64,000 nucleotides of DNA from positions 62,001 to 126,000 of the forward strand of contig CAKZYA010000004.1 in the NCBI GenBank assembly GCA_937883755.1. The letters are read 5' to 3'. The position numbers and the translations under genes were made by a program. The notes under the pieces are model-generated. The model searched no databases and was not told where the DNA came from. It saw nothing but the letters and a program-made list of their open reading frames with translations. This document shows, one piece after another, positions 1 to 64,000 of the stretch; position 1 is the first letter of the stretch, and every line of letters starts with the position of its first letter. The stretch is from an uncultured Flammeovirgaceae bacterium (GTDB lineage Bacteria > Bacteroidota > Bacteroidia > Cytophagales > Cyclobacteriaceae).

Positions 1-1
1 G

Positions 2-343
2 CACTATCAGCAGATACAGGATACAGATGTTATTTCTAAAAGTATCTCCTACATGCGGTCGCATATAGGAGAGGCATTATCACTACAAGAACTGGCTCGG
101 CAGTCGGGTTTATCCGTAGCTCACTACTCCAAACTGTTTACTCAAAAAACTGGGTTTTCGCCTATTGATCACTTCATCCAGTTGAAGATACAGTATGCCT
201 GCCAGTTGCTGGATATATCCCAATTCTATATCAAGGAAGTTGCACACCAGGTGGGTTACCAGGATCCTTACTACTTCTCTCGCATTTTTAAGAAAGTAAT
301 GCGAATGTCGCCACTTGAATACCGTAAGAGAGACAAACTTTAA
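2..343 (+). CDS. AraC-family transcriptional regulator, C-terminal part (5' truncated by window edge)
   Basis: The reading frame is open from the first bases, so the true start lies outside the window; the ATG at 53 is internal. The visible 113 residues hold the two helix-turn-helix units of an AraC/XylS DNA-binding domain. The first is SLQELARQSGLSVAHYSKLF. The second begins IKEVAHQVGYQDPYYFSRIF and ends in the family signature around FKKVMRMSPLEYRK. The N-terminal effector domain is missing, so the ligand cannot be inferred. It lies just upstream of, and in the same direction as, the SusC/SusD unit, which makes it a plausible regulator of that unit; this is inference. Confidence 0.9.
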   Translation, partial: HYQQIQDTDVISKSISYMRSHIGEALSLQELARQSGLSVAHYSKLFTQKTGFSPIDHFIQLKIQYACQLLDISQFYIKEVAHQVGYQDPYYFSRIFKKVMRMSPLEYRKRDKL

Positions 344-397
344 TGATAGGTATTATCACTCGTAAATGAAGTTTGTCTCTAAAATGACTATCATTTT
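329..397 (+). terminator. Tandem hairpins at the end of the AraC-type gene
   Basis: A perfect 12-bp inverted repeat (329-340 AGAGACAAACTT with 369-380) overlaps the last codons of the regulator gene. It is followed at once by a second hairpin, AAAATGA (381-387) with TCATTTT (391-397), running into AT-rich DNA. It looks like an intrinsic terminator region; strength is not known. Confidence 0.5.
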
Positions 398-655
398 AAT
401 AAAATGATAAAAATAGTTTCATTTAACCGGTAGTTGATATGATTTTTTTATCTTGCGATAAGATAGTCCATCCTTTCATAAGATGAATCATTTGTTTAGG
501 TACCAAATGCGACTACCTTTCCTAAGCGTTTTAATTTTATGGATTTTTGTTAGCAAATAGGGTATACAACTCAATATCTCCTGGAAATCTCGTGAGTGTT
601 TTTACTATATCATACAATCTATACTATTACCTATTATTCACAAATTTTACTTTTT
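344..655. promoter_or_regulatory. Intergenic leader upstream of susC with short inverted repeats
   Basis: This 312-base gap carries the terminator hairpins at its left end and must hold the susC promoter. Two short inverted repeats are visible: TATCTT (449-454) with AAGATA (460-465), and CATTTG (489-494) with CAAATG (504-509). Either could be an operator. No confident -33/-7 promoter pair was picked out. Confidence 0.35.
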
Positions 656-3600
656 ATGAGAATGCAACAACCTTTACCTATCAAATTAAAACCAGACGGC
701 AAATGGCTCGGGCTTCTGCTAATGCTAATTGGTTCCTGTGTTACCTTATCATTTGCCCAAAGTACCGTTAGCGGTACTGTTATCGATGAAGAAAGTAATT
801 CTGGGCTTCCGGGAGTGAATGTACTCGCGAAAGGCACTACTATTGGTACTGTCACCGATATTGAAGGAAAATATAGCCTGAACGTGCCAGATAATGCCAC
901 TACGTTAGTATTTTCTTCAGTTGGTTACCAGACTACTGAAATCGACATTAACGGTAGAAGTACAGTTGATATTAACTTGGCTCCTGACTTACAATCGCTG
1001 TCCGAAGTGGTGGTGGTGGGTTACGGAACCGTGAAGAAAAGCGACCTTACCGGATCGGTTGCCTCTATTAAAGGTGAATCGGTCAAAGAATTTCCGGTAG
1101 CCTCGGTAGATCAGGCTATTCAGGCTCGAGCCCCTGGTGTACAGGTTACTCAAGCCTCTTCAGCACCTGGCGGTGGAGTTTCGGTACGGATTCGGGGTTC
1201 TAATTCCATAAACAGTGGTAGTGAGCCTTTGTACGTAGTAGATGGTTTTCCAATCTACCCTGATAATGGTGCTTATGGAGTAGGCGGTAATCGCCAGCCT
1301 ACTAATATTATGTCGACTATCAACCCCAATGATATTGAGTCTATTGAAATTTTGAAGGATGCCTCCGCTACTTCTATTTATGGTTCCAGAGGGGCAAATG
1401 GCGTAGTGCTAATTACTACCAAACGAGGTAAAGCGGGCGAAAGCAAAATCGAGTACGATGGATCAGTATCAGTCCAAACAATTGCTAATAAAATTGATGT
1501 GCTCGACGGGCGAGGCTTTGCCACTTACCTTAATACCTTAGAAACCAGTCAAGGAGGGGCACCTATTTATACTCAGGCCGAAATTGATGCTATTGGTGCT
1601 GGAACCAACTGGTTTGACGAAGTTACTCGTAATGGGCGTATTAGTAATCATCAGTTGAGCTTTTCGGGGGGTAGTGAGAAAATGCGCTACGCAATTGTTG
1701 GGAATTACTTCAATAACGAGGGGGTCATTAAAAATACTGATTTCACCCGTTATGGTCTTCGTCTAAACTTAGATAATAACGCGCTAAATGATCGCCTGAA
1801 AATTAATTCCAGTTGGTCGTTTAACCGCACTAACTCTAACAATGCACCTACCGACCGAGGTGGCCCGGGTGGACTTCTTATTACGGCATTGGGACTTGAC
1901 CCTACCGTCCCGGTAAGAAATGACGACGGTACTTTCGCGCTAGCGTCTTACGATGGCCGCTTCGCTACGAATCCTTTACAAGAACTAGAATTTGTGACCG
2001 ATAGCGATGTCTTCAACCGAGTGTTGGGTAACACTGGGTTTACTTTTGATATCATTGAAGGTTTAAGTTTTAAGACCAGTATTGGTGCTGATGTTCTTAA
2101 TGCTAGTCGAACTACCTTCTTTCCTGTTGATAATTCCCGACTTGGGCGCGATCGATCCGGTGAACTCACGAAAGGCAATCGGAACGTCATAAATATTCTT
2201 AACGAAAATATCCTCTCCTACAATAAGCAATTTAATGAGAACCATCGCATAGATGTAATAGCAGGTTATACATTTCAGAAAGAGGTCAACGAACGGACTG
2301 AATCTACCAATCGTGGGCTGTCAGCCGCTAGTGTTGATCAAGCCACGCTTGGCGGAGGTACTGATATTCAAATTCCCTTTTCTGGGCGACGAGAGTGGTT
2401 ACTTAAATCCTTCTTGGGTCGGGTTAATTACAATTTAATGGAACGGTATCTACTTACATTTTCGTTCCGTCGCGATGGTTCTTCTCGTTTCGGTGCAGAA
2501 AATAGGTGGGCCAACTTCCCTTCAGTAGCTTTGGGTTGGCGAGTGGTCGAAGAAAATTTCTTTAAGAATTCTCCTTTATCTAACGCTATTAGCGACATGA
2601 AAGTAAGAGGTAGCTGGGGAATTACGGGTAACTCTGAAATACCAGTGTATAATTCTCAGGCAAACCTAACTGAGTACAACTATGTGTTTGGGGGCGATCT
2701 AGTATTAGGGCTCGCCGATGAACGACTTGGTAACCCTGATCTTCGTTGGGAATCTACTCAGATGTTTAACATAGGATTAGATATTTCATTCCTGGAGAAC
2801 CGATTAAACCTTACTGCTGACTACTTCGCCAATAATACCGAAGACTTACTATTATTTGTGACAATACCTGCGAGTTTAGGGTTTGAGTCAATTCTAAAGA
2901 ATTCAGGTTCGTTAGAAAACAAAGGGTTTGAACTAGCGCTCAATTATGTGGCAATTGATCGTCCAGGTTTACGCTGGGATATTTCCGGTAATATCTCATT
3001 TCTACGAAACGAAATTACTGACTTAGGCACTAGCACGCCATTCTTTGCTAATTCAACTAGTGGACACCTGGGAGTTGAAGGAAGTTGGGTAGAAGCGGGC
3101 AACCCAATAGGAGTGTGGCGAGGTTACGATTATATCGGAATCTTCCAAAGTCAGGAAGAAATTGATAACAGCCCTTCTCGCTCTGGTGATAAGCCTGGTT
3201 ATCCTCAGTACCGAGATGTAAACGGCGATGGTGACATCACTCCTGATGATTTTATTATTATGGGTGACCCTAATCCCGATTTCACCTGGGGACTTACCAG
3301 TACTCTTAATTTCAAAAACTTTGATTTCAGCTTATTCCTTCGCGGAGTACAAGGAGCGGATGTGAGAAATTTACAGCAATCAGAGATTGGGGATGGTGTA
3401 CAGAAAATCAACCAAATTGCTAGTATACTCACTGACTCATGGACTCCACAAAACCCAAATGCTTCACGTCCGGTTATTGATGCTAACCGAGATTTTGCTA
3501 ACTCTTACCGAGATTCCGATTATTTCATTGAAGATGGTAGCTTTATTCGGGTGCAGAATATATCATTAGGGTACACCGTACCGGTTTCTAAGTTCATTCG

Positions 3601-3769
3601 TAAAGCCCGGGTTTACGTGAGTGCTCAGAATCCGCTACTTTTTACAAATTATAGCGGATTTGATCCCGAAGTGAACAACCAAGGACAAAACAATCTGAAT
3701 CGGGGTGATGACTACGACGCCTACCCTCGGGCTCGTACATTCACGGTCGGGGTAAATTTAGGACTTTAA
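656..3769 (+). CDS. SusC/RagA-family TonB-dependent outer membrane receptor
   Basis: TonB-linked outer membrane porin that imports oligosaccharides or other nutrients with its SusD partner. After a signal peptide (hydrophobic LLLMLIGSC, cleavage likely after SFA) comes a carboxypeptidase-D-like domain (about residues 35-115: VSGTVIDEESNSGLPGVNV), the SusC hallmark SEVVVVGYGTVKKSDLTGSV, a plug domain with PLYVVDGFPI and the ending EILKDASATSIYGSRGANG, then a long beta barrel. It is about 1037 residues, normal for SusC. The ATG at 656 was chosen over the in-frame ATG at 596 because it places the charged n-region and signal peptide correctly. The substrate cannot be read from the sequence, and no glycoside hydrolase gene sits beside it. 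Confidence 0.95.
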   Translation: MRMQQPLPIKLKPDGKWLGLLLMLIGSCVTLSFAQSTVSGTVIDEESNSGLPGVNVLAKGTTIGTVTDIEGKYSLNVPDNATTLVFSSVGYQTTEIDINGRSTVDINLAPDLQSLSEVVVVGYGTVKKSDLTGSVASIKGESVKEFPVASVDQAIQARAPGVQVTQASSAPGGGVSVRIRGSNSINSGSEPLYVVDGFPIYPDNGAYGVGGNRQPTNIMSTINPNDIESIEILKDASATSIYGSRGANGVVLITTKRGKAGESKIEYDGSVSVQTIANKIDVLDGRGFATYLNTLETSQGGAPIYTQAEIDAIGAGTNWFDEVTRNGRISNHQLSFSGGSEKMRYAIVGNYFNNEGVIKNTDFTRYGLRLNLDNNALNDRLKINSSWSFNRTNSNNAPTDRGGPGGLLITALGLDPTVPVRNDDGTFALASYDGRFATNPLQELEFVTDSDVFNRVLGNTGFTFDIIEGLSFKTSIGADVLNASRTTFFPVDNSRLGRDRSGELTKGNRNVINILNENILSYNKQFNENHRIDVIAGYTFQKEVNERTESTNRGLSAASVDQATLGGGTDIQIPFSGRREWLLKSFLGRVNYNLMERYLLTFSFRRDGSSRFGAENRWANFPSVALGWRVVEENFFKNSPLSNAISDMKVRGSWGITGNSEIPVYNSQANLTEYNYVFGGDLVLGLADERLGNPDLRWESTQMFNIGLDISFLENRLNLTADYFANNTEDLLLFVTIPASLGFESILKNSGSLENKGFELALNYVAIDRPGLRWDISGNISFLRNEITDLGTSTPFFANSTSGHLGVEGSWVEAGNPIGVWRGYDYIGIFQSQEEIDNSPSRSGDKPGYPQYRDVNGDGDITPDDFIIMGDPNPDFTWGLTSTLNFKNFDFSLFLRGVQGADVRNLQQSEIGDGVQKINQIASILTDSWTPQNPNASRPVIDANRDFANSYRDSDYFIEDGSFIRVQNISLGYTVPVSKFIRKARVYVSAQNPLLFTNYSGFDPEVNNQGQNNLNRGDDYDAYPRARTFTVGVNLGL

Positions 3770-3784
3770 TCAACACAACCAGAT

Positions 3785-5365
3785 ATGAAAATTGTAATGA
3801 CGAAATTCTTGAGATTAGGGCTAATGGTAGCCATGCTATTTCCGTTGGCCTGCGAAGATCTGGAAGAAAATCCGGATTTTATTACCCAAAATAATTTCTT
3901 TTCTACTGCCGAACAGTTGGAACTGGGAGTAAATGCCGTATATGATGGCATTGGCTATGGCCAGGACTGGTTCAATCACTTCTACAATCGCTATGTGTTT
4001 GAGTGCCGGGTAGGTTACCAAGTAGGCTGGGAAAAAGGGCCATTGGATTTTCAGAACGGAAACGTAGATCCGGGCGATATTTATATTGAAGCCTACTGGC
4101 GAATTTCTTATGAGAATATCAACCGGGCGAACGCTATTATTGAACGTGCTGATGAGCTAAAGGAAGAGGGAGCACCGAATACTGCTCTAATCGACCGGGT
4201 AAAAGCCGAAGCTATGTTCCTGCGGGCATTTTACTACTACAACTTAGTTCGTTATTTTGATGATGTTCCGGTTACTACTCAGCAGACCATAAGTGACCAA
4301 GATTTACCTTCTAATGAAAATGGAAAGCGCGTTGCTCTTGATCTGATGGAGGGTGATTTGAACGCTGTAGCTAATATTTTACCGGATGAGTATACTGGCG
4401 ATGATGTAGGGCGGGCTACCAAGTGGGCGGCTCAAGCTTTACTAATGAAGGCGTATCTACTAGACGAAAAGTGGAACGAAGCCCGTACTACCGCCGAAAC
4501 TATCGTGAATAGCGGAAACTTTGATCTTTTTGAAGACTTTGCCGATAACTTTGCCGTTGAGCACGAGAATTCGGGTGAGCGAATCTTTGAGGCTCAGGTT
4601 TCTGCTGCGGCTAATGCGCAAGAAAATAATAACCACCATGCTCACTTTGTACCCGGTGATATGCCTAACGAAATTGGTGGGGTAGGTTGGCACTGGCTTA
4701 ACGGTACCCAAGCCTTCCGTATGAAGTACGATGAGAACGATAAGCGAATTCCAGGGACATTTATTAGCGAGTACCCTAGTACCCGACTGGCAGCGGATGC
4801 TGATGGAAACCATCCGGTGGTTCGTTGGAGTGCGGAGGCACCGTATAATCTTAGCCGCTTTGGAGGAATGGTTTCAGCTGATGCTGATCCTAGTAATCCG
4901 GATGAATTAGTTTTCTCTAATGGTTGGGTTGCTAAGTGGGTAGAAGTAGGTATTACTAGCTCTGACTTTACTGAGAGAAATATTGTGTACCTACGCTACG
5001 CCGATGTACTGCTTGGGCACTCTGAAGCAGCTAACGAAAGTGGCACGGGCGATGCCTACTTTGGCATCAACGCGGTACGGGAAAGAGCGGGATTAACACC
5101 ATTATCTGGTTTAAGTCAGGCTCAGCTACGGGATGCTATCGTCAACGAACGAGTGCTGGAGTTTGCCTTTGAACAGGAGACTTATCCTGAGCTGAAGCGT
5201 AAAAGTACTTTCGGCGGTGAACAGGACTACCTAGGAGACTACATTCAAGAGTTTATAGACATGTACGACGTAGATAGAGTGTTAAGCCCAAAAGATTATG
5301 TATTGCCGATTCCACTCAATGAAACGCTGGGTAACCCGAATGTAACCCAAAGTTCAGTGTACTAA
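3785..5365 (+). CDS. SusD/RagB-family nutrient-binding outer membrane lipoprotein
   Basis: Surface lipoprotein that caps the SusC pore and binds substrate. The signal peptide ends in PLAC with Cys23 as the probable lipidation site, followed by the SusD-type start EDLEENPDF. Helical TPR-like segments follow (INRANAIIERADEL, AEAMFLRAFYYYNLVRYFDDVPV), then the family's C-terminal part (RNIVYLRYADVLLGHSEAAN, GINAVRERAGL, IVNERVLEFAFE). At 526 residues it is typical. It starts 15 bases after susC and is surely cotranscribed with it. Confidence 0.95.
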   Translation: MKIVMTKFLRLGLMVAMLFPLACEDLEENPDFITQNNFFSTAEQLELGVNAVYDGIGYGQDWFNHFYNRYVFECRVGYQVGWEKGPLDFQNGNVDPGDIYIEAYWRISYENINRANAIIERADELKEEGAPNTALIDRVKAEAMFLRAFYYYNLVRYFDDVPVTTQQTISDQDLPSNENGKRVALDLMEGDLNAVANILPDEYTGDDVGRATKWAAQALLMKAYLLDEKWNEARTTAETIVNSGNFDLFEDFADNFAVEHENSGERIFEAQVSAAANAQENNNHHAHFVPGDMPNEIGGVGWHWLNGTQAFRMKYDENDKRIPGTFISEYPSTRLAADADGNHPVVRWSAEAPYNLSRFGGMVSADADPSNPDELVFSNGWVAKWVEVGITSSDFTERNIVYLRYADVLLGHSEAANESGTGDAYFGINAVRERAGLTPLSGLSQAQLRDAIVNERVLEFAFEQETYPELKRKSTFGGEQDYLGDYIQEFIDMYDVDRVLSPKDYVLPIPLNETLGNPNVTQSSVY

Positions 5366-5390
5366 CAATCTATTTAAATATTTTGATGGT

Positions 5391-5424
5391 AAAACCTGCT
5401 TTTCTGGCAGGTTTTGCTGTTTTT
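5391..5424 (+). terminator. Rho-independent terminator after susD
   Basis: A 9-bp stem AAAACCTGC (5391-5399) pairs with GCAGGTTTT (5407-5415) around a 7-base loop and is followed by a T-rich tail (GCTGTTTTT). It would separate susCD from the downstream lipoprotein gene or attenuate transcription into it. Confidence 0.75.
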
Positions 5425-5435
5425 AGGCAGTTACC

Positions 5436-8400
5436 ATGCTATACCTCATTAATCTATTATCTGCATTACAAAATCAGACTGGTTCCTTCTTCCTTGTCAT
5501 TGGCCTAAACGCAGTTATCTTCATTTCAGCTACTAGTTGTCAATCAGAGGAAACTGAGATGAATCAGATCAAGAAGTCAGTATTTGAGCTGCTGACACCG
5601 GAGCAGACTAGAGTAGATTTCGCCAATACCGTAGAAGAAAATGATACCTTTAATATGGTTAACTTTTTCTATGTCTATAATGGAGGAGGGGTAGCCACTG
5701 GTGATCTCAACAATGACTCTTTACCAGACCTGTTCTTCACTGGAAATATGGTGCATGATTGCCTTTATCTCAATAATGGCGAATTGCACTTTACTGACAT
5801 TAGTCAATCATCGGGTATTCAGTCAGCGGGATGGTCAACTGGAGTGACATTGGTTGACATTAACACAGATGGATTGCTCGATATCTACGTTTGTCGTTCC
5901 GGGAATTATTCGGCTGAAAAGCGTAAAAACCAGCTACTAATCAATAATGGAGTCAATCCTGAAACGGGTGAGCCAACCTTTACCGAATCTGCTGAAGCCT
6001 ACGGAATTGCTGATACTAGCTACTCCACCCAGTCAGTTTTTTTCGACTACGATCGGGACGGTGATTTAGATATGTATTTACTCAATCATACCAACGACAT
6101 TCGTAATCCTAATCAGGTTCGTCCGTTAATCAGTGATGGAACCGGGTTAGCTAATGATCGGCTTTATCGGAATAATGGTAATCAGGTATTCACTGATGTA
6201 ACTGTTGAGGCAGGAATTCTTTACGATGGCTTAGGGCTAGGAGTGAGTGTCAGCGATGTAAATGAAGATGGTTGGCTCGATATCTTTGTTACCAATGATT
6301 TTATCGCTAGCGATTATCTGTATATCAATAATCAAGATGGTACGTTCATTGAAGCTGCAAAAGAACATTTTGGGCATATAAGCCACTTTAGTATGGGTCA
6401 CGATGTAGCCGATTTCAATAACGATGGTCTAGCTGATTTTATCACCGTGGATATGCTGCCTCAGGATAACTACCATCGGAAAAAGATGGCTGGGCCAATG
6501 AACTACAACTTGTTCGAGTACACGCTTCAGCAAGGCTACATGCCTCAGTATATGCGAAATACAGTTCAGTTGAATCTGGGGGGCATTAATAATCAGCATC
6601 CAAAATTTGCGGAAATTGGTCAACTGCTCGGTATTAATGCAACCGACTGGAGCTGGGCACCACTGATTGCTGATTTTGATAATGACGGTCAAAAAGATGT
6701 GTTTATCACCAATGGTTACCTGCGCGACATTACTGATCTGGACTTTATTAATTATACAGCCGGAATCGGTACCTCGATTTCTCCGGATAGCCTCGACGCA
6801 ATTCTGCGTGATAAGGCTCGGCAAATGCCCTCAATCCGCCTAGCTAACTTTCTATTTAAAAACCAAAAGGGACTTCAGTTCGAGAATGTCTCGGCAATCT
6901 GGGGGGTAGAGCAACCTTCGTTATCCAATGGTGCTGCTTACAGCGACTTAGATCGAGATGGCGACTTAGATCTAGTAGTAAATAATATCAATGAACCTGC
7001 TTTCATTTACGAAAATCAAACGAACGCAATTGGCACAAATAACTATTTGCAGGTTCAACTGGTAGGCAGTCATCAGAATACTCAGGGGATTGGAGCAAAG
7101 GTGGTCGTCTATTTTTTGGGTCAGCAACAAGTCATTACCCAATCAGTCACTCGAGGTTATCAATCATCGGTAGATAATGTGCTTCACTTTGGGTTGGGTG
7201 AAACCAGTATCGTAGATAGCCTTCTAGTACAGTGGCCTGATGGAAAAATGATGAGGAAAAATTCGGTAGACGCTAATCAAAGAATTACGATGGACTACCA
7301 AGAAGCCCAATTGTTAGAGAAACCTGCTTCTCCTGCCTTAAAACCTTGGTTTACTGAGATAACGGAACAGCTCAATTTGGATCATCAGCACATTGACCCG
7401 GAGTACGATGATTTTAGCCGTCAGTATTTACTACCTCACAAATTATCCCAGCAGGGACCAGGCATCGCAGTTGGTGACGTGAACGGTGATGAACGAGAGG
7501 ATTTTTTTGTCGGTGGAGCTTACTCCCATTCGGGATCAATTTTCCTTCAGCAACCTGGTGGTACTTTTCGGGAGAGGAAACTAACGAACGAAGAAAAGTA
7601 CGAAGAAGACTTGGGCGCGCTACTTTTTGACTATGATAATGACAAGGATCTTGATCTTTACCTCGCCAGTGGTAGTAATGAACATTACGAAAACTCAGAA
7701 TATTATCAAGATCGACTTTATGAGAATGATGGAAGGGGAAATTTTACTCTTACCCAAAATGTATTACCGACACTTCGGGTTAGTTCAACCTGCGTGCGGG
7801 CTACCGATATTGATGCTGATGGCGATCTGGATTTGTTTGTGGGTGGTGGAGCTATTCCATTAAAGTATCCACTACCGCCCGACAGCTATTTACTGATAAA
7901 TGAAGATGGCTCATTTTCCGATAAAACCTCAGAACTAGCCCCAGATTTACGCCGAATGGGTATAGTAAAAGACGCTCTCTGGACTGATTTTGATAATGAT
8001 TCTGACCCTGACCTTATTGTTATAGGCGAGTTCATGCCAATTCAATTCTTTGAAAACGATGGTGGAAAACTGAAAAACGCTTCTTCCCAGGCAGGGCTAC
8101 GATTTACGGCCGGTTGGTGGAATAGCATCAATGGCGGCGATTTCGATCAGGATGGCGATGTAGATTATATACTTGGTAATTTGGGCTTGAACACTGCCTA
8201 TCAAGTATCACCCGACGAGCCGATGACTGTCTATGCTGCTGACCTAGATCAAAATGGCTTTATTGACCCGATCATCACGGCATATGTTAATCATCAAGAA
8301 ATCCCTGTTTCAACCCGAGACGATTTGATCCGCCAGGTTCCTGATTTAAAAAAGAAGTTTACAGATTACGCTAGCTACGCTCAAGCAACTGTCGCGGATG

Positions 8401-9020
8401 TTTTAACTTCGGCTGATAAAAGCCGAGCTTATACGGCTAAGGCATTTCGTTTTGCCTCGGCTTATCTGGAAAATAAGGGAAACGGACAGTTTGCTTTATC
8501 AGATTTACCACTTCAAGCCCAGCGAGCGCCAGTGTACGGAATTCTAGTGCAGGATTTTGATCAAGATGGTTTCTTAGATGTGCTGCTTACCGGAAATGAT
8601 TTTGGAACGGAAACCATTACTGGAAGGTATGATGCATCAGTTGGAACGATACTGAAGGGTAACGGAAAAGGTGAGTTTTTGGCTATTTCACCGACTGAGG
8701 GAGGCTTGCTAGTGGATGGCGACTCGCGGGGGGTAGCCATATTGCAGCAACAGGATAGAAGCATATATCTCTTTGCTAACAATGCAGACTCACTACAAGC
8801 GTGTACTACAGTTTGGCCTGACGCCGAAAACGTTATGCCTATTTCAAAAGATGTTTTAGGTGCCAGGATTACCTTTACCGATAGTTCTCAGCGAAGGCAA
8901 GAGTTTTACTACGGTAACTCCTATCTCTCTCAGTCCGGCAGGAAATTGCACCTAAACGGAAGTGAAGCTGAAATCCAACTTATTTACTTTGGGGGAAAAG
9001 AAGAGGTAATAATTCCATGA
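5436..9020 (+). CDS. FG-GAP/VCBS-repeat lipoprotein with ASPIC/UnbV domain
   Basis: A 1194-residue exported protein. The N-terminal hydrophobic segment ends in ATSC, so Cys35 is a likely lipidation site. Most of the chain consists of FG-GAP/VCBS repeats with Ca-binding DxDxDGxxD-type loops, for example DYDRDGDLDMYL, DVNEDGWLDIFV, DLDRDGDLDLVV, DIDADGDLDLFVGGG and DFDQDGFLDVLL, forming predicted beta-propellers. An ASPIC/UnbV segment (about residues 521-625, GIGAKVVVYF ... HFGLGE ... SLLVQWPDGK) sits between two propeller blocks. Family members of this size commonly follow SusC/SusD pairs in Bacteroidota and are thought to act at the cell surface; the biochemical role is unknown. It lies 70 bases downstream of susD beyond a terminator hairpin. 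Confidence 0.88.
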   Translation: MLYLINLLSALQNQTGSFFLVIGLNAVIFISATSCQSEETEMNQIKKSVFELLTPEQTRVDFANTVEENDTFNMVNFFYVYNGGGVATGDLNNDSLPDLFFTGNMVHDCLYLNNGELHFTDISQSSGIQSAGWSTGVTLVDINTDGLLDIYVCRSGNYSAEKRKNQLLINNGVNPETGEPTFTESAEAYGIADTSYSTQSVFFDYDRDGDLDMYLLNHTNDIRNPNQVRPLISDGTGLANDRLYRNNGNQVFTDVTVEAGILYDGLGLGVSVSDVNEDGWLDIFVTNDFIASDYLYINNQDGTFIEAAKEHFGHISHFSMGHDVADFNNDGLADFITVDMLPQDNYHRKKMAGPMNYNLFEYTLQQGYMPQYMRNTVQLNLGGINNQHPKFAEIGQLLGINATDWSWAPLIADFDNDGQKDVFITNGYLRDITDLDFINYTAGIGTSISPDSLDAILRDKARQMPSIRLANFLFKNQKGLQFENVSAIWGVEQPSLSNGAAYSDLDRDGDLDLVVNNINEPAFIYENQTNAIGTNNYLQVQLVGSHQNTQGIGAKVVVYFLGQQQVITQSVTRGYQSSVDNVLHFGLGETSIVDSLLVQWPDGKMMRKNSVDANQRITMDYQEAQLLEKPASPALKPWFTEITEQLNLDHQHIDPEYDDFSRQYLLPHKLSQQGPGIAVGDVNGDEREDFFVGGAYSHSGSIFLQQPGGTFRERKLTNEEKYEEDLGALLFDYDNDKDLDLYLASGSNEHYENSEYYQDRLYENDGRGNFTLTQNVLPTLRVSSTCVRATDIDADGDLDLFVGGGAIPLKYPLPPDSYLLINEDGSFSDKTSELAPDLRRMGIVKDALWTDFDNDSDPDLIVIGEFMPIQFFENDGGKLKNASSQAGLRFTAGWWNSINGGDFDQDGDVDYILGNLGLNTAYQVSPDEPMTVYAADLDQNGFIDPIITAYVNHQEIPVSTRDDLIRQVPDLKKKFTDYASYAQATVADVLTSADKSRAYTAKAFRFASAYLENKGNGQFALSDLPLQAQRAPVYGILVQDFDQDGFLDVLLTGNDFGTETITGRYDASVGTILKGNGKGEFLAISPTEGGLLVDGDSRGVAILQQQDRSIYLFANNADSLQACTTVWPDAENVMPISKDVLGARITFTDSSQRRQEFYYGNSYLSQSGRKLHLNGSEAEIQLIYFGGKEEVIIP

Positions 9021-9090
9021 TCGTCAGAAAATCATCGATAAGCCCCGAAATCACTCTACAATCTAAAACATTTCGCAGCTTTATTCGTCC

Positions 9091-9120
9091 AAAAGGCTAG
9101 GCTATTGTTTAGCCTTTTTT
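9091..9120 (+). terminator. Rho-independent terminator after the FG-GAP gene
   Basis: The stem AAAAGGCTA (9091-9099) pairs with TAGCCTTTT (9110-9118) and is followed by a run of T. It lies 70 bases past the stop codon and just before hslV. Confidence 0.75.
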
Positions 9121-9141
9121 CATTTTTAAGTCAATTAAGTT

Positions 9142-9690
9142 ATGCAAAAGATAAAATCTACGACTGTAGTTGCTATTAAGCACGGAAATCAAATTGCTAT
9201 CGGTGCCGACGGACAGGCAACCATGGGTAACACGGTAGCCAAAAGTAATGTCCGAAAAATCCGAAAACTACAGAATGGTAAAATCCTTACCGGATTCGCT
9301 GGCTCTACGGCCGATGCTTTTACCTTGATTGAGCGCTTTGACGAAAAGCTTAATTCTTACGGTGGTAATATGAAGCGAGCAGCGATTGAACTGGCCAAAG
9401 ACTGGCGTACTGATCGCTACCTGCGTCGTCTGGAGGCGATGATGATCGTAGCCGATGCTGCGGAAGTATTAGTTATTTCAGGAACCGGAGATGTGCTAGA
9501 GCCTGATCATAATATTGCCACCATTGGTTCGGGCAGTATGTACGCCCAGGCTGCTGCTTTGGCTTTGAAAAAACATTCCAGTAATCTTTCAGCAGAAGAG
9601 ATGGTAAAAGAAAGCCTGAGCATTGCAGCGGATATCTGCATCTACACTAACCACAATATAATTGTAGAAACCCTGCAAGCTACTGAGTAA
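9142..9690 (+). CDS. hslV: ATP-dependent protease proteolytic subunit HslV
   Basis: Threonine peptidase subunit of the HslUV (ClpYQ) cytoplasmic protease, which degrades misfolded and regulatory proteins after unfolding by HslU. The sequence shows the N-terminal TTVVAIKHGNQIAIGADGQA with the probable catalytic Thr at residue 7 after a short propeptide, then MGNTVAKSNVRKIRKL, GFAGSTADAFTL and the C-terminal ICIYTNHNI. It is 182 residues, full length for the family. The partner ATPase gene hslU is not in this window. The next gene starts 4 bases downstream. Confidence 0.96.
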   Translation: MQKIKSTTVVAIKHGNQIAIGADGQATMGNTVAKSNVRKIRKLQNGKILTGFAGSTADAFTLIERFDEKLNSYGGNMKRAAIELAKDWRTDRYLRRLEAMMIVADAAEVLVISGTGDVLEPDHNIATIGSGSMYAQAAALALKKHSSNLSAEEMVKESLSIAADICIYTNHNIIVETLQATE

Positions 9691-9694
9691 AAGA

Positions 9695-10333
9695 ATGGCG
9701 ATTCTTTATTCAGATGAATTAGTTACCCGAGTGCGAAATCGGCTCCGGCAGCCTTTGCCAGGTTGGTCGGCGCAAAGCCTTATGGCTACGGAAACCCACC
9801 GGCAGGCTCGGATGAAAATACCATCATCGGCACAGCGGGCAGGAGTACTGCTCCTACTTTATCCGGATAAACAACAGCAGTTATGTTTCCCTCTAATTCA
9901 ACGGCCAACTTACAACGGAGCACACAGCGGTCAGATTGCTTTTCCCGGCGGGAAAATTGAGCCTGATGATCAGAATATAGAAGATACTGCTCTACGAGAA
10001 ACTCAGGAAGAAATTGGAGTGGGAGTAACCCCCAGTCAGATTTTGGGCCGGTTATCAGATTTGTATATTCCGGTGAGCCAGATTGTAGTGACTCCAGTGG
10101 TGGCATTTGTTAAAGAAAAGCCTGTTTATACTCCCGACTCATATGAAGTAGCGGGTACTCTCGATGTTTCAGCCAGTGATTTTTTAGATCAGGCAAATCA
10201 ATCCAGAAAAAAGATAAAGGTACGAAATATGACACTAGAAGTACCCGCTTACCTTATTCAAGGTCATATTATTTGGGGGGCAACAGCTATGATGCTAGCC
10301 GAATTTTTTAGTGTTTTAGAAGAGGTGAAATAA
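9695..10333 (+). CDS. Nudix hydrolase, CoA pyrophosphatase type
   Basis: The Nudix box is clear (GGKIEPDDQNIEDTALRETQ, continuing EEIG), giving the Mg-binding REtqEE set. Upstream, the segment LIQRPTYNGAHSGQIAFPGG matches the extra motif (LLTxRSA...G.FPGG) of the CoA diphosphatase subfamily (YeaB/NudL, UPF0035). The likely reaction is hydrolysis of CoA or acyl-CoA to 3',5'-ADP and phosphopantetheine derivatives. It is 212 residues, family-sized. It begins 4 bases after hslV, so the two are probably cotranscribed, though no functional link is known. Confidence 0.88.
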   Translation: MAILYSDELVTRVRNRLRQPLPGWSAQSLMATETHRQARMKIPSSAQRAGVLLLLYPDKQQQLCFPLIQRPTYNGAHSGQIAFPGGKIEPDDQNIEDTALRETQEEIGVGVTPSQILGRLSDLYIPVSQIVVTPVVAFVKEKPVYTPDSYEVAGTLDVSASDFLDQANQSRKKIKVRNMTLEVPAYLIQGHIIWGATAMMLAEFFSVLEEVK

Positions 10334-10361
10334 AAGTAGAGCGCATAACATGCTAACTCTC

Positions 10362-10628
10362 TCAGTAGTCGAGAGAATGAATCTGTACTGATGGAGCATA
10401 TGCATCAACAATCGTTCGATCTTGGGTAATTCGCACCTCGCCGATGTAGTGGTACTCACTGTTATACCATATCTCGTAATAAAAATTACCCCGATGGTAA
10501 AGGTTGATCCTAAACTCTCGTTTACCCTGTCTCTCGAAGCGGGAAGCAATGAAGGTACAGCGGTTAAGAATGTAGCGACACTTTTTTTCTAGCGACAATT
10601 GCTCGAACTGGTGGTTCTTATCTTCCAT
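10362..10628 (-). CDS. Small protein of unknown function
   Basis: An 88-residue protein, not recognised. The N-terminal third is helical and charged (EDKNHQFEQLSLEKKCRYIL); the rest is rich in aromatic residues and predicted beta strand (REFRINLYHRGNFYYEIWYN, then EYHYIGEVRI). There is no signal peptide or membrane segment. It is convergent with the Nudix gene, with 28 bases between the stops, and is separated from the upstream M56 gene by a terminator, so it probably has its own promoter in the AT-rich 10629-10810 stretch. A compact beta-rich cytoplasmic protein is all that can be said. Confidence 0.6.
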   Translation of the reverse strand: MEDKNHQFEQLSLEKKCRYILNRCTFIASRFERQGKREFRINLYHRGNFYYEIWYNSEYHYIGEVRITQDRTIVDAYAPSVQIHSLDY

Positions 10629-10811
10629 AATTTCCCCTTTGGATTAGAACGAACCGACAGCCAGGAGAGTACTTTCCCTGAATGCCAAAGTGGGTTAATA
10701 ATTTATTTTAATACAGAAATTACGGGAAAATTAGCAGAAATGAAAAGCTGATAGGGGAAAAAAGTATAGAAATTTACATATCGTTTTTTTTTCTGAAAAA
10801 CAGTCGGTAAT

Positions 10812-10845
10812 CTGAAAAAAATAGGCTAACCGCGAAGTTAGCCTA
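10812..10845 (-). terminator. Rho-independent terminator after the blaI-M56 operon
   Basis: A perfect 8-bp stem (AGGCTAAC 10823-10830 with GTTAGCCT 10837-10844) around a 6-base loop, followed on the minus strand by ATTTTTTTC. It lies just past the stop of the minus-strand M56 gene. Confidence 0.85.
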
Positions 10846-10869
10846 CACCAAAACGGGAAACTATAAAGT

Positions 10870-12873
10870 CTAATTGCGGTCAGACCTTTCTTTACTTTTG
10901 AGTTCTTTCATCATCTTTTTCCATTCTTTCTCTTGCCGCAGGAGCTGTTCCTCCTGGCGTTTTGACATTTCTCTTACTCGTTCTTCGTAACGTTGCTGTA
11001 GCTCCTGTTGTCGCTCTTCCCAGGCCTCCATTCTCTCCTGCCAGCGTTGTAGTTGTTCGGCTTGTCTTTCTTGCATTCTCATTTGCCGTTCGTAGTTTCG
11101 CTGCTGAGCTTCCAAAGAGCGCAATTGTTGTTCTAATATCTCATCTCTAAAGGCACTAGAATCTAAGTGGGAGAGAGCTTGCTCGTATTGGCGCATCGCC
11201 TTCCTATAAACCTGCATACTGTACTCTTGCAGGGAGTCATTAAGTATGATCACTGGGGGAGCAGGCATGGCGGGTATTGCTCCTATGGCTGGCATAGGTA
11301 AGGTATCAGAAAAATGAAGATTGAAATTATGCCCCCAACCATGGGTAGAATCGATGATTATACCAATATCCTCGAGAACGTCTAAATCTACATTAACGTC
11401 GATATCTTCTAAAACATCCAGATCTATGTCAGGAAATGCAAAAACACCTCCCTGTTGTATGGAGTCAAACGGTAAAACGAGTGTTTTTGGGAGAGAGTCA
11501 AAACTCAGGATTTGCATGCCTGGTGAGGAGAATGCATAAATATTTGATAATGAATCAAACTGAAAAATATGCTGCAATGAATCTACTTCATAGCGATCAT
11601 TACCTGGCGAAAAGTAGTAGCGATAAGCATTGCGTTTCGCCTTTTTACTATTTTTTGTAATTACTGTATCACTTTCTGCTGGAATTGTATCTAAAACAAT
11701 ACTTTCTTCTTTTAACCAGTCGGGTAAAGTGGGCTTCCACGGTGAATCTAACGACGGCGAGGTTGTTTCTGACTCTGAGCCAGGGTTTAGACCCAAAATT
11801 GCCCCAGAATAGACTGGAGAGGACATTGTTGACGATTGGGTAGCAATTGGATCAAGCCAGAAACTACTCAGTAGTACTGCAATTAGTAGAATCATGATGG
11901 TAGCCGGCATTGGCGAGGATTTACTCGTTTGGCTACCTGGTTGTAATAATCGTTCTACCCGAGCTAGTAAGCCATTTCCCGAACGGGATAATGCCAGAGC
12001 GAAAGATGAAGTACTGTCAGGAAGCGTTTCTAACTGAGTGAGAGCTTTGGCATAAACCACGGCATTGCCACAGGTAGCTACGGCCAGGTCATCGCAGCAT
12101 TTTTCTCGCTCATCCCGAATGAGTTGTGAAATCCACCAGAGAGCCGGGTGATAGAATAGAATAGTTTCTACGGTAGCTTGCATCCAGTTAACTATATCAT
12201 CCCAGCGGCGAATATGCGCCAGCTCATGAGCTAATATGGCCTCTAGTTGCTCAGGACTCAGTTGGGAGAAAGCACTAATCGGTAGCAGGATCACTGGCTT
12301 AAGAAATCCTACTACAAACGGAGCACGAATGCGAGGAGATACTCGGACAGATAAGCTACGACTAATTTTTAGAGTGCTGCTCAACTGACTGACTTTTTCT
12401 TGCCATTGTGCACTGATAGGTTGAGTATCGTGATGAGTCAAGCGACGTAGATAAAGAAGGTTACCAGCTCCCCGAATTAAAAAGAATAGCACTCCACTGA
12501 ACCAGATTATCAGAATACCTGACAAGTGAGGGGTGAGCCAAACTTGTAGCCGACGGTTTATTTGTTGAATTATCGAGATTGAAGCAATAGAGTCGGCTAC
12601 ATCTGGAGTATATAGTACTATTGTAACCGGATGTTCAGAAACTTGGGAAGTATGCGTGGTAGTGGGCTGATGTACATAAAAACCAATTACCCCTAGTGCT
12701 ATTATTGAGCAAAAAAGAGTACTAACAGCCGCCAAATAGCGAAGCTGAGCGAACTTACTGGGAATTAGGCTAAGTACCAAACGTAATCCTAGAGCGAGCA
12801 GAGTGATAACCCACAGGCTATGTACTAATGTCCAGCCAATGGTTTGTATCCAAGGTTCGGGTAACCAATTCAT
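10870..12873 (-). CDS. BlaR1-like M56 family membrane metallopeptidase with acidic and coiled-coil tail
   Basis: Membrane zinc protease of the BlaR1/MecR1 type that would inactivate the partner BlaI repressor. It has four predicted membrane segments (about residues 13-37, 45-66, 116-141 and 325-345). The zinc motif is HELAH at residues 216-220, with the downstream ERExxCDD region (about 255-262) giving the third ligand. Unlike BlaR1 it has no penicillin-binding sensor domain. The tail instead contains an acidic stretch in which DLDVLEDI occurs twice (about residues 485-510) and ends in roughly 110 residues of Gln/Glu/Arg-rich predicted coiled coil. The start overlaps the blaI stop by 4 bases, so translation is coupled. 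The signal sensed is unknown. Confidence 0.9.
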   Translation of the reverse strand: MNWLPEPWIQTIGWTLVHSLWVITLLALGLRLVLSLIPSKFAQLRYLAAVSTLFCSIIALGVIGFYVHQPTTTHTSQVSEHPVTIVLYTPDVADSIASISIIQQINRRLQVWLTPHLSGILIIWFSGVLFFLIRGAGNLLYLRRLTHHDTQPISAQWQEKVSQLSSTLKISRSLSVRVSPRIRAPFVVGFLKPVILLPISAFSQLSPEQLEAILAHELAHIRRWDDIVNWMQATVETILFYHPALWWISQLIRDEREKCCDDLAVATCGNAVVYAKALTQLETLPDSTSSFALALSRSGNGLLARVERLLQPGSQTSKSSPMPATIMILLIAVLLSSFWLDPIATQSSTMSSPVYSGAILGLNPGSESETTSPSLDSPWKPTLPDWLKEESIVLDTIPAESDTVITKNSKKAKRNAYRYYFSPGNDRYEVDSLQHIFQFDSLSNIYAFSSPGMQILSFDSLPKTLVLPFDSIQQGGVFAFPDIDLDVLEDIDVNVDLDVLEDIGIIIDSTHGWGHNFNLHFSDTLPMPAIGAIPAMPAPPVIILNDSLQEYSMQVYRKAMRQYEQALSHLDSSAFRDEILEQQLRSLEAQQRNYERQMRMQERQAEQLQRWQERMEAWEERQQELQQRYEERVREMSKRQEEQLLRQEKEWKKMMKELKSKERSDRN

Positions 12874-13253
12874 GATTTTCCTCCTTCCAATTTTTCAATG
12901 AGTGCTTTAATTTGATCTAGTTCTTCCTGGGATGTTTTACGATGACCTAGTGCCTGTAAAACCATACGAGCTGCTGAACCACCAAAGGCAGTTTCTAGTA
13001 GACGGTCAACCAGTAATTTCTGGGTTTTCTCCTGAGGGACATTGGTAGCATAGATGTGGCTTTTAGCCGATTCATCGCGAACCAATAAACCTTTCTGAAC
13101 CATATTCTGCATGTTTTTGAGGGTAGTGGTATAACCAATATCGCGTTGCTGGGCAAGTTCATTGTGAACTGAGCGAACAGTGGTAGGGCCTAATCGCCAA
13201 ACTACCTGGAGTATTTCCAGTTCAGCTTCAGTGGGTTTTGGGGTATTCTTCAT
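12870..13253 (-). CDS. BlaI/MecI/CopY-family transcriptional repressor
   Basis: A winged-helix repressor of 127 residues, family-sized. It starts KPTEAELEILQVVWRLGPTTVRSV, continues with the recognition region DIGYTTTLKNMQNMVQKGLLVRD, and ends in a helical dimerisation region. It is paired, as usual, with an M56 protease gene whose start codon overlaps its stop. Palindromic TACGA/TCGTA sites directly upstream of its start (13267-13333) are the probable operator, so the pair is expected to repress itself until the protease cleaves the repressor. Confidence 0.94.
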   Translation of the reverse strand: MKNTPKPTEAELEILQVVWRLGPTTVRSVHNELAQQRDIGYTTTLKNMQNMVQKGLLVRDESAKSHIYATNVPQEKTQKLLVDRLLETAFGGSAARMVLQALGHRKTSQEELDQIKALIEKLEGGKS

Positions 13254-13266
13254 GACTTACGAAATT

Positions 13267-13333
13267 TATCGTACTACAAGTATATACGATAGTTATCGTA
13301 GTTGCAAAACTATCTACGATTTTTTTCGTAGAT
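13267..13333 (-). promoter_or_regulatory. Probable BlaI operators in the blaI-M56 promoter
   Basis: Three related elements precede blaI. They are a half site TATCGTA at 13267-13273, the near palindrome TACGATA-GT-TATCGTA at 13285-13300, and ATCTACGA-N6-TCGTAGAT at 13312-13333. All use the same TACGA/TCGTA arms. The position just upstream of a repressor start supports autoregulation. Confidence 0.65.
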
Positions 13334-13365
13334 TGATTATTATTTAAGTTAGATCTGGTTTGTAG

Positions 13366-13385
13366 AAGCTTGCTTCAGCAAGCTT
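13366..13385 (-). repeat. Perfect 8-bp hairpin after the small lipoprotein gene
   Basis: AAGCTTGC (13366-13373) pairs with GCAAGCTT (13378-13385) across TTCA, right after the stop of the minus-strand lipoprotein gene. There is no T-run on the exit side, so it is a weak terminator candidate or an mRNA 3'-end hairpin. Confidence 0.4.
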
Positions 13386-13753
13386 TAGTGTCGTTCTAAA
13401 AAGGCAATGAGATTACTAGCCTCATCTTTCGCCGAAATAGCAGTAAGGTGTGGAAAATCAGAAAACTCCTGGGCATTGTGGTTCATACTTCGGATATCAG
13501 AAGAGTCTTGGGTGTTGAATATCCAGAGGGCAATGAAGTTTTGATTGCCTTGTTGCAGTTTGGCACCAACTAGTGTAAAGCCAGTACTACCTTCTACTTT
13601 TTGAGCCGCCATATTCGTTGGTATCACTTCTTTTGATAGATTAAAACTAACTGATTGAATCTGATAATCGGTAGGCTCAATAATTTTAGAAGTATCGAAG
13701 GGTTGGCAAGCCAAGAAAAGTAGTATAGTTGGGGCAAAGATCAAATAACGCAT
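13385..13753 (-). CDS. Small lipoprotein of unknown function
   Basis: A 122-residue protein with an N-terminal signal peptide (MRYLIFAPTILLFLAC), lipidation expected at Cys16. The mature part (SVSFNLSKEVIPTNMAAQKV ... GFTLVGAKLQQGNQNFIALW) is mixed alpha/beta with no recognised domain. It is likely periplasmic, membrane-anchored. It reads toward blaI but is separated from it by the operator region and is probably independent. The family was not identified. Confidence 0.65.
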   Translation of the reverse strand: MRYLIFAPTILLFLACQPFDTSKIIEPTDYQIQSVSFNLSKEVIPTNMAAQKVEGSTGFTLVGAKLQQGNQNFIALWIFNTQDSSDIRSMNHNAQEFSDFPHLTAISAKDEASNLIAFLERH

Positions 13754-14043
13754 GTAACGGTGGTTAGTAAAGGTTTGCTTAGTAAACGTGTAAAGTAGAC
13801 AGCATGTTATTTGGCGAAATTTACCGATTCATTACACAAGTTTAAATTTAAATATTTAAAATTGTATTTTTAGAATATTAAATCCATTGATTCTGACAAT
13901 GAGCCCATTATTTGAGTTGTAAGATAGGTGTTGTTGGCTTTCTTACTTTAATGTTTTCTAGTTATGAGACTAATGACTAGCGAGGGGGTATCGGTAGGTT
14001 TAAAATAATGTCCTAATTTAGTGGATAACCAAACCAAAGATCC

Positions 14044-15027
14044 GTGTATCTACCCAGTTATCAACTCTTTCTACTTCTACTAGTAGTTAGTCTACTAGAA
14101 GCTAGCAAAGGCTTTGCCCAAGCACGCTACTTGGATAGCCTTTTTTCGGTGCAAATAGAAACATTTACCTATGCTGAAAAACCAGACGAATCGCTTGAGT
14201 TAGACTTGTATCTTCCCCAAAACGATCGGGAAAAGTTACGACCGCTTTTGTTGTACGTACACGGCGGAGGATTCTCTGGAGGGCAACGAAATGGCGACCG
14301 AACTAACCAGTTTTGTCAGCGGCTTGCCAAAAAAGGCTATGCGGTAGCTACGATGAGTTACACGCTTACTATGAAAGGACAATCCTTTAGTTGTGATCAA
14401 CCTACCCCTAATAAGATTAATACATTTCGGGTAGCTGCAAATGATATTGCCCGGGCTACCCGATTCTTAGCGGAGCGTAGTGAAGAGTTTGGGGTTAATG
14501 CCAATCAGATTGTGCTAGCTGGTAGCAGTGCTGGAGCCGAAGCGGTACTTCACGCGGCGTACTGGCGTGACACTTGGGTGGCTGATGGTCAAGAATTATT
14601 GCCGGAAGACTTTAGTTATGCCGGGGTGATTAGCATGGCAGGAGCTTTGGTTTCACTGGATTGGGTTACAGAAGAATCGGCGATACCTACTCAATTTTTC
14701 CACGGTACTTGCGATAATTTAGTGCCCTACGGAGAAGCTCCTCACCATTACTGTAGTGTAGGGGAACCGGGCTACATGCCGTTATACGGAGCCGAGGTCA
14801 TCTCTGCGAAACTCCGGGAGTTAGGTAAGCCCTATTATCTGTACACAGTGTGTCAGGGGCGCCACGAATGGGCCGGAAGACCACTATCCACCAATGTAGC
14901 CGAAATCACTGACTTTCTCTACCATGATGTTCTAAACCAGGAAAGACGGCAGTTGCACACTATACAAGCTTCAGAAGGCGAAAGTTGCTCCGATTACCCT
15001 CAGTTTAATTATTGTGAAAGTAACTAG
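14044..15027 (+). CDS. Secreted alpha/beta hydrolase (esterase/lipase-like)
   Basis: Serine hydrolase fold. A signal peptide (LFLLLLVVSLLEASKGFAQA) indicates export. The oxyanion motif HGGG is at residues 73-76, the nucleophile elbow GSSAG at 160-164 (Ser162), and a C-terminal QGRHEWAG supplies the probable catalytic His. The acid is probably the Asp in FHGTCDNLVPYG. It resembles BD-FAE/carboxylesterase-type enzymes; the substrate is unknown, with esters of plant or algal polymers a possibility. The start is GTG: an in-frame stop lies 18 bases upstream, and GTG places the signal peptide correctly. It has about 327 residues. Confidence 0.85.
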   Translation: MYLPSYQLFLLLLVVSLLEASKGFAQARYLDSLFSVQIETFTYAEKPDESLELDLYLPQNDREKLRPLLLYVHGGGFSGGQRNGDRTNQFCQRLAKKGYAVATMSYTLTMKGQSFSCDQPTPNKINTFRVAANDIARATRFLAERSEEFGVNANQIVLAGSSAGAEAVLHAAYWRDTWVADGQELLPEDFSYAGVISMAGALVSLDWVTEESAIPTQFFHGTCDNLVPYGEAPHHYCSVGEPGYMPLYGAEVISAKLRELGKPYYLYTVCQGRHEWAGRPLSTNVAEITDFLYHDVLNQERRQLHTIQASEGESCSDYPQFNYCESN

Positions 15028-15029
15028 TG

Positions 15030-15119
15030 TTATGGTGTTTATGTGTTAGCGTTTTAGATTTTAGTGTCTCAAGTTCAGTGTAAATTCAGAACTTTACGCC
15101 CAATACCATAACACCATAA
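15030..15119. repeat. Inverted repeat TTATGGTGTT in the hydrolase-AEC gap
   Basis: TTATGGTGTT (15030-15039) is matched by AACACCATAA (15110-15119), with related CATAACACC-type words beside both arms. It looks like a degenerate intergenic repeat; function unknown. Confidence 0.4.
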
Positions 15120-15130
15120 TGCGCTAAGTC

Positions 15131-16048
15131 ATGATAGTAGTAATCGGGGCGTTATTTCCGGTTTTTGCGGTGGTGGTAATTGGCTTTATTCTCAAGCGAA
15201 TGGAGTTTCCGGGGGATGCTTTCTGGCCGTACTCCGACCGACTGACTTACTTTGTGCTATTTCCAGCACTGCTAATTAACAAGCTTGCTGTTGCCAACCT
15301 TGACCGCCCCGAGCTGCTACCGATGATGGGAGTGCTGTTTGCTGCTATTTTGACGATTTCAGTCCTGATTTGGTCTGTAAAACCATTGATAAGTTGGGAC
15401 AATGCCAGTCACACTTCAGTGTTGCAAGGCAGCATTCGACCGAATACCTACATTGGTTTAGCTGGAGCTTCGGCTTTATTTGGGACAGACGGACTAGCTC
15501 TAACGGCAATTGCTTTGGCGAGTGTCATTCCTCTGGTTAATGTGATTAGTGTGCTGGGATTTGCTCAGTGGGTACCCAGCAATTCACCTAGCCCCGCCCG
15601 GGTTCTGCGGAGTATCTTAACTAATCCGCTGATTGTTGCTTGTGCGGTAGGGTTAACGATCAACTTCAGTGGTTTAGGACTTCCTTCGGCGTTTACTTCA
15701 CTAACTGACGTAATTGGTCGGGCAGCTTTACCTATGGGTTTATTATCAGTGGGAGCAGGGTTACAAGTACGAGCTTTAGGAAAATACTGGGGAGCACTAA
15801 CATTGAGTAGCCTGTTGAAATTAGTGGGGCTTCCTTTACTCGCTTACGCTTTAGGCTCATATTTCTCACTTGAAGGGCTACCCTTAGCAATTGTAGTGCT
15901 ATACGCTTGTTTGCCCTGTTCAGTTTCTTCGTATACCTTAGCGGCAGAACTAGGGGGCGATAAAATATTAGTCGCCGCAATTATCACTATTCAAACTCTA
16001 TTAGCCATGCTTAGCATTCCATTGCTGTTGGGGGTCACGGTTTTGTAG
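15131..16048 (+). CDS. AEC (auxin efflux carrier)-family transporter
   Basis: Integral membrane permease of 305 residues with about ten hydrophobic segments. It opens with VIGALFPVFAVVVIGFILKR, the usual AEC start, includes the conserved RPNTYIGLAGASALFG segment, and ends with PCSVSSYTLAAELGGDK, the conserved C-terminal motif of the family. Bacterial members export or exchange small organic acids, such as the malonate and malate carriers. The substrate here is not determined, and neighbouring genes give no clue. Confidence 0.88.
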   Translation: MIVVIGALFPVFAVVVIGFILKRMEFPGDAFWPYSDRLTYFVLFPALLINKLAVANLDRPELLPMMGVLFAAILTISVLIWSVKPLISWDNASHTSVLQGSIRPNTYIGLAGASALFGTDGLALTAIALASVIPLVNVISVLGFAQWVPSNSPSPARVLRSILTNPLIVACAVGLTINFSGLGLPSAFTSLTDVIGRAALPMGLLSVGAGLQVRALGKYWGALTLSSLLKLVGLPLLAYALGSYFSLEGLPLAIVVLYACLPCSVSSYTLAAELGGDKILVAAIITIQTLLAMLSIPLLLGVTVL

Positions 16049-16208
16049 CAATAAGTATCATCCAAAAACATTCATGTGGAAGCTAGTGTACGCTACTGAG
16101 CAAAAGCGTTCAGTATCGGACAATAGCTTACTGCGAAAACCGCTTGTATCGGTAATAACAGCCTGTCTTGGTTTTGGCATACTATTCTCAATATAATGGA
16201 TAGTGAAT

Positions 16209-16255
16209 AATGATTAATGAAGAACGAAATCCTCAACCATTAGTCATTAATCATT
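16209..16255. repeat. 12-bp inverted repeat (AATGATTAATGA) upstream of the permease
   Basis: AATGATTAATGA (16209-16220) pairs perfectly with TCATTAATCATT (16244-16255), with further TCATC words up to the start codon. The same vocabulary recurs before pncB. It resembles an intergenic repeat or an mRNA leader hairpin. Confidence 0.45.
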
Positions 16256-16276
16256 TATCATCAATCATCAGCCATT

Positions 16277-18640
16277 ATGCTCAAGAACTACATTCGGATT
16301 GCCATCCGCAACCTCTTTAAAAACCGAGTCTATTCTTTCATTAACATTTTTGGTCTATCCATTGGTCTGACTTGCAGTATACTGATTCTGCTCTGGGTGC
16401 AGGACGAAATGTCGTTTGATACATTTCACCCGAAATCTGATCGCTTGTATCAGGTTTGGTTGCAAGCCCGCTGGGAAGAGGAAATGGGAACTCAAAAAGC
16501 ACTACCCCTGCCTACTTACGAAGCCTTGAAAACGGCTGATAGTCACATTCAACGGGTTGCAGTGGCTGATTGGGGCAGCAATCACCTGCTAACCGTGAGT
16601 GAAAATCCGATTATCAAGAAGGCGTACTTTGCTAGTGAAGAGTTTCTCGCCATGTTTGAATTCCCAATGGTGCAAGGTGGCGACCGGGAGAGTTTACTAG
16701 ACGATCCTTCATCTATTGTAATTACCGAATCTACTGCTCGGGCTTTGTTTGATCGGGAAGACCCGATTGGGAAGGTGGTTCGGGTAGACGATAAACACGA
16801 ACTACAAGTAACTGCCGTTTTGGAAGATATTCCGGCTAACTCTTCCTTTGAGTTTGACGCTTTACTGCCGTGGAAGCTAAATGAGCAAACTGATTTCATT
16901 AAAAACAATCAAGATAATTGGGATAATCACTCATTTCAGGTATTTGCCGAACTGACTGAAGCAACTCACGAAGATGAAGTAAATAGTAGCATTCGGGACA
17001 TTGTGCACGAGAATGGAAAGATGGACTTCAAACGGGAAATATTCTTATATCCTCTAGAACGCTGGCGATTACATTCCAGCTTTGAGGATGGGGTAGAAGA
17101 AGGGGGAATGATCGAATACGTCCAGTTATTTACCATCATCGCGATTTTCATTTTAGTAATTGCCTGCATTAACTTCATGAACCTGGCTACTGCTCGTTCG
17201 GAAGGGCGGGCTCAAGAGGTAGGAGTTCGTAAGAGTGTAGGTTCAAGTCGTCGGGAGCTCATTCTGCAATTCATGGGTGAGGCTATTTTTATCTCGGTAC
17301 TAGCTTTCTTGATTGCAGTTCTTTTCACCGAACTAGCTCTGCCTTACTATAACGATCTAGTCAATAAACAGCTTTCTATCAATTTTTCTTCCTGGCAATT
17401 TTGGTTAGGTAGTCTAACAGTTGTGCTGGCAACCGGGCTTATTGCCGGAAGCTATCCTGCTTTATACTTATCATCTTTTCAACCCGCCCGGGTGCTGAAG
17501 GGAACACTAAAAGCCGGAAAAGGAGCTAGCACTCCCCGAAAAGTACTGGTTACGCTACAGTTTGGATTTGCTATGTTGCTAATTATCGGGGCGATTGTCA
17601 TTTATCAGCAAATCCAGTTAGTACAAGATCGGGAACTGGGTTATCAGCAGGAGAACCTAATTTTTGTAAACGGGAATGAGGAGCTGAAAGAAAACTACAA
17701 AGTACTAAAAAACGAGCTGTTGCAATCAGGACAGGTCACCGCCATGACCCGCTCTAATAGTCCAATTACTAATATCTACTCTAATAACTTCTTAGGTTGG
17801 CCTGGTAAACCTGAAGAGCAGCGGGTGATCTTTACTACGATTGTAGCGGGTTACGACTACACCAAAACCATGGGGATTAAAGTGCTGGAAGGCCGGGATT
17901 TTTCCGAAGATTTTGCCAGTGATACGGCTGCTATTCTGGTCAATAAAGCAGCAATGGATATTATGCAATTGGATGAACCTATTGGTACTGAGCTTGATCT
18001 GTGGGGCGAGAATCGCACATTGATTGGTATTGTGGATGATGTGCTGATGGGTTCACCCTACCAACCTGTAAGCCCAATGTTTATGATTATGGATGATTGG
18101 GGAAGTGGTTACACGCTACGCTTAGCTGAAAGCGATAATCTGTCGGGTCAATTAGCTCAGGTAGAAGATATATTTAATAAGCATAATCCAGCTTATCCTT
18201 TTGAGTACGAATTTGCGGATGTAGAATTCCAGGATAAGTACGAGACGATTAACCTGACCAAAAGTTTAGCCAATCTATTTACCATTCTGGCATTGCTCAT
18301 TACCGGGTTAGGTTTATTTGGTTTAGCTTCCTACACCGCCGAGCAGCGTACCAAAGAAATTGGTATCCGTAAAGTGTTAGGTGCTTCTGTTCCTAGCATT
18401 ATTGCACTCATGTCCAAAGATTTTTCTCGTCTAGTAATTATCGCTTTTGTCATCGCTGCCCCATTGGCCTGGTGGGCACTGAATGAGTATCTCGAACGAT
18501 ATACTATTCGTACTGATGTACACTGGTGGATTTTCCCACTGACTGGAATTGCTGCCTTAGTTTTTGCATTGGCCTTCGTTACCATCCAAGCTCTAAGAGC
18601 TGCTCGAACCAATCCTTCTAAAGCCTTGCGGAGTGAATAA
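16277..18640 (+). CDS. ABC transporter permease, FtsX/MacB type (large Bacteroidota form)
   Basis: A 787-residue permease with two MacB-periplasmic-core plus FtsX units. TM1 follows MLKNYIRIAIRNLFKNRVYS, then comes a large periplasmic domain. A three-helix FtsX block starts near EYVQLFTIIAIFILVIACIN and carries NLATARSEGRAQEVGVRKSV. The second half repeats this with ITGLGLFGLASYTAEQRTKE before IGIRKVLGAS. Family members couple to a separate LolD/MacB-type ATPase for export or signalling across the envelope; no ATPase gene is adjacent. It is convergent with nadE, with only 15 bases between the genes. Confidence 0.92.
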   Translation: MLKNYIRIAIRNLFKNRVYSFINIFGLSIGLTCSILILLWVQDEMSFDTFHPKSDRLYQVWLQARWEEEMGTQKALPLPTYEALKTADSHIQRVAVADWGSNHLLTVSENPIIKKAYFASEEFLAMFEFPMVQGGDRESLLDDPSSIVITESTARALFDREDPIGKVVRVDDKHELQVTAVLEDIPANSSFEFDALLPWKLNEQTDFIKNNQDNWDNHSFQVFAELTEATHEDEVNSSIRDIVHENGKMDFKREIFLYPLERWRLHSSFEDGVEEGGMIEYVQLFTIIAIFILVIACINFMNLATARSEGRAQEVGVRKSVGSSRRELILQFMGEAIFISVLAFLIAVLFTELALPYYNDLVNKQLSINFSSWQFWLGSLTVVLATGLIAGSYPALYLSSFQPARVLKGTLKAGKGASTPRKVLVTLQFGFAMLLIIGAIVIYQQIQLVQDRELGYQQENLIFVNGNEELKENYKVLKNELLQSGQVTAMTRSNSPITNIYSNNFLGWPGKPEEQRVIFTTIVAGYDYTKTMGIKVLEGRDFSEDFASDTAAILVNKAAMDIMQLDEPIGTELDLWGENRTLIGIVDDVLMGSPYQPVSPMFMIMDDWGSGYTLRLAESDNLSGQLAQVEDIFNKHNPAYPFEYEFADVEFQDKYETINLTKSLANLFTILALLITGLGLFGLASYTAEQRTKEIGIRKVLGASVPSIIALMSKDFSRLVIIAFVIAAPLAWWALNEYLERYTIRTDVHWWIFPLTGIAALVFALAFVTIQALRAARTNPSKALRSE

Positions 18641-18655
18641 CTAATGTAAATTTGT

Positions 18656-20527
18656 CTATAAGTTTTTTAACTTAGCCAGCTCTTCCTGAAAACCTCCTGA
18701 CAAAATAGGAAAGCGGCACCAGGAACGAGGGTCAACGTTAAAGTCATCCATATGAAAAGAAGGGGCGATGCGTTCTCGCTTCCACTGGTTGCGCGACCAT
18801 AACCGAAAGAACTTGGTGATATAGGTTTTTAGCAACTCACTTTCTACTACTTCTGCTTTCTTCATAATTTGATAAACCTTGGTAGGGTTATGACGGTCGC
18901 GGATAGCTAAGCGCTCGATTTCTACCAAGATAGGGTAGGGCATCAGGTCGGCTTCATCGGTCTGGATTTGTTCTAGTGGGCGCAGTTCAGCTGAAGGGCT
19001 TAGGCAGTTCACGGGATGCAATCCGGGGTAATCCAGATGGTCTTCCGCCCAGTGAAGCCACTGGATAAGAAAGTGTTTATCAACCCCGGCAATTGGGGCA
19101 ATACTACCGCTGGTATCGCCATCCATAGTAGTGTAGCCTACGTCGCCTTCGCTGCGATTAGAAGTGGTCAATAGCAAAGCATTATGGATATTAGCCAGCA
19201 TCCAAATAGCAGGGTTTCTCGCTCGTGCCTGTACATTTTGCAGCGTAATATCATCCTGTTCCCACGTCAGATTTTGCCGAAGGGCTTCTTCTATTTTTTG
19301 AGTGTATCCACCAACTTCATCATCAATTTTCCACTCGTGGAAGGTGGCTCCAATGGAGTCAGCCAGCGTTTGAGCGGCCTTCAGGGTATTCTCCGAAGAA
19401 TTTACCGTACCCTGATAAGCTGTAATGAGTAGATGGTTGGCTAGGTGACGAAACGTAATTTGCTCGTCTAGCCCTTCTAATTCGTTAAACAGCTTAGTCA
19501 TACCCAGCTTCTGTAGAAATGTGGACAGCCCCAACTCGCGAACACCACGGCGGATCATTTCCGAAACTAGTACGGCACAACTGGAAGAATCCGCTCCACC
19601 ACTTAGCGAGAGTACAAACCCTCTCGAGTGACTTTTTCTTAGATAATCAAACAGCGCTAGACTCTCTGCTTTCACGAATTCTACTTCTTTATCGTAGTCG
19701 TCAGTGACTGAGGCCAATTCAGAATTGCTCTCGTTTGAGAAATCGATCTCACAAGAAAGAAAATTTATATCCTGGAATGATAGGCGGTCATTTTTCTTCA
19801 GTAGCTTGCCACATTGGGCGATCAAAATTTCACCATCGTAGACCATCCGCCCGGCTTCATTACCTAGTAAATTGGTAAATACGTAAGCACAGTCAAAGTC
19901 AGCAGAACCACCCACTACCAAATACTCCCGTATTCGGGTTTTGCCGAATGCGAAGTGGCTGGCACTTGGATTCAGAATTAAATCTACCTGTCGGGTTTTA
20001 TGAATCCAGCCAGGTCGTAAACCCTCCCGCCAGGCATCTTCACAAATCTCAAAAGCCACCCGAATGCCGTTTACATCGTACACCAGGTCACCAAAATCGT
20101 AGATATGTCCCTCAATCTCAATTTCTCCCTGTTGGTAAGCAGGCCAGGGCGTAAACCAGCGTGGCTCGTAGTGTACACCGTCGTTTGCTAGAAACTGTTT
20201 AGCAGTAAATCCTAAAATTTTCTGATTATGAATTAGACAGGCGGTATCGTAACGATGGTTTTGGTAAATAATAGGTAAACTTACTGCTACCGTAATATCC
20301 TGACAAGCCGCTACAATCTTGGGTAGAATTTCTAAGGCTTTTTCATAAATCCAGTCACTCAGAAACAAATCTTCACAGCCGTATCCGGTGACGCATAACT
20401 CTGGTAAGCATACAATATCTACTGATTGCTCCCGAGCCGTCTCAATGGCATGTAGAATACGAGCTAGATTACCATCCCAATCAATTGGAGTTTGATTTAA
20501 GGTTACTCCGGCTACGGTAAGCTTCAT
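18656..20527 (-). CDS. nadE: Glutamine-dependent NAD+ synthetase
   Basis: Two-domain enzyme that makes NAD+ from nicotinate adenine dinucleotide, ATP and glutamine. The N-terminal nitrilase-like glutaminase shows the catalytic Glu in LPELCVTGYG (Glu43) and the Cys in FEICEDAW. The C-terminal synthetase shows the PP-loop SGGADSS (about residues 305-315) and the downstream TTSNRSEGDVGYTTMDGD motif. It is 623 residues, normal for the two-domain form. It follows rnc by 36 bases and is probably the last gene of the acpP operon. With pncB at 25 kb the window contains two steps of the Preiss-Handler route. Confidence 0.96.
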   Translation of the reverse strand: MKLTVAGVTLNQTPIDWDGNLARILHAIETAREQSVDIVCLPELCVTGYGCEDLFLSDWIYEKALEILPKIVAACQDITVAVSLPIIYQNHRYDTACLIHNQKILGFTAKQFLANDGVHYEPRWFTPWPAYQQGEIEIEGHIYDFGDLVYDVNGIRVAFEICEDAWREGLRPGWIHKTRQVDLILNPSASHFAFGKTRIREYLVVGGSADFDCAYVFTNLLGNEAGRMVYDGEILIAQCGKLLKKNDRLSFQDINFLSCEIDFSNESNSELASVTDDYDKEVEFVKAESLALFDYLRKSHSRGFVLSLSGGADSSSCAVLVSEMIRRGVRELGLSTFLQKLGMTKLFNELEGLDEQITFRHLANHLLITAYQGTVNSSENTLKAAQTLADSIGATFHEWKIDDEVGGYTQKIEEALRQNLTWEQDDITLQNVQARARNPAIWMLANIHNALLLTTSNRSEGDVGYTTMDGDTSGSIAPIAGVDKHFLIQWLHWAEDHLDYPGLHPVNCLSPSAELRPLEQIQTDEADLMPYPILVEIERLAIRDRHNPTKVYQIMKKAEVVESELLKTYITKFFRLWSRNQWKRERIAPSFHMDDFNVDPRSWCRFPILSGGFQEELAKLKNL

Positions 20528-20563
20528 AAATGCGGAAAATAGAGTGATAACAAATGAGAAAAC

Positions 20564-21346
20564 CTACTCAAATTCAGGTTCTAGTTCCTGAATAGCCTTT
20601 TCAGAAGCACGTTGCTCGGCTTTCTTTTTACTATAACCACTTCCTTGGCAGATAGGTTTTTCGTTTAGGAACAATTGAGCAATAAACTCCCGCTGGTGGC
20701 TAGTTCCTCGGGTATCCACAATCTCAAAGCGTATCTGATGATTATTTTTCTGTGCCCACTCAATAATCATACTTTTGAAGTTGGTATTGTTCTTCACAAT
20801 ATCCGTCAGATCAAAGTGAGGTATCAGAATTCGATGCAGCACGAACCGACGACAGAAGGAAAAACCGTGGTCAAGATAAACAGCTCCGACTAAAGCCTCC
20901 AATGTGTTACCATTAATTGATTTGTGAGCACGATACCCTCCCCGATGTGAACTATCGTATTCTACCAACTGGTCAACCCCTATCTTACGAGCGACACTAT
21001 TGAGTGATTCTCGATTTACAATTCTAGCCCGGATTTCGGTGAGAAAGCCTTCGTCTCGAAAAGGAAACTTCTTAAATAAATATTCGGCTACTACGGTTGA
21101 TAGCACTGCATCGCCCAAATACTCTAAACGCTCGTTAGACTCTTTGAGACCATAACGATTACGCTTAGCCACCGAGACATGCTTAAACGCCAAACGATAT
21201 AAACCCAGATTCGCCGGGGGACGCCCCACCATTTGATGCACCCGACGAGAAACCTTTCGGTCTTTAGTATCAGGAATAAAAAGACTGGCTAGTGGCGGAA
21301 CAGCCAGAAGTAGAATACGAAATAAAGAAGTGAGACGACCAACCAA
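20564..21346 (-). CDS. rnc: Ribonuclease III
   Basis: Double-strand-specific endoribonuclease for rRNA and mRNA processing. The catalytic signature NERLEYLGDAVLS and the second acidic motif NTLEALVGAVYLD are present. The C-terminal double-stranded RNA-binding domain ends in GSGYSKKKAEQRASEKAIQEL. It has 260 residues, including an N-terminal extension before the RNase domain that is usual in Bacteroidota. It starts 14 bases after fabF in the conserved acpP-fabF-rnc order. Confidence 0.96.
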   Translation of the reverse strand: MVGRLTSLFRILLLAVPPLASLFIPDTKDRKVSRRVHQMVGRPPANLGLYRLAFKHVSVAKRNRYGLKESNERLEYLGDAVLSTVVAEYLFKKFPFRDEGFLTEIRARIVNRESLNSVARKIGVDQLVEYDSSHRGGYRAHKSINGNTLEALVGAVYLDHGFSFCRRFVLHRILIPHFDLTDIVKNNTNFKSMIIEWAQKNNHQIRFEIVDTRGTSHQREFIAQLFLNEKPICQGSGYSKKKAEQRASEKAIQELEPEFE

Positions 21347-21360
21347 TAAACCGACTACAT

Positions 21361-22614
21361 TTAATCTTCAAATTTGCGAAAGATCATTGAGGTATTGTGC
21401 CCACCAAACCCAAAAGTATTGCTTATAGCTGTAACTATTTGTCGCTCCTGTGCTTGGTTGAAGGTTAGGTTTAACCGACTGTCTATTTTTTCGTCGTCGG
21501 TAAAATGGTTGATAGTAGGGGGAATCAGGTTGTGATTAATAGCTAGGATACACGCAATGGCTTCGATACCTCCAGCGGCTCCTAATAAGTGTCCGGTCAT
21601 GGACTTAGTGGAGCTGACACTCAAATTGAACGCATGTTCGCCAAAGACGTCGATGATGGCATTTACTTCGCTAATGTCACCGAGAGGAGTAGATGTTCCG
21701 TGAACGTTGATGTAGTCGACTGATTCGGGAGGGACACCTGCATCTTCCAGGGCATTCTGCATTACTAGTTTTACCCCCACTCCTTCAGGGTGAGGAGCTG
21801 TAATATGATAAGCATCAGCCGACATACCGTTGCCCAGAATTTCGGCGTAAATTTTTGCGCCTCGAGCCTGAGCATGTTCTAATTCTTCTAGAATTAGCGC
21901 CCCAGCACCTTCCCCTAACACGAATCCTTCCCGATCTTTGTCAAAGGGGCGAGAAGCTGTTTCTGGTGAATCATTTCGCTCCGAAAGAGCTTTCATGGCT
22001 CCAAATCCACCTACACCCGCTTCGCAAACTGCCGCTTCCGAACCTCCGGAAATAATAACGTCTGCTTTTCCTAATTTAATGTAAGTGTAAGCATCTATTA
22101 GTGCATGAGTAGCCGAGGCGCAGGCTGAGACTGTAGAAAAGTTGGGTCCCCGGAAACCGTATTTGATCGAGATATGCCCCGGGGTAATATCTACAATCAT
22201 CTTAGGAATGAAGAATGGGTTGAAGCGAGGGGTGCCATCACCTTGGGCGAATTGCATCACTTCTTGCTGGAAGGTAATTAGCCCACCTATACCTGAACCC
22301 CAAATAACTCCTACCCGATCAGGGTTGAATGTATCTTGGGTTAAACCAGCATCCTGCACAGCTTCATCAGCCGCTACCATAGCGTATTGGGCACAAGGAT
22401 CTAGCTTGCGAGCCTCTTTACGGTCAAAATGATCAGTGGCAACAAAGTTTTTAAGTTCGCAGGCAAATTTGGTTTTGAATTTTTCGGTATCAAAGTGGGT
22501 AATAGCAGCTGATCCACTTACTCCCTGCGATAATCCTTGCCAATAGTCGGCTACTGAATTACCAATGGGAGTAAGTGCGCCCAATCCCGTTACAACAACT
22601 CTCCGAGACTTCAT
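21361..22614 (-). CDS. fabF: 3-oxoacyl-[acyl-carrier-protein] synthase II
   Basis: Condensing enzyme that elongates acyl-ACP with malonyl-ACP in fatty acid synthesis. The Cys-His-His triad is visible: Cys in STVSACASATHA, His in NVHGTSTPLGD, and His in STKSMTGHLLGAAGG. The start RRVVVTGLGALTPIG and end NTFGFGGHNTS are typical. It has 417 residues. It lies 21 bases downstream of acpP, its substrate carrier. Confidence 0.97.
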   Translation of the reverse strand: MKSRRVVVTGLGALTPIGNSVADYWQGLSQGVSGSAAITHFDTEKFKTKFACELKNFVATDHFDRKEARKLDPCAQYAMVAADEAVQDAGLTQDTFNPDRVGVIWGSGIGGLITFQQEVMQFAQGDGTPRFNPFFIPKMIVDITPGHISIKYGFRGPNFSTVSACASATHALIDAYTYIKLGKADVIISGGSEAAVCEAGVGGFGAMKALSERNDSPETASRPFDKDREGFVLGEGAGALILEELEHAQARGAKIYAEILGNGMSADAYHITAPHPEGVGVKLVMQNALEDAGVPPESVDYINVHGTSTPLGDISEVNAIIDVFGEHAFNLSVSSTKSMTGHLLGAAGGIEAIACILAINHNLIPPTINHFTDDEKIDSRLNLTFNQAQERQIVTAISNTFGFGGHNTSMIFRKFED

Positions 22615-22635
22615 ACTAAAGGGAAAAATGATCTA

Positions 22636-22872
22636 CTAATTTACGTTCTCTTCGAGGTAGGAAATAGCTTGACCTACCGTTGAGATATTCTCTGCTTGAT
22701 CATCTGGAATAGAAATATTAAATTCTTTTTCGAACTCCATGATTAGCTCGACAGTGTCTAAAGAATCAGCGCCTAGATCGTTAGTGAAACTAGCATCTGG
22801 AGTAACTTCAGACTCCTCCACTCCTAACTTATCAATAATGATTCCTTTAACTTTTTGTGCGATTTCAGACAT
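22636..22872 (-). CDS. acpP: Acyl carrier protein
   Basis: Small acidic helical carrier of 78 residues that holds growing fatty acyl chains on a 4'-phosphopantetheine arm. The attachment Ser is in [15 protein letters not shown]. It is the first gene of acpP-fabF-rnc-nadE. The divergent plus-strand gene starts 148 bases away, so the gap 22873-23020 must hold both promoters. Confidence 0.97.
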
Positions 22873-23020
22873 ATTGGTTGCATTTATAGTTAACGGCGCA
22901 AAGAAAGAGATTTAATGTAATAATGTCAAACTAAAGTTTTTCAATCTTTTTTTTGTCACTGAGTGAGAACTTGAAAAATTTAACCCTAGTTTCGCAATTT
23001 ACTGAGCCTAAGACGCAATT

Positions 23021-23443
23021 TTGTATACCCACTTAGATACCGACTTTCAGTATGACTTTACTTTATTTGGACTTGGTTCCGAATCCAAAGAGTATAAGTT
23101 GGCTTGGGCATTAAACCAAAGTTGCTATTGCCATTTCAAGAAACAACCTGATATTACACTGAATACTGACCTTGATTCAGAAGCGTTATTCTCGCACTTC
23201 TGTTTTCAGAAGGGAAGGCAAATCTGGCGATTGTTGAAGAATCTCGCTTGGATAGAAAGAGAGGAAAACACATTTTTGCTGCCTGAATTGAACCAGTGGG
23301 ATTTTTTGCTCTTGCTACATGATCCTGGTGCTCACATATGTCTAGATCAATTACATCAAAGCTTGAAAAGTATTCCTGATATCAATAGCTTTTCACAAAT
23401 TTCGGTAGATTTACTCCCAAATAAAGATAACCTATTATTCTAA
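23021..23443 (+). CDS. IPExxxVDY-family protein (function unknown)
   Basis: A protein of about 140 residues found in Bacteroidota between rnc and pyk. The family call rests on that gene order and on the sequence: the N-terminal LDTDFQYDFTLFGL and the C-terminal IPDINSFSQISVDLLPNKDN ending LLF. The biochemical function is unknown. No ATG is available: an in-frame stop lies 12 bases upstream, and translation appears to begin at TTG (23021), or possibly the ATT before it. A rare start codon would keep expression low. Pyk starts 2 bases after the stop, so the two are cotranscribed. Confidence 0.75.
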   Translation: MYTHLDTDFQYDFTLFGLGSESKEYKLAWALNQSCYCHFKKQPDITLNTDLDSEALFSHFCFQKGRQIWRLLKNLAWIEREENTFLLPELNQWDFLLLLHDPGAHICLDQLHQSLKSIPDINSFSQISVDLLPNKDNLLF

Positions 23444-23445
23444 AT

Positions 23446-24879
23446 ATGGATCATTTACCTTCTAACAAAACGAAGATTGTAGCCACACTGGGTCCGGCAA
23501 CCAATACTAAAGAAATGCTTATTGAGTTGGTAAAAGCCGGAGTTGGAGTCTTTCGACTCAACTTTTCCCACGGCAATCATGCGGGGCATGAGCAAGTGAT
23601 AAAATATATTCGGGAAGTAAATGAGGAACTAGGGACGAATGTCTGCATCTTACAAGACTTGCAAGGGCCGAAAATTCGGATTGGCGAAGTAGAAAACGGT
23701 GAGGTAGAAATTACCCCTGGGCAAGCCTTAACTATCACCTCGAGGACCATGACGGGCACTGCCAATAAGGTGAGTACTACCTATACCTCACTTCCTACCG
23801 ATGTAGAAATTGGAGATACTATTCTAGTTGACGATGGTAAAATTGAATTGAGAGTTACGGATATCTCAGGAGATGAGGTGAAAACCACTGTGATATATGG
23901 AGGAGGGTTAAAGTCTAGAAAGGGTATGAACTTGCCTGATACTAAGATTTCTGCTCCTTCACTTACTGAGAAGGATGAAAAAGACCTACACTTTGGGTTA
24001 GAACAGGATGTAGACTGGATTGCACTGTCGTTTGTTCGTAAGGCTAGCGATATCTATGATTTGAAGGATATCATTGCATCTAAAGGTAAAGAAACCAAAG
24101 TAGTTGCTAAAATTGAGAAACCCGAAGCCTTACGAAACATTGATGAGATTATTAAAGCAACCGATGGATTGATGGTAGCTCGGGGTGACTTGGGAGTAGA
24201 AATTGCGATGGAAGATGTGCCGATGGAGCAGAAGATGATGGTAGAGAAATGCAATGCAGCGGCCAAACCCGTAATTATTGCTACCCAAATGATGGAAAGC
24301 ATGATTGAAAACCCACGACCTACTCGGGCAGAGACGAATGATGTAGCCAATGCGGTGTTAGATGGAGCGGATGCTATCATGCTTTCGGCGGAGACTGCTT
24401 CGGGTAAGTATCCGATACAAACTGTAAAAAGTATGGTACGAACCATTCTGGCAGTAGAAAAGCAAAGCGATGAGGTATACGACAAACTGTCACATATTTC
24501 TCCCGATTCACCTACCTTCTACAATGATAATTTAGTTCGCACTGCTTGCCGTTTGAGTAAAGAAGTACAAGCTGCCGCAATCATTGGGATGACCAAGTCG
24601 GGCTACACTGGGTTCAGAATTGCGGGTCATCGCCCTAAAGCCAATATTTACATTTTTACTGCTAATCGACGCCTCTTAAATATCATTAATCTCTATTGGG
24701 GACTTCGGGGGTTTTACTACGATGGAACCCGTTCTACCGATGAGACCTTTGATGATCTGGAGAAGATTTTGCGAAATAAGGGTATGCTGCACCACGGCGA
24801 TACCTATATCAGTACGGCAAGTATGCCGCTGCACTGGGAAGACCGAACCAACATGGTGAAAATTCAAGTAGTAAAATAA
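23446..24879 (+). CDS. pyk: Pyruvate kinase
   Basis: Last step of glycolysis, phosphoenolpyruvate plus ADP to pyruvate plus ATP. The sequence shows KIVATLGPATN, FRLNFSHG, the B-domain, the catalytic and metal-binding stretch VAKIEKPEALRNIDEII with VARGDLGVE, and ATQMMESMIENPRPTRAETN. It has 477 residues, with a complete C-terminal regulatory domain. It directly follows the IPExxxVDY-like gene, the usual arrangement in this phylum. Confidence 0.97.
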   Translation: MDHLPSNKTKIVATLGPATNTKEMLIELVKAGVGVFRLNFSHGNHAGHEQVIKYIREVNEELGTNVCILQDLQGPKIRIGEVENGEVEITPGQALTITSRTMTGTANKVSTTYTSLPTDVEIGDTILVDDGKIELRVTDISGDEVKTTVIYGGGLKSRKGMNLPDTKISAPSLTEKDEKDLHFGLEQDVDWIALSFVRKASDIYDLKDIIASKGKETKVVAKIEKPEALRNIDEIIKATDGLMVARGDLGVEIAMEDVPMEQKMMVEKCNAAAKPVIIATQMMESMIENPRPTRAETNDVANAVLDGADAIMLSAETASGKYPIQTVKSMVRTILAVEKQSDEVYDKLSHISPDSPTFYNDNLVRTACRLSKEVQAAAIIGMTKSGYTGFRIAGHRPKANIYIFTANRRLLNIINLYWGLRGFYYDGTRSTDETFDDLEKILRNKGMLHHGDTYISTASMPLHWEDRTNMVKIQVVK

Positions 24880-24918
24880 TGAATGATGCCTACGCAGCGC
24901 GGACTAATGAGTAATGAC

Positions 24919-24960
24919 TGATGAATAGTGCTTGTATAGACATTCTATTATTATTCATCA
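24919..24960. repeat. Inverted repeat TGATGAATA upstream of pncB
   Basis: TGATGAATA (24919-24927) pairs with TATTCATCA (24952-24960) just before the pncB start. The surrounding TAATGA/ATGAATA words match those before the permease gene at 16.2 kb. Confidence 0.4.
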
Positions 24961-24969
24961 TTAATTGAG

Positions 24970-26451
24970 ATGAACCTGACCAACAACCTTTACACTAGCT
25001 CGCTAGCGCTACTGACTGATTTCTATCAGATTACAATGGCCTACGGTTATTGGAAAACTGGAATTGCCGAGAAGACTGGGGTATTTAACCTATTTTTTCG
25101 AAAAAGCCCGTTCAATGGTGGGTTTGCCGTAAACTGCGGGTTATCCTACGTGATAGACTTGCTGAAAAGCTTTCAGTTCACCGACACCGACTTGAGTTAC
25201 CTGTCAACACTGGAGGGGCCAGATGGTGAGCTGATGTTCGAGCCTGAGTTTTTGGATTACCTCCAACAACTAAAGTTCACTTGCGATGTAGATGCTATAC
25301 CTGAGGGTAAAGTAGTGTTTCCCCATGAACCACTTATTCGGGTAAAGGGACCAATCTTACAGTGTCAGTTAATAGAGTCTCCTTTACTCAATATTATCAA
25401 TTACCAAACGCTTATTGCTACTAAAGCAGCTCGCATTCACGTAGCAGCTAAGGGTGAGCCAGTGTTAGAATTTGGCTTACGTCGGGCTCAAGGGATTGAC
25501 GGAGCATTAGCGGCCAGCCGGGCAGCTTATATTGGTGGATGTACCTCTACCTCTAATGTTTTGGCGGGAAAACTCTTCGGAATACCCGTGAGTGGTACTC
25601 ATGCTCATAGTTGGATTATGGCTTTTGATGATGAGTTGAGTGCATTTAAAGCTTATGCCGAAGCTATGCCCAACAACTGCATACTTTTAGTAGATACCTA
25701 CGATACGCTGGAGGGTGTGAAAAAAGCGATTGAAGTTGGAAAAATACTAAGAAGTAAAAGTAAGCAACTACTGGGAGTACGAATAGATTCGGGTGACCTG
25801 GCGTACTTTAGTATTGAAGCTAGAAAACTGTTAGATGAAGCCGGGTTTGTTGATGCTAAAATTGTTGCTAGCAATGATTTGGATGAAAACATCATTAGCA
25901 GCTTGCGAACGCAGGATGCTAAAATAGATGTATGGGGTATTGGGACTAAATTGGTCACCGCTTACGATCAGCCCGCTTTAGGAGCAGTGTATAAATTAGC
26001 AGCGCTAAAAGAAGGTGATAATTGGAAATACAAGATCAAACTATCAGAGCAGGCAATTAAGGTAAATAACCCGGGTATTCAGCAAGTGAGGCGGTTTTTT
26101 AACCAGAAAAATGGCAAGAGACAACTAGTTGCGGATATGCTTTACGATACATTGCAGCCACTGGGAGAAAAACACAAAATTATTGACCCTTTGGATATTA
26201 CCCGGCGAAAAGTCATTCACTCGAATGAGGCCAACTATGAAGAGCTATTAATTTCAGTATTTCAAAAGGGCGAAGCAGTGTATGAATCTCCAGAAATAGA
26301 ATCTATCCGAAAAACAACGCTAGATAGTCTGACCGAATTGCCTTCTGGTGTAAAACGATTTATTAACCCGCATAGCTACCCCGTTGGTTTGGAGGAAAAA
26401 CTGTTCGCTACGAAGACGGATTTAATTCTGAAGTTAAGGAATTTGGCTTAA
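24970..26451 (+). CDS. pncB: Nicotinate phosphoribosyltransferase
   Basis: Makes nicotinate mononucleotide from nicotinate and PRPP with ATP, the entry step of the Preiss-Handler NAD salvage route. The sequence shows LLTDFYQITMAYGYWK, FNLFFRKSPFNGGFAVNCGL, the phosphorylated-His region SGTHAHSWIMAF and the phosphate-binding RIDSGDLAYFS. It has 493 residues, the length of the NAPRT form. It is not in an operon with nadE, which lies on the other strand 4.4 kb away. Confidence 0.95.
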   Translation: MNLTNNLYTSSLALLTDFYQITMAYGYWKTGIAEKTGVFNLFFRKSPFNGGFAVNCGLSYVIDLLKSFQFTDTDLSYLSTLEGPDGELMFEPEFLDYLQQLKFTCDVDAIPEGKVVFPHEPLIRVKGPILQCQLIESPLLNIINYQTLIATKAARIHVAAKGEPVLEFGLRRAQGIDGALAASRAAYIGGCTSTSNVLAGKLFGIPVSGTHAHSWIMAFDDELSAFKAYAEAMPNNCILLVDTYDTLEGVKKAIEVGKILRSKSKQLLGVRIDSGDLAYFSIEARKLLDEAGFVDAKIVASNDLDENIISSLRTQDAKIDVWGIGTKLVTAYDQPALGAVYKLAALKEGDNWKYKIKLSEQAIKVNNPGIQQVRRFFNQKNGKRQLVADMLYDTLQPLGEKHKIIDPLDITRRKVIHSNEANYEELLISVFQKGEAVYESPEIESIRKTTLDSLTELPSGVKRFINPHSYPVGLEEKLFATKTDLILKLRNLA

Positions 26452-26561
26452 TAAGGACTGAGAGCGTGGTGCCGGTCGATTGGGGTTAATACTGCCTGTA
26501 TTTTACTCCTTGCGCCACGCGCCTAGCCACGCCATGGTAGTACCAAGCCCTTATATCTTCT
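26452..26561. repeat. GC-rich spacer between convergent genes, with repeated CCACGC
   Basis: This spacer is far more GC-rich than its surroundings. GCGTGG (26464-26469) can pair with either of two CCACGC copies (26515-26520, 26527-26532). It may be a bidirectional terminator or a degenerate repeat element. Confidence 0.35.
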
Positions 26562-27470
26562 TTAGTCAGCTACTAAAAATTCTACATTTCCTACTGACAC
26601 GTCAATATCGAATGATAGAATATTGCTGGCGTTTTCTTGGTAGAATTTGTTAACAAAGGTATTTTTCTCAATTTTCCTAAATGAGCTAGGCATTTTGACC
26701 CGACAGAGAGGTGAATCACTCAGTCGAATAATGATAGGGGTCTCTATCTCCGCGAAAGATACTGAAAGACTGCCTGCACCAATGCTGGCTTGTACCTTAC
26801 TATGTTCTGATAAATTATCGGAAAAATGCATCATTAATTTGCCAAAACCCACATCAGCTATTACGTTTCGGGCTCGCGTCAAATTTAAGCGATTTAGTTT
26901 CAGGGTACCCAAATCTACGCTAGTGTAAAAAGTATCCATTACTACCTCATTAGGCTGATGTGTAGCATACCCAATTTGTAGCGATGCACTTCCGGTATTT
27001 ACCTTTAAGTTCTCTATTGCTAAGCCCGAGAGGTCTACGGCGGAGCTTCCCATTCCGTAGTGTAATGATAAATCGTAAGCAGTTTTCTTAGCTAAATAAA
27101 TATACCAAGGCTCTTTCACCAGCCCACTCTCCTCTGAAAAGCTGCTAAACATGCGGTCAGAAATACTGGAGCTTAAATCAGTAGAATTACTGCTTTGGAA
27201 ATCAAGCATAACATTTTGGGTGTTATCACCTAATGTAGCTTGAGAGACTGGGTGAAACTGAGGCGATTGAGGGTAGCCGTAAACACTTACGGCATGATCT
27301 TTAGATGTAGCGTGAATACGACAGTCTACAGTAGTTGCATTAACACTTAGTCTCACTTTCTCTTTCCCATCTACCTGAGTTACGTGATAATGTTGCTTAT
27401 TCTGTGCCCAGCTTCCGTGATCAACTAGCGCAAGAAGTGCAAAAATTACCAAAAAAGCATATAATCTCAT
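26562..27470 (-). CDS. Secreted beta-repeat protein of unknown function
   Basis: A 302-residue exported protein. The signal peptide is MRLYAFLVIFALLALVDHGS, with cleavage near SWAQ. The mature chain alternates short strands and turns (YGMGSSAVDLSGLAIENLKV, GSASLQIGY, TFYTSVDLGTLKLNRLNLTR, GFGKLMMHF, GAGSLSVSF). This pattern resembles the right-handed beta-helix or DUF4097-like adhesin domains common in Bacteroidota. No catalytic motif was found. The location is probably periplasmic or surface. A perfect inverted repeat abuts its start codon. Confidence 0.7.
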   Translation of the reverse strand: MRLYAFLVIFALLALVDHGSWAQNKQHYHVTQVDGKEKVRLSVNATTVDCRIHATSKDHAVSVYGYPQSPQFHPVSQATLGDNTQNVMLDFQSSNSTDLSSSISDRMFSSFSEESGLVKEPWYIYLAKKTAYDLSLHYGMGSSAVDLSGLAIENLKVNTGSASLQIGYATHQPNEVVMDTFYTSVDLGTLKLNRLNLTRARNVIADVGFGKLMMHFSDNLSEHSKVQASIGAGSLSVSFAEIETPIIIRLSDSPLCRVKMPSSFRKIEKNTFVNKFYQENASNILSFDIDVSVGNVEFLVAD

Positions 27471-27493
27471 GTTGACTTAGTACGATAGTCAAC
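27471..27493 (-). promoter_or_regulatory. Inverted repeat abutting the start codon of the secreted protein gene
   Basis: GTTGACT (27471-27477) and AGTCAAC (27487-27493) form a perfect 7-bp inverted repeat with a 9-base spacer, immediately before the minus-strand ATG. It could be an operator or a leader hairpin that masks the ribosome site. Confidence 0.4.
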
Positions 27494-27580
27494 TAAGAAA
27501 AGTTATAAATATTCCTGATTTCGGGGAAAATTGTAAAGATTAAAGCAAAAATAGCGTTTAAAGAAAAAAATAATTGTTAA

Positions 27581-28726
27581 TTAAAAGAACTCCTTCATTC
27601 GTTCAAAGAAACTTTTGTCACCTTTACCTGGCTGAGGCTGGAAATTGGGCGAGTTTCGAAGGTTTTCCAATATCTTTTTCTCTTCAGATGATAGACTTCT
27701 GGGAGTCCAAACGTTAACATGAATAAGTTGATCGCCTTTTCCGTAACCGTTAATATCCTGAATACCTTTGCCGCGCAAACGCAAAATTTTGCCACTTTGT
27801 GTACCTTGATCAATTTTGATCTTCACCTTACCATCAATGGTGGGTACTTCCACGGAAGTGCCCAGCGCGGCGTCTACAAAGCTTATATGGAGGTCGTAAA
27901 CGATGTTAGTTCCATCCCGTTTTAGTTCTTCATCCTCTTTTTCTTCAATAACGATGAGTAGATCGCCGGGTACGCCACCTCGTTTAGGAACATTTCCTTT
28001 TCCTGACATAGAAAGTTGCATACCTTCCCCAACACCTTCGGGAATTTTTACAGTGATTACCTCCTCTTCTAGGTTGCGGCCCTCCCCTCGACAAGTGCCA
28101 CAACGCTCGTCTACAATCTTACCTTCACCTCCACAATTAGGACAGGTATTAGTAGATACCATCTGACCGAGCATAGTATTGACTACTTTTCGGGTCTGAC
28201 CACTACCATTGCAGGTAGGGCAGGTTCTTAGAGCAGTACCATTTTCGGCACCATTGCCACCACAGGTATCACAGGTAGTGTACCGCTTTACTTTGATTTT
28301 CTTCTCAACTCCGTGGGCAATTTCATCTAGCGTAAGCTTCAGCTTGATGCGTAGGTTAGAACCTCGTCGCTGACGAGAAGAACGCCCTCCGCCACCGAAG
28401 AAGCTCTCGAAGGGGCTACCGCTACCACCGAAAATATCGCCGAATTGGGAGAAGATATCATCCATGGACATACCACCGCCACCAAAGCCGCCCGTCCCAC
28501 CACGCATACCATCGTGACCGAATTGGTCGTAACGTTGACGTTTTTCGGGATCGCCCAGCACTTCATAAGCCTCAGCCGCTTCTTTAAATTGATCCTCTGC
28601 TTCGGGGTTATCCGGGTTTTTATCCGGGTGAAATTTTATTGCAGTTTTGCGGTACGCTTTCTTAATTTCTTCAGGGGTTGCATCGCGGGATACACCCAGA
28701 ATTTCGTAGTAATCTCTTCTTGCCAT
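27581..28726 (-). CDS. dnaJ: Chaperone DnaJ
   Basis: Hsp40 co-chaperone that stimulates DnaK ATPase and delivers substrates. It has a J domain with HPD (FHPDKNPDN), a Gly/Phe-rich linker ([20 protein letters not shown]), four CxxCxGxG-type zinc motifs ([32 protein letters not shown]), and C-terminal peptide-binding and dimerisation domains. The start was set at ATG 28726 ([10 protein letters not shown]) rather than the upstream ATG at 28741, which overlaps the grpE stop; this leaves a 4-base gap. It is cotranscribed with grpE. Confidence 0.97.
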
Positions 28727-28730
28727 AATA

Positions 28731-29342
28731 TTAAGATCCAATCACAACCTTGGCGTAACGCAGTACTTTTTCTCCCAGAAAGTAGCCACTTTCAATCACA
28801 TCAACTACCTTACCTTTCAATTCCTCACTGGGCGCGGGGGTTTGAACAACTGCTTCGTGGTATTCGCTATCGAAATCACTGCCCTGCGCTACATCCATCC
28901 GGGTTAATCCCTTCTGTTCCAAGATCTTTATCATCTTCTGATGTACCAGTTGTATGCCTTCGTACATTGGAGCTACTGCTTCGTTTTCTTTAAAGATATC
29001 TAGCGAACGCTCAAAGTCGTCAATTACTGGCAGTAGTGCTGACATAATGTCTCCGCTAGCAGTTTTCACCAACTCCAGCCGTTCTTTAGAAGTACGCCGA
29101 CGGTAATTCTCAAATTCAGCGTACAGACGCAGGTATTTATCTTTGGCTTCGGTCAGGGCAACACTCACATTGACTTCTTCTGTCTCTTGTTCCTTCTCTT
29201 CTTTTTCTTCTTCTAACTCTTCAAATGGATTGGCTGAGTTTTTTACTTCATTTTCCTCAGCGATGTCACGCTCAACTTCTTCGTTGGCAGTTTTATCTTC
29301 AGTCATAGGGTCTTGCGGGTTTTGGTTCTTCTTATCTACCAT
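28731..29342 (-). CDS. grpE: Nucleotide exchange factor GrpE
   Basis: Releases ADP from DnaK. An acidic, Glu-rich N-terminal tail of about 65 residues is followed by the coiled-coil region ([20 protein letters not shown]) and the C-terminal beta wing ([20 protein letters not shown], then [31 protein letters not shown]). It has 203 residues. It is the first gene of the grpE-dnaJ pair. A palindrome (29378-29394) lies about 40 bases upstream of its start. Confidence 0.96.
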
Positions 29343-29377
29343 TGTTTAAAACTTTTGGTTCAAGAACATCCACCAAG

Positions 29378-29394
29378 TGGCAACTTTTTTGCCA
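29378..29394 (-). promoter_or_regulatory. Palindrome upstream of grpE
   Basis: TGGCAA-N5-TTGCCA sits 36-52 bases upstream of the grpE start and overlaps CCAC-N3-GTGG (29370-29380). It is not a CIRCE element (TTAGCACTC-N9-GAGTGCTAA). It may be a heat-shock operator or a weak terminator for obgE. Confidence 0.4.
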
Positions 29395-29422
29395 AGCTCA
29401 TTTTTATGTCAGATTGGCAGAA

Positions 29423-30415
29423 CTAGGCGTGCAACGTTTGCCAGATTAAATCTTTTAGTTCGGTGATTTGGTAGTTCTGAGCCGAAGAAATGAATAGGAA
29501 AGGAATTGGTACGTCTATTTCTGCTTGAATAGCTTCCCGTAGCTCTTGATCTAGCAGGTCGGCTTTAGAGATTGCCAATAAGCGCTTTTTGTCCATCATC
29601 TCCGGATTATAGGCTTCTAATTCGTTCAGTAGCGTTTGGTATTCTTGGTTGATATCATCAGCGTCCGCCGGAATTACAAATAGCAGTATAGAGTTTCGCT
29701 CGATATGGCGAAGAAAACGAGTACCTAGTCCGCGACCTTCAGCTGCCCCCTCGATAATTCCAGGGATATCCGCCACTATGAACGACTGAAAGTCTCGGTA
29801 TTCTACTACTCCTAAATTAGGTGTGAGCGTAGTGAACGGGTAATCGGCAATTTCGGGTTTTGCCGCTGAGATAACCGATAGTAAGGTGGATTTTCCAGCA
29901 TTCGGAAAACCAATCAGACCGACATCAGCTAAAACTTTTAACTCTAAGATGAACCAAGCCTCTTTGGCAGGCTCACCCGGTTGGGCATAATGAGGAGACT
30001 GATTAGTAGAAGATTTAAAATGATCATTTCCTAGGCCTCCGCGACCGCCTTCCAGAATGATGACTTCCTGACCATTTTCAGTAATTTCAGCTACTACTTC
30101 CTCGGATTCATCAAGACGGACAATAGTTCCTAGTGGAACGTCCAGTACTATATCTTCACCCTGAGCCCCAGATTTGCGGGATGGCCCACCACCTTCGCCT
30201 TTCTTAGCCATTACATGCTTGCGGTACTTCAGGTGAAGTAGTGTCCAGAGCTGGGTATTGCCTCGTAGGATGATGTGACCGCCTCGCCCGCCATCTCCAC
30301 CGTCAGGGCCACCCTTGGGAACAAACTTTTCGCGCCGAAAGTGAGCTGACCCAGCGCCTCCTTGCCCCGAGCGAGCATGAAATTTTACGTAGTCAATGAA
30401 GTTAGGGGAAGACAC
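29423..30415 (-). CDS. obgE: GTPase Obg/CgtA
   Basis: Ribosome-associated GTPase for 50S assembly and stress control. The Gly-rich Obg domain (about residues 1-158: [29 protein letters not shown]) is followed by the G domain with GFPNAGKST (G1), DYPFTTLTP (G2), DIPGIIEGA (G3) and SKAD (G4). It has 330 residues and no C-terminal OCT extension. The hpt, adk, obgE order on one strand is common in Bacteroidota. Confidence 0.96.
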
Positions 30416-30649
30416 GGGGTATTGGATGAATTGTTAGATGGTTCAATTGTCCGACTGAAGAGTGTTTTTTAGGAAGTAGGGAGTGAGTATTAGGTTTTAG
30501 AAATAGCTGAGCTTCCGGCACCCGGTTAAATAGCTATTAGTAGTCACTTGGTTGCAGGTTTTTACGCGTTCTCAACCATGCACAATGACCTTAAACTTGT
30601 AACCTTCGCGGTAGCTGCTGCTGACCTTTAGCCTTATACCTTCAACCCT

Positions 30650-31228
30650 TTACCTTTCTAACTGCTCAATGGCTTGTTTAATTCTTTCGTAAATAGTATC
30701 AATACCACCTACACCATCTACGCTTTCATAACGACCCTGAGCTTCGTAGTAATTAGCCACAGGTAATGTCTCGGTTTGATAGACTTGCAAGCGAGTAGCA
30801 ATTTTCTCTCGGTTCTGGTCATCAGCTCGTCCCGAAGTCTTTCCTCGTTCTAGTAGCCGGCTAATAAGTTCATCGTCAGGTACAGAAAGAGCAATCATTC
30901 CCTTGATAGGAGTACTCTTTTTATTTAAAAGTTCATCGAGGGCTTCAGCCTGAGGAATAGTGCGGGGAAAGCCATCAAAGATAATTCCATTAGCGTTATT
31001 TTCTTCTTGTAGCTTATCGTCTACCATATCAATAACCAATTGATCAGGTACCAACCGGCCCTCATCCATAAATGCCTGAGCCTTTTTGCCCAGTTCCGTT
31101 CCTTCGCCTAAGTGTTTCCGGAATAAATCTCCGGTAGAAATATGGGTGAGGCCATAGTCCTCGATTAACTTTTGACTTTGCGTTCCTTTTCCGGCACCCG
31201 GAGGGCCGAATAGCACAATATTTAGCAT
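30650..31228 (-). CDS. adk: Adenylate kinase
   Basis: Converts AMP plus ATP to two ADP. It has the P-loop GPPGAGKGTQ, the AMP-binding HISTGDLFR, FDGFPRTIPQAEAL, and the lid region RLLERGKTSGRADDQ without zinc-binding Cys. At 192 residues it is the short-lid form. It lies between hpt and obgE with gaps of 233 and 364 bases, so it probably has its own promoter. Confidence 0.97.
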   Translation of the reverse strand: MLNIVLFGPPGAGKGTQSQKLIEDYGLTHISTGDLFRKHLGEGTELGKKAQAFMDEGRLVPDQLVIDMVDDKLQEENNANGIIFDGFPRTIPQAEALDELLNKKSTPIKGMIALSVPDDELISRLLERGKTSGRADDQNREKIATRLQVYQTETLPVANYYEAQGRYESVDGVGGIDTIYERIKQAIEQLER

Positions 31229-31592
31229 AGAAATATGAGTCTTAGTACGAATATAAAAGACAAGTTTACGATACTAGGTTCGGATTTGGAAATTTTATGT
31301 CAGGATAAGTACTATTAGATGATAGGTTGTTCCTAGTCTACGGTTAACAGACTGTAGTTCACAGTATTTTGACAACTCAATTATCCGACTGTTTAATGGT
31401 TAGAAGTTACAAGCCTCTGTGCGATTCACCGTCGGAGTGCAGCTTTTAGTTTTTATTTAATTTCAACCACACCCCAGTCTGGCGAGACCGTGTGGGAATC
31501 GAATCGCTGAAGCGACTGCACGGTGGCCTTAAACTTTTTAACTTGTTGATTTTTAACCGATTTCTTCCATCTTCCAATTCCGAACTTCCTGC
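31229..31592. other. Long hpt-adk gap with a possible structured RNA or repeat
   Basis: No gene fits here. The right half folds: an outer stem CACC (31427-31430)/GGTG (31522-31525) continues as GTGCAG (31437-31442)/CTGCAC (31516-31521). It encloses two hairpins: CCACAC/GTGTGG with inner GTCT-GGCG-AGAC (31467-31495), and TCGCT-GA-AGCGA (31504-31515). Phrases such as CAATTRTCCGACTG and CCTTAAACTT recur on the other side of adk (about 30443 and 30591), suggesting old intergenic repeats. Confidence 0.4.
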
Positions 31593-32126
31593 TTACTCTT
31601 CGCTCTTTAACTTGTAAATATCTGATAGGTTTCTACCAAAGCCATCGTAATCGAGTCCATAGCCTACCACAAAATCATTGGGGATTTGAAAACCTACATA
31701 GTTTAGGTCAAGTGTATGCTTAAGAGCTTCGGGTTTAAATAGTAGAGTGGCAATAGCTATACTTTCAGGATTTTGTTGGCGAAGTTGCTGGAGCAAGAAC
31801 TGAATAGTATTTCCTGAATCTACGATATCCTCTACTACTACAACGTGCCGTCCCTGGATAGAAACTTCCAACCCAATAAACTCTCGGTGTTCTCCACGAG
31901 ATTGCAATTGCTCATACGACTTCACCTTTACAAAGGTGATCTCAGAAGGGATACTGATGTGACGGGCTAAGTCAGCCATAAAAATGAAAGCACCATTGAG
32001 CACTGCAATAAAGATCGGGTCTTTTCCAGCGTAATCGCGGTTGATATCTTCGGCTAACTTGGCGAGTTGCTGCTGAATCGTTGCACGGGATAGGTATGGC
32101 TCAAAATCGAGATCTTTAATTTGCAT
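31593..32126 (-). CDS. hpt: Hypoxanthine phosphoribosyltransferase
   Basis: Purine salvage: hypoxanthine or guanine plus PRPP to IMP or GMP. The PRPP-binding motif VVVVEDIVDSGNTI is clear, with IFIAVLNGAFIFMADLARHI upstream and VGYGLDYDGFGRNLSDIY at the C terminus. It has 177 residues, typical. It starts 17 bases after the peptidase gene and may be cotranscribed with it. Confidence 0.95.
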   Translation of the reverse strand: MQIKDLDFEPYLSRATIQQQLAKLAEDINRDYAGKDPIFIAVLNGAFIFMADLARHISIPSEITFVKVKSYEQLQSRGEHREFIGLEVSIQGRHVVVVEDIVDSGNTIQFLLQQLRQQNPESIAIATLLFKPEALKHTLDLNYVGFQIPNDFVVGYGLDYDGFGRNLSDIYKLKSEE

Positions 32127-32143
32127 AGATCAGAGGTGGCAGT

Positions 32144-33094
32144 TTATAGGTGTTTCATCAGATACTGGTGCAGAGCAAACATATCTTGGGCATCTTGTCG
32201 ATGAACTTTCTCGTGAGGAGTGTGGGCATCGGCAACGGGTGCACCAATAAAGCACCAATTAAAAGGGTAGGGGGCAAGTTGTAGCTCTCGACCGTCACTA
32301 GAACCACTACCCTCTACTTCTAACTGATAACTAATGCCCGACTCTTCGGCTAAGGCTACAATATGACTTACAAAGGTACGGCGCGGAATATTCCGATCGC
32401 GAAGAGAGATAACGACTCCATCACCATGCTGTATTCCTTCCGTCACCCAGGTTACATCCGAGATTAGGCACTGGGAAACGCCGTACTCTTCAAAAATAAA
32501 TTTGGCTAAATAAGGCACTGAGCCACCTCCGTGTTCTTCCCAACAGCTAAATACCAAAATGCCGTCTTCTAAGGTCTTAGCCAGTTTGAGTAGATTCAGT
32601 ACACCTAAGCGGTTATCTAGGTAGCAGCTTTGGATGTACTCGTCCAACTCACGAAAATCACATTCGTACACTAGTTCAGTACCTCGGTCAATACCGCGCG
32701 CAAACTGGTATTTAGCTTGTTTGGGAGAATCTTTATCGGCTTGTTCAATCTGTAATTCACAAAGAATAGGGCCTAAGTGATCTTCCCCTACTAGTTTAGT
32801 CCCGGCTTCAGCTCGGGGGCTGCCGATAGGCACAAGCTGATCCTGGTAGCGCACGGTAAACCCCACTGAATCCATATGGGCAAATGCAGCAGTTCGGGGC
32901 TTTCCGAAAACTAGTAATAGACAGTCCTGAAAAGCAGCGTCTTGTATAACTTTAGGCTGATGTCGCCACTCCTGTTGGTGTTGGCGAATATAGGCCAGAA
33001 TATACTCTTTCAGGGAGACTTCATTCCCAGAAGGAGCAGGTATCTGGCAAAGTTGCTTCAGCGTTTTCCAGTCGGAAGCAGTCATTGTACTCAT
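32144..33094 (-). CDS. M42-like metallo-aminopeptidase
   Basis: Co-catalytic metallopeptidase fold of 316 residues. Probable metal ligands: His and Asp in AFAHMDSVGF, the bridging Asp in CYLDNRLGVLNL, the Glu pair in CWEEHGGGSVPY, Asp in LISDVTWV, and the last His in HTPHEKVHRQD. It starts WKTLKQLCQIPAPSGNEVSL, as M20/M42 peptidases do. The LDNRLG motif and the order favour M42 (glutamyl aminopeptidase/endoglucanase-like) over M20. There is no signal peptide, so it is cytoplasmic; substrate peptides are unknown. Confidence 0.78.
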   Translation of the reverse strand: MSTMTASDWKTLKQLCQIPAPSGNEVSLKEYILAYIRQHQQEWRHQPKVIQDAAFQDCLLLVFGKPRTAAFAHMDSVGFTVRYQDQLVPIGSPRAEAGTKLVGEDHLGPILCELQIEQADKDSPKQAKYQFARGIDRGTELVYECDFRELDEYIQSCYLDNRLGVLNLLKLAKTLEDGILVFSCWEEHGGGSVPYLAKFIFEEYGVSQCLISDVTWVTEGIQHGDGVVISLRDRNIPRRTFVSHIVALAEESGISYQLEVEGSGSSDGRELQLAPYPFNWCFIGAPVADAHTPHEKVHRQDAQDMFALHQYLMKHL

Positions 33095-33120
33095 CAGACT
33101 AAACTATTGCTGGCTGAAAA

Positions 33121-33507
33121 CTAAAACGGTAAATCATCTTCTTCGTCTGAGGCCGAGAGTAAGTTCTCGTTGTTGCTAGAGGAAGGAGCTGGTGTTTCGG
33201 CTGCTGGGGGCGGAGCGGTCGCTTCAGTAGCCGCTGGTTGTATACGCCAGGCTTGCAGTGAGTTAAAGTATTTTGTGACGCCTTGCCGATCTACCCATTT
33301 TCGTCCTTTCAGGTTGAAGCTAATAGTTAGTTCCTGACCTACCTGAAAGCTATTGAGCAAATCACAACGATCTTGAATACACTCAAACTTTAGGTACTCA
33401 GGGTACTGGGGGTTATCGGCGTATTCTACTACAAATTCGCGTTTTCGGAAGGTATCTGTCACTTGTGTGGTATCTGAGAGTTCAATAAGTTTTCCTTGAA
33501 TTTCCAT
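33121..33507 (-). CDS. DUF3127 OB-fold-like protein with SSB-type acidic C-terminal tip
   Basis: A 128-residue protein. Residues 1-90 match the DUF3127 pattern (MEIQGKLIELSDTTQV, YPEYLKFECIQDRCDLLNSF, LTISFNLKGRKWVDRQGVTK), a predicted small beta barrel. A disordered Pro/Ala/Ser-rich linker (about 92-117) leads to a tip ending EEDDLPF. That layout of OB-like domain, flexible linker and acidic tip with terminal Pro-Phe is the layout of bacterial SSB, whose tip recruits DNA repair proteins. A link to single-stranded DNA metabolism is inference. It lies upstream of the M42-like gene on the same strand. Confidence 0.82.
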   Translation of the reverse strand: MEIQGKLIELSDTTQVTDTFRKREFVVEYADNPQYPEYLKFECIQDRCDLLNSFQVGQELTISFNLKGRKWVDRQGVTKYFNSLQAWRIQPAATEATAPPPAAETPAPSSSNNENLLSASDEEDDLPF

Positions 33508-33842
33508 AGGTACATCCGGTTATGGTGCTTGATAAAAAGTTACAAAAATGTGGATTCATTTTGATTTAACAAACCCGAGTACTAATATTCAGACCGTTCA
33601 AAATTATTGGGACTAAAGAAATCATCATGTACTATTTGAATGGCTAATTACGGAAACGGTAGTTAAATAGATTCTCCGCTGGCAAACTAGCTATTTCCAA
33701 GTAGCTCTTCCTAAAGAAAAATATCTGATTAACAAAAACAGGTTCAGTTTTTGATACTTCAAAAGTAGGCTGCTTTAATCGGGATCAGCCAATAAGCAAA
33801 TTGATTTAGCGTTAACAAAAAACAGGATAACTTGATTGTGTT
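33508..33842. other. Divergent intergenic region, no gene seen
   Basis: This 335-base AT-rich gap separates divergent genes and must hold promoters in both directions. No RNA gene, repeat or convincing operator was seen. Confidence 0.4.
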
Positions 33843-34061
33843 ATGACTCTTGATTACATCATTCTCTTCTTTCTATTTCTATTAGCCCTTACGTTAGTAC
33901 TGCTGAAAATTGTTCGCAACGAACAATCAAATCGATCAAATAATGATGGTGGTCTACCTCTTGAGTGGGACGAGCCTGAGTTAGATCTACCTCCAGGAAT
34001 TATTTTGCCCATTGATGGGCCAGTACAAAAACCCGACGAAGATCCAGTCTTAGTTTCCTAA
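33843..34061 (+). CDS. Small single-span membrane protein, function unknown
   Basis: A 72-residue protein with one N-terminal membrane helix (residues 5-22, YIILFFLFLLALTLVLLK), a positively charged stop (KIVRNEQSNR), and an acidic Pro-rich tail (EWDEPELDLPPGIILPIDGP). No family was recognised. It is isolated between divergent and convergent neighbours. The hydrophobic-charged architecture and clean ATG support a real gene, but small ORFs of this kind can be spurious. Confidence 0.5.
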   Translation: MTLDYIILFFLFLLALTLVLLKIVRNEQSNRSNNDGGLPLEWDEPELDLPPGIILPIDGPVQKPDEDPVLVS

Positions 34062-34080
34062 GAAGCGGTTGCCCAAAGTT

Positions 34081-36015
34081 TTAGGTGGCTTTACGCAAGA
34101 CAATCTGCTGACGGTCAGTTTTTGCTACTTTCTGATAAAAATTCAGCAGTTCTTTATAGGACTCTGATGCAAAGGTGCCTCGGTTTCTAATAAATCTGCG
34201 AATGTAAACGATACTTCCCTGGTCTATCCGGTACTCGCTACGGTAGCTGCCAAACATCGACGATATTTCCGTGGCCTCGGGAGTAAATTCTGGGTACAGG
34301 CTCTCGGGCACTTGAATGACAATAGTATCAATTTCTGTGTAAGCCTGACGGATAACAATTGGATGCGTTCGTTCTTCAGTATTAGCAGGTAACCTTTCCA
34401 GATGCGTCATTACATTGGGGCTAAAAAACCAGCGCTTACCACTTACGCTAGCGTATCGATCTACTTCAATGGCCATAGTTTCGGTAGCTACTGGTAATCG
34501 CTTTTTATCCAAATTATACTCAAACTGGGTAATCCGAAAGTTCGGAATATCTACTTGCTGGTAAACGGCTTGCTTTTGTTCGCCTTCGTTGAGCCGGGTA
34601 ATGTTGGCAATATCATCGTATAATTGTCCAGAATAGTGAGTTTTTGCCCATAGCTTTCCATTCCCCGTATCATCTAGGCTTAAGGTAATATTTCTGATTT
34701 GCTGATTATCACTAGCCGAGTAAGCGGGTGTTTTTACAAGTTTCCCTCCGGCCTCATCTACCATTAGCACGTACCGATCATCAGTGAAGTCACCAAGGAA
34801 TCCAGAAGGTCTTGTCTGACTGGTACACTCCAACCAGATAGTATCCTGAGCAAGAGGTACTCCTAGAATGGCGTGGTTAAATTGCAAGCTAGGGAAGTCA
34901 GCAATAACTTTCCGAGCGGAAGACCCGGCATTTACTAATGTGTAGCGAGAATCGATACCGGCTATGGCTAGAATAGACTTCATATAGTTGGAGAGCGCTT
35001 TACAATCACCGTAGCCTAGTCGGTTCACCGTTTCTGCTGGAAAGGGCTGAAATCCTCCGATACCTAACTGAATACTGACGTAACGAGTTTTGCTCTGCAT
35101 ATACTCGTACAAATTTCGGATAATTTCGGTAGTGTCGGTCACACCAGAAATCAAGCTCTTAATTTCTTGTTGAGTGGTAACAGGCAGTTGATCCCGGCCT
35201 TCGTTTAAAGTATTAATCCATTCGCCAATTTTTTGCCAGCTATCTTGATTGCCAGTGTAGCCTTCGTAGCTAAATTCTACGGGGGCTATTTGTACCTGAG
35301 GCACTATTGAAAACAGGTTGGGGCGTAGTTTTTCTTGACCAATTGCTGGATGATTTTCAAGTTCCCACTGATAAAATTGTTGCCCCTCTTCAGACCAAGT
35401 TTTAGGTTCAGAGCTGTGTTGTAAATGATATCTAATTGGGAGACTTGCTGGAGCCACTACGGAAAATGTAGCCTTCTCTACAGATACATGAAAGTTATCA
35501 ATTGGTATCCAGTCGCGATAATCAAGCAAGCCATCGTGTTCTATCTCATAAGAATAAGCGATGGTGTAAGGGTACTGCGCTGCATTGTAATCAAAATATT
35601 TGACCCGGTTGTCTTCATAAATGGAGAAAGATGAAAACGCACTAACATCGTTTATTTCTTTGCTTTTAACTTTTTTTATTTCTTTTCCGAATGCATCATA
35701 AATGATGCATTGAACATTTTTGACTTTTCGCTGAGGGTCATAAAACACAGCAAAAAGGCCTTGCCCATCGCCGTTTTTGTTAAGAATAGTTATAGCTTGA
35801 TCCAACTGATAAGTAGCCTTATCAACCGAGTGAATAATAAACTGCTCTTTTTGGTTTCTGATAATCGCATTAGCATCCTGAGTAAGCTCAGCTGGAATAC
35901 TAGAAACCCGATAATCATCAGTGGCATATACTGAAGCACTAATAAGTAATGCTAATAGAGGCAGAAACCATCTCAAGAGAGAAGTTTGTAAATAACCTAG
36001 TGAAAGTAAGTGCAT
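34081..36015 (-). CDS. DUF3857 and transglutaminase-like exported protein (first of a pair)
   Basis: A 644-residue exported protein. The signal peptide (LLRWFLPLLALLISASVYA) is followed by DUF3857 (about residues 45-230) and a transglutaminase-like core with the papain-type Cys in RLGYGDCKALSNYMKSILAI and a His in SLQFNHAILGVPL. The C-terminal third is a beta-rich domain. Such proteins are very common in Bacteroidota and presumed periplasmic; their substrate is unknown. It lies 7 bases downstream of a second gene of the same architecture, probably an old tandem duplication. Confidence 0.85.
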   Translation of the reverse strand: MHLLSLGYLQTSLLRWFLPLLALLISASVYATDDYRVSSIPAELTQDANAIIRNQKEQFIIHSVDKATYQLDQAITILNKNGDGQGLFAVFYDPQRKVKNVQCIIYDAFGKEIKKVKSKEINDVSAFSSFSIYEDNRVKYFDYNAAQYPYTIAYSYEIEHDGLLDYRDWIPIDNFHVSVEKATFSVVAPASLPIRYHLQHSSEPKTWSEEGQQFYQWELENHPAIGQEKLRPNLFSIVPQVQIAPVEFSYEGYTGNQDSWQKIGEWINTLNEGRDQLPVTTQQEIKSLISGVTDTTEIIRNLYEYMQSKTRYVSIQLGIGGFQPFPAETVNRLGYGDCKALSNYMKSILAIAGIDSRYTLVNAGSSARKVIADFPSLQFNHAILGVPLAQDTIWLECTSQTRPSGFLGDFTDDRYVLMVDEAGGKLVKTPAYSASDNQQIRNITLSLDDTGNGKLWAKTHYSGQLYDDIANITRLNEGEQKQAVYQQVDIPNFRITQFEYNLDKKRLPVATETMAIEVDRYASVSGKRWFFSPNVMTHLERLPANTEERTHPIVIRQAYTEIDTIVIQVPESLYPEFTPEATEISSMFGSYRSEYRIDQGSIVYIRRFIRNRGTFASESYKELLNFYQKVAKTDRQQIVLRKAT

Positions 36016-36022
36016 AATGGGT

Positions 36023-38059
36023 TTAGTTAACCTTATTTAAAACAATCTGCTCCTGCTGTTTGGCTACAATCAGGTTATAAAATTGTCGCAGTTGAGGATA
36101 TTCCTGGGCGTAAAATCTCATTCGGTCTATATTATATCGTGAAACAACCTGAATGGTGTTGCCTACTTGTTTCGTGGTGAATCTATACTGTCCGGCTCGT
36201 TCAGGTAGGGCGATAATCATATCCTCGGGCATTTCATCTACTTGATATCCTTCAGGAATCGTTAAATTAAGCATATAAAATTCTTTTTCGGGGCAAGGGT
36301 AATCAACCGGAAAAGCGCGTTGCTCTGATTTGAATGGATTTTCTTCCATGTGGTTAACTAGAATAGGGGTAAGATATAGTAAGTTACCCGCTTCTTGCAC
36401 TGACTCCTGAAAAGCTACCTGGTATTTTTCTTTCACGGGTTTACCAATCATTTCTAATGACTCCATTTGGTAGTCTTGAATATTCCAGGAGTGGTTATTC
36501 TCTTTGAGTTTGGTGAGATAGCCATCTACCCCATTTTCGCGGCTTACGCGCCGACGGACACGAATGGCATCGTAGCCAGTGTGGGATCTACTTACCGAAC
36601 CACTAAGTTCGCCATTTTCTAGTGTTAAGGTTGCCATAGTTGCACCTTCAGCTTTTTGAGATGGCATCAGGCTTACCCATTTTTCACCAGGTTCTTCACT
36701 AATGATCCTTCCCTCCTGATTGAGGCAGCGGGTAGGAAGTACTCCAATCGGGCAGGCATTATCGGTGGCATCTAGCAAAATCTGGTTATTGTCAACTGAG
36801 GCTAACGCAATCACGTAGTTAAATTGGTTAAGACGAGGGAAGCTCTTTCGAAGTAAACCGTGGGATCGAGTGCTTAATACCACTGGGTCGGTTGGTATAC
36901 CAGCTTCTCGAAGCATTGTTATCAATAATAAATTAATGTCTGCTGAAGTACCTGACTTCTCATCTAGCGTTTTTCGTAGAGTTTGACTGGTTGACACTCG
37001 AGCGGATCGATTCCACCGAATGTGCTGCTGAACGTATTGATAAATAGCGGCAGTCTTTTCTGCCAGGGTATTTTTGCCGGCAATGAGCGCATCCACCTGA
37101 CTCTTCACTGCACCCTTCTTCTTTATGACGTCACCGAAATATGTACTTTCCAATAACTCTTCGTCAATTTCTTCCCAAGTGGTAGTAAAGTTCTTATAAA
37201 CCTCGCCTGGAAACCGGGTACCCGCCAGTTCCATTTCTACTTTAAGCATATAATCGTTCATTGTGGTTACGTAGGGTTCTTCTACCAAAGATGGGATATT
37301 CTGGGCTGCCCAATGATACTTGGTAGCTGCGTAACTGACTTGCTCTCGGCGAGCCTGCGATCGGCCTTGAGAAATGTCATTTGGGGTTTGGGAGCGGGTA
37401 TCAATGTGGTAGGTGCCACTCGACTTTGTTTGTTCATTGATAACAAATGGGTAATACCCTTGCGATAATGGCTTATATAAGAAATACTCAGGAATTTCTA
37501 CCTCATATTCACTCCATATTGTTGGAATAGAGCTTTGAAATGTCCAGTCCTGAAGGTTAAAAATAAAATCGGAGGTAATCTGGTAGCTGTACTCAATCAC
37601 TGAACCTTCCTTTACATTAGGCAGGGTGAATTTATAGATCTGATTGTTCTCATCGTATTCTTCTAAAAATTTACCTTCGCTCTTTAGTTTAGTTTTTTCT
37701 GTTTTTCCTCCCACCAGATTGTAAGTGTATCCCTTGATTTGCGAGATCATTTCCCGGTTACTACCGTTCTTATAAAGTGGAACTGCGACATCAGCCCAAT
37801 CATACCCGTTAGAATTGAAAATTTTGATCCGCCGATGACGAGTGAAAACTAATTGGAATCCTCCGTGCGAGGTATAATTTATTTTAGTGCGACCAAAATC
37901 AGCCAGTACCGTTGCGCTGGCACTACTATCGAGAGCTGAATGGGTCATACTAAGCTCGCCTTTACTAATCTTGCCGAACTTTATCTCTGGGCCTTCTGTG
38001 GCGTAGCTGGCGCTACTGTGTAATAGTATTAATAGAAAAGAAAGAAAGTATATTCTCAT
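36023..38059 (-). CDS. DUF3857-type transglutaminase-like exported protein (second of a pair)
   Basis: A 678-residue exported protein with signal peptide (MRIYFLSFLLILLHSSASYA) and DUF3857 (RIKIFNSNGYDWADVAVPLY ... GSVIEYSYQITSDF). The transglutaminase-like region differs from its neighbour: where the active Cys is expected (RKTLDEKSGTSADINLLLIT, then MLREAG) there is Gly-Thr-Ser, so it may be catalytically inactive. DATDNACPIGVLP is conserved downstream. It is the first gene of the pair on the minus strand. A division into an active and an inactive partner is possible, but this is inference. Confidence 0.85.
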   Translation of the reverse strand: MRIYFLSFLLILLHSSASYATEGPEIKFGKISKGELSMTHSALDSSASATVLADFGRTKINYTSHGGFQLVFTRHRRIKIFNSNGYDWADVAVPLYKNGSNREMISQIKGYTYNLVGGKTEKTKLKSEGKFLEEYDENNQIYKFTLPNVKEGSVIEYSYQITSDFIFNLQDWTFQSSIPTIWSEYEVEIPEYFLYKPLSQGYYPFVINEQTKSSGTYHIDTRSQTPNDISQGRSQARREQVSYAATKYHWAAQNIPSLVEEPYVTTMNDYMLKVEMELAGTRFPGEVYKNFTTTWEEIDEELLESTYFGDVIKKKGAVKSQVDALIAGKNTLAEKTAAIYQYVQQHIRWNRSARVSTSQTLRKTLDEKSGTSADINLLLITMLREAGIPTDPVVLSTRSHGLLRKSFPRLNQFNYVIALASVDNNQILLDATDNACPIGVLPTRCLNQEGRIISEEPGEKWVSLMPSQKAEGATMATLTLENGELSGSVSRSHTGYDAIRVRRRVSRENGVDGYLTKLKENNHSWNIQDYQMESLEMIGKPVKEKYQVAFQESVQEAGNLLYLTPILVNHMEENPFKSEQRAFPVDYPCPEKEFYMLNLTIPEGYQVDEMPEDMIIALPERAGQYRFTTKQVGNTIQVVSRYNIDRMRFYAQEYPQLRQFYNLIVAKQQEQIVLNKVN

Positions 38060-38190
38060 AGCATGGTTTAGTGAAAATAAGCCACAAAAATATTAGAATA
38101 ATTTTAAAAATCATAAAAATATTTATTCATTTTTTAAGTGAGAGGTATCGAGTGATGAAGCCTTTAACTATATCTAACCTATGATTACAG

Positions 38191-38715
38191 AATGTATACT
38201 ACTCTACTGCCCATGCTCATGGTTCCGAGGGAATGAAGCGGGCAGTAATAGCTGGGATTACTACTATTGAGCATAGCACTATGATGACCGAAGAAACTAT
38301 GAACCTGATGATTGAAAGAGAGACTTATTACGTGCCTACTGTAACTGCCGGAAAATCAGTAATAGTCAGCTCAGATTCGCAGATTTTATCCATCCACTAT
38401 TATTCCGAAAGCCTTGGCGACCCCATGATTCAGGATACATTTTCCAACGCGTACCAGCGAGGAATAAAAATTACCTTTGGCACGGATGTAGGAGTATTCA
38501 CCCATGGGAAAAATGCTAAAGAACTCATTTCTATGGTAGAAGCCGGAATGATTCCCGCTCAGATTTTAGGAATGGCTGACTAGCTAGGTTCTATTGAGAA
38601 GGGTAAGCTGGCCGATATTATTGCAGTTGAAGGAAACCCTCTGGAAAATATTGAGGTGATGGAAGATGTAGTACTAGTAATAAAAGCAGGAAAGGTGTAT
38701 AAACAGTCTGAATAA
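38191..38715 (+). pseudogene. Amidohydrolase remnant (metal-dependent hydrolase), truncated and with an internal stop
   Basis: Only the C-terminal part survives. The frame reads STAHAHGSEGMKRAVIAG, then ITTIEHST, the typical HAHG...GxxxIEH metal site, then GTDVGVFTHGKNAKEL with the Asp ligand. An in-frame TAG at 38581 interrupts ILGMAD-stop-LGSIEKGKLADII; relatives have Gln there (CAG), so a single C-to-T change explains it. The frame then continues to TAA at 38713. The N-terminal half is missing: an in-frame stop lies at 38182 with no similar sequence upstream. Ancestors would have been prolidase/imidazolonepropionase-like amidohydrolases. Confidence 0.85.
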
Positions 38716-38757
38716 TCTTCGGGACTTTCCAGACGATAAACAGGATAGCAAAAAATC

Positions 38758-39168
38758 TTACTTAGCAACAACAGCAATATGCTTTTTTCGGAAGTGCTGC
38801 AAATGGAGCCATGCCAATACTGCTGAACTGAGAACGGAAATATAGAGAGCTGGTATCCAAAAGTCATGCAGCAATAATGCAATGGTGAAAATTACCCAAG
38901 TGATCCACATCCGCTGAGATAATCGACGATCACGTTCGTGATAATCATTTTCATTATGATCACCTTTACGACGATCATCTTCATGACGAGTAGCCAGGTA
39001 GACGGCAAGGCCACTTAGTAAAATAAATCCCCAGTCCAAGTACTCCCAACGGTCAATTGTAGGCTCGGATACTAATCCATACAAGATAAATAATGGAACT
39101 AGCAAGCAGTGAATAATGCATAATCCTGCACTGAGAATCCCCAAAAGATCGGCTTGTTTGTTTTTCAT
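38758..39168 (-). CDS. MerC-domain membrane protein
   Basis: A protein of about 136 residues with four predicted membrane segments. The MerC hallmark LLGILSAGLCIIHCLLVPLF carries the metal-binding Cys and Cys-His. A His/Asp-rich loop (ATRHEDDRRKGDHNENDYHE) between segments could also bind metal. MerC proteins were defined as mercury transporters, but Bacteroidota members often go with zinc homeostasis. The ATG at 39168 was preferred over 39189 because a palindromic operator overlaps the upstream start. Two TGCAAC-type palindromes precede it, suggesting Fur/Zur-family control. Confidence 0.85.
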   Translation of the reverse strand: MKNKQADLLGILSAGLCIIHCLLVPLFILYGLVSEPTIDRWEYLDWGFILLSGLAVYLATRHEDDRRKGDHNENDYHERDRRLSQRMWITWVIFTIALLLHDFWIPALYISVLSSAVLAWLHLQHFRKKHIAVVAK

Positions 39169-39174
39169 AGTTAC

Positions 39175-39213
39175 GCAACGGAGTTGCAAGTTAGTAAATG
39201 CAACGTAATTGCA
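39175..39213 (-). promoter_or_regulatory. Two Zur/Fur-like palindromes upstream of the MerC gene
   Basis: GCAAC-GGA-GTTGC (39175-39187) and TGCAAC-GTA-ATTGCA (39199-39213, one mismatch) share arms and spacing and are centred about 25 bases apart, roughly 2.4 helical turns. They lie directly before the likely MerC start, as expected for a zinc-responsive repressor. Confidence 0.6.
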
Positions 39214-39257
39214 AAAAATAGGTTCAGTAGCTTAATCAGAAATAAGAAGAATTGTTT

Positions 39258-40664
39258 TTATAAATAAAAAAATATCACAATCAGGGAGATGAGTACCGGA
39301 CCACCTAGTCCTACTAACAGACCTAACAAACGAAAATCAGATTGTTTTAAATAGCCGGTTGAAAACGCAATGGCGTTAGGTGGTGTTGAGATTGGGAGAA
39401 AGAGTGCAGTAGAGGCGGAAAGCCCAATAACTACTGATATAAGCAAACTGTGGTCAGGAAGAAAAGAGGAGCCTACCGGAATCAGGATACTAGCAGCGGC
39501 GGTATTACTCATGATGTTTGACAGAAAAGTAGTCAGCCACCCCATAATTAGTAGCATCACTACCACATTATTGAATACAGGAATACCACTGACGATGTGA
39601 GTGGCTAAACCAGTATCGCTAATGACCATACCTAAAGTCAAGCCCCCGGCAACCAAAATAAGGGTGTCCCAGGGAAGTAAACGAAGATCCTCGGCTCTGA
39701 CTACACCTGTCACAGTGAAAGATACAATCGGTAAGAATGAAACCACCGCTACCGGAATACTATGCAGAGTAGAGGTTAGCCATAAACCAACTGTTACGGC
39801 AAATGTAGCTACAACGATAAATCGGTAGCGCTGCTGAACCCGTTGAGAAATAACGGGAGTAACTGAGTTAGCTTGTAGCTCCAAACGTTCGTACTGCGTT
39901 TTGTAATGATTTTTTAAGACGAGCCAAATCCCAAAAATTGAAACAAAGGCAATGGGAACCCCCGCTAGCATCCACTGCGAGAAACCGAAGGGTATTCCCT
40001 GGTTCTGAATAATTCCGAGAGCAATAGCATTAGGTGGACTGCCAATTACGGTGCCCATACCACCAACAGTAGCGGCGGCAGCTACTCCTAAAAAAACTGC
40101 TTTGACCAGCGGGTCTTTACGGTCTACTTGTTGAATAATGGGGGCTAGAATAGCCACCATCATGGCCGTGGTAGCAGTATTAGACATAAACATGCTAAGA
40201 ACTCCAGTGACTAGCATACATCCGAGTAAAATATTGTAGGGGCGGTTACCAAAGTAACGTAAAACAAAGTGAGAGAATTTTCGGTCGAAGGCGGTAACTT
40301 GTGCTCCCATAGCTAGGAAAAATCCACCAATCAAAATCCAGATAATCGGGCTTGACCAGGTACTAACGTATCTCTCCCAATCCTTAGAAACTATCATCAG
40401 GTCGATGCTATCCAGAAAATACATAGAGTAACCAATTACCAGAATACTGACAGCAAAGGGGGGAATAGCCTCACTAATCCACAATCCGGCAGCGAATAGC
40501 AGCAAGAATAAAGCATTTACGGCAGGGGTAGACATTTCATCTGACCGCAACACTTGAGTCAAAAAGAGAGCAATCAGTACTACTGCTAAAAAGAAGGATA
40601 CTTTTTGAATGAGTGGCCATTTTCTTTGCAGGAAGCGCAGAGCAGCGAATCTAGAATCAGCCAT
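39258..40664 (-). CDS. SLC13/DASS-family anion transporter
   Basis: Divalent anion:sodium symporter family (dicarboxylates, sulfate or phosphate), 468 residues with about twelve membrane segments. The two SNT-type signatures are present: FMSNTATTAMMVAILAPIIQ ... GSPPNAIALG in the first half and FLSNIMSNTAAASILIPVGS ... PISTPPNAIAFSTGYL in the second. The pseudo-symmetric repeats are typical. The substrate cannot be assigned. It lies head to head with the permease operon at 40.8 kb. Confidence 0.9.
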   Translation of the reverse strand: MADSRFAALRFLQRKWPLIQKVSFFLAVVLIALFLTQVLRSDEMSTPAVNALFLLLFAAGLWISEAIPPFAVSILVIGYSMYFLDSIDLMIVSKDWERYVSTWSSPIIWILIGGFFLAMGAQVTAFDRKFSHFVLRYFGNRPYNILLGCMLVTGVLSMFMSNTATTAMMVAILAPIIQQVDRKDPLVKAVFLGVAAAATVGGMGTVIGSPPNAIALGIIQNQGIPFGFSQWMLAGVPIAFVSIFGIWLVLKNHYKTQYERLELQANSVTPVISQRVQQRYRFIVVATFAVTVGLWLTSTLHSIPVAVVSFLPIVSFTVTGVVRAEDLRLLPWDTLILVAGGLTLGMVISDTGLATHIVSGIPVFNNVVVMLLIMGWLTTFLSNIMSNTAAASILIPVGSSFLPDHSLLISVVIGLSASTALFLPISTPPNAIAFSTGYLKQSDFRLLGLLVGLGGPVLISLIVIFFYL

Positions 40665-40793
40665 AATAGGTAGGGTTTAACTTAGTGTGGATATATGGTA
40701 TTATCTGCCGCGTAATTACAAAAGTTTACCTACTGATGTACTGATATAAATCAGTTTTTAACCGAAGTTTTGCAAAAGTATAGTATTAGGGGA

Positions 40794-40842
40794 TACAGTA
40801 GGTTTTTTTATTGTAAGCTGCCTATATTACTGCCCTACTGTA
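40794..40842. promoter_or_regulatory. 9-bp inverted repeat upstream of the permease operon
   Basis: TACAGTAGG (40794-40802) and CCTACTGTA (40834-40842) form a perfect inverted repeat with a 31-base spacer, 26 bases before the permease start. The spacing suits a looped repressor or two half-site clusters. Confidence 0.45.
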
Positions 40843-40867
40843 AATACAAGATACAACCAATCTAACT

Positions 40868-42535
40868 ATGTCTCAAACCGTCCAGGCTTTTTTAGCATTG
40901 TTACCTATTCTGGTAGCAGCTGTACTTCTTGTCATGTGGCGATGGCCCGCCCAGAAAACGATGCCGTTGGTACTGATCCTAACTGCGATTATTGCCTTTT
41001 TCGGGTGGAAGATGTCGGTACTCGATATAGCAGCATCCGCCATTCAGGGGTTATTCATAACCTTTGATATTCTCTACATCATTTTCGGAGCCATTCTGCT
41101 GCTCAACACTCTAAAGTATTCAGGAGCAATCACAGTGATTCGGAATGGTTTTTTAAACATTAGTCCTGACCGTCGGGTGCAAGTGGTGATTATTGTCTGG
41201 CTGTTTGGAGCTTTCATTGAAGGGGCGGCAGGCTTTGGTACTCCAGCAGCTATTACAGCCCCTTTGTTACTGGCACTCGGTTTTCCGGCGCTGGGAGCAG
41301 TGATGCTAGGCATGATGGTACAAAGCACTCCGGTAACATTTGGAGCCGTAGGAACTCCCATTCTGGTGGGAGTAACTGGCGGTTTAGCAGGGTCGCAAGT
41401 AGAGGCGCAGTTAGCTGATCTGGGTATCACATTTTCGGAGTATATTCAGTTGGTTACGGTGCGAGCGGCAGTGTTACACGCATTAGTGGGTACCGTGATG
41501 CCACTGTTTATGTGTACCATGATGACTCGCTTTTTTGGCGAGAATAAATCTTGGAAAGAGGGTTTCGCAATCTTTCCTTTTGCTTTGTTTGGCGGTTTGG
41601 CATTTACCGTACCTTATCTTTTGACTGGTGTTTTACTAGGCCCTGAGTTTCCTTCACTATTAGGTGCTCTCATCGGTTTAGCCATAGTAACTTTTGCTGC
41701 CCGACGGGGCTTTCTGGCTCCCAAAGAGATTTGGGATTTTCCTCATGAAGCCGAATGGCCAAAGCACTGGATGGGCAAGTTGAAAATCCGGGTGGAAGAT
41801 CTAAAAGAGGGAAAAATGAGTTTAGCCAAAGCTTGGTTACCCTATTTACTGGTCGCGGCTCTGTTGGTACTGTCACGTTTGCCTCAGCTTCCGGTCAAGG
41901 GATGGTTAACATCAGTAAAAATTCCGTGGAATGAAATTCTGGGGAGTAGTATCAGTGCCAGTAGCACTCCGCTATATCTGCCAGGCACCATTTTAATTGT
42001 AGTAGTAGTAATTACTTATTTCTTGCACCAAATGCGGGGACGTGCTTTTCGGGCAGCCGTAACCGAATCAGGTCAACTTATTCTCGGTGCCGGGTTTGTA
42101 CTGATTTTTACTATACCAATGGTGCGGGTGTACATTAATAGTGGAATTAATGAGTCGGAGATGATGAGTATGCCCATTGCGATGGCGGAATGGGTAGCGC
42201 AAAATGTGGGAGAAGTGTGGCCGCTATTTGCTCCCTCAATCGGGGCACTGGGAGCCTTTATTGCTGGGAGTAATACCGTCAGTAATTTGATGTTCAGTTT
42301 GTTTCAGTTTGGTGTGGCTACTAGTCTAGCACTGCCCTCGACCTTGATTGTGGCATTGCAGGCTGTTGGAGCTGCTGCCGGTAACATGATTGCTATTCAC
42401 AACGTAGTAGCGGCTTCGGCTACGGTCGGGCTTCTGGGGCAGGAAGGGAACGTACTGCGGAAAACGGTTTTTCCTACTATGTACTACGTGGCTTTAGTGG
42501 GACTGCTCGGTTGGTTAGCTGTACAATTTCTATGA
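40868..42535 (+). CDS. Lactate/glycolate permease (LctP/GlcA family)
   Basis: Proton-coupled 2-hydroxyacid importer of 555 residues with about 13 membrane segments. Family landmarks are [56 protein letters not shown], and the C-terminal [18 protein letters not shown] and [20 protein letters not shown]. The family takes L-lactate, D-lactate and glycolate. The downstream aminotransferase and FAD/Fe-S dehydrogenase favour glycolate here, though lactate remains possible. It is the first gene of a three-gene plus-strand operon. Confidence 0.92.
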
Positions 42536-42619
42536 TGAACTGTATTCAAACTTTTCTAACTTAGTAGCTATCCTAATAATTATCCACCACCTCTTTTTAA
42601 CTGTCAATTTTCAATCTCC

Positions 42620-43735
42620 ATGCATGACTATCCTGAACTAAATACCAGTCAACGAATACTGATGGGGCCGGGGCCCAGCGATGCCCACCCTCGTGTACTT
42701 AAAGCAATGTCTACTCCTCTGATCGGTCACCTTGATCCTGAATTCCTGACTGTAATGGATGAGATCAAAACTATGACCCAGGCTACTTTTCAAACTCAGA
42801 ATAATCTCACCTTTACAGTTTCTGCTCCGGGCAGTGCCGGCATGGAAACCTGTCTAGTGAATTTATTGGAACCGGGCGACGAGGCTCTGATCTGTGTACA
42901 CGGCGTGTTTGGTAATCGTATGGCCGATATTGTAGAGCGTTGCGGGGCTAAACTAATTCGGGTAGATGCTCCCTGGGGGCAGCCCATTGACCCGCAGCAA
43001 GTAAAAGAAGCACTAAAAACCTGTCAGCCCAAGTTGGTAGCCATCGTACATGCTGAAACCTCTACTGGGGTACTTCAACCATTAGAGGAAATTAGCCAAA
43101 TGACTCATGCCGCTGGAGCATTGTTCGTAGTGGATGCCGTTACCTCCTACTGCGGTACTCAACTGAAAGTAGATGACTGGGGTATTGATGCCATTTACTC
43201 GGGTTCTCAGAAGTGCTTAAGTGCGCCTCCTGGTTTATCACCAGTTTCTTTTAGTGATCGGGCCATAGCTGCTTTAGATAATCGGAAGACTAAAGTGCAA
43301 AGCTGGTTCTTAGACTTGACGATGGTGAAGAATTACTGGCAGGGAGCCAAGCGGGCCTACCACCATACAGCCCCAGTCTCCGCTATGTTCGCCCTGCGGG
43401 AAGCTTATCGATTAGTATTAGAAGAAGGTTTAGAACAACGCTTTGCGCGTCACCGCCGAAACCATCTGCTACTACGGGACGGCTTGGAAGAGCTAGGCTT
43501 CACTTTTCTGGTGGATGAATCTTACCGACTACCAATGCTTAATGCAGTGAAGCTACCTGAAGGAGTAGACGATACATTAACCCGCAAACGGTTGCTCGAT
43601 GACTATAATATTGAAGTAGGTGGTGGTTTAGGAGATTTTGCTGGTAAGATTTGGCGTATCGGGCTGATGGGCAATAGCTCTACGCCCAATCACGTCAATA
43701 TGCTACTGGGAGCCTTGAAAGAAATTATCCAATGA
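42620..43735 (+). CDS. Class V aminotransferase, alanine- or serine-glyoxylate type
   Basis: PLP enzyme of 371 residues. The N-terminal [20 protein letters not shown], the Asp region [11 protein letters not shown] and the PLP-Lys motif [20 protein letters not shown] are those of the AGT/SPT group that makes glycine from glyoxylate using alanine or serine. The C-terminal [19 protein letters not shown] is also conserved. The dehydrogenase gene starts within its stop (4-base overlap), so translation is coupled. Paired with a 2-hydroxyacid oxidising enzyme it would consume the glyoxylate formed. Confidence 0.9.
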
Positions 43736-46626
43736 CCGAAACTGCTACAAACAACGACCTAATCACTACGCTTCAGACTGAAATCCAGGGTGATGTACTT
43801 ACCGATGAGTACAGCATGGGGCTTTACGCTACTGATGCCAGTGTATACCAGATTCTCCCGCAAGTAGTGGTACTGCCCAAAAATGCTGAGGACGTAAAGG
43901 TAGCACTGCGAGAAGCTCAAAGGCACCGCATTACAATTCTACCTCGGGGTGGTGGCACTAGCCTGGCGGGACAAACCACTGGAAATTCGCTGGTGCTGGA
44001 TTTTTCTAAGTATATGAACCAGGTTTTGGAAGTGAATGAAGAAGAGCAGTGGGTGAGAGTGCAACCGGGGTTAGTACGAGATGTGCTGAACGAACATCTA
44101 AAATCTTATCGATTGCACTTTGCCCCCGATCCGGCTACCTCCAGCCGAGCTAATGTAGGTGGTATGGTGGGTAATAATTCATCTGGCACAAAAAGTATTC
44201 TCTACGGAAAAACGGTCGATCACGTGTTAGAAGCCCAGGTACTTTTAGCCGATGGAACGGAGCTTTGCTTAAAGGAGCTAAATCCTGAAGAATATCAAAA
44301 GAAAATAACCCAAGAAGATCGTGAAGGAGAGGTTTATCAACGATTTCAAAAAATAGTTGAGAACAATGAGGGGGAAGTGGAGCAGCGTTTTCCCAAAGTG
44401 ATGCGACGGGTAGGAGGATATAATCTGGACGAATTTACCAATACCGATCACTGGAACCTGAGTAAGCTAGTTTGCGGAAGTGAAGGAACACTGGCCACCA
44501 CTTTAGAACTTAAACTCAATCTAGAGCCGCTTCCCACTTTCAAATCAGTGTGTGTGGTACACTTTGCCAAGGTGCTGGAAGCTATTCAGGCGGTAGAACC
44601 AATGCTACAGTACAATCCGGCGGCGGTAGAAATACTGGATAGTACTGTGGTGGAGCTAAGTCGGAGCAACCTCACCACTCAACGAAGCTGTCATTTCATC
44701 GAGGGCCATCCAGCGGCTATTTTGATTGTAGAGTTTTACAGCGAGGATGCCCAGGAAGTGCTGGAGCGACCGCAGTGTATGATTGAAGAACTGAAACAAC
44801 TCGGCATTGGCTACGCCTATCCGCTGTTTCCCGAAGGCAAAGATTACGATGATGTTTGGCTGATCCGCAAGAAAGGTCTAGGGTTGATGCTGGGTATCAA
44901 AGGCAATAAAAAGCCACTTCCGTTTATCGAAGATGCCGGGATTCCCACCCCGGTGTTGCCGGAGTATATTGATCGAGTACTGAAAATTTGCAAAAAACAC
45001 CAGACCGATGTAGCGATGTACGCCCACGCCAGCGTTGGGGTTATCCATGTGCGGCCCATCTTGGATTTACGGTTGAAGGGGGATATTGAGCGTTTTCAAA
45101 GAATTGCTGACGAAACTTTTTCGCTAGTGCAGCACTATGGCGGCTCTTGGAGCGGTGAACACGGTGATGGTTTAGTCCGCTCGGCCTACAACGAAAAGTT
45201 TTTCGGACCACAACTCTACCAAGCCTTCCGGGAGATAAAACAGTTGTTTGACCCTGAGAATCGAATGAATCCGGGGAAGATTGTGGACGCTCAGCCCATT
45301 ACCGAAAATTTGCGTTACGGAGCCAATTATCACGATAAGTCTTTTCCAACCGAATACCAATACCGCGAAGATCAAAGTTTTGAGAACGCGGTGCATATGT
45401 GTACTGGAGTAGGGGAGTGTCGCAAAATTTTGGGTGGAACCATGTGTCCCAGCTTCAAGGCTACTCGCGACGAAGAGCACTCTACCCGAGGACGAGCCAA
45501 TGCACTTCGCTTGGCAATGTCAGGACAATTAAATGGCGGCGGGATCACCAGCCATCGGTTACGGGAAGTACTTGATCTATGCCTTTCCTGCAAAGCCTGC
45601 AAATCAGAATGTCCCAGCAACGTGGATATGGCTAAGCTGAAAAGTGAGGTCAGCCAGCAGTACTACGACAAGCACGGAGTTTCCCTTCGGGACAAAATGA
45701 TTCGTAACTCATCGGATGTAGCTAAACGTTTTAGCGGAAAGACGGCAGGTTTGGTAAATAAGGTGCAGCGGAGTTCGGTATTCCGCGCGGGACTGGAGAA
45801 AGTTGCGGGATTTGATCGCCGAAGAGTACTGCCGGAGCTGGCTTCCGAAACCTTTTCTCAATGGTTTGCTAAAAACGCTGAGCCTCCTAAGACCGATGCG
45901 TCCAAAGTGGCTCTATTTGCGGATACCTACCTCAATTATCACGAACCGCAGGTGGGCATTGCCGCTTATCAGCTTCTGTCTGCTTGTGGCTACGAAGTAC
46001 TGCTGGCCGAAGCAGGTTGCTGTCAACGTCCCAAAATATCTCACGGTTTTTTGCACGAAGCCAAACAGCAAGGAGGTAAAACTGCCAAGAATCTGGATAC
46101 CTATCTAGCCAACGACATTCCGGTAGTAGTTTGCGAACCAAGTTGTGCCTCTGCGCTAAATGATGACCTGCCCGACTTGATCGAAGATGAAGTTTTAGCT
46201 AAACGATTGCAAAATGGAGTGCAGATGATCGATCAGTTTCTGTACCGAGAACAAGCAGCCGGAAAAATTAAGGTTGAGTTTGCTGCTTCCTCCTCCGAGT
46301 TGCTTATCCACGGTCACTGCCATCAAAAAGCCCTATACGGCACTCAAGCCATGAAAAATCTGCTAGAAACTGTACCCGATTTGCAGGTGAGCGAGGTAGA
46401 TTCCGGCTGCTGTGGTATGGCGGGTTCCTTCGGCTACGAAAAGGAGCACTACGAGCTTTCCGAGAAAATCGGCTCATCAGTATTATTTCCTGCCGTTAAG
46501 AATGCTAATAAAGGCACTCAAATTATCGCTTGCGGCTTTAGCTGCCGTCATCAGCTAGAACACTTTGCTGGTAAAAAAGCTAAGCATTGGGTAGAGACGA
46601 TTCAGGTGAAGAAAAACAGTGAATAA
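43732..46626 (+). CDS. Fused FAD-linked and 4Fe-4S 2-hydroxyacid dehydrogenase (glycolate/D-lactate type)
   Basis: A 964-residue fusion of GlcD-like and GlcF-like parts. The N-terminal FAD_binding_4 domain shows [20 protein letters not shown] and [15 protein letters not shown]; the FAD-oxidase C domain shows [15 protein letters not shown]. Two ferredoxin-type Cys clusters follow ([20 protein letters not shown], and [16 protein letters not shown]). The last third holds CCG-type domains ([43 protein letters not shown]). Such enzymes (YdiJ-like) oxidise D-lactate, D-2-hydroxyglutarate or glycolate and pass electrons to quinones. The operon partners point to glycolate. Confidence 0.92.
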
Positions 46627-46685
46627 CTTAACAAAAAAGCGTTCGTATCAGGGTAATTCTTAATTTTGTCGCTAAACTTTTAAGA

Positions 46686-48182
46686 ATGGGTATACGATCT
46701 GTTTTAAGTAAACCACTAGCAAGCTGGGTTGCTCGGCAGCAGAAGCAGTGGAGTCAGGAACCAGAAAAATCGCAGGATGAGGTATTAAAAGACCTATTAG
46801 CAGGAGTAAAGAGTACGCTTTTCGGAAAAGACCACCATCTACAAGACGTAAACTCTTACGAAGAATTTAGGCAAGCGGTACCTATTCGAGATTATGAGGA
46901 TTTGAAGCCCTACGTGAACCGGATTATCGGCGGAAAATCAGATGTGCTGTGGCCGGGCAAACCGGCATATTTCGCTAAAACATCGGGTACTACCTCTGGG
47001 GCGAAGTACATTCCTATCACCAAAGAATCTATTCCAAATCATATTAATTCGGCTCGCAATGCCCTGCTAAGTTACGTACACGATACAGGTAATTCGGCTT
47101 TTCTGGATGGGAAATTGATCTTCTTATCGGGTAGTCCGACGTTGGAAGAAAAGGGCGGGATTCCGTTGGGACGTTTATCCGGTTTAGTAAATCACCATGT
47201 GCCTCAGTATTTGCGAACGAACCAAATGCCTTCCTATGAAACCAACTGTATTGAAGATTGGGAAACCAAATTGGGACGCATTGTGGACGAAACCATTAAT
47301 CAGAATATGACGCTGATTTCGGGTATTCCGCCTTGGGTACAAATGTACTTCGACTGGCTGATTGAGAGAACTGGTAAACCGATTAAAGATATTTTCCCCA
47401 ACTTTTCAGTCTTCGTGCACGGCGGAGTGAATTATACACCCTACCGCCAGAAAATGCTGGAGTCCATTGGCAAGCCCATCGATAGTATTGAGACCTATCC
47501 CGCTTCTGAAGGCTTTATCGCTTATCAGGATTCCCAATCGGCAGAGGGATTGCTTATGCTGCTGAACAGTGGGATATTCTTTGAGTTTATTCCTACTGAT
47601 GAGTTTTTTGATGAAAATCCAACCCGACTATCCATTCATGATGTAGAAGTGGGTAAAAACTACGCGTTGATCATCAACAGCAACGCTGGCCTGTGGGGCT
47701 ACTCTATTGGCGATACCGTAAAATTCGTTTCCAAGTATCCGCATCGCTTGATCGTATCCGGTCGGATCAAGCACTTTATTTCCGCCTTTGGCGAGCACGT
47801 GATTGGCGAAGAAGTAGAAAAAGCTATGAACCACGCTCTCGCTCAGTTCCCCGAAGCGGAAGTAGTGGAGTTTACGGTAGCTCCCCAGGTGAACCCTTCT
47901 GAGGGGCTACCACTACACGAATGGTACGTAGAGTTTACCCAGCCTCCGGCTGATATCTCCGCATTTTCCCAGATTATTGACCAACAATTACAGCGACTAA
48001 ACCCTTATTATGATGACCTGATTACGGGGAGTATTCTTCGTCCGTTAGAAATCAGGTCGTTGCAAAAAGATGGGTTTCGGCAGTATATGAAGAGTCAAGG
48101 TAAGTTAGGCGGGCAAAACAAAGTGCCCCGTTTGTCAAATGATCGTATATTAGCCGACGGATTACAAGCCTTCGTTAGCTAG
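46686..48182 (+). CDS. GH3 auxin-responsive-promoter family protein (acyl-adenylating enzyme)
   Basis: A 498-residue member of the GH3 branch of the firefly-luciferase superfamily, best known in plants for joining amino acids to hormone carboxylates. The ATP-binding motif FAKTSGTTSGAKYIPIT is intact, followed by YPASEGFIAYQD and the hinge region YALIINSNAGLWGYSIGDTV ... RIKHFISAFGEHV. Bacterial members are common in Cytophagales, but their substrate is unknown. It starts 59 bases after the dehydrogenase and 14 bases before dxr; whether it belongs to either unit is unclear. Confidence 0.88.
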   Translation: MGIRSVLSKPLASWVARQQKQWSQEPEKSQDEVLKDLLAGVKSTLFGKDHHLQDVNSYEEFRQAVPIRDYEDLKPYVNRIIGGKSDVLWPGKPAYFAKTSGTTSGAKYIPITKESIPNHINSARNALLSYVHDTGNSAFLDGKLIFLSGSPTLEEKGGIPLGRLSGLVNHHVPQYLRTNQMPSYETNCIEDWETKLGRIVDETINQNMTLISGIPPWVQMYFDWLIERTGKPIKDIFPNFSVFVHGGVNYTPYRQKMLESIGKPIDSIETYPASEGFIAYQDSQSAEGLLMLLNSGIFFEFIPTDEFFDENPTRLSIHDVEVGKNYALIINSNAGLWGYSIGDTVKFVSKYPHRLIVSGRIKHFISAFGEHVIGEEVEKAMNHALAQFPEAEVVEFTVAPQVNPSEGLPLHEWYVEFTQPPADISAFSQIIDQQLQRLNPYYDDLITGSILRPLEIRSLQKDGFRQYMKSQGKLGGQNKVPRLSNDRILADGLQAFVS

Positions 48183-48196
48183 CCGCGACGAAATTT

Positions 48197-49363
48197 ATGG
48201 AACAACGCCCTGAAAAAAGACACATCGCCATTCTTGGCTCTACCGGCTCTATTGGTACGCAAGCCCTAGAAGTTATTGAGCAGCATTCTGAACGTTTTGA
48301 GGTAGAAGTGCTGACGGCTCATCGTAATGCGGATTTGCTTATTCAACAGAGTCTGAAATTTAAACCCAATACGGTAGTAATCGTAGATGAAGAGCAGTAC
48401 GAGAAAGTACATCAAGCTCTTGATCCTCAAGATATTAAAGTATACGCCGGAGCGAAATCCCTGGCCTCAGTAGTCACCATGGAAGCTATTGATCTGGTGC
48501 TCACTGCTACGGTAGGCTACGCTGGGTTGCTACCGACTATTGAAGCGATAAAGGCGAATAAGCATATTGCCCTAGCGAATAAGGAAACGTTGGTGGTAGC
48601 GGGTGAACTGATTACCAAACTGGCTCAAGAAAATGGAGTAAATCTGTATCCGGTAGATTCAGAGCATTCGGCCATTTTTCAGTGTTTAGTAGGAGAGTTT
48701 CACAACCCGATTGAGAAAATTATTTTGACCGCTTCGGGTGGGCCATTCCGGGGAAAAACTCGAGAGGAACTGGCTCAAGTAACCAAAGCTCAGGCACTGA
48801 AGCATCCCAACTGGGATATGGGTGCAAAAGTTACCATCGATTCAGCTTCGCTAATGAACAAGGGGTTGGAGGTAATGGAAGCCAAGTGGTTGTTTGGGCT
48901 TAAACCCGAGCAAATTGAGGTAATTGTTCATCCCCAATCCATTATTCACTCACTAGTACAGTTTCAGGATAGCTCGATGAAAGCCCAAATGGGATTACCC
49001 GATATGCGGGTACCCATTCAGTTTGCGCTAGGGTATCCTGAACGTCTGCCCTCGGACTTCCCCCGATTTAATTTTCTGGACTATCCTCAGCTTACTTTTG
49101 AGCAACCGGATACTGATACATTTCGCAATTTAGCGTTGTCATACGAAGCTATGCAGCGGGGCGGAAATTCACCTTGTGTGTTAAATGCGGCGAATGAAAT
49201 TGCGGTTTCCGAATTTTTGCAAGACAAACTTGGTTTCTTGAATATGTCTGATGTAGTGGAGGCTTGTTTAGAGAAAATACCGTTTATAAAATACCCTACT
49301 TACGAAGACTACGTTAAGACTGACGAAGAAACACGAATTAAAGCATTAGAATTAATAAAATAG
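48197..49363 (+). CDS. dxr: 1-deoxy-D-xylulose 5-phosphate reductoisomerase
   Basis: Second step of the MEP isoprenoid pathway (DXP to MEP with NADPH). The NADPH-binding ILGSTGSIGTQALEVIEQH, ALANKETLVVAGELI, the metal and substrate site VDSEHSAIFQCL, TASGGPFRGKTREEL and DSASLMNKGLEVMEAKWLFG are all present. It has 388 residues, full length. The adjacent rseP gene starts 3 bases after its stop; the dxr-rseP neighbourhood is widely conserved. Confidence 0.97.
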   Translation: MEQRPEKRHIAILGSTGSIGTQALEVIEQHSERFEVEVLTAHRNADLLIQQSLKFKPNTVVIVDEEQYEKVHQALDPQDIKVYAGAKSLASVVTMEAIDLVLTATVGYAGLLPTIEAIKANKHIALANKETLVVAGELITKLAQENGVNLYPVDSEHSAIFQCLVGEFHNPIEKIILTASGGPFRGKTREELAQVTKAQALKHPNWDMGAKVTIDSASLMNKGLEVMEAKWLFGLKPEQIEVIVHPQSIIHSLVQFQDSSMKAQMGLPDMRVPIQFALGYPERLPSDFPRFNFLDYPQLTFEQPDTDTFRNLALSYEAMQRGGNSPCVLNAANEIAVSEFLQDKLGFLNMSDVVEACLEKIPFIKYPTYEDYVKTDEETRIKALELIK

Positions 49364-49366
49364 GTA

Positions 49367-50710
49367 ATGGAAATAGTAATTATGGTAGCCCAGTTGCTAC
49401 TGGGTTTATCAATTTTGGTGGGATTACACGAACTAGGGCACTTGCTGACGGCCAAGATGTTTGGAATGCGGGTAGAGCAGTACTACATCGGATTCCCCCC
49501 CAAAATCTTTGGGTTTCGCTACGGTGAGACTGAGTATAATCTGGGAGCAGTTCCATTAGGTGGCTTTGTGAAAATTACCGGAATGATTGACGAATCGCTG
49601 GATACCAAAAACCTGGGCGAAGAACCAGAACCTTGGGAATTTCGGGCAAAACCCGCTTGGCAACGTCTGATTGTGATGATGGGGGGTATTATCGTCAATG
49701 TTGTCACCGGAATTATCATCTTTATTCTACTGACCTACCAGTTTGGCGATACCTACATTCCCCGGGAGGAAGTATTGAAAAACGGCATTGTTGCCTATAG
49801 CTTAGGTGAGGAAATTGGTCTGAAAACTGGGGATAAAATCTTGAAAGTAAACGGAGAGGAATACGTAAAATTCACCGACCTGGTGAGCGCTAAAGTGCTT
49901 TTAGCCGATGATGCTTATTACACCGTTGAGCGGGGTGGTCAAACTATAGACGTACCAATACCCGTAGGCTTTTTAGATAAGTTTTCTGACAAAGATGCCG
50001 CCCGGAATTTTATTCAAATAAGAATGCCCTTTGAAGTAGGCGAGGTAGTCGAAGGTAGCAATGCTGAGAAAGCTGGTTTGCGAGAAGGCGATCAGGTACT
50101 GGCTGTAGCCGATGAACCCGTTGCCTTTTTTGATGAAATTCAAACCATACTTTCAGAAAAGAAAGGGGAGACAGTAGCTCTTAAAGTACTTCGCCCAGAT
50201 GAGAGCAGTACGGAAAACCCAATGAGTGAACCCATCACTTTGCAAACGGAGGTAACCGAAGACGGAACAATTGGCTTTCGTCCTTTACCTCAGCTAGAGC
50301 AAGGTCGCACCGAGTACACATTAGCTGAATCTATTCCTCAAGGAACGTTTGATGCGTTTAATGTCATTTGGGTAAATGCCCTGGCGATCGGCAAAATCTT
50401 TAAGGGGGAAGTTTCTGCTTCTAAGTCATTAAGTGGACCGATAGCTATTGCCAAATTTTTTGGCGGAACCTGGGATTGGGAACACTTCTGGCGTATCACC
50501 GGACTACTATCCATGGTGCTTGCTTTTATGAACTTTTTACCAATCCCAGCCTTAGATGGTGGACACGTAGCTTTTCTGAGTTACGAGATCATCTCGGGTC
50601 GTAAGCCATCGGATAAATTCCTGGAAGGAGCGCAGAAAGTGGGCATGGTCTTGCTACTATCGCTTATGACGTTTGCCATCTTCAACGATATTTTCAAGGA
50701 GCTTTTCTAG
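49367..50710 (+). CDS. rseP: Site-2 protease RseP
   Basis: Intramembrane zinc protease that completes regulated proteolysis of anti-sigma factors and clips signal peptides. It has HELGHLLTAKMFG in the first membrane helix, a PDZ-like periplasmic region (about residues 215-285, with VVEGSNAEKAGLREGDQVLA), and the third-ligand motif NFLPIPALDGGH near the C terminus. It has 447 residues and about four membrane helices, as expected. Coupled to dxr. Confidence 0.95.
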   Translation: MEIVIMVAQLLLGLSILVGLHELGHLLTAKMFGMRVEQYYIGFPPKIFGFRYGETEYNLGAVPLGGFVKITGMIDESLDTKNLGEEPEPWEFRAKPAWQRLIVMMGGIIVNVVTGIIIFILLTYQFGDTYIPREEVLKNGIVAYSLGEEIGLKTGDKILKVNGEEYVKFTDLVSAKVLLADDAYYTVERGGQTIDVPIPVGFLDKFSDKDAARNFIQIRMPFEVGEVVEGSNAEKAGLREGDQVLAVADEPVAFFDEIQTILSEKKGETVALKVLRPDESSTENPMSEPITLQTEVTEDGTIGFRPLPQLEQGRTEYTLAESIPQGTFDAFNVIWVNALAIGKIFKGEVSASKSLSGPIAIAKFFGGTWDWEHFWRITGLLSMVLAFMNFLPIPALDGGHVAFLSYEIISGRKPSDKFLEGAQKVGMVLLLSLMTFAIFNDIFKELF

Positions 50711-50885
50711 TGACTAAGCTTCTTTTTGGCTTTGTGTTAGCCTTGAGGAAGTAGAGTAGGGCGGGTTTGTTGTATTTATAAAATGCCTTAGTAGCCTCGA
50801 TATGTAATGACATTGTACCTAGAATTGGCAAGGTTGCAAGTGAATGACTCTTCCTTATCCTTGAGCAATAAATTGTTGCGGCTAC

Positions 50886-51827
50886 TTATTCTTTTCCAGT
50901 AATCTCTTTACCAATTCGTTTGTACTCAGCTTTTGTGTTTTGAGACATACCTCTGGCACCAGTAGATTCAGGAATATCAAAACCATTGGGCCAGAAGTAT
51001 CCTAAAATACCAACTACATCCTCATCACTTTTAGCCAATTCATAGTAATTGTTGGCAACAGCGGCCATCTCTTCCATTTCAATATTTCCAAAATCTCTAT
51101 GTGCCCAATCAATGTAATGGCTATCCATAATTACCATGATTTTCTGCGAAGCGCTAGAACGTTTAGACTTTAGTATTTGCCATTCCTGCTGGAAAACAGT
51201 ACTAGTATTTGGATTCTTAATGAAGTAGTGGTCAAAGCCAACCCAATCTACACTCGTTGGTATCTGAAGGTCATTCAATGCTGGATATGCCTCAATAATC
51301 ATTACCGGAATGGTTGGAAAATCTTCTTTTATAAGATTAGTCACAGCATTCAACTCCTCGAAGGTAATTCCATTCCAGGTGGGTTCCTCACCTACGTAGA
51401 ATGTTCCAATCTGACTACTGTTTAAAACGGATTGATTGATAGCAGTGAATTCATCCCACCGACTTTCGTAGTTAGGTCGTAAATCATAGTTTGCTCCTGA
51501 AGGGCCGTTAGCGTCAACGTATTCAAAGAATAGCTCATTCAAATGTATAACCGCGCGTAGTTCAAGGTTGCTAAAAGACGCTACTCGTTCAGTAATGTCA
51601 TCGGATGGATTGACGACTAATAAATCTGCTAGATTACTAAAACCACTGACTTCATCAGCGTAATTAGACTTAGCTTCAGTATCGGTGGGGTCATCCCAAT
51701 AGGTGTCAATCAAAGTAAATCCGAAGTACTCAACATGCGAGGCCGTGTCAGTTATTGGCTCACTATTCTCATCTTCTCCACAAGAGATAAGCACTAGGAT
51801 TAATAAATAATTTATTGCACTTCTCAT
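50886..51827 (-). CDS. Lipoprotein with a probable TIM-barrel, glycosidase-like domain
   Basis: A 313-residue lipoprotein. The signal peptide ends in LISC, so Cys16 is the lipidation site, followed by an acidic spacer. The mature domain has barrel-like strands each ending in acidic or aromatic residues: FGFTLIDTYWDD, LRAVIHLNELFF, IGTFYVGEEPTW, IPVMIIEAYPA, VDWVGFDHYFI, IMVIMDSHYID, and GILGYFWPNGFD. The EEPTW and DHY motifs look like glycoside hydrolase active-site ends, but no GH family was recognised. Probably surface or periplasmic. Its neighbours give no functional context. Confidence 0.65.
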   Translation of the reverse strand: MRSAINYLLILVLISCGEDENSEPITDTASHVEYFGFTLIDTYWDDPTDTEAKSNYADEVSGFSNLADLLVVNPSDDITERVASFSNLELRAVIHLNELFFEYVDANGPSGANYDLRPNYESRWDEFTAINQSVLNSSQIGTFYVGEEPTWNGITFEELNAVTNLIKEDFPTIPVMIIEAYPALNDLQIPTSVDWVGFDHYFIKNPNTSTVFQQEWQILKSKRSSASQKIMVIMDSHYIDWAHRDFGNIEMEEMAAVANNYYELAKSDEDVVGILGYFWPNGFDIPESTGARGMSQNTKAEYKRIGKEITGKE

Positions 51828-51910
51828 TTTCTAAATGGTTATGACGACCTGTAAAAAGCAGTAGTGGGTTAAAACACGATATGCTATTTCATAGTATTTT
51901 TATTCTACAA

Positions 51911-52279
51911 TTATATATTAGTGAAAGTTAGTGTGCCTGATTTCAGCATTGTGTATACAGTCATTAGATGAAAGATAGCTATCAATAAGTTGCTTATCAC
52001 AATCGGGTTTTTAATAGTTTTCACGGTTATAGGGCTCAAAAATTTATATACTATTTGCATAAAGAGCAGCGCAAAAGTTAATACTGGTTGATGAAAGAAA
52101 AGTAAGATTACTGAAGCGAGTAAGATAGTAATATACATAGCAAGTAATATGCCTCTGGCAGGTGTAAAACTTCCTGCTGATTTTTGGACTTTTTCAAAAT
52201 CAGCAATAAGAGCAATACACACAGGTATAAGCACTACTATATTAATAATTAAGGATGCCGTGATCATGTCTCTAATCAA
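51911..52279 (-). CDS. Small four-span membrane protein, unknown function
   Basis: A protein of about 120 residues with four hydrophobic segments (ASLIINIVVLIPVCIALIA, GILLAMYITILLASVILLF, VLTFALLFMQIVYKF, NPIVISNLLIAIFHLMTVYT). No conserved motif was recognised. The start may be the ATG at 52279 or the one four codons further in. An isolated gene with its own short leader. Confidence 0.55.
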   Translation of the reverse strand: MIRDMITASLIINIVVLIPVCIALIADFEKVQKSAGSFTPARGILLAMYITILLASVILLFFHQPVLTFALLFMQIVYKFLSPITVKTIKNPIVISNLLIAIFHLMTVYTMLKSGTLTFTNI

Positions 52280-52496
52280 TTAATTCAATAGAAACGGTAA
52301 TTTAAAACTGCTTATTCCTCTTCGAGAAGTATTTCTAGTATTTAATAAGGTTATTATAATATCGCACAACAGCTGTGTAAAAGAGATCAGTCTCCGTTAT
52401 TTTTTCTGTACTATTTTATATATCGACCAGTATAACGCTTGGAAAAAACATTGAATGATCGAGTTAAACATTAAATCAACCTTGATATCTATACTA

Positions 52497-54455
52497 CTAC
52501 TCCTTCACAATGTTAAACTCTACCCGGCGGTTGAGCTTTTTGTCCTCGTCGGTGAGTTCTTCTACAATGGGGCGGGAGCTACCATAGCCGATGGCCTCGA
52601 TACGGGTTTCTTCAATACTGCCAAAGTGAACGAGGTATTCTTTAATAGCGTCGGCTCGATCTTGCGAGAGTTTAAGATTGGCATCGGCGTTGCCATCGGA
52701 GTCAGTGTGGCCTTCAATACGGAGTTTGACGTAAGGATTATCCAGCAGAAAATTAGCAACCTTGTTTAAGTCACCGTACATCTCAGTTTTGAGTTCGGCT
52801 TTACCGTTGTCAAAGACTAGGTTCTCAAATTTCAGTCGGCTGGAGATGGAACGGGTCTCTAAATTAAATTCCTGGTCACCTGACAAGAAAAATATTTCTT
52901 CCAGCCGGAAAAAGTGTTCGCCCTGAATAATTAGTAGGTAGTTGTTATTATTAATCAGGTCGAAGGAGAAGCTACCGTCTTTCTTTAAAAACTTAGGAGC
53001 TACTTCTACACCGTTATCCAGGTCAATCACCGAGACAATCCCTTCAGAAAATGGATCACCAGTTTCAGCATCCATCAGTGTACCTTTCAGATTAACAGTA
53101 GCCGTAGGCTGGGCTTCCATCGGTAGAGGAAATGAGTAAAGGTCAAGATTCCCCATATTGTTTTCTACCGATCGGGCGTAGTAGAGATTCTGAGAGGTAG
53201 CATCAATAGTAAAGTAAAACTCACTGCCTTTGCCGTTTACTAGCGGGCCAATATTCTTCGGTTCGTCCCATAGCCTACTTTTCCGGTACGATTTGTAAAT
53301 ATCGTACTCCCCAAAGTTAAGAAGATGCCCGTTCGAGCTAAAGTATAAGATTTGGTATTTCGGATGGAAAAATGGACTTACCTCACTACCGCGGGTGTTG
53401 ATCGTCGGACCAATATTCCGGGGGGCTACCCACTTATCTTCACTGTCTTTAAACGTGTAGTAGATGTCTGACAACCCGAATCCCCCCAAACGATCAGAAG
53501 AAAAGTAGAGCGTGTCACCTCCAGGTGAAAGGGATGGGTGAGAATCCCAGTACTGGCTATTGATAGAAGCTCCCAGGTTCGTGGGGTTACCCCAAACTCC
53601 TTCGCTATCACGATAAGCTACGTATAAATCACAGCTCCCGAAGCCATCGGGAGCTAGACAGCGAGAGAAGAACAGCGTGTTCCCGTCCGGACTCAGGCAA
53701 GCCGAACCTTCGTTGTACGGGGAATTAATATTCTCCAGCGGAACAGCATCCATCCAGTAGCCATTTTCATTACGGCTAAGCATCAGGTCTTCATTATCGT
53801 AGGTTTTAAAGCCCCGCTCTAGCTTATTCCGCTTAGAGGTAAATAGCATTACATCGTTACTAGCACTAAGTGAAGGACCATAGTCGCCCGATGAAGAGTT
53901 AATGCCCTCTCCCATATTCAGGTATACCCCTCGGGGCGGGCGTAAGGTGTCAATCTCCTTTCGGTATTCTACCAGCTCATAGTAGTATTCCAGAGGAACA
54001 TAGTCTTCTTTTTTCTCTTGCTGATATTGTTCCAGGTTTTTGCGCGCCATCTTGGCGGTCATCCCATCGGTGTAATGTTTCAGTACCAGTTTATAAAGGT
54101 TGATGGTGGCTAGCGTATCGCCCTGGGCTTCTTCCAGTTTGGCCAATTGCCATACTAACGGATTATCTTTAAAGAAATTCTTGACCCCAAAATTTCGGAC
54201 GTATTGGTACAGCTCAGGATACCACTTAGCGGTATCTTGCTGAGTGGCTGCCTTATTAATTGCCTGAAGTTTTCGAGAATTCTGGTAATACGGAACTTTA
54301 TGTAAGTTCGGGAAAGAAAATAAATCCTGTATTTTAGCTGGGACTGCATTTTTGGCAGTATCTTGCAGAGTAAACGGGCTTTGAGCCGGTTTAATTTGGG
54401 CAAGGCTTACCGTGCAGGTAAATACCGCGCTGAAAAGCAGTAGTAATCGTCGCAT
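52497..54455 (-). CDS. OmpA-family protein with PD40 repeats
   Basis: A 652-residue exported protein. A signal peptide (LLLLFSAVFTCTVSLAQ) precedes a helical TPR-like region (about 40-150). PD40/WD40-like beta-propeller repeats follow (ACLSPDGNTLFFSRCLAPDG, PSLSPGGDTLYFSSDRLGGF, SPFFHPKYQILYFSSNGHLL). After a carboxypeptidase-regulatory-like segment comes a C-terminal OmpA peptidoglycan-binding domain with LRIEGHTDSDGNADANLKLS, QDRADAIKEYL and NRRVEFNIV. It anchors the outer membrane to the wall. Similar proteins accompany gliding/type IX secretion loci, but none of those genes is here. Confidence 0.92.
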   Translation of the reverse strand: MRRLLLLFSAVFTCTVSLAQIKPAQSPFTLQDTAKNAVPAKIQDLFSFPNLHKVPYYQNSRKLQAINKAATQQDTAKWYPELYQYVRNFGVKNFFKDNPLVWQLAKLEEAQGDTLATINLYKLVLKHYTDGMTAKMARKNLEQYQQEKKEDYVPLEYYYELVEYRKEIDTLRPPRGVYLNMGEGINSSSGDYGPSLSASNDVMLFTSKRNKLERGFKTYDNEDLMLSRNENGYWMDAVPLENINSPYNEGSACLSPDGNTLFFSRCLAPDGFGSCDLYVAYRDSEGVWGNPTNLGASINSQYWDSHPSLSPGGDTLYFSSDRLGGFGLSDIYYTFKDSEDKWVAPRNIGPTINTRGSEVSPFFHPKYQILYFSSNGHLLNFGEYDIYKSYRKSRLWDEPKNIGPLVNGKGSEFYFTIDATSQNLYYARSVENNMGNLDLYSFPLPMEAQPTATVNLKGTLMDAETGDPFSEGIVSVIDLDNGVEVAPKFLKKDGSFSFDLINNNNYLLIIQGEHFFRLEEIFFLSGDQEFNLETRSISSRLKFENLVFDNGKAELKTEMYGDLNKVANFLLDNPYVKLRIEGHTDSDGNADANLKLSQDRADAIKEYLVHFGSIEETRIEAIGYGSSRPIVEELTDEDKKLNRRVEFNIVKE

Positions 54456-54674
54456 TGGTGTGATAATCCACTATAAATCAGCAACTAACGTGCAAAATGC
54501 GGGAGAGTGTAAGGTTTAGCGTAAGTTTAGCCTAAAACTAAAGTAGAAATAGTCAGTTTTTACTTTTCGTCTACTATTATCATCAGGCTGGCATAGGGAT
54601 TGACATAGTAGTGTACCAAAGTGATTTTTGAGAAAGTAATATAATACTGTCAGCTTGACAGGAAAACCGAGTGT

Positions 54675-57134
54675 ATGAATATAAATTCAGCGTTTGATCC
54701 ATTTTTTGCTCAAGATTTTGATGAAGAAACCGATGATCTTATTCAGCTAGTAACTGCGGAAGAGGAAGAGGATGACGAGGTAATTGAGTTTCCCGAGGAG
54801 CTATCCGTTTTACCAATTCGCAATACTGTACTATTTCCGGGAGTGGTAATTCCGATCACGGTTGGACGGAAGAAGTCGATTAAGTTAGTGAAGCAGGCTT
54901 ATAACAAAGGCAGTCGCCTTATTGGGGTGATTGCTCAAAAAGATAATCAGGCTGAAGACCCCGATACCACTGAAGTATACGAAGTAGGCACCGTAGCGAA
55001 AATTATTAAAGTACTGGTGTTGCCCGATGGTAACACTACCATTATTATTCAGGGAAAGAAGCGCTTTAAGGTAAGTTCTTTCGTACAGGATGAGCCGTAC
55101 ATGATAGCTCAGGTAAAGTATCTGGAAGAGAAGTTTCCCTCGCCCAAGAGAAAAGAACTAGTTGCCCTGGTGCAATCGTTGAAAGAAGCTGCTGCCAAAA
55201 TTCTTCGACTAAACCCCGAAATTCCTCAGGAAGCCCAGCAAGCGCTGGACAATATTGATAGCCCCAGTTTTCTAACCCACTTCCTTTCTTCCAATATCAA
55301 TGTAGAAGTGAAGGATAAGCAGAAACTGCTGGAGATTAATAATGGTATGCAGCGGGCTAAGCTACTGCTGGAGTATATGCTCAAGGATATTCAACTACTG
55401 GAAATCCGGCACGAAATCCACAGCAAAGTACATTCAGATATTGACCAGCAGCAGCGCGATTACTTCTTGCGGCAGCAAATGAAAGTGCTACAAGACGAGT
55501 TGGGTGACGGGGGGCTAGACCAGGAAGTGGAGAAAATGCGGATGCGAGGCGAGAAGAAAAAGTGGCCCGAAACGGTATCTGAGCATTTTAACAAGGAGCT
55601 CGAGAAACTTTCCAGAATGAATCCGGCTGCTGCCGAGTATCCGCTAACCTACAATTATGTAGAGCTACTGCTTGACTTACCTTGGCAAGATTATACTAAG
55701 GATAATTTTGACTTGAAACACGCTCAGCGTATTCTCGACCGTGATCATTACGGGCTTGATAAGGTAAAAGACCGGATTATTGAGTACTTGGCAGTGCTCA
55801 AGCTGAAAAATGATATGAAGGGGCCTATTCTTTGCTTATACGGCCCTCCTGGTGTTGGTAAAACTTCTTTAGGAAAATCTATCGCTTCATCTCTCAACCG
55901 GAAGTACGCCCGGATGTCGTTAGGAGGAGTGAGCGATGAAGCAGAGATTCGTGGTCATCGTAAGACCTACATTGGGGCAATGCCCGGTAAGATTATTCAG
56001 AATATCAAAAAGGCTAAGTCGGCTAACCCGGTCTTCATCCTGGATGAAATTGACAAAGTGCGTTCTGATTTTCGGGGTGATCCATCTTCGGCTCTGCTAG
56101 AAGTGCTTGATCCTGAGCAGAATAGTACTTTTCTGGATAATTACCTGGAAGTTGATTACAACCTTTCAAACGTGCTGTTCATCGCCACGGCAAACTCACT
56201 AGATACCATTCATCCTGCTCTGCGCGACCGGATGGAAATCATTGATATTTCTGGTTATACGCAAGAGGAAAAAGTAGAGATCGCTAAGCGTCACCTGATA
56301 CCAAAGCAACGCAAAGAACACGGTCTGACGGGAAAAGACATTTCCTTTGATAAAAAAGCGATTGTCCGGATAGTGGAAGATTATACTCGCGAATCGGGGG
56401 TGCGGAACTTGGAACGTAAACTGGCTACAGTTATCCGAAGTGTGGCTAAATCGGTAGCCATGGAAGAAGAATATTCTAAGAAAATTACCGAAGCGGAAGT
56501 GCGACGGGTTCTGGGAGCCCCTACGTTTGACAAAGAAAATTATCAAGACAACGAAACTCCGGGCGTAGTAACCGGATTGGCCTGGACCCAGGTAGGAGGA
56601 GAAATTCTGTTTATTGAAAGTAGCCTGAGCCGGGGAAAAGGAAAATTAACGCTATCAGGACAATTGGGCGATGTGATGAAGGAGTCGGCCATGACAGCAC
56701 TTTCGTATCTAAAGTCCAAAGCCGATCGGCTAGGTATTCACTATAAAGTTTTTGAGAACTACGATTTACATGTACACGTTCCGGCTGGTGCGGTCCCCAA
56801 AGATGGGCCATCGGCAGGGATTACGATGCTTACCGCGATAGCTTCGGTTTACACCCAGCGCAAAGTAAAAGCTAAAGTGGCGATGACTGGAGAAATCACG
56901 TTGCGAGGTAAGGTGATGCCCGTGGGAGGAATCAAAGAGAAAATTCTAGCGGCACGTCGCGCTGGAATCAAGGAAATTATTCTCTGTGAAAAGAATCGTA
57001 AAGATATTGAGGAGATTGACGAACGCTACGTAAAAGGCTTAAAAGTACACTTTGTAAATACTGTGAGCGAGGTGCTGGATCTGGCACTGCTGAAAACGAA
57101 AGTGAAAGAACCATTGGAGTTGGTGGCAGATTAG
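54675..57134 (+). CDS. lon: ATP-dependent protease Lon
   Basis: Cytoplasmic AAA+ serine protease for misfolded and regulatory proteins. It has the N-terminal LON domain (about 40-245, [20 protein letters not shown]), Walker [14 protein letters not shown], Walker [11 protein letters not shown], and a protease domain with the catalytic Ser in [10 protein letters not shown] and Lys in [15 protein letters not shown]. It has 819 residues, complete. Its 3' end is covered on the opposite strand by the tail of a truncated RES toxin ORF. Confidence 0.97.
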
Positions 57135-57363
57135 TCACTATACTTATTCCAACGGATACATTTGGTACCTCTAACGATACCATCATTAGGTCAGAAACAG
57201 GGTTAGGATTATTAACTCGATACTCTAGAACTGCTAATGAACGGTGCTGGGCAGTATAAATAACTGGTAAGCCGACTGAATTCCACCTTCCACCAAACAA
57301 AGCTGCCCCATAACCATCGAGCTGACTGGCGTAGGGGCGACGGACGAGTCGATAAACCAGCAT
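57135..57363 (-). pseudogene. RES-domain toxin, truncated to its N-terminal half
   Basis: The first 76 or so codons match RES toxins well: MLVYRLVRRPYASQLDGYGA, then ALFGGRWNSVGLPVIYT, EYRV and MMVSLEVPN. RES proteins are about 150 residues, and the conserved continuation (LPxxW, SxxxPxENNYLxNP) is absent. At codon 77 the frame runs into the end of lon and continues as lon antisense to a stop at 56977, which would give a nonsense 52-residue tail. Intact RES toxins degrade NAD+. This one has lost essential C-terminal residues and is most likely inactive. Its start overlaps the antitoxin stop by one base. Confidence 0.8.
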
Positions 57364-57767
57364 TAGGAGTATACTCCGTGCTCAATGCGTCCCAAAATAG
57401 TCATCACCCACTGAATGCCAACGGGAGTATCCAGTAGGCTAATTGGTTGAACACTACCCAGTGCAGTGACGGGTGTTCTTAGCCATTGGTTAGCGAGGGC
57501 ATCATCGCCTAGCACTTCTACCGCTCTGCGGTACAAGCGGGCTAATTCTAACAGCTGACCGGAAGCCGCCGCAGGCAGCAGATCACTGCCTTTCATCCGT
57601 TGGATGGTACGTGGGGTGAGGTGTAGCAAATCAGCTAGTTCTTTCTGTGACAATTGCATTCGAGCCTGCACTTCCTGCATAAACTGCTTACTTACGCCCT
57701 CCCGCGCTAGTTTTATCCAGTCAATAGATTGTTTTTCAGAAGTTTCTAATACTTGAGCAGCTTGCAT
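57363..57767 (-). CDS. Xre/MbcA/ParS-type antitoxin (DUF2384) of a RES-Xre system
   Basis: A 134-residue antitoxin. The N-terminal Xre-like helix-turn-helix (MQLSQKELADLLHLTPRTIQ) is followed by the DUF2384 toxin-binding domain (LARLYRRAVEVLGDDALANQ, WLRTPVTALGSVQPISLLDT) ending GRIEHGVYS. It would normally neutralise the RES toxin gene that overlaps it and repress their shared promoter. The antitoxin appears intact although the toxin is truncated. Paired AACGACAA words upstream (57781-57810) are the probable operator. Confidence 0.88.
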   Translation of the reverse strand: MQAAQVLETSEKQSIDWIKLAREGVSKQFMQEVQARMQLSQKELADLLHLTPRTIQRMKGSDLLPAAASGQLLELARLYRRAVEVLGDDALANQWLRTPVTALGSVQPISLLDTPVGIQWVMTILGRIEHGVYS

Positions 57768-57780
57768 ATTATAAAAACTT

Positions 57781-57810
57781 TTGTCGTTATAATATACGAA
57801 AATTGTCGTT
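57781..57810 (-). promoter_or_regulatory. Probable operator of the RES-Xre pair
   Basis: TTGTCGTT occurs twice in direct orientation (57781-57788 and 57803-57810), 22 bases apart, and TCGT-N8-ACGA (57784-57799) lies across the first copy. The AT-rich centre could hold the -10 region. It ends 14 bases before the antitoxin start. Confidence 0.5.
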
Positions 57811-58014
57811 CCTGAGTTAGAAAATTCTCTATCATTATTATGACCTTCTGAAAAATTAGCCTAAATGAGGAAAAATCCACCATTTTAGCTAGTAGAGATA
57901 TAGCAGTATGAAGATGATGTTACAAAGCTGTTTTATCAAAAATGCCTAATATTATAAGTTAGCTATCTAACGGAGTAAATCTTGCGAAAGAAAACGTTAG
58001 GGGATGAGTTTTAC

Positions 58015-58028
58015 TGAATATGTATTCA
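58015..58028 (+). promoter_or_regulatory. TetR operator upstream of the regulator gene
   Basis: TGAATA-TG-TATTCA, a perfect 6-bp-arm palindrome ending 13 bases before the TetR start. The same arms recur before the SDR gene, which supports autoregulation. Confidence 0.7.
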
Positions 58029-58041
58029 TTTATACTGAACC

Positions 58042-58611
58042 ATGAGACCAAAGGATGAACAAAAAATAGAGGCGATTTTTGCTGCGGTCATCAAACTTAC
58101 CGGTTCGGGCGGAATAGCTGGTTTGAAGATGACCGATATTGCTCGTGAGGCAGGAGTAGCCGATGGTACTTTGTATACCTACTTTCGTAGCAAGGAAGAG
58201 CTGCTAAATTCAGTGTATTACCAACTGAAACAGAAGGGAGCCCTTGCCATTGTAGACGGAATCGATCACTTGCCAGTGAAAGTACAATTGTACAAAATGT
58301 GGAAAAACTCGCTAAAATATCAGGTGAATGAACCCGCAAAAACCATTTTTCTCGAACATTTTAAGGTATCGCCTTTTATCTCAGAGGATAATAAGAAATT
58401 AAGTCAGCAGTTGGGGCAGTACCTAGAAAAACTGTTAGAACGAGGTAAGGAGGAGATGATTATTAAACCATTGAGTAATGAACTACTAATCTCATTATTA
58501 ACCGGATTCTTAAAGGACTACGCTCACTACTTGGTCAATCATGATCTGGAAGTTACCGAGAACAAAGCGGAGGAGTCTTTTTCGCTGAGCTGGGACGCTA
58601 TTAAAGCCTAG
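58042..58611 (+). CDS. TetR/AcrR-family transcriptional regulator
   Basis: A 189-residue repressor with the typical N-terminal helix-turn-helix (GGIAGLKMTDIAREAGVADG, then TLYTYFRSKEELLNSVYY) and a variable helical ligand domain. Palindromes TGAATA-N2-TATTCA lie before its own start and before the next gene, an SDR oxidoreductase 97 bases downstream, so it probably controls both. The inducer is unknown. Confidence 0.92.
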   Translation: MRPKDEQKIEAIFAAVIKLTGSGGIAGLKMTDIAREAGVADGTLYTYFRSKEELLNSVYYQLKQKGALAIVDGIDHLPVKVQLYKMWKNSLKYQVNEPAKTIFLEHFKVSPFISEDNKKLSQQLGQYLEKLLERGKEEMIIKPLSNELLISLLTGFLKDYAHYLVNHDLEVTENKAEESFSLSWDAIKA

Positions 58612-58627
58612 AAAAAATTTTTATTGA

Positions 58628-58651
58628 ATAAATGAATACTTATTCATTTAT
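58628..58651 (+). promoter_or_regulatory. Extended TetR operator upstream of the SDR gene
   Basis: Arms ATAAATGAATA and TATTCATTTAT flank a CT centre, a perfect 11-bp-arm palindrome containing the same core found before the TetR gene. It sits in the 97-base gap before the SDR gene. Confidence 0.75.
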
Positions 58652-58708
58652 ATCCGTAAGAGACGAGTAGTGTAACTAAAATTATTTTTACCTAACCACA
58701 TTAAAATC

Positions 58709-59530
58709 ATGAAAACGATTCTTATCACCGGAGCTAGTTCGGGTATTGGTAAAGCAACCGCTCAAGTTTTTCACCAAAAAGGGTGGGGGGTAGCCGCTAC
58801 CATGCGCACTCCCGAAAAAGAGCAAGATTTAAAACCCGACGATCGCTTGCTGCTTGTAAAACTAGATGTTGCAGATAAAGAGACAATTACAAACGCCGTA
58901 CAAGAAACAATTAACCACTTTGGTCAGGTTGACGTAGTACTCAACAATGCGGGTTACGGTGCCGCTGGCCCACTAGAAGCTGGGAGCGAAGAACAAATTC
59001 GTCGCCAATTTGAGGTTAATTTATTTGGGGTGATTGACGTTACTCGGGCAGTGCTACCGCATTTCCGCGAGAATAAAGCGGGTCGCTTCATTAATGTCAC
59101 TTCTATTGGTGGGCTAATTACCTTACCCTTGTTCAGTCTTTATCACGCTACTAAGTGGGGAGTAGAAGGATTTACCGAAGCCTTGCAGTATGAGCTTAAT
59201 CCACTGGGCATAGACCTAAAAATAGTAGAACCCGGTGGAGTGAATACGGATTTTGCCGGGAGGTCGCTGGATATGTTTGATGTATCTCAGGTGCCCGAAT
59301 ATGAGCCTACCGTTCAGCGGTTGTTGCAAAATTTTACGGAAGAAGCTGGGCGTACTGCCGGATATTCCTCACCCGAAGATATTGCCGAAGTAGTTTACCA
59401 AGCGGCTACCGATGAAAATGGGCAATTACGCTTCCTGGCGGGAGAAGATGCAAAACAGTTCTGGCAAGCCCGCCAAAACATGCCCTACGAAGACTTCCGA
59501 GCGATGATTAAGGAGCAAATGCTGGGTTAA
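58709..59530 (+). CDS. SDR-family oxidoreductase
   Basis: Classical short-chain dehydrogenase of 273 residues: NAD(P)-binding TGASSGIGKATA, NNAGYGAAGP (NNAG), catalytic Ser in NVTSIGG, and Tyr/Lys in YHATKWGVEGF (YxxxK). Arg and Thr after the first strand (ATMRTPEK) favour NADP(H). The substrate is unknown. It is controlled with the upstream TetR gene through a shared palindrome, so it may respond to a small lipophilic or toxic compound. Confidence 0.92.
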   Translation: MKTILITGASSGIGKATAQVFHQKGWGVAATMRTPEKEQDLKPDDRLLLVKLDVADKETITNAVQETINHFGQVDVVLNNAGYGAAGPLEAGSEEQIRRQFEVNLFGVIDVTRAVLPHFRENKAGRFINVTSIGGLITLPLFSLYHATKWGVEGFTEALQYELNPLGIDLKIVEPGGVNTDFAGRSLDMFDVSQVPEYEPTVQRLLQNFTEEAGRTAGYSSPEDIAEVVYQAATDENGQLRFLAGEDAKQFWQARQNMPYEDFRAMIKEQMLG

Positions 59531-59531
59531 G

Positions 59532-59550
59532 AAAAAACTGCGGTTTTTTT
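59532..59550 (+). terminator. Possible terminator after the SDR gene
   Basis: AAAAAAC (59532-59538) pairs with GTTTTTT (59543-59549) across TGCG. It is AT-rich and weak, but placed 2 bases after the stop and ending in a T-run. Confidence 0.45.
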
Positions 59551-59587
59551 ACCACTATTTTCTCGATAGTACTTAAGCGTCATTTTA

Positions 59588-59692
59588 ACGTCACTGCGAG
59601 GAAGTATGACGAAGCAGTCTTCTCCCTAAAACCCTAAAGCAGGAGATTACTTCGCTCGTCCCTCGTCCATCGTAGAACGCTCGTAATGACGT
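59588..59692. repeat. MITE-like palindromic intergenic repeat, copy 1
   Basis: A 105-base element with imperfect inverted ends (ACGTCACTGCGAG / CTCGTAATGACGT, 11 of 13 matching) and internal segments CAGTCTTCTCCC and AGGAGATTACTTCGCTCGT. A second copy lies at 60685-60778. Copy 1 ends 1 base from the stop codon of the broken Uma2 remnant. Confidence 0.7.
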
Positions 59693-59693
59693 C

Positions 59694-59956
59694 TCAGAAG
59701 AACTGACTGATACCCCGCTGTTTCAGCAACTGCTGAATATTCAGCTTCATGTCATCAATGACTGGAATATCATTCTCCCAGTCGGTAGTAATCCAGTCGA
59801 ATTGGGCGGTGGCGATCATGACTTTTTGGGTAGCAGTAGTAATCCAGAGTACTTTTTCTACTCCGAATTCCAACAGCTTGCGGGTTTTGGTGTGATAGTA
59901 ATTGACTGGATCAGAAGGTTACTCTAAGTTGGCTTGGTATCTACTTCAATGGCGAT
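59694..59956 (-). pseudogene. Uma2-family endonuclease remnant (C-terminal part, frameshifted)
   Basis: On the minus strand the sequence reads IAIEVDTK in one frame. After a shift it reads DPVNYYHTKTRKLLEFGVEK, VLWITTATQKVMIATAQFDW, then ITTDWENDIPVI and KLNIQQLLKQRGISQFF-stop. This matches the C-terminal half of the intact Uma2 gene next door (VAIEVDTK ... LLDFGTERVVWIF ... KVMTATAQEDWITHDW ... LLAKRGIK). The N-terminal half, including most of the nuclease core, is absent, so it is a decayed paralogue. Confidence 0.8.
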
Positions 59957-60025
59957 TAAAAATACTAATGACTTTACAATTTCGTCATTACATCGTTATT
60001 TCATATCTTAAAGAAAAGCTTTGCT

Positions 60026-60637
60026 ATGGAAGTTCGCGAAATAACTGTTGAAGAAGCACAAGTAAAAATACCCGAATCGTTAGTTTATGAGGTATTGGAT
60101 GGACAGCCGGTACCTTATCAAGGCTTTCGGGAAGTGATGGCTGGCAATAAAAAGTTAGAAGATATTATGGGTAGTAGTGGCTTACAATCGTTCGTCATAA
60201 CCAATGTGTTAGTAAGGTTCTTGATGAAAAATCTGCCCGAGGAAGAGTACGATATTTTAAGTAACAAAGCCGGATTACATTTGGGTAAAAACAATAATTT
60301 GGCAACTGATATCGGTATTTATCCTATCGGTGTACTTACTCCCGATAAGCTCACTAATCAATATCTTGATATTCCCCCACAGGTAGCTATCGAGGTAGAT
60401 ACTAAGGTTGACTTTAGCCAATTCAATAGCCCTCAGGATTACCTTTACCAAAAAACGCAGGCATTGCTAGATTTTGGTACTGAGCGGGTTGTTTGGATAT
60501 TCACAGCTAGCAAAAAGGTCATGACGGCTACCGCTCAGGAGGATTGGATTACCCACGACTGGGATAAGCCCGTTACTTTGCTTCCTAATGTCACCTGCCC
60601 GTTGGCCGAACTGTTAGCAAAACGCGGTATCAAGTGA
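60026..60637 (+). CDS. Uma2-family (DUF820) restriction-endonuclease-like protein
   Basis: A 203-residue protein with a PD-(D/E)xK-like fold. It has the N-terminal YEVLDGQPVPYQGF, the Asp of ATDIGIYPIG, the catalytic-type pair VAIEVDTK (E-x-D-x-K), and the C-terminal VVWIFTASKKVMTATAQEDW. Uma2 proteins are widespread in cyanobacteria and Bacteroidota, and their role is not settled (possibly DNA cleavage by mobile or selfish elements). It stands back to back with a decayed paralogue and between two palindromic repeats, in line with gene birth and loss in an accessory patch. Confidence 0.85.
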   Translation: MEVREITVEEAQVKIPESLVYEVLDGQPVPYQGFREVMAGNKKLEDIMGSSGLQSFVITNVLVRFLMKNLPEEEYDILSNKAGLHLGKNNNLATDIGIYPIGVLTPDKLTNQYLDIPPQVAIEVDTKVDFSQFNSPQDYLYQKTQALLDFGTERVVWIFTASKKVMTATAQEDWITHDWDKPVTLLPNVTCPLAELLAKRGIK

Positions 60638-60684
60638 ATAGCTATCAAATTCCACACTGCTGAATATTCAAATACCCGTTTTAT

Positions 60685-60778
60685 CGTCACTGCGACCCCG
60701 GACTTGATCCGGGGGTGGCAGTCTCCCGACAAAAAAGAAGGAGATTACTTCGCTCGTTCCTCTCGCTCGTAATGACGT
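60685..60778. repeat. MITE-like palindromic intergenic repeat, copy 2
   Basis: About 94 bases, sharing with copy 1 the start CGTCACTGCGA, GCAGTCTCCC, AGGAGATTACTTCGCTCGT and the end CGCTCGTAATGACGT. It contains an extra perfect hairpin, CCCCGGA (60696-60702) with TCCGGGG (60708-60714). It ends 14 bases before the 3' end of the Shedu gene and could act as its terminator. Confidence 0.7.
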
Positions 60779-60791
60779 GTATCTATTTCTA

Positions 60792-61838
60792 TTAAAATGG
60801 AAAATCATCTTCGTCATCAACTTCGTAGATGGGCTCACCTTCACAGAGAATCTCAAGCTGCCTTTCACCTCGAGCTAGCAACTCATCGTAAGTGATTATT
60901 GAAATATTGTGTAGTTCAGAACTCAATTCCTGTAGAGCTTGTAATTTATCATCTTCCCAGTTACTCGATCTGCCTATGACAATAATTGCCTTAGGTTCAC
61001 AGGCTACAATTTCTCTGTTATCCATAAGACCGTTTTTTGCAGCCTCACTAAAAACTTTGATATATCTTATACATTGTCCAATGGCTTTTGATACGTCACT
61101 TGAAAAATAGTAGTTCTTATGACTTTCATCATAAAGTAAAACTTTCATATCTGGACGCTTAAGCTCTACAATATCTCTAAATCCAGATAGTACGGAAGGA
61201 AGCAGTAAATCAATGCTATCACTAGGGCTAATATTTCTTATTTGATCAATTGTTAAGTAATTATTCCCAAATACCCAAGAATATTCTTCACACCATTTTT
61301 GATACACCTGTTCTCTCGATTCACCAGCTTCTAAGTAAAACCTTAACTCCTGTATAGCTTCTCTCATCTCGTTTGTTTTCATAGCTACACGAAGAGAGTT
61401 TCGTATTTCGCTTGAAACCTCTCTTGAAGATAAATACTCTACAATATCTTTCTCATTTAGAACCTTTAATAGAGTATTTGCAACTGTTTCTTTATCAAAT
61501 TCTTTTAAGTTGTTCTCGCCATCAGAAGTCTTTATTACTAAATATTCCCCATCAGAACCTTGCTTAGCAATCTCTAAGTTTTCCTTTAAAAACTGATAAA
61601 GCTTTATCGTTGCAATATGATTTAGATTGATGGAACATTCTTCCTGATGTAGAGATAAACGACCGTCGCCCCTTTTTTCTTTAATGATTTTCAGGCTTAG
61701 TTCATCTTCTTTACTTGATCTTTGAATAAAGTGAGATAAAACCTTTATTCTAGTCTTAGTACTTTGGTGAATAACAATGGGATCACGATATGATGTTCGT
61801 CCTGAACTGGCCTTTTTCCTTCTGATATTGTCTACCAT
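60792..61838 (-). CDS. Shedu-type (DUF4263) anti-phage nuclease with SSB-like C-terminal tip
   Basis: A protein of about 348 residues. The C-terminal half matches the Shedu SduA/DUF4263 nuclease domain: EEYSWVFGNNYLTIDQIRNI, then SPSDSIDLLLPSVLSGFRDI and VELKRPD, giving the PD-(D/E)xK set Asp210, Glu225-x-Lys227, followed by Gln255-xxx-Tyr259 in IGQCIRY. The N-terminal 160 residues are a divergent sensing or regulatory region. The last residues are EVDDEDDFPF, very like the SSB tip. ATG 61838 was preferred to the in-frame GTG at 61877 because AAGGAT precedes it and the GTG lies inside the nrdA terminator. Shedu is a single-gene phage defence system. No partner gene is needed or seen. Confidence 0.85.
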   Translation of the reverse strand: MVDNIRRKKASSGRTSYRDPIVIHQSTKTRIKVLSHFIQRSSKEDELSLKIIKEKRGDGRLSLHQEECSINLNHIATIKLYQFLKENLEIAKQGSDGEYLVIKTSDGENNLKEFDKETVANTLLKVLNEKDIVEYLSSREVSSEIRNSLRVAMKTNEMREAIQELRFYLEAGESREQVYQKWCEEYSWVFGNNYLTIDQIRNISPSDSIDLLLPSVLSGFRDIVELKRPDMKVLLYDESHKNYYFSSDVSKAIGQCIRYIKVFSEAAKNGLMDNREIVACEPKAIIVIGRSSNWEDDKLQALQELSSELHNISIITYDELLARGERQLEILCEGEPIYEVDDEDDFPF

Positions 61839-61860
61839 TTTCTTATCCTTTGCGGTGTAG

Positions 61861-61896
61861 TAAATTAAAAACGCCACCTAAGTTAATAAGTGGCGC
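61861..61896 (-). terminator. Rho-independent terminator after nrdA
   Basis: CGCCAC (61872-61877) pairs with GTGGCG (61890-61895), with extra pairs inside, and is followed on the minus strand by TTTTTAATTT. It separates nrdA from the Shedu gene. Confidence 0.75.
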
Positions 61897-61919
61897 TTTC
61901 TTATGTTTCTTAAGATGAC

Positions 61920-64000
61920 TTAGCTTCCACAGGCTTCGCAGCTGTCGGGGTCATCCAGGGAACATTGCATGTCAGATTGCTTTTGGGCTTGGGGGCCACT
62001 ACCGGCGTTACCTTGCAATTGTCCACCTCCGGGGGCGGGGGCTCCTACGGGAACTTCCGCTGCTTTCGGTTGGTCTTGGGTAAGTGCCGCTTTGTCAACT
62101 GTAAACTTGATAGCGTCAGTCGCCGCTTTCGTACGTAAGTAGTACATTCCGGTTTTCAGCCCTTTCTTCCACGCGTAGAAGTGCATAGACGTTAGCTTAC
62201 CAAAGTTAGGATCCTGCATATGGATATTCAGGCTCTGGCTTTGGCAAATGTACGCACCACGGTCGGCGGCCATATCCAAAATAGTCTTCTGCGAAATCTC
62301 CCAGGTAGTCTTGTACAGATCTTTCAAGTTCTGAGGAATCTCATTGATATTTTGGATAGAGCCGTTTTCGGCAATCAGTCGGTTCTTCATGCCTTCGTTC
62401 CAAAGATCAAGATCTACCAGGTCACGTAGCAGGTGCTTGTTCACTACCACAAACTCGCCAGACAGTACGCGACGGGTGTAAATGTTAGAGGTGTACGGCT
62501 CGAAGCACTCATTATTACCCAGAATTTGCGAAGTGGAAGCCGTTGGCATTGGTGCCAGTAGCAGGGAGTTACGTACTCCGTTCTTTTTCACTTCTTTCTT
62601 GAGCTTACTCCAATCCCAGCGGTTGCTTTCGGGAGTTACTCCCCACATATCAAACTGGAAGATTCCCTTCGATACCGGTGAGCCTTTAAAGGTTTCGTAA
62701 GCGCCCTCTACTTTCGCCAGCTCCATAGAAGTTTCCATAGAGGCGTAGTAGATCGTCTCGAAGATGTCGCGGTTCAGTCCTTGGGCTTCATCCGACTCAA
62801 ACGGCATTTTCAGCATGATAAAGGCATCCGCCAGTCCTTGAATACCAATACCGATGGGGCGGTGCCGCATGTTGGAGTTCTTGGCCTCTTTCACCGGATA
62901 GTAGTTCACATCAATCACCTTATTCAGGTTGCGGGTTACTACTTTAGTGATTTCGTACAGCTTCTGATGATCGAAGAAGTTATTACCGTTTTCATCCTGA
63001 CTGATAAACTTCGGCAACGCGATAGAGGCGAGGTTACAAACCGCTACTTCATCTTTAGAAGTGTATTCAATAATCTCGGTGCAGAGGTTAGATGAGCGAA
63101 TGGTTCCCAGATTCTTCTGGTTGGATTTTTTGTTCGCCGCATCTTTAAAGAGCATATACGGAGTGCCGGTTTCCACTTGGGCTTCCAGAATTTCAAACCA
63201 TAAATCCTGCGCCCGAACTGTCTTACGGGCTTTGCCTTCGCGTTCGTACTTTTCGTACATCTTCTCAAATTCTTCACCGTACTTATCGTACAGTCCGGGG
63301 CATTCGTTAGGGCAGAACAGTGACCATTCCTCGTTATCTTCTACTCGCTTCATAAAAAGATCGGGAATCCACAGCGCGTAGAACAAGTCACGAGCACGAA
63401 GCTCTTCTTTACCGTGGTTCCGCTTCAACTGTAAGAAGTCGAACACGTCGGCGTGCCAAGGCTCCAGATAAATAGCAAAGCTGCCTTTTCGTTTTCCACC
63501 ACCCTGATCGACATAACGAGCCGTCATATCAAAGTTCCGCAGCATCGGCACAATACCGTTAGAAGTACCATTGGTTCCGCGAATGTACGAACCCGTCGCC
63601 CGAACGTGGTGGATGCTTAAACCAATTCCTCCGGCTGATTGCGAAATCTGAGCACACTGCTTCAGTGTATCGTAAATGCCATCAATAGAATCGTCTTGGA
63701 TAGTTAGTAGGAAACAACTGGAAAGCTGAGGTTTAGGAGTCCCCGCATTGAAGAGGGTAGGAGTGGCATGAGTGAACCACTTCTCGGAAAGTAGATTGTA
63801 GGTCTCAATCGCCGCCTCAATATCTTCACCGTGAATTCCGACAGCTACCCGCATCAGCATATGCTGCGGACGCTCTACTACTTTTCCGTCTAGCTTAATC
63901 AGGTACGACCGTTCCAGGGTTTTAAAGCCGAAAAAATCATAGCTGTAATCCCGGCTATAAATGATAGTAGAATCAAGTTGGGCGGCATGCTTCTTAATTA
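61920..64000 (-). CDS. nrdA: Ribonucleoside-diphosphate reductase, alpha subunit (5' end beyond window)
   Basis: Class I ribonucleotide reductase large subunit; makes dNTP precursors from NDPs with the radical-bearing beta subunit. The frame is open to the window edge (upstream residues read [20 protein letters not shown], then RPQHM), so the Met at 63860 is internal. Landmarks are [20 protein letters not shown] (active-site Cys), [78 protein letters not shown] and the redox tail ending CEACGS. About 693 codons are visible, roughly the last 80-90 percent of the gene. Confidence 0.96.

Follow-up and report, generated by a model that had tools for sequence, protein, structure and literature searches.

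The window, a 64,000-nucleotide stretch of DNA from an uncultured Flammeovirgaceae bacterium, encodes a Shedu nuclease whose C-terminus has all the sequence elements by which the tail end of bacterial SSB (SSB-Ct) docks to partner proteins, namely acidic residues, a proline and a terminal phenylalanine. Judged from sequence and its distribution, we consider it close to an even bet (probability roughly 0.47) that this tip arose convergently as an SSB-Ct-like docking motif and would tether a stand-alone Shedu to SSB-partner proteins. The protein itself is not a new family.

A Shedu nuclease with an acidic Pro-Phe C-terminus

The open reading frame (ORF) runs on the minus strand from an ATG at 61838 to a stop codon at 60792-60794 and encodes 348 amino acids with the C-terminus EVDDEDDFPF; an alternative GTG start at 61877 would yield 361 amino acids (Table 1). 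The protein matches PF14082 (SduA_C) over residues 174-321 (1.2 × 10−17, 65 bits against a cut-off of 27), and 23 PADLOC SduA models match it, the best of which, PDLC00402 (1 × 10−129), aligns residues 2-348 to positions 6-354 of 354. The first-pass annotation had described a Shedu nuclease with an SSB-like acidic Pro-Phe tip, and this description was confirmed by the ORF, by PF14082 and PDLC00402, and by DDEDDFPF followed directly by the stop. In an alignment of 21 rows, D210, E225, K227 and Q255 fall in columns that are at least 90% invariant, as expected from sequence for a PD-(D/E)xK nuclease. When the structural model was searched with Foldseek, ranks 1-7 were all Bacillus cereus Shedu chains (best E-value 9.5 × 10−8, 8ti9/8ti8), and a profile search also matched the protein to 8ti8, 8ti9 and 8ps4.

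SduA_C was the only domain found in the Pfam scan. SduA_N (PF21407), which is present in the Bacteroidota Shedus L017 and L079, gave no Pfam match in the N-terminal region, and the OB-fold SSB domain PF00436 was absent; an excerpt of PMC12137116 describes the N-termini of the Shedu family as diverse. NCBIfam returned no family for the window protein, either full-length or minus its last five residues, or for L003 and L004.

Table 1. Features of the Shedu gene, in window positions.
Feature	Position	Strand	Basis
Shedu (SduA, DUF4263) nuclease gene, PADLOC subfamily PDLC00402	60792..61838	-	ORF, PF14082, PDLC00402, structural match
SduA_C nuclease domain, residues 174-321, with D210, E225-x-K227 and Q255	60876..61319	-	Pfam bounds, alignment
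N-terminal region (residues 1-173), with strands inside 15-55 followed by helices	61320..61838	-	Pfam, AlphaFold2
Acidic tail, predicted disordered, residues 335-348	60795..60836	-	pLDDT <50
SSB-Ct-like tip DDEDDFPF, residues 341-348	60795..60818	-	translation, comparison with own SSBs, genome scan

The gene is flanked by a 203-aa plus-strand ORF without a Pfam match and by a ribonucleotide reductase gene, and promoter and terminator scans gave signals that were not above those of shuffles. The 203-aa ORF (60026-60637) lies between two plus-strand copies of the 14-base sequence CGCTCGTAATGACG (59678-59691 and 60764-60777; 0 expected from shuffles), which could be the trace of a mobile element or of a repeat. 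That the tip is itself part of a repeat was rejected: within 60600-62000 no repeat overlaps it, and the CGCTCGTAATGACG copy at 60764-60777 lies outside the gene. Elsewhere in the window, two adjacent minus-strand ORFs at 56977-57767 are, judged by sequence, a putative RES-domain toxin and its Xre-like antitoxin.

The tail is predicted to be disordered

The AlphaFold2 model of the window Shedu has a mean pLDDT of 74.0. Most ten-residue blocks of the nuclease core exceed 90, with lower values at 191-220 (75-80), 261-270 (78) and 271-280 (49), and the block means of residues 1-140 range from 32 to 80, which is middle to low confidence. The final core helix spans residues 317-332, and residues 335-348, which include the tip, all fall below 50. 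The possibility raised earlier that the tip is buried as a strand of the nuclease fold was therefore not borne out by the model. In L098, a Bacteroidota Shedu of another subfamily, the 32-residue tail (368-399 of 399) likewise has pLDDT values below 50, such that predicted tail disorder is common to the two subfamilies.

As for a flexible linker in the window Shedu, 14 residues are predicted with pLDDT <50, but only approximately 8 residues separate the helix end (332) from the last eight residues. In E. coli SSB a spacer of 11-20 residues with no fixed sequence is needed, according to an excerpt of PMC10164576. The spacer of the window Shedu is shorter, and this is a weakness of the docking reading.

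Acidic Pro-Phe ends are rare in the host genome

We scanned the own genome of the window Shedu (7,601,364 bp) in all frames on both strands for [DE][DE]xPF with a stop-like codon directly behind it; this strict pattern occurred at 11 sites, compared with 15 for a reversed control pattern. Recognisable genes account for four of the 11 sites: the window Shedu itself, a DUF3127 protein (DEEDDLPF) and two SSBs, of which the main one ends in DEMDDLPF and the other in AEDELPF; the remaining seven are in ORFs of 14-59 residues measured stop to stop. From the control rate and the density of stop-like sites in the window, the strict pattern is expected by chance at approximately 1.4 × 10−5 of gene ends, which gives 0.09 occurrences for an assumed total of 6500 genes. 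Under the looser tip definition used for counting below, the residue composition of 36 window ORFs gives a chance of approximately 3 × 10−4 per protein.

The DUF3127 (PF11325) protein, 128 aa at 33121-33507 of the window (minus strand), has a Pro/Ala/Ser-rich linker and the SSB-type tip ASDEEDDLPF, and resembles an SSB-like protein that bears its own docking tip; a paper on a Pantoea phage mentions DUF3127. One of the seven short ORFs, of 57 aa (L035, 1501-1674, minus strand), has no Pfam match and terminates in ILDDDLPF close to where its stretch ends; it could be a real gene or the end of another tip-bearing protein.

The tip is enriched among Bacteroidota Shedus sampled and absent from most Shedus

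For counting, a tip was defined as a C-terminal PF with at least two D/E in the preceding six residues. The Bacteroidota sample was drawn from PF14082 searches of 395, 118, 10 and 195 genomes (overlapping sets), which gave 42 places besides the window's own, not picked by ending; three were dropped (two without a locus, and L081, which runs off its stretch), leaving 39 readable C-termini. The tip was present in five of these (L004, L005/L021, L040, which is gene L017, L079 and L098). As background we used distinct stop-ended ORFs from the loci and the window, not all of which are real genes, at cut-offs of 100, 120 and 150 residues, the last of which excludes the second SSB and the DUF3127 protein. 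At 100 residues or more, 3 of 662 non-Shedu ORFs had the tip, these being the two SSBs and DUF3127 (Fisher p = 2 × 10−5 against 5/39); at 150 or more the figure was 1/330 (6 × 10−5), and after removal of loci that had been fetched for an SSB or a tip it was 0/317 (1 × 10−5). Because L004 and L005 belong to one genus and L017 and L098 are near relatives, the five unselected cases amount to approximately three events. With each related group counted once, the tip occurs in 3/37, with p-values of 0.0006-0.006 over the backgrounds tried.

In a larger, partly selected set of 72 readable Shedus, eight carry the tip and 64 do not, and the tip as a general Shedu feature was rejected on this count. Selection entered this set through plasmids: among the first 12 plasmid regions, five (H12, H13, H44, H50 and H52) were picked for a match at or near the query end, and both tipped plasmid Shedus (L086 and L097) are among these five. 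None of the 12 plasmid Shedus that were fetched regardless of ending has a tip. The L079 query matched 46 records, 26 of which were read, 24 within the set of 72 and two more outside it. Phage sequences gave no match to the window Shedu (P0001) or L017, and five scans of viral contigs yielded no relative; three stretches hit there by a DNA motif were of unrelated sequence. No DNA-level match to the Vibrio Shedu gene was found in E. coli.

The tip recurs on separate branches of the Shedu tree

The nuclease domains of 73 Shedu rows were placed on a quick maximum-likelihood tree, in which the 73rd row, L081, was scored as tip-less with its end unseen. The tip occurs in 8 of the 73 rows, on four separate branches, and demands at least six changes, in a tree that does not distinguish gain from loss and has some weak inner forks. 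The first tipped branch is the PDLC00402 clade with the window Shedu, L004 and L005, which also holds a Vibrio protein whose ending deviates (DDWLDFEF) and a Streptomyces copy that is broken and tip-less. The second comprises L017, L098 and L079, which are Bacteroidota proteins of another subfamily, next to the tip-less L018. The third and fourth are a Phaeobacter plasmid Shedu (GEEDTPF) and a Dietzia plasmid Shedu (ARDQPPF).

The genes of the nearest Bacteroidota relatives found, L004 (1501-2574, minus strand) and L005 (1497-2563, plus strand), which come from one genus, are both broken, and by different lesions, an in-frame TGA in one and a frameshift in the other; loss, cost or sequencing error may account for this.

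Close homologues without the tip, named in the first-pass annotation as evidence against mimicry, exist in places: the tipped Dietzia protein has a 60%-identical relative in Mycobacterium gordonae with no tip, and in the 45%-identical Vibrio (V. ezurae) relative the acidic tail ends in FEF with no proline. Because these close homologues are without it, the tip is, as far as sequences tell, a subfamily- or lineage-specific add-on and not a Shedu feature. The tip recurs across subfamilies and phyla, and its last four residues are kept between L017 and L098, but most readable Shedus do without it.

Type I restriction genes adjoin three of the Shedus (L040, 2592-3464, minus strand; L098, 178-930, plus strand; L107, 140-1537, plus strand). 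In L040 and L098 the Shedu, tipped in both cases, directly follows a gene that reads as S-subunit-like; in L107 the Shedu, which has no tip, comes after a gene annotated as an S subunit, and HsdR is encoded further along. An Agrobacterium plasmid Shedu (L102, 218-1732, plus strand) has the long acidic tail EEDLSEEDEFADLDEDEDFEDESDE and no Pro-Phe.

The last residues are kept in one close pair and in some cases resemble the SSB of the clade

Between L017 and L098 the core is 85% identical, and the 29 tail columns that precede the last four residues are 31% identical with gaps counted; the last four residues (DLPF) are identical at 4/4 positions, with one synonymous difference, at the Leu. We read this as a sign of selection on the tip. 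Across the tipped Shedus the Pro codons differ. The last five residues contribute +3.4 bits to the PDLC00402 profile score in the window Shedu, +7.1 in L004 and +2.6 in the Vibrio variant, and the alignment of the window Shedu reaches the last profile position only with the tip present.

Bacteroidota Shedus end in DLPF or DFPF, and the own SSBs have DLPF or ELPF. DQPPF, the ending of the Dietzia Shedu, can be set beside SEPPF and TQPPF on plasmid SSBs of two other actinobacterial genera; the Dietzia plasmid itself encodes no SSB, and both plasmids with PPF-ending SSBs carry tip-less Shedus (L106 and L109). The SSBs of V. ezurae end in DDDIPF and YDDIPF and its Shedu in DDWLDFEF, and a Roseomonas Shedu ends in EEPPL on a plasmid whose SSB ends in DDDIPF. 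The tip endings fit the clade in some of the few comparable cases and depart from a neat rule in others.

A proposed docking motif and the alternatives to it

In SSB partners, according to excerpts of PMC10164576, the C-terminal Phe is buried in a hydrophobic pocket, its carboxylate is anchored by a basic lip and the Asp residues of the tip meet a basic ridge, and removal of the Phe or a change of the Pro to Ser cripples binding. If the Shedu C-terminus is a functional copy of this motif, it would dock in the basic/hydrophobic SSB pockets of RecO, which the own genome encodes (L121), and of RecQ, PriA, RecG and similar host proteins. Docking would tether the nuclease where these proteins work on phage DNA as it replicates, at its ends, its gaps and the forks that restart, might in addition or instead displace SSB from its partner proteins, and would by tethering aid phage restriction. 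Pocket binding, the bringing of the nuclease to DNA and the benefit for restriction are all steps that we infer. The first-pass annotation had proposed that the tip may dock on RecO, RecQ, PriA or ExoI, may recruit the nuclease to forks or may hold it in check until phage SSB appears, and its interpretation as a whole is partly supported. SSB mimicry by the tip is, on the comparisons above, a plausible mechanism, and the recurrence of the tip on separate branches suggests, without proving it, that the tipped Shedus plug into the host replication and repair machinery.

Acidity alone could also serve the nuclease. A DNA-like acidic tail might cover Shedu's own DNA-binding surface and restrain it electrostatically, the Pro-Phe having no specific partner. 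The tails of the eight tipped Shedus, 17-35 residues long as cut by eye, all have a net negative charge (−6 to −15), acidic tails occur without PF in the Agrobacterium protein and with an FEF end in the Vibrio relative, and Shedu expression in foreign hosts is reported as toxic in an excerpt of PMC12904381, so that restraint would be useful. We nevertheless regard this explanation as unlikely: acidity does not account for the Pro-Phe end, PF is the commonest C-terminal dipeptide of the 72 Shedus (8 cases, the next having 3), the last four residues are kept beyond a diverged linker in L017 and L098, and PPF is found on an actinobacterial Shedu as well as on actinobacterial plasmid SSBs.

The tip might instead occupy a pocket on Shedu itself or on a neighbouring subunit and hold the enzyme inactive until free phage SSB-Ct, or exposed SSB-Ct, competes for the pocket and activates the nuclease. 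Such a latch would be in keeping with excerpts of PMC12904381 in which detection of phage SSB is presumed to activate Nhi, Hachiman and the Eco8 retron and Shedu is described as freed from autoinhibition by DNA-end binding. It becomes quite improbable in view of the tail, which is placed without confidence in both monomer models (window Shedu and L098), and of the intact tip-less relatives found in three of the four tipped branches, which therefore imply no conserved own pocket.

Neutral drift, by which fast-changing Shedu tails reach an acidic PF by chance with no binder, would suit the variability of these tails, the 60%-identical tip-less relative of one tipped protein, the weakly acidic Dietzia tip and the modest enrichment per related group, but it is very doubtful given the 5/39 Shedus against three background ORFs that are themselves SSBs and DUF3127, the far lower rate that composition predicts, and a tip that sits on separate branches and is kept where the linker has diverged.

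Implications of the docking reading

A broader form of the docking reading, in which Shedus repeatedly and independently evolved the SSB tip of their own clade (DLPF/DFPF in Bacteroidota, PPF in an actinobacterium) and the SSB network acts as an address system for guided nucleases, is one that we put forward tentatively and with somewhat more doubt than belief. If this broader form is true, it would be a general, previously unnoticed route by which an anti-phage nuclease is brought to replicating or recombining DNA. A transferable C-terminal tag into the SSB network would amount to a targeting principle that is simple and open to test, and would predict the host proteins touched by each tipped Shedu. 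The C-terminal acidic-PF on non-SSB proteins would also provide a sequence handle for finding further proteins, of defence systems or of mobile elements, that draw on the SSB network.

How Shedu discriminates phage from host DNA is described as not settled in an excerpt of PMC12904381, where further specificity determinants are suspected. For EcSduA, DNA-end sensing has been shown and proceeds via an N-terminal clamp (excerpts of PMC12904381 and PMC12137116). In the open-licence literature that we searched, we found no report of an SSB-like tip on Shedu or another defence nuclease.

Comparison with known systems

The window Shedu resembles the B. cereus Shedu (8ti8/8ti9) and 8ps4 in being a single-gene SduA_C (DUF4263) PD-(D/E)xK nuclease. 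It differs in its tail: the solved chains of 8ti8 and 8ps4 end no more than three residues past the match or last helix (379/382 and 408/411), and because these full-length chains end so close to the match, they have no room for a tip. With bacterial SSB-Ct it shares acidic residues followed by hydrophobic-Pro-Phe at the very C-terminus, here on a tail that is predicted to be disordered, whereas in Shedu the tip is joined to a nuclease, the linker is shorter than E. coli SSB needs and the SSB domain is missing. Nhi, Hachiman and the Eco8 retron are likewise defence nucleases tied to SSB biology in the excerpted text of PMC12904381, but these are thought to sense phage SSB, whereas Shedu would itself bear the SSB ending. 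The PriB-SSBc chimera (excerpt of PMC8509808) also places the SSB C-terminal region on another protein of DNA metabolism; in contrast to the tipped Shedus, it is a laboratory construct and not a natural defence protein.
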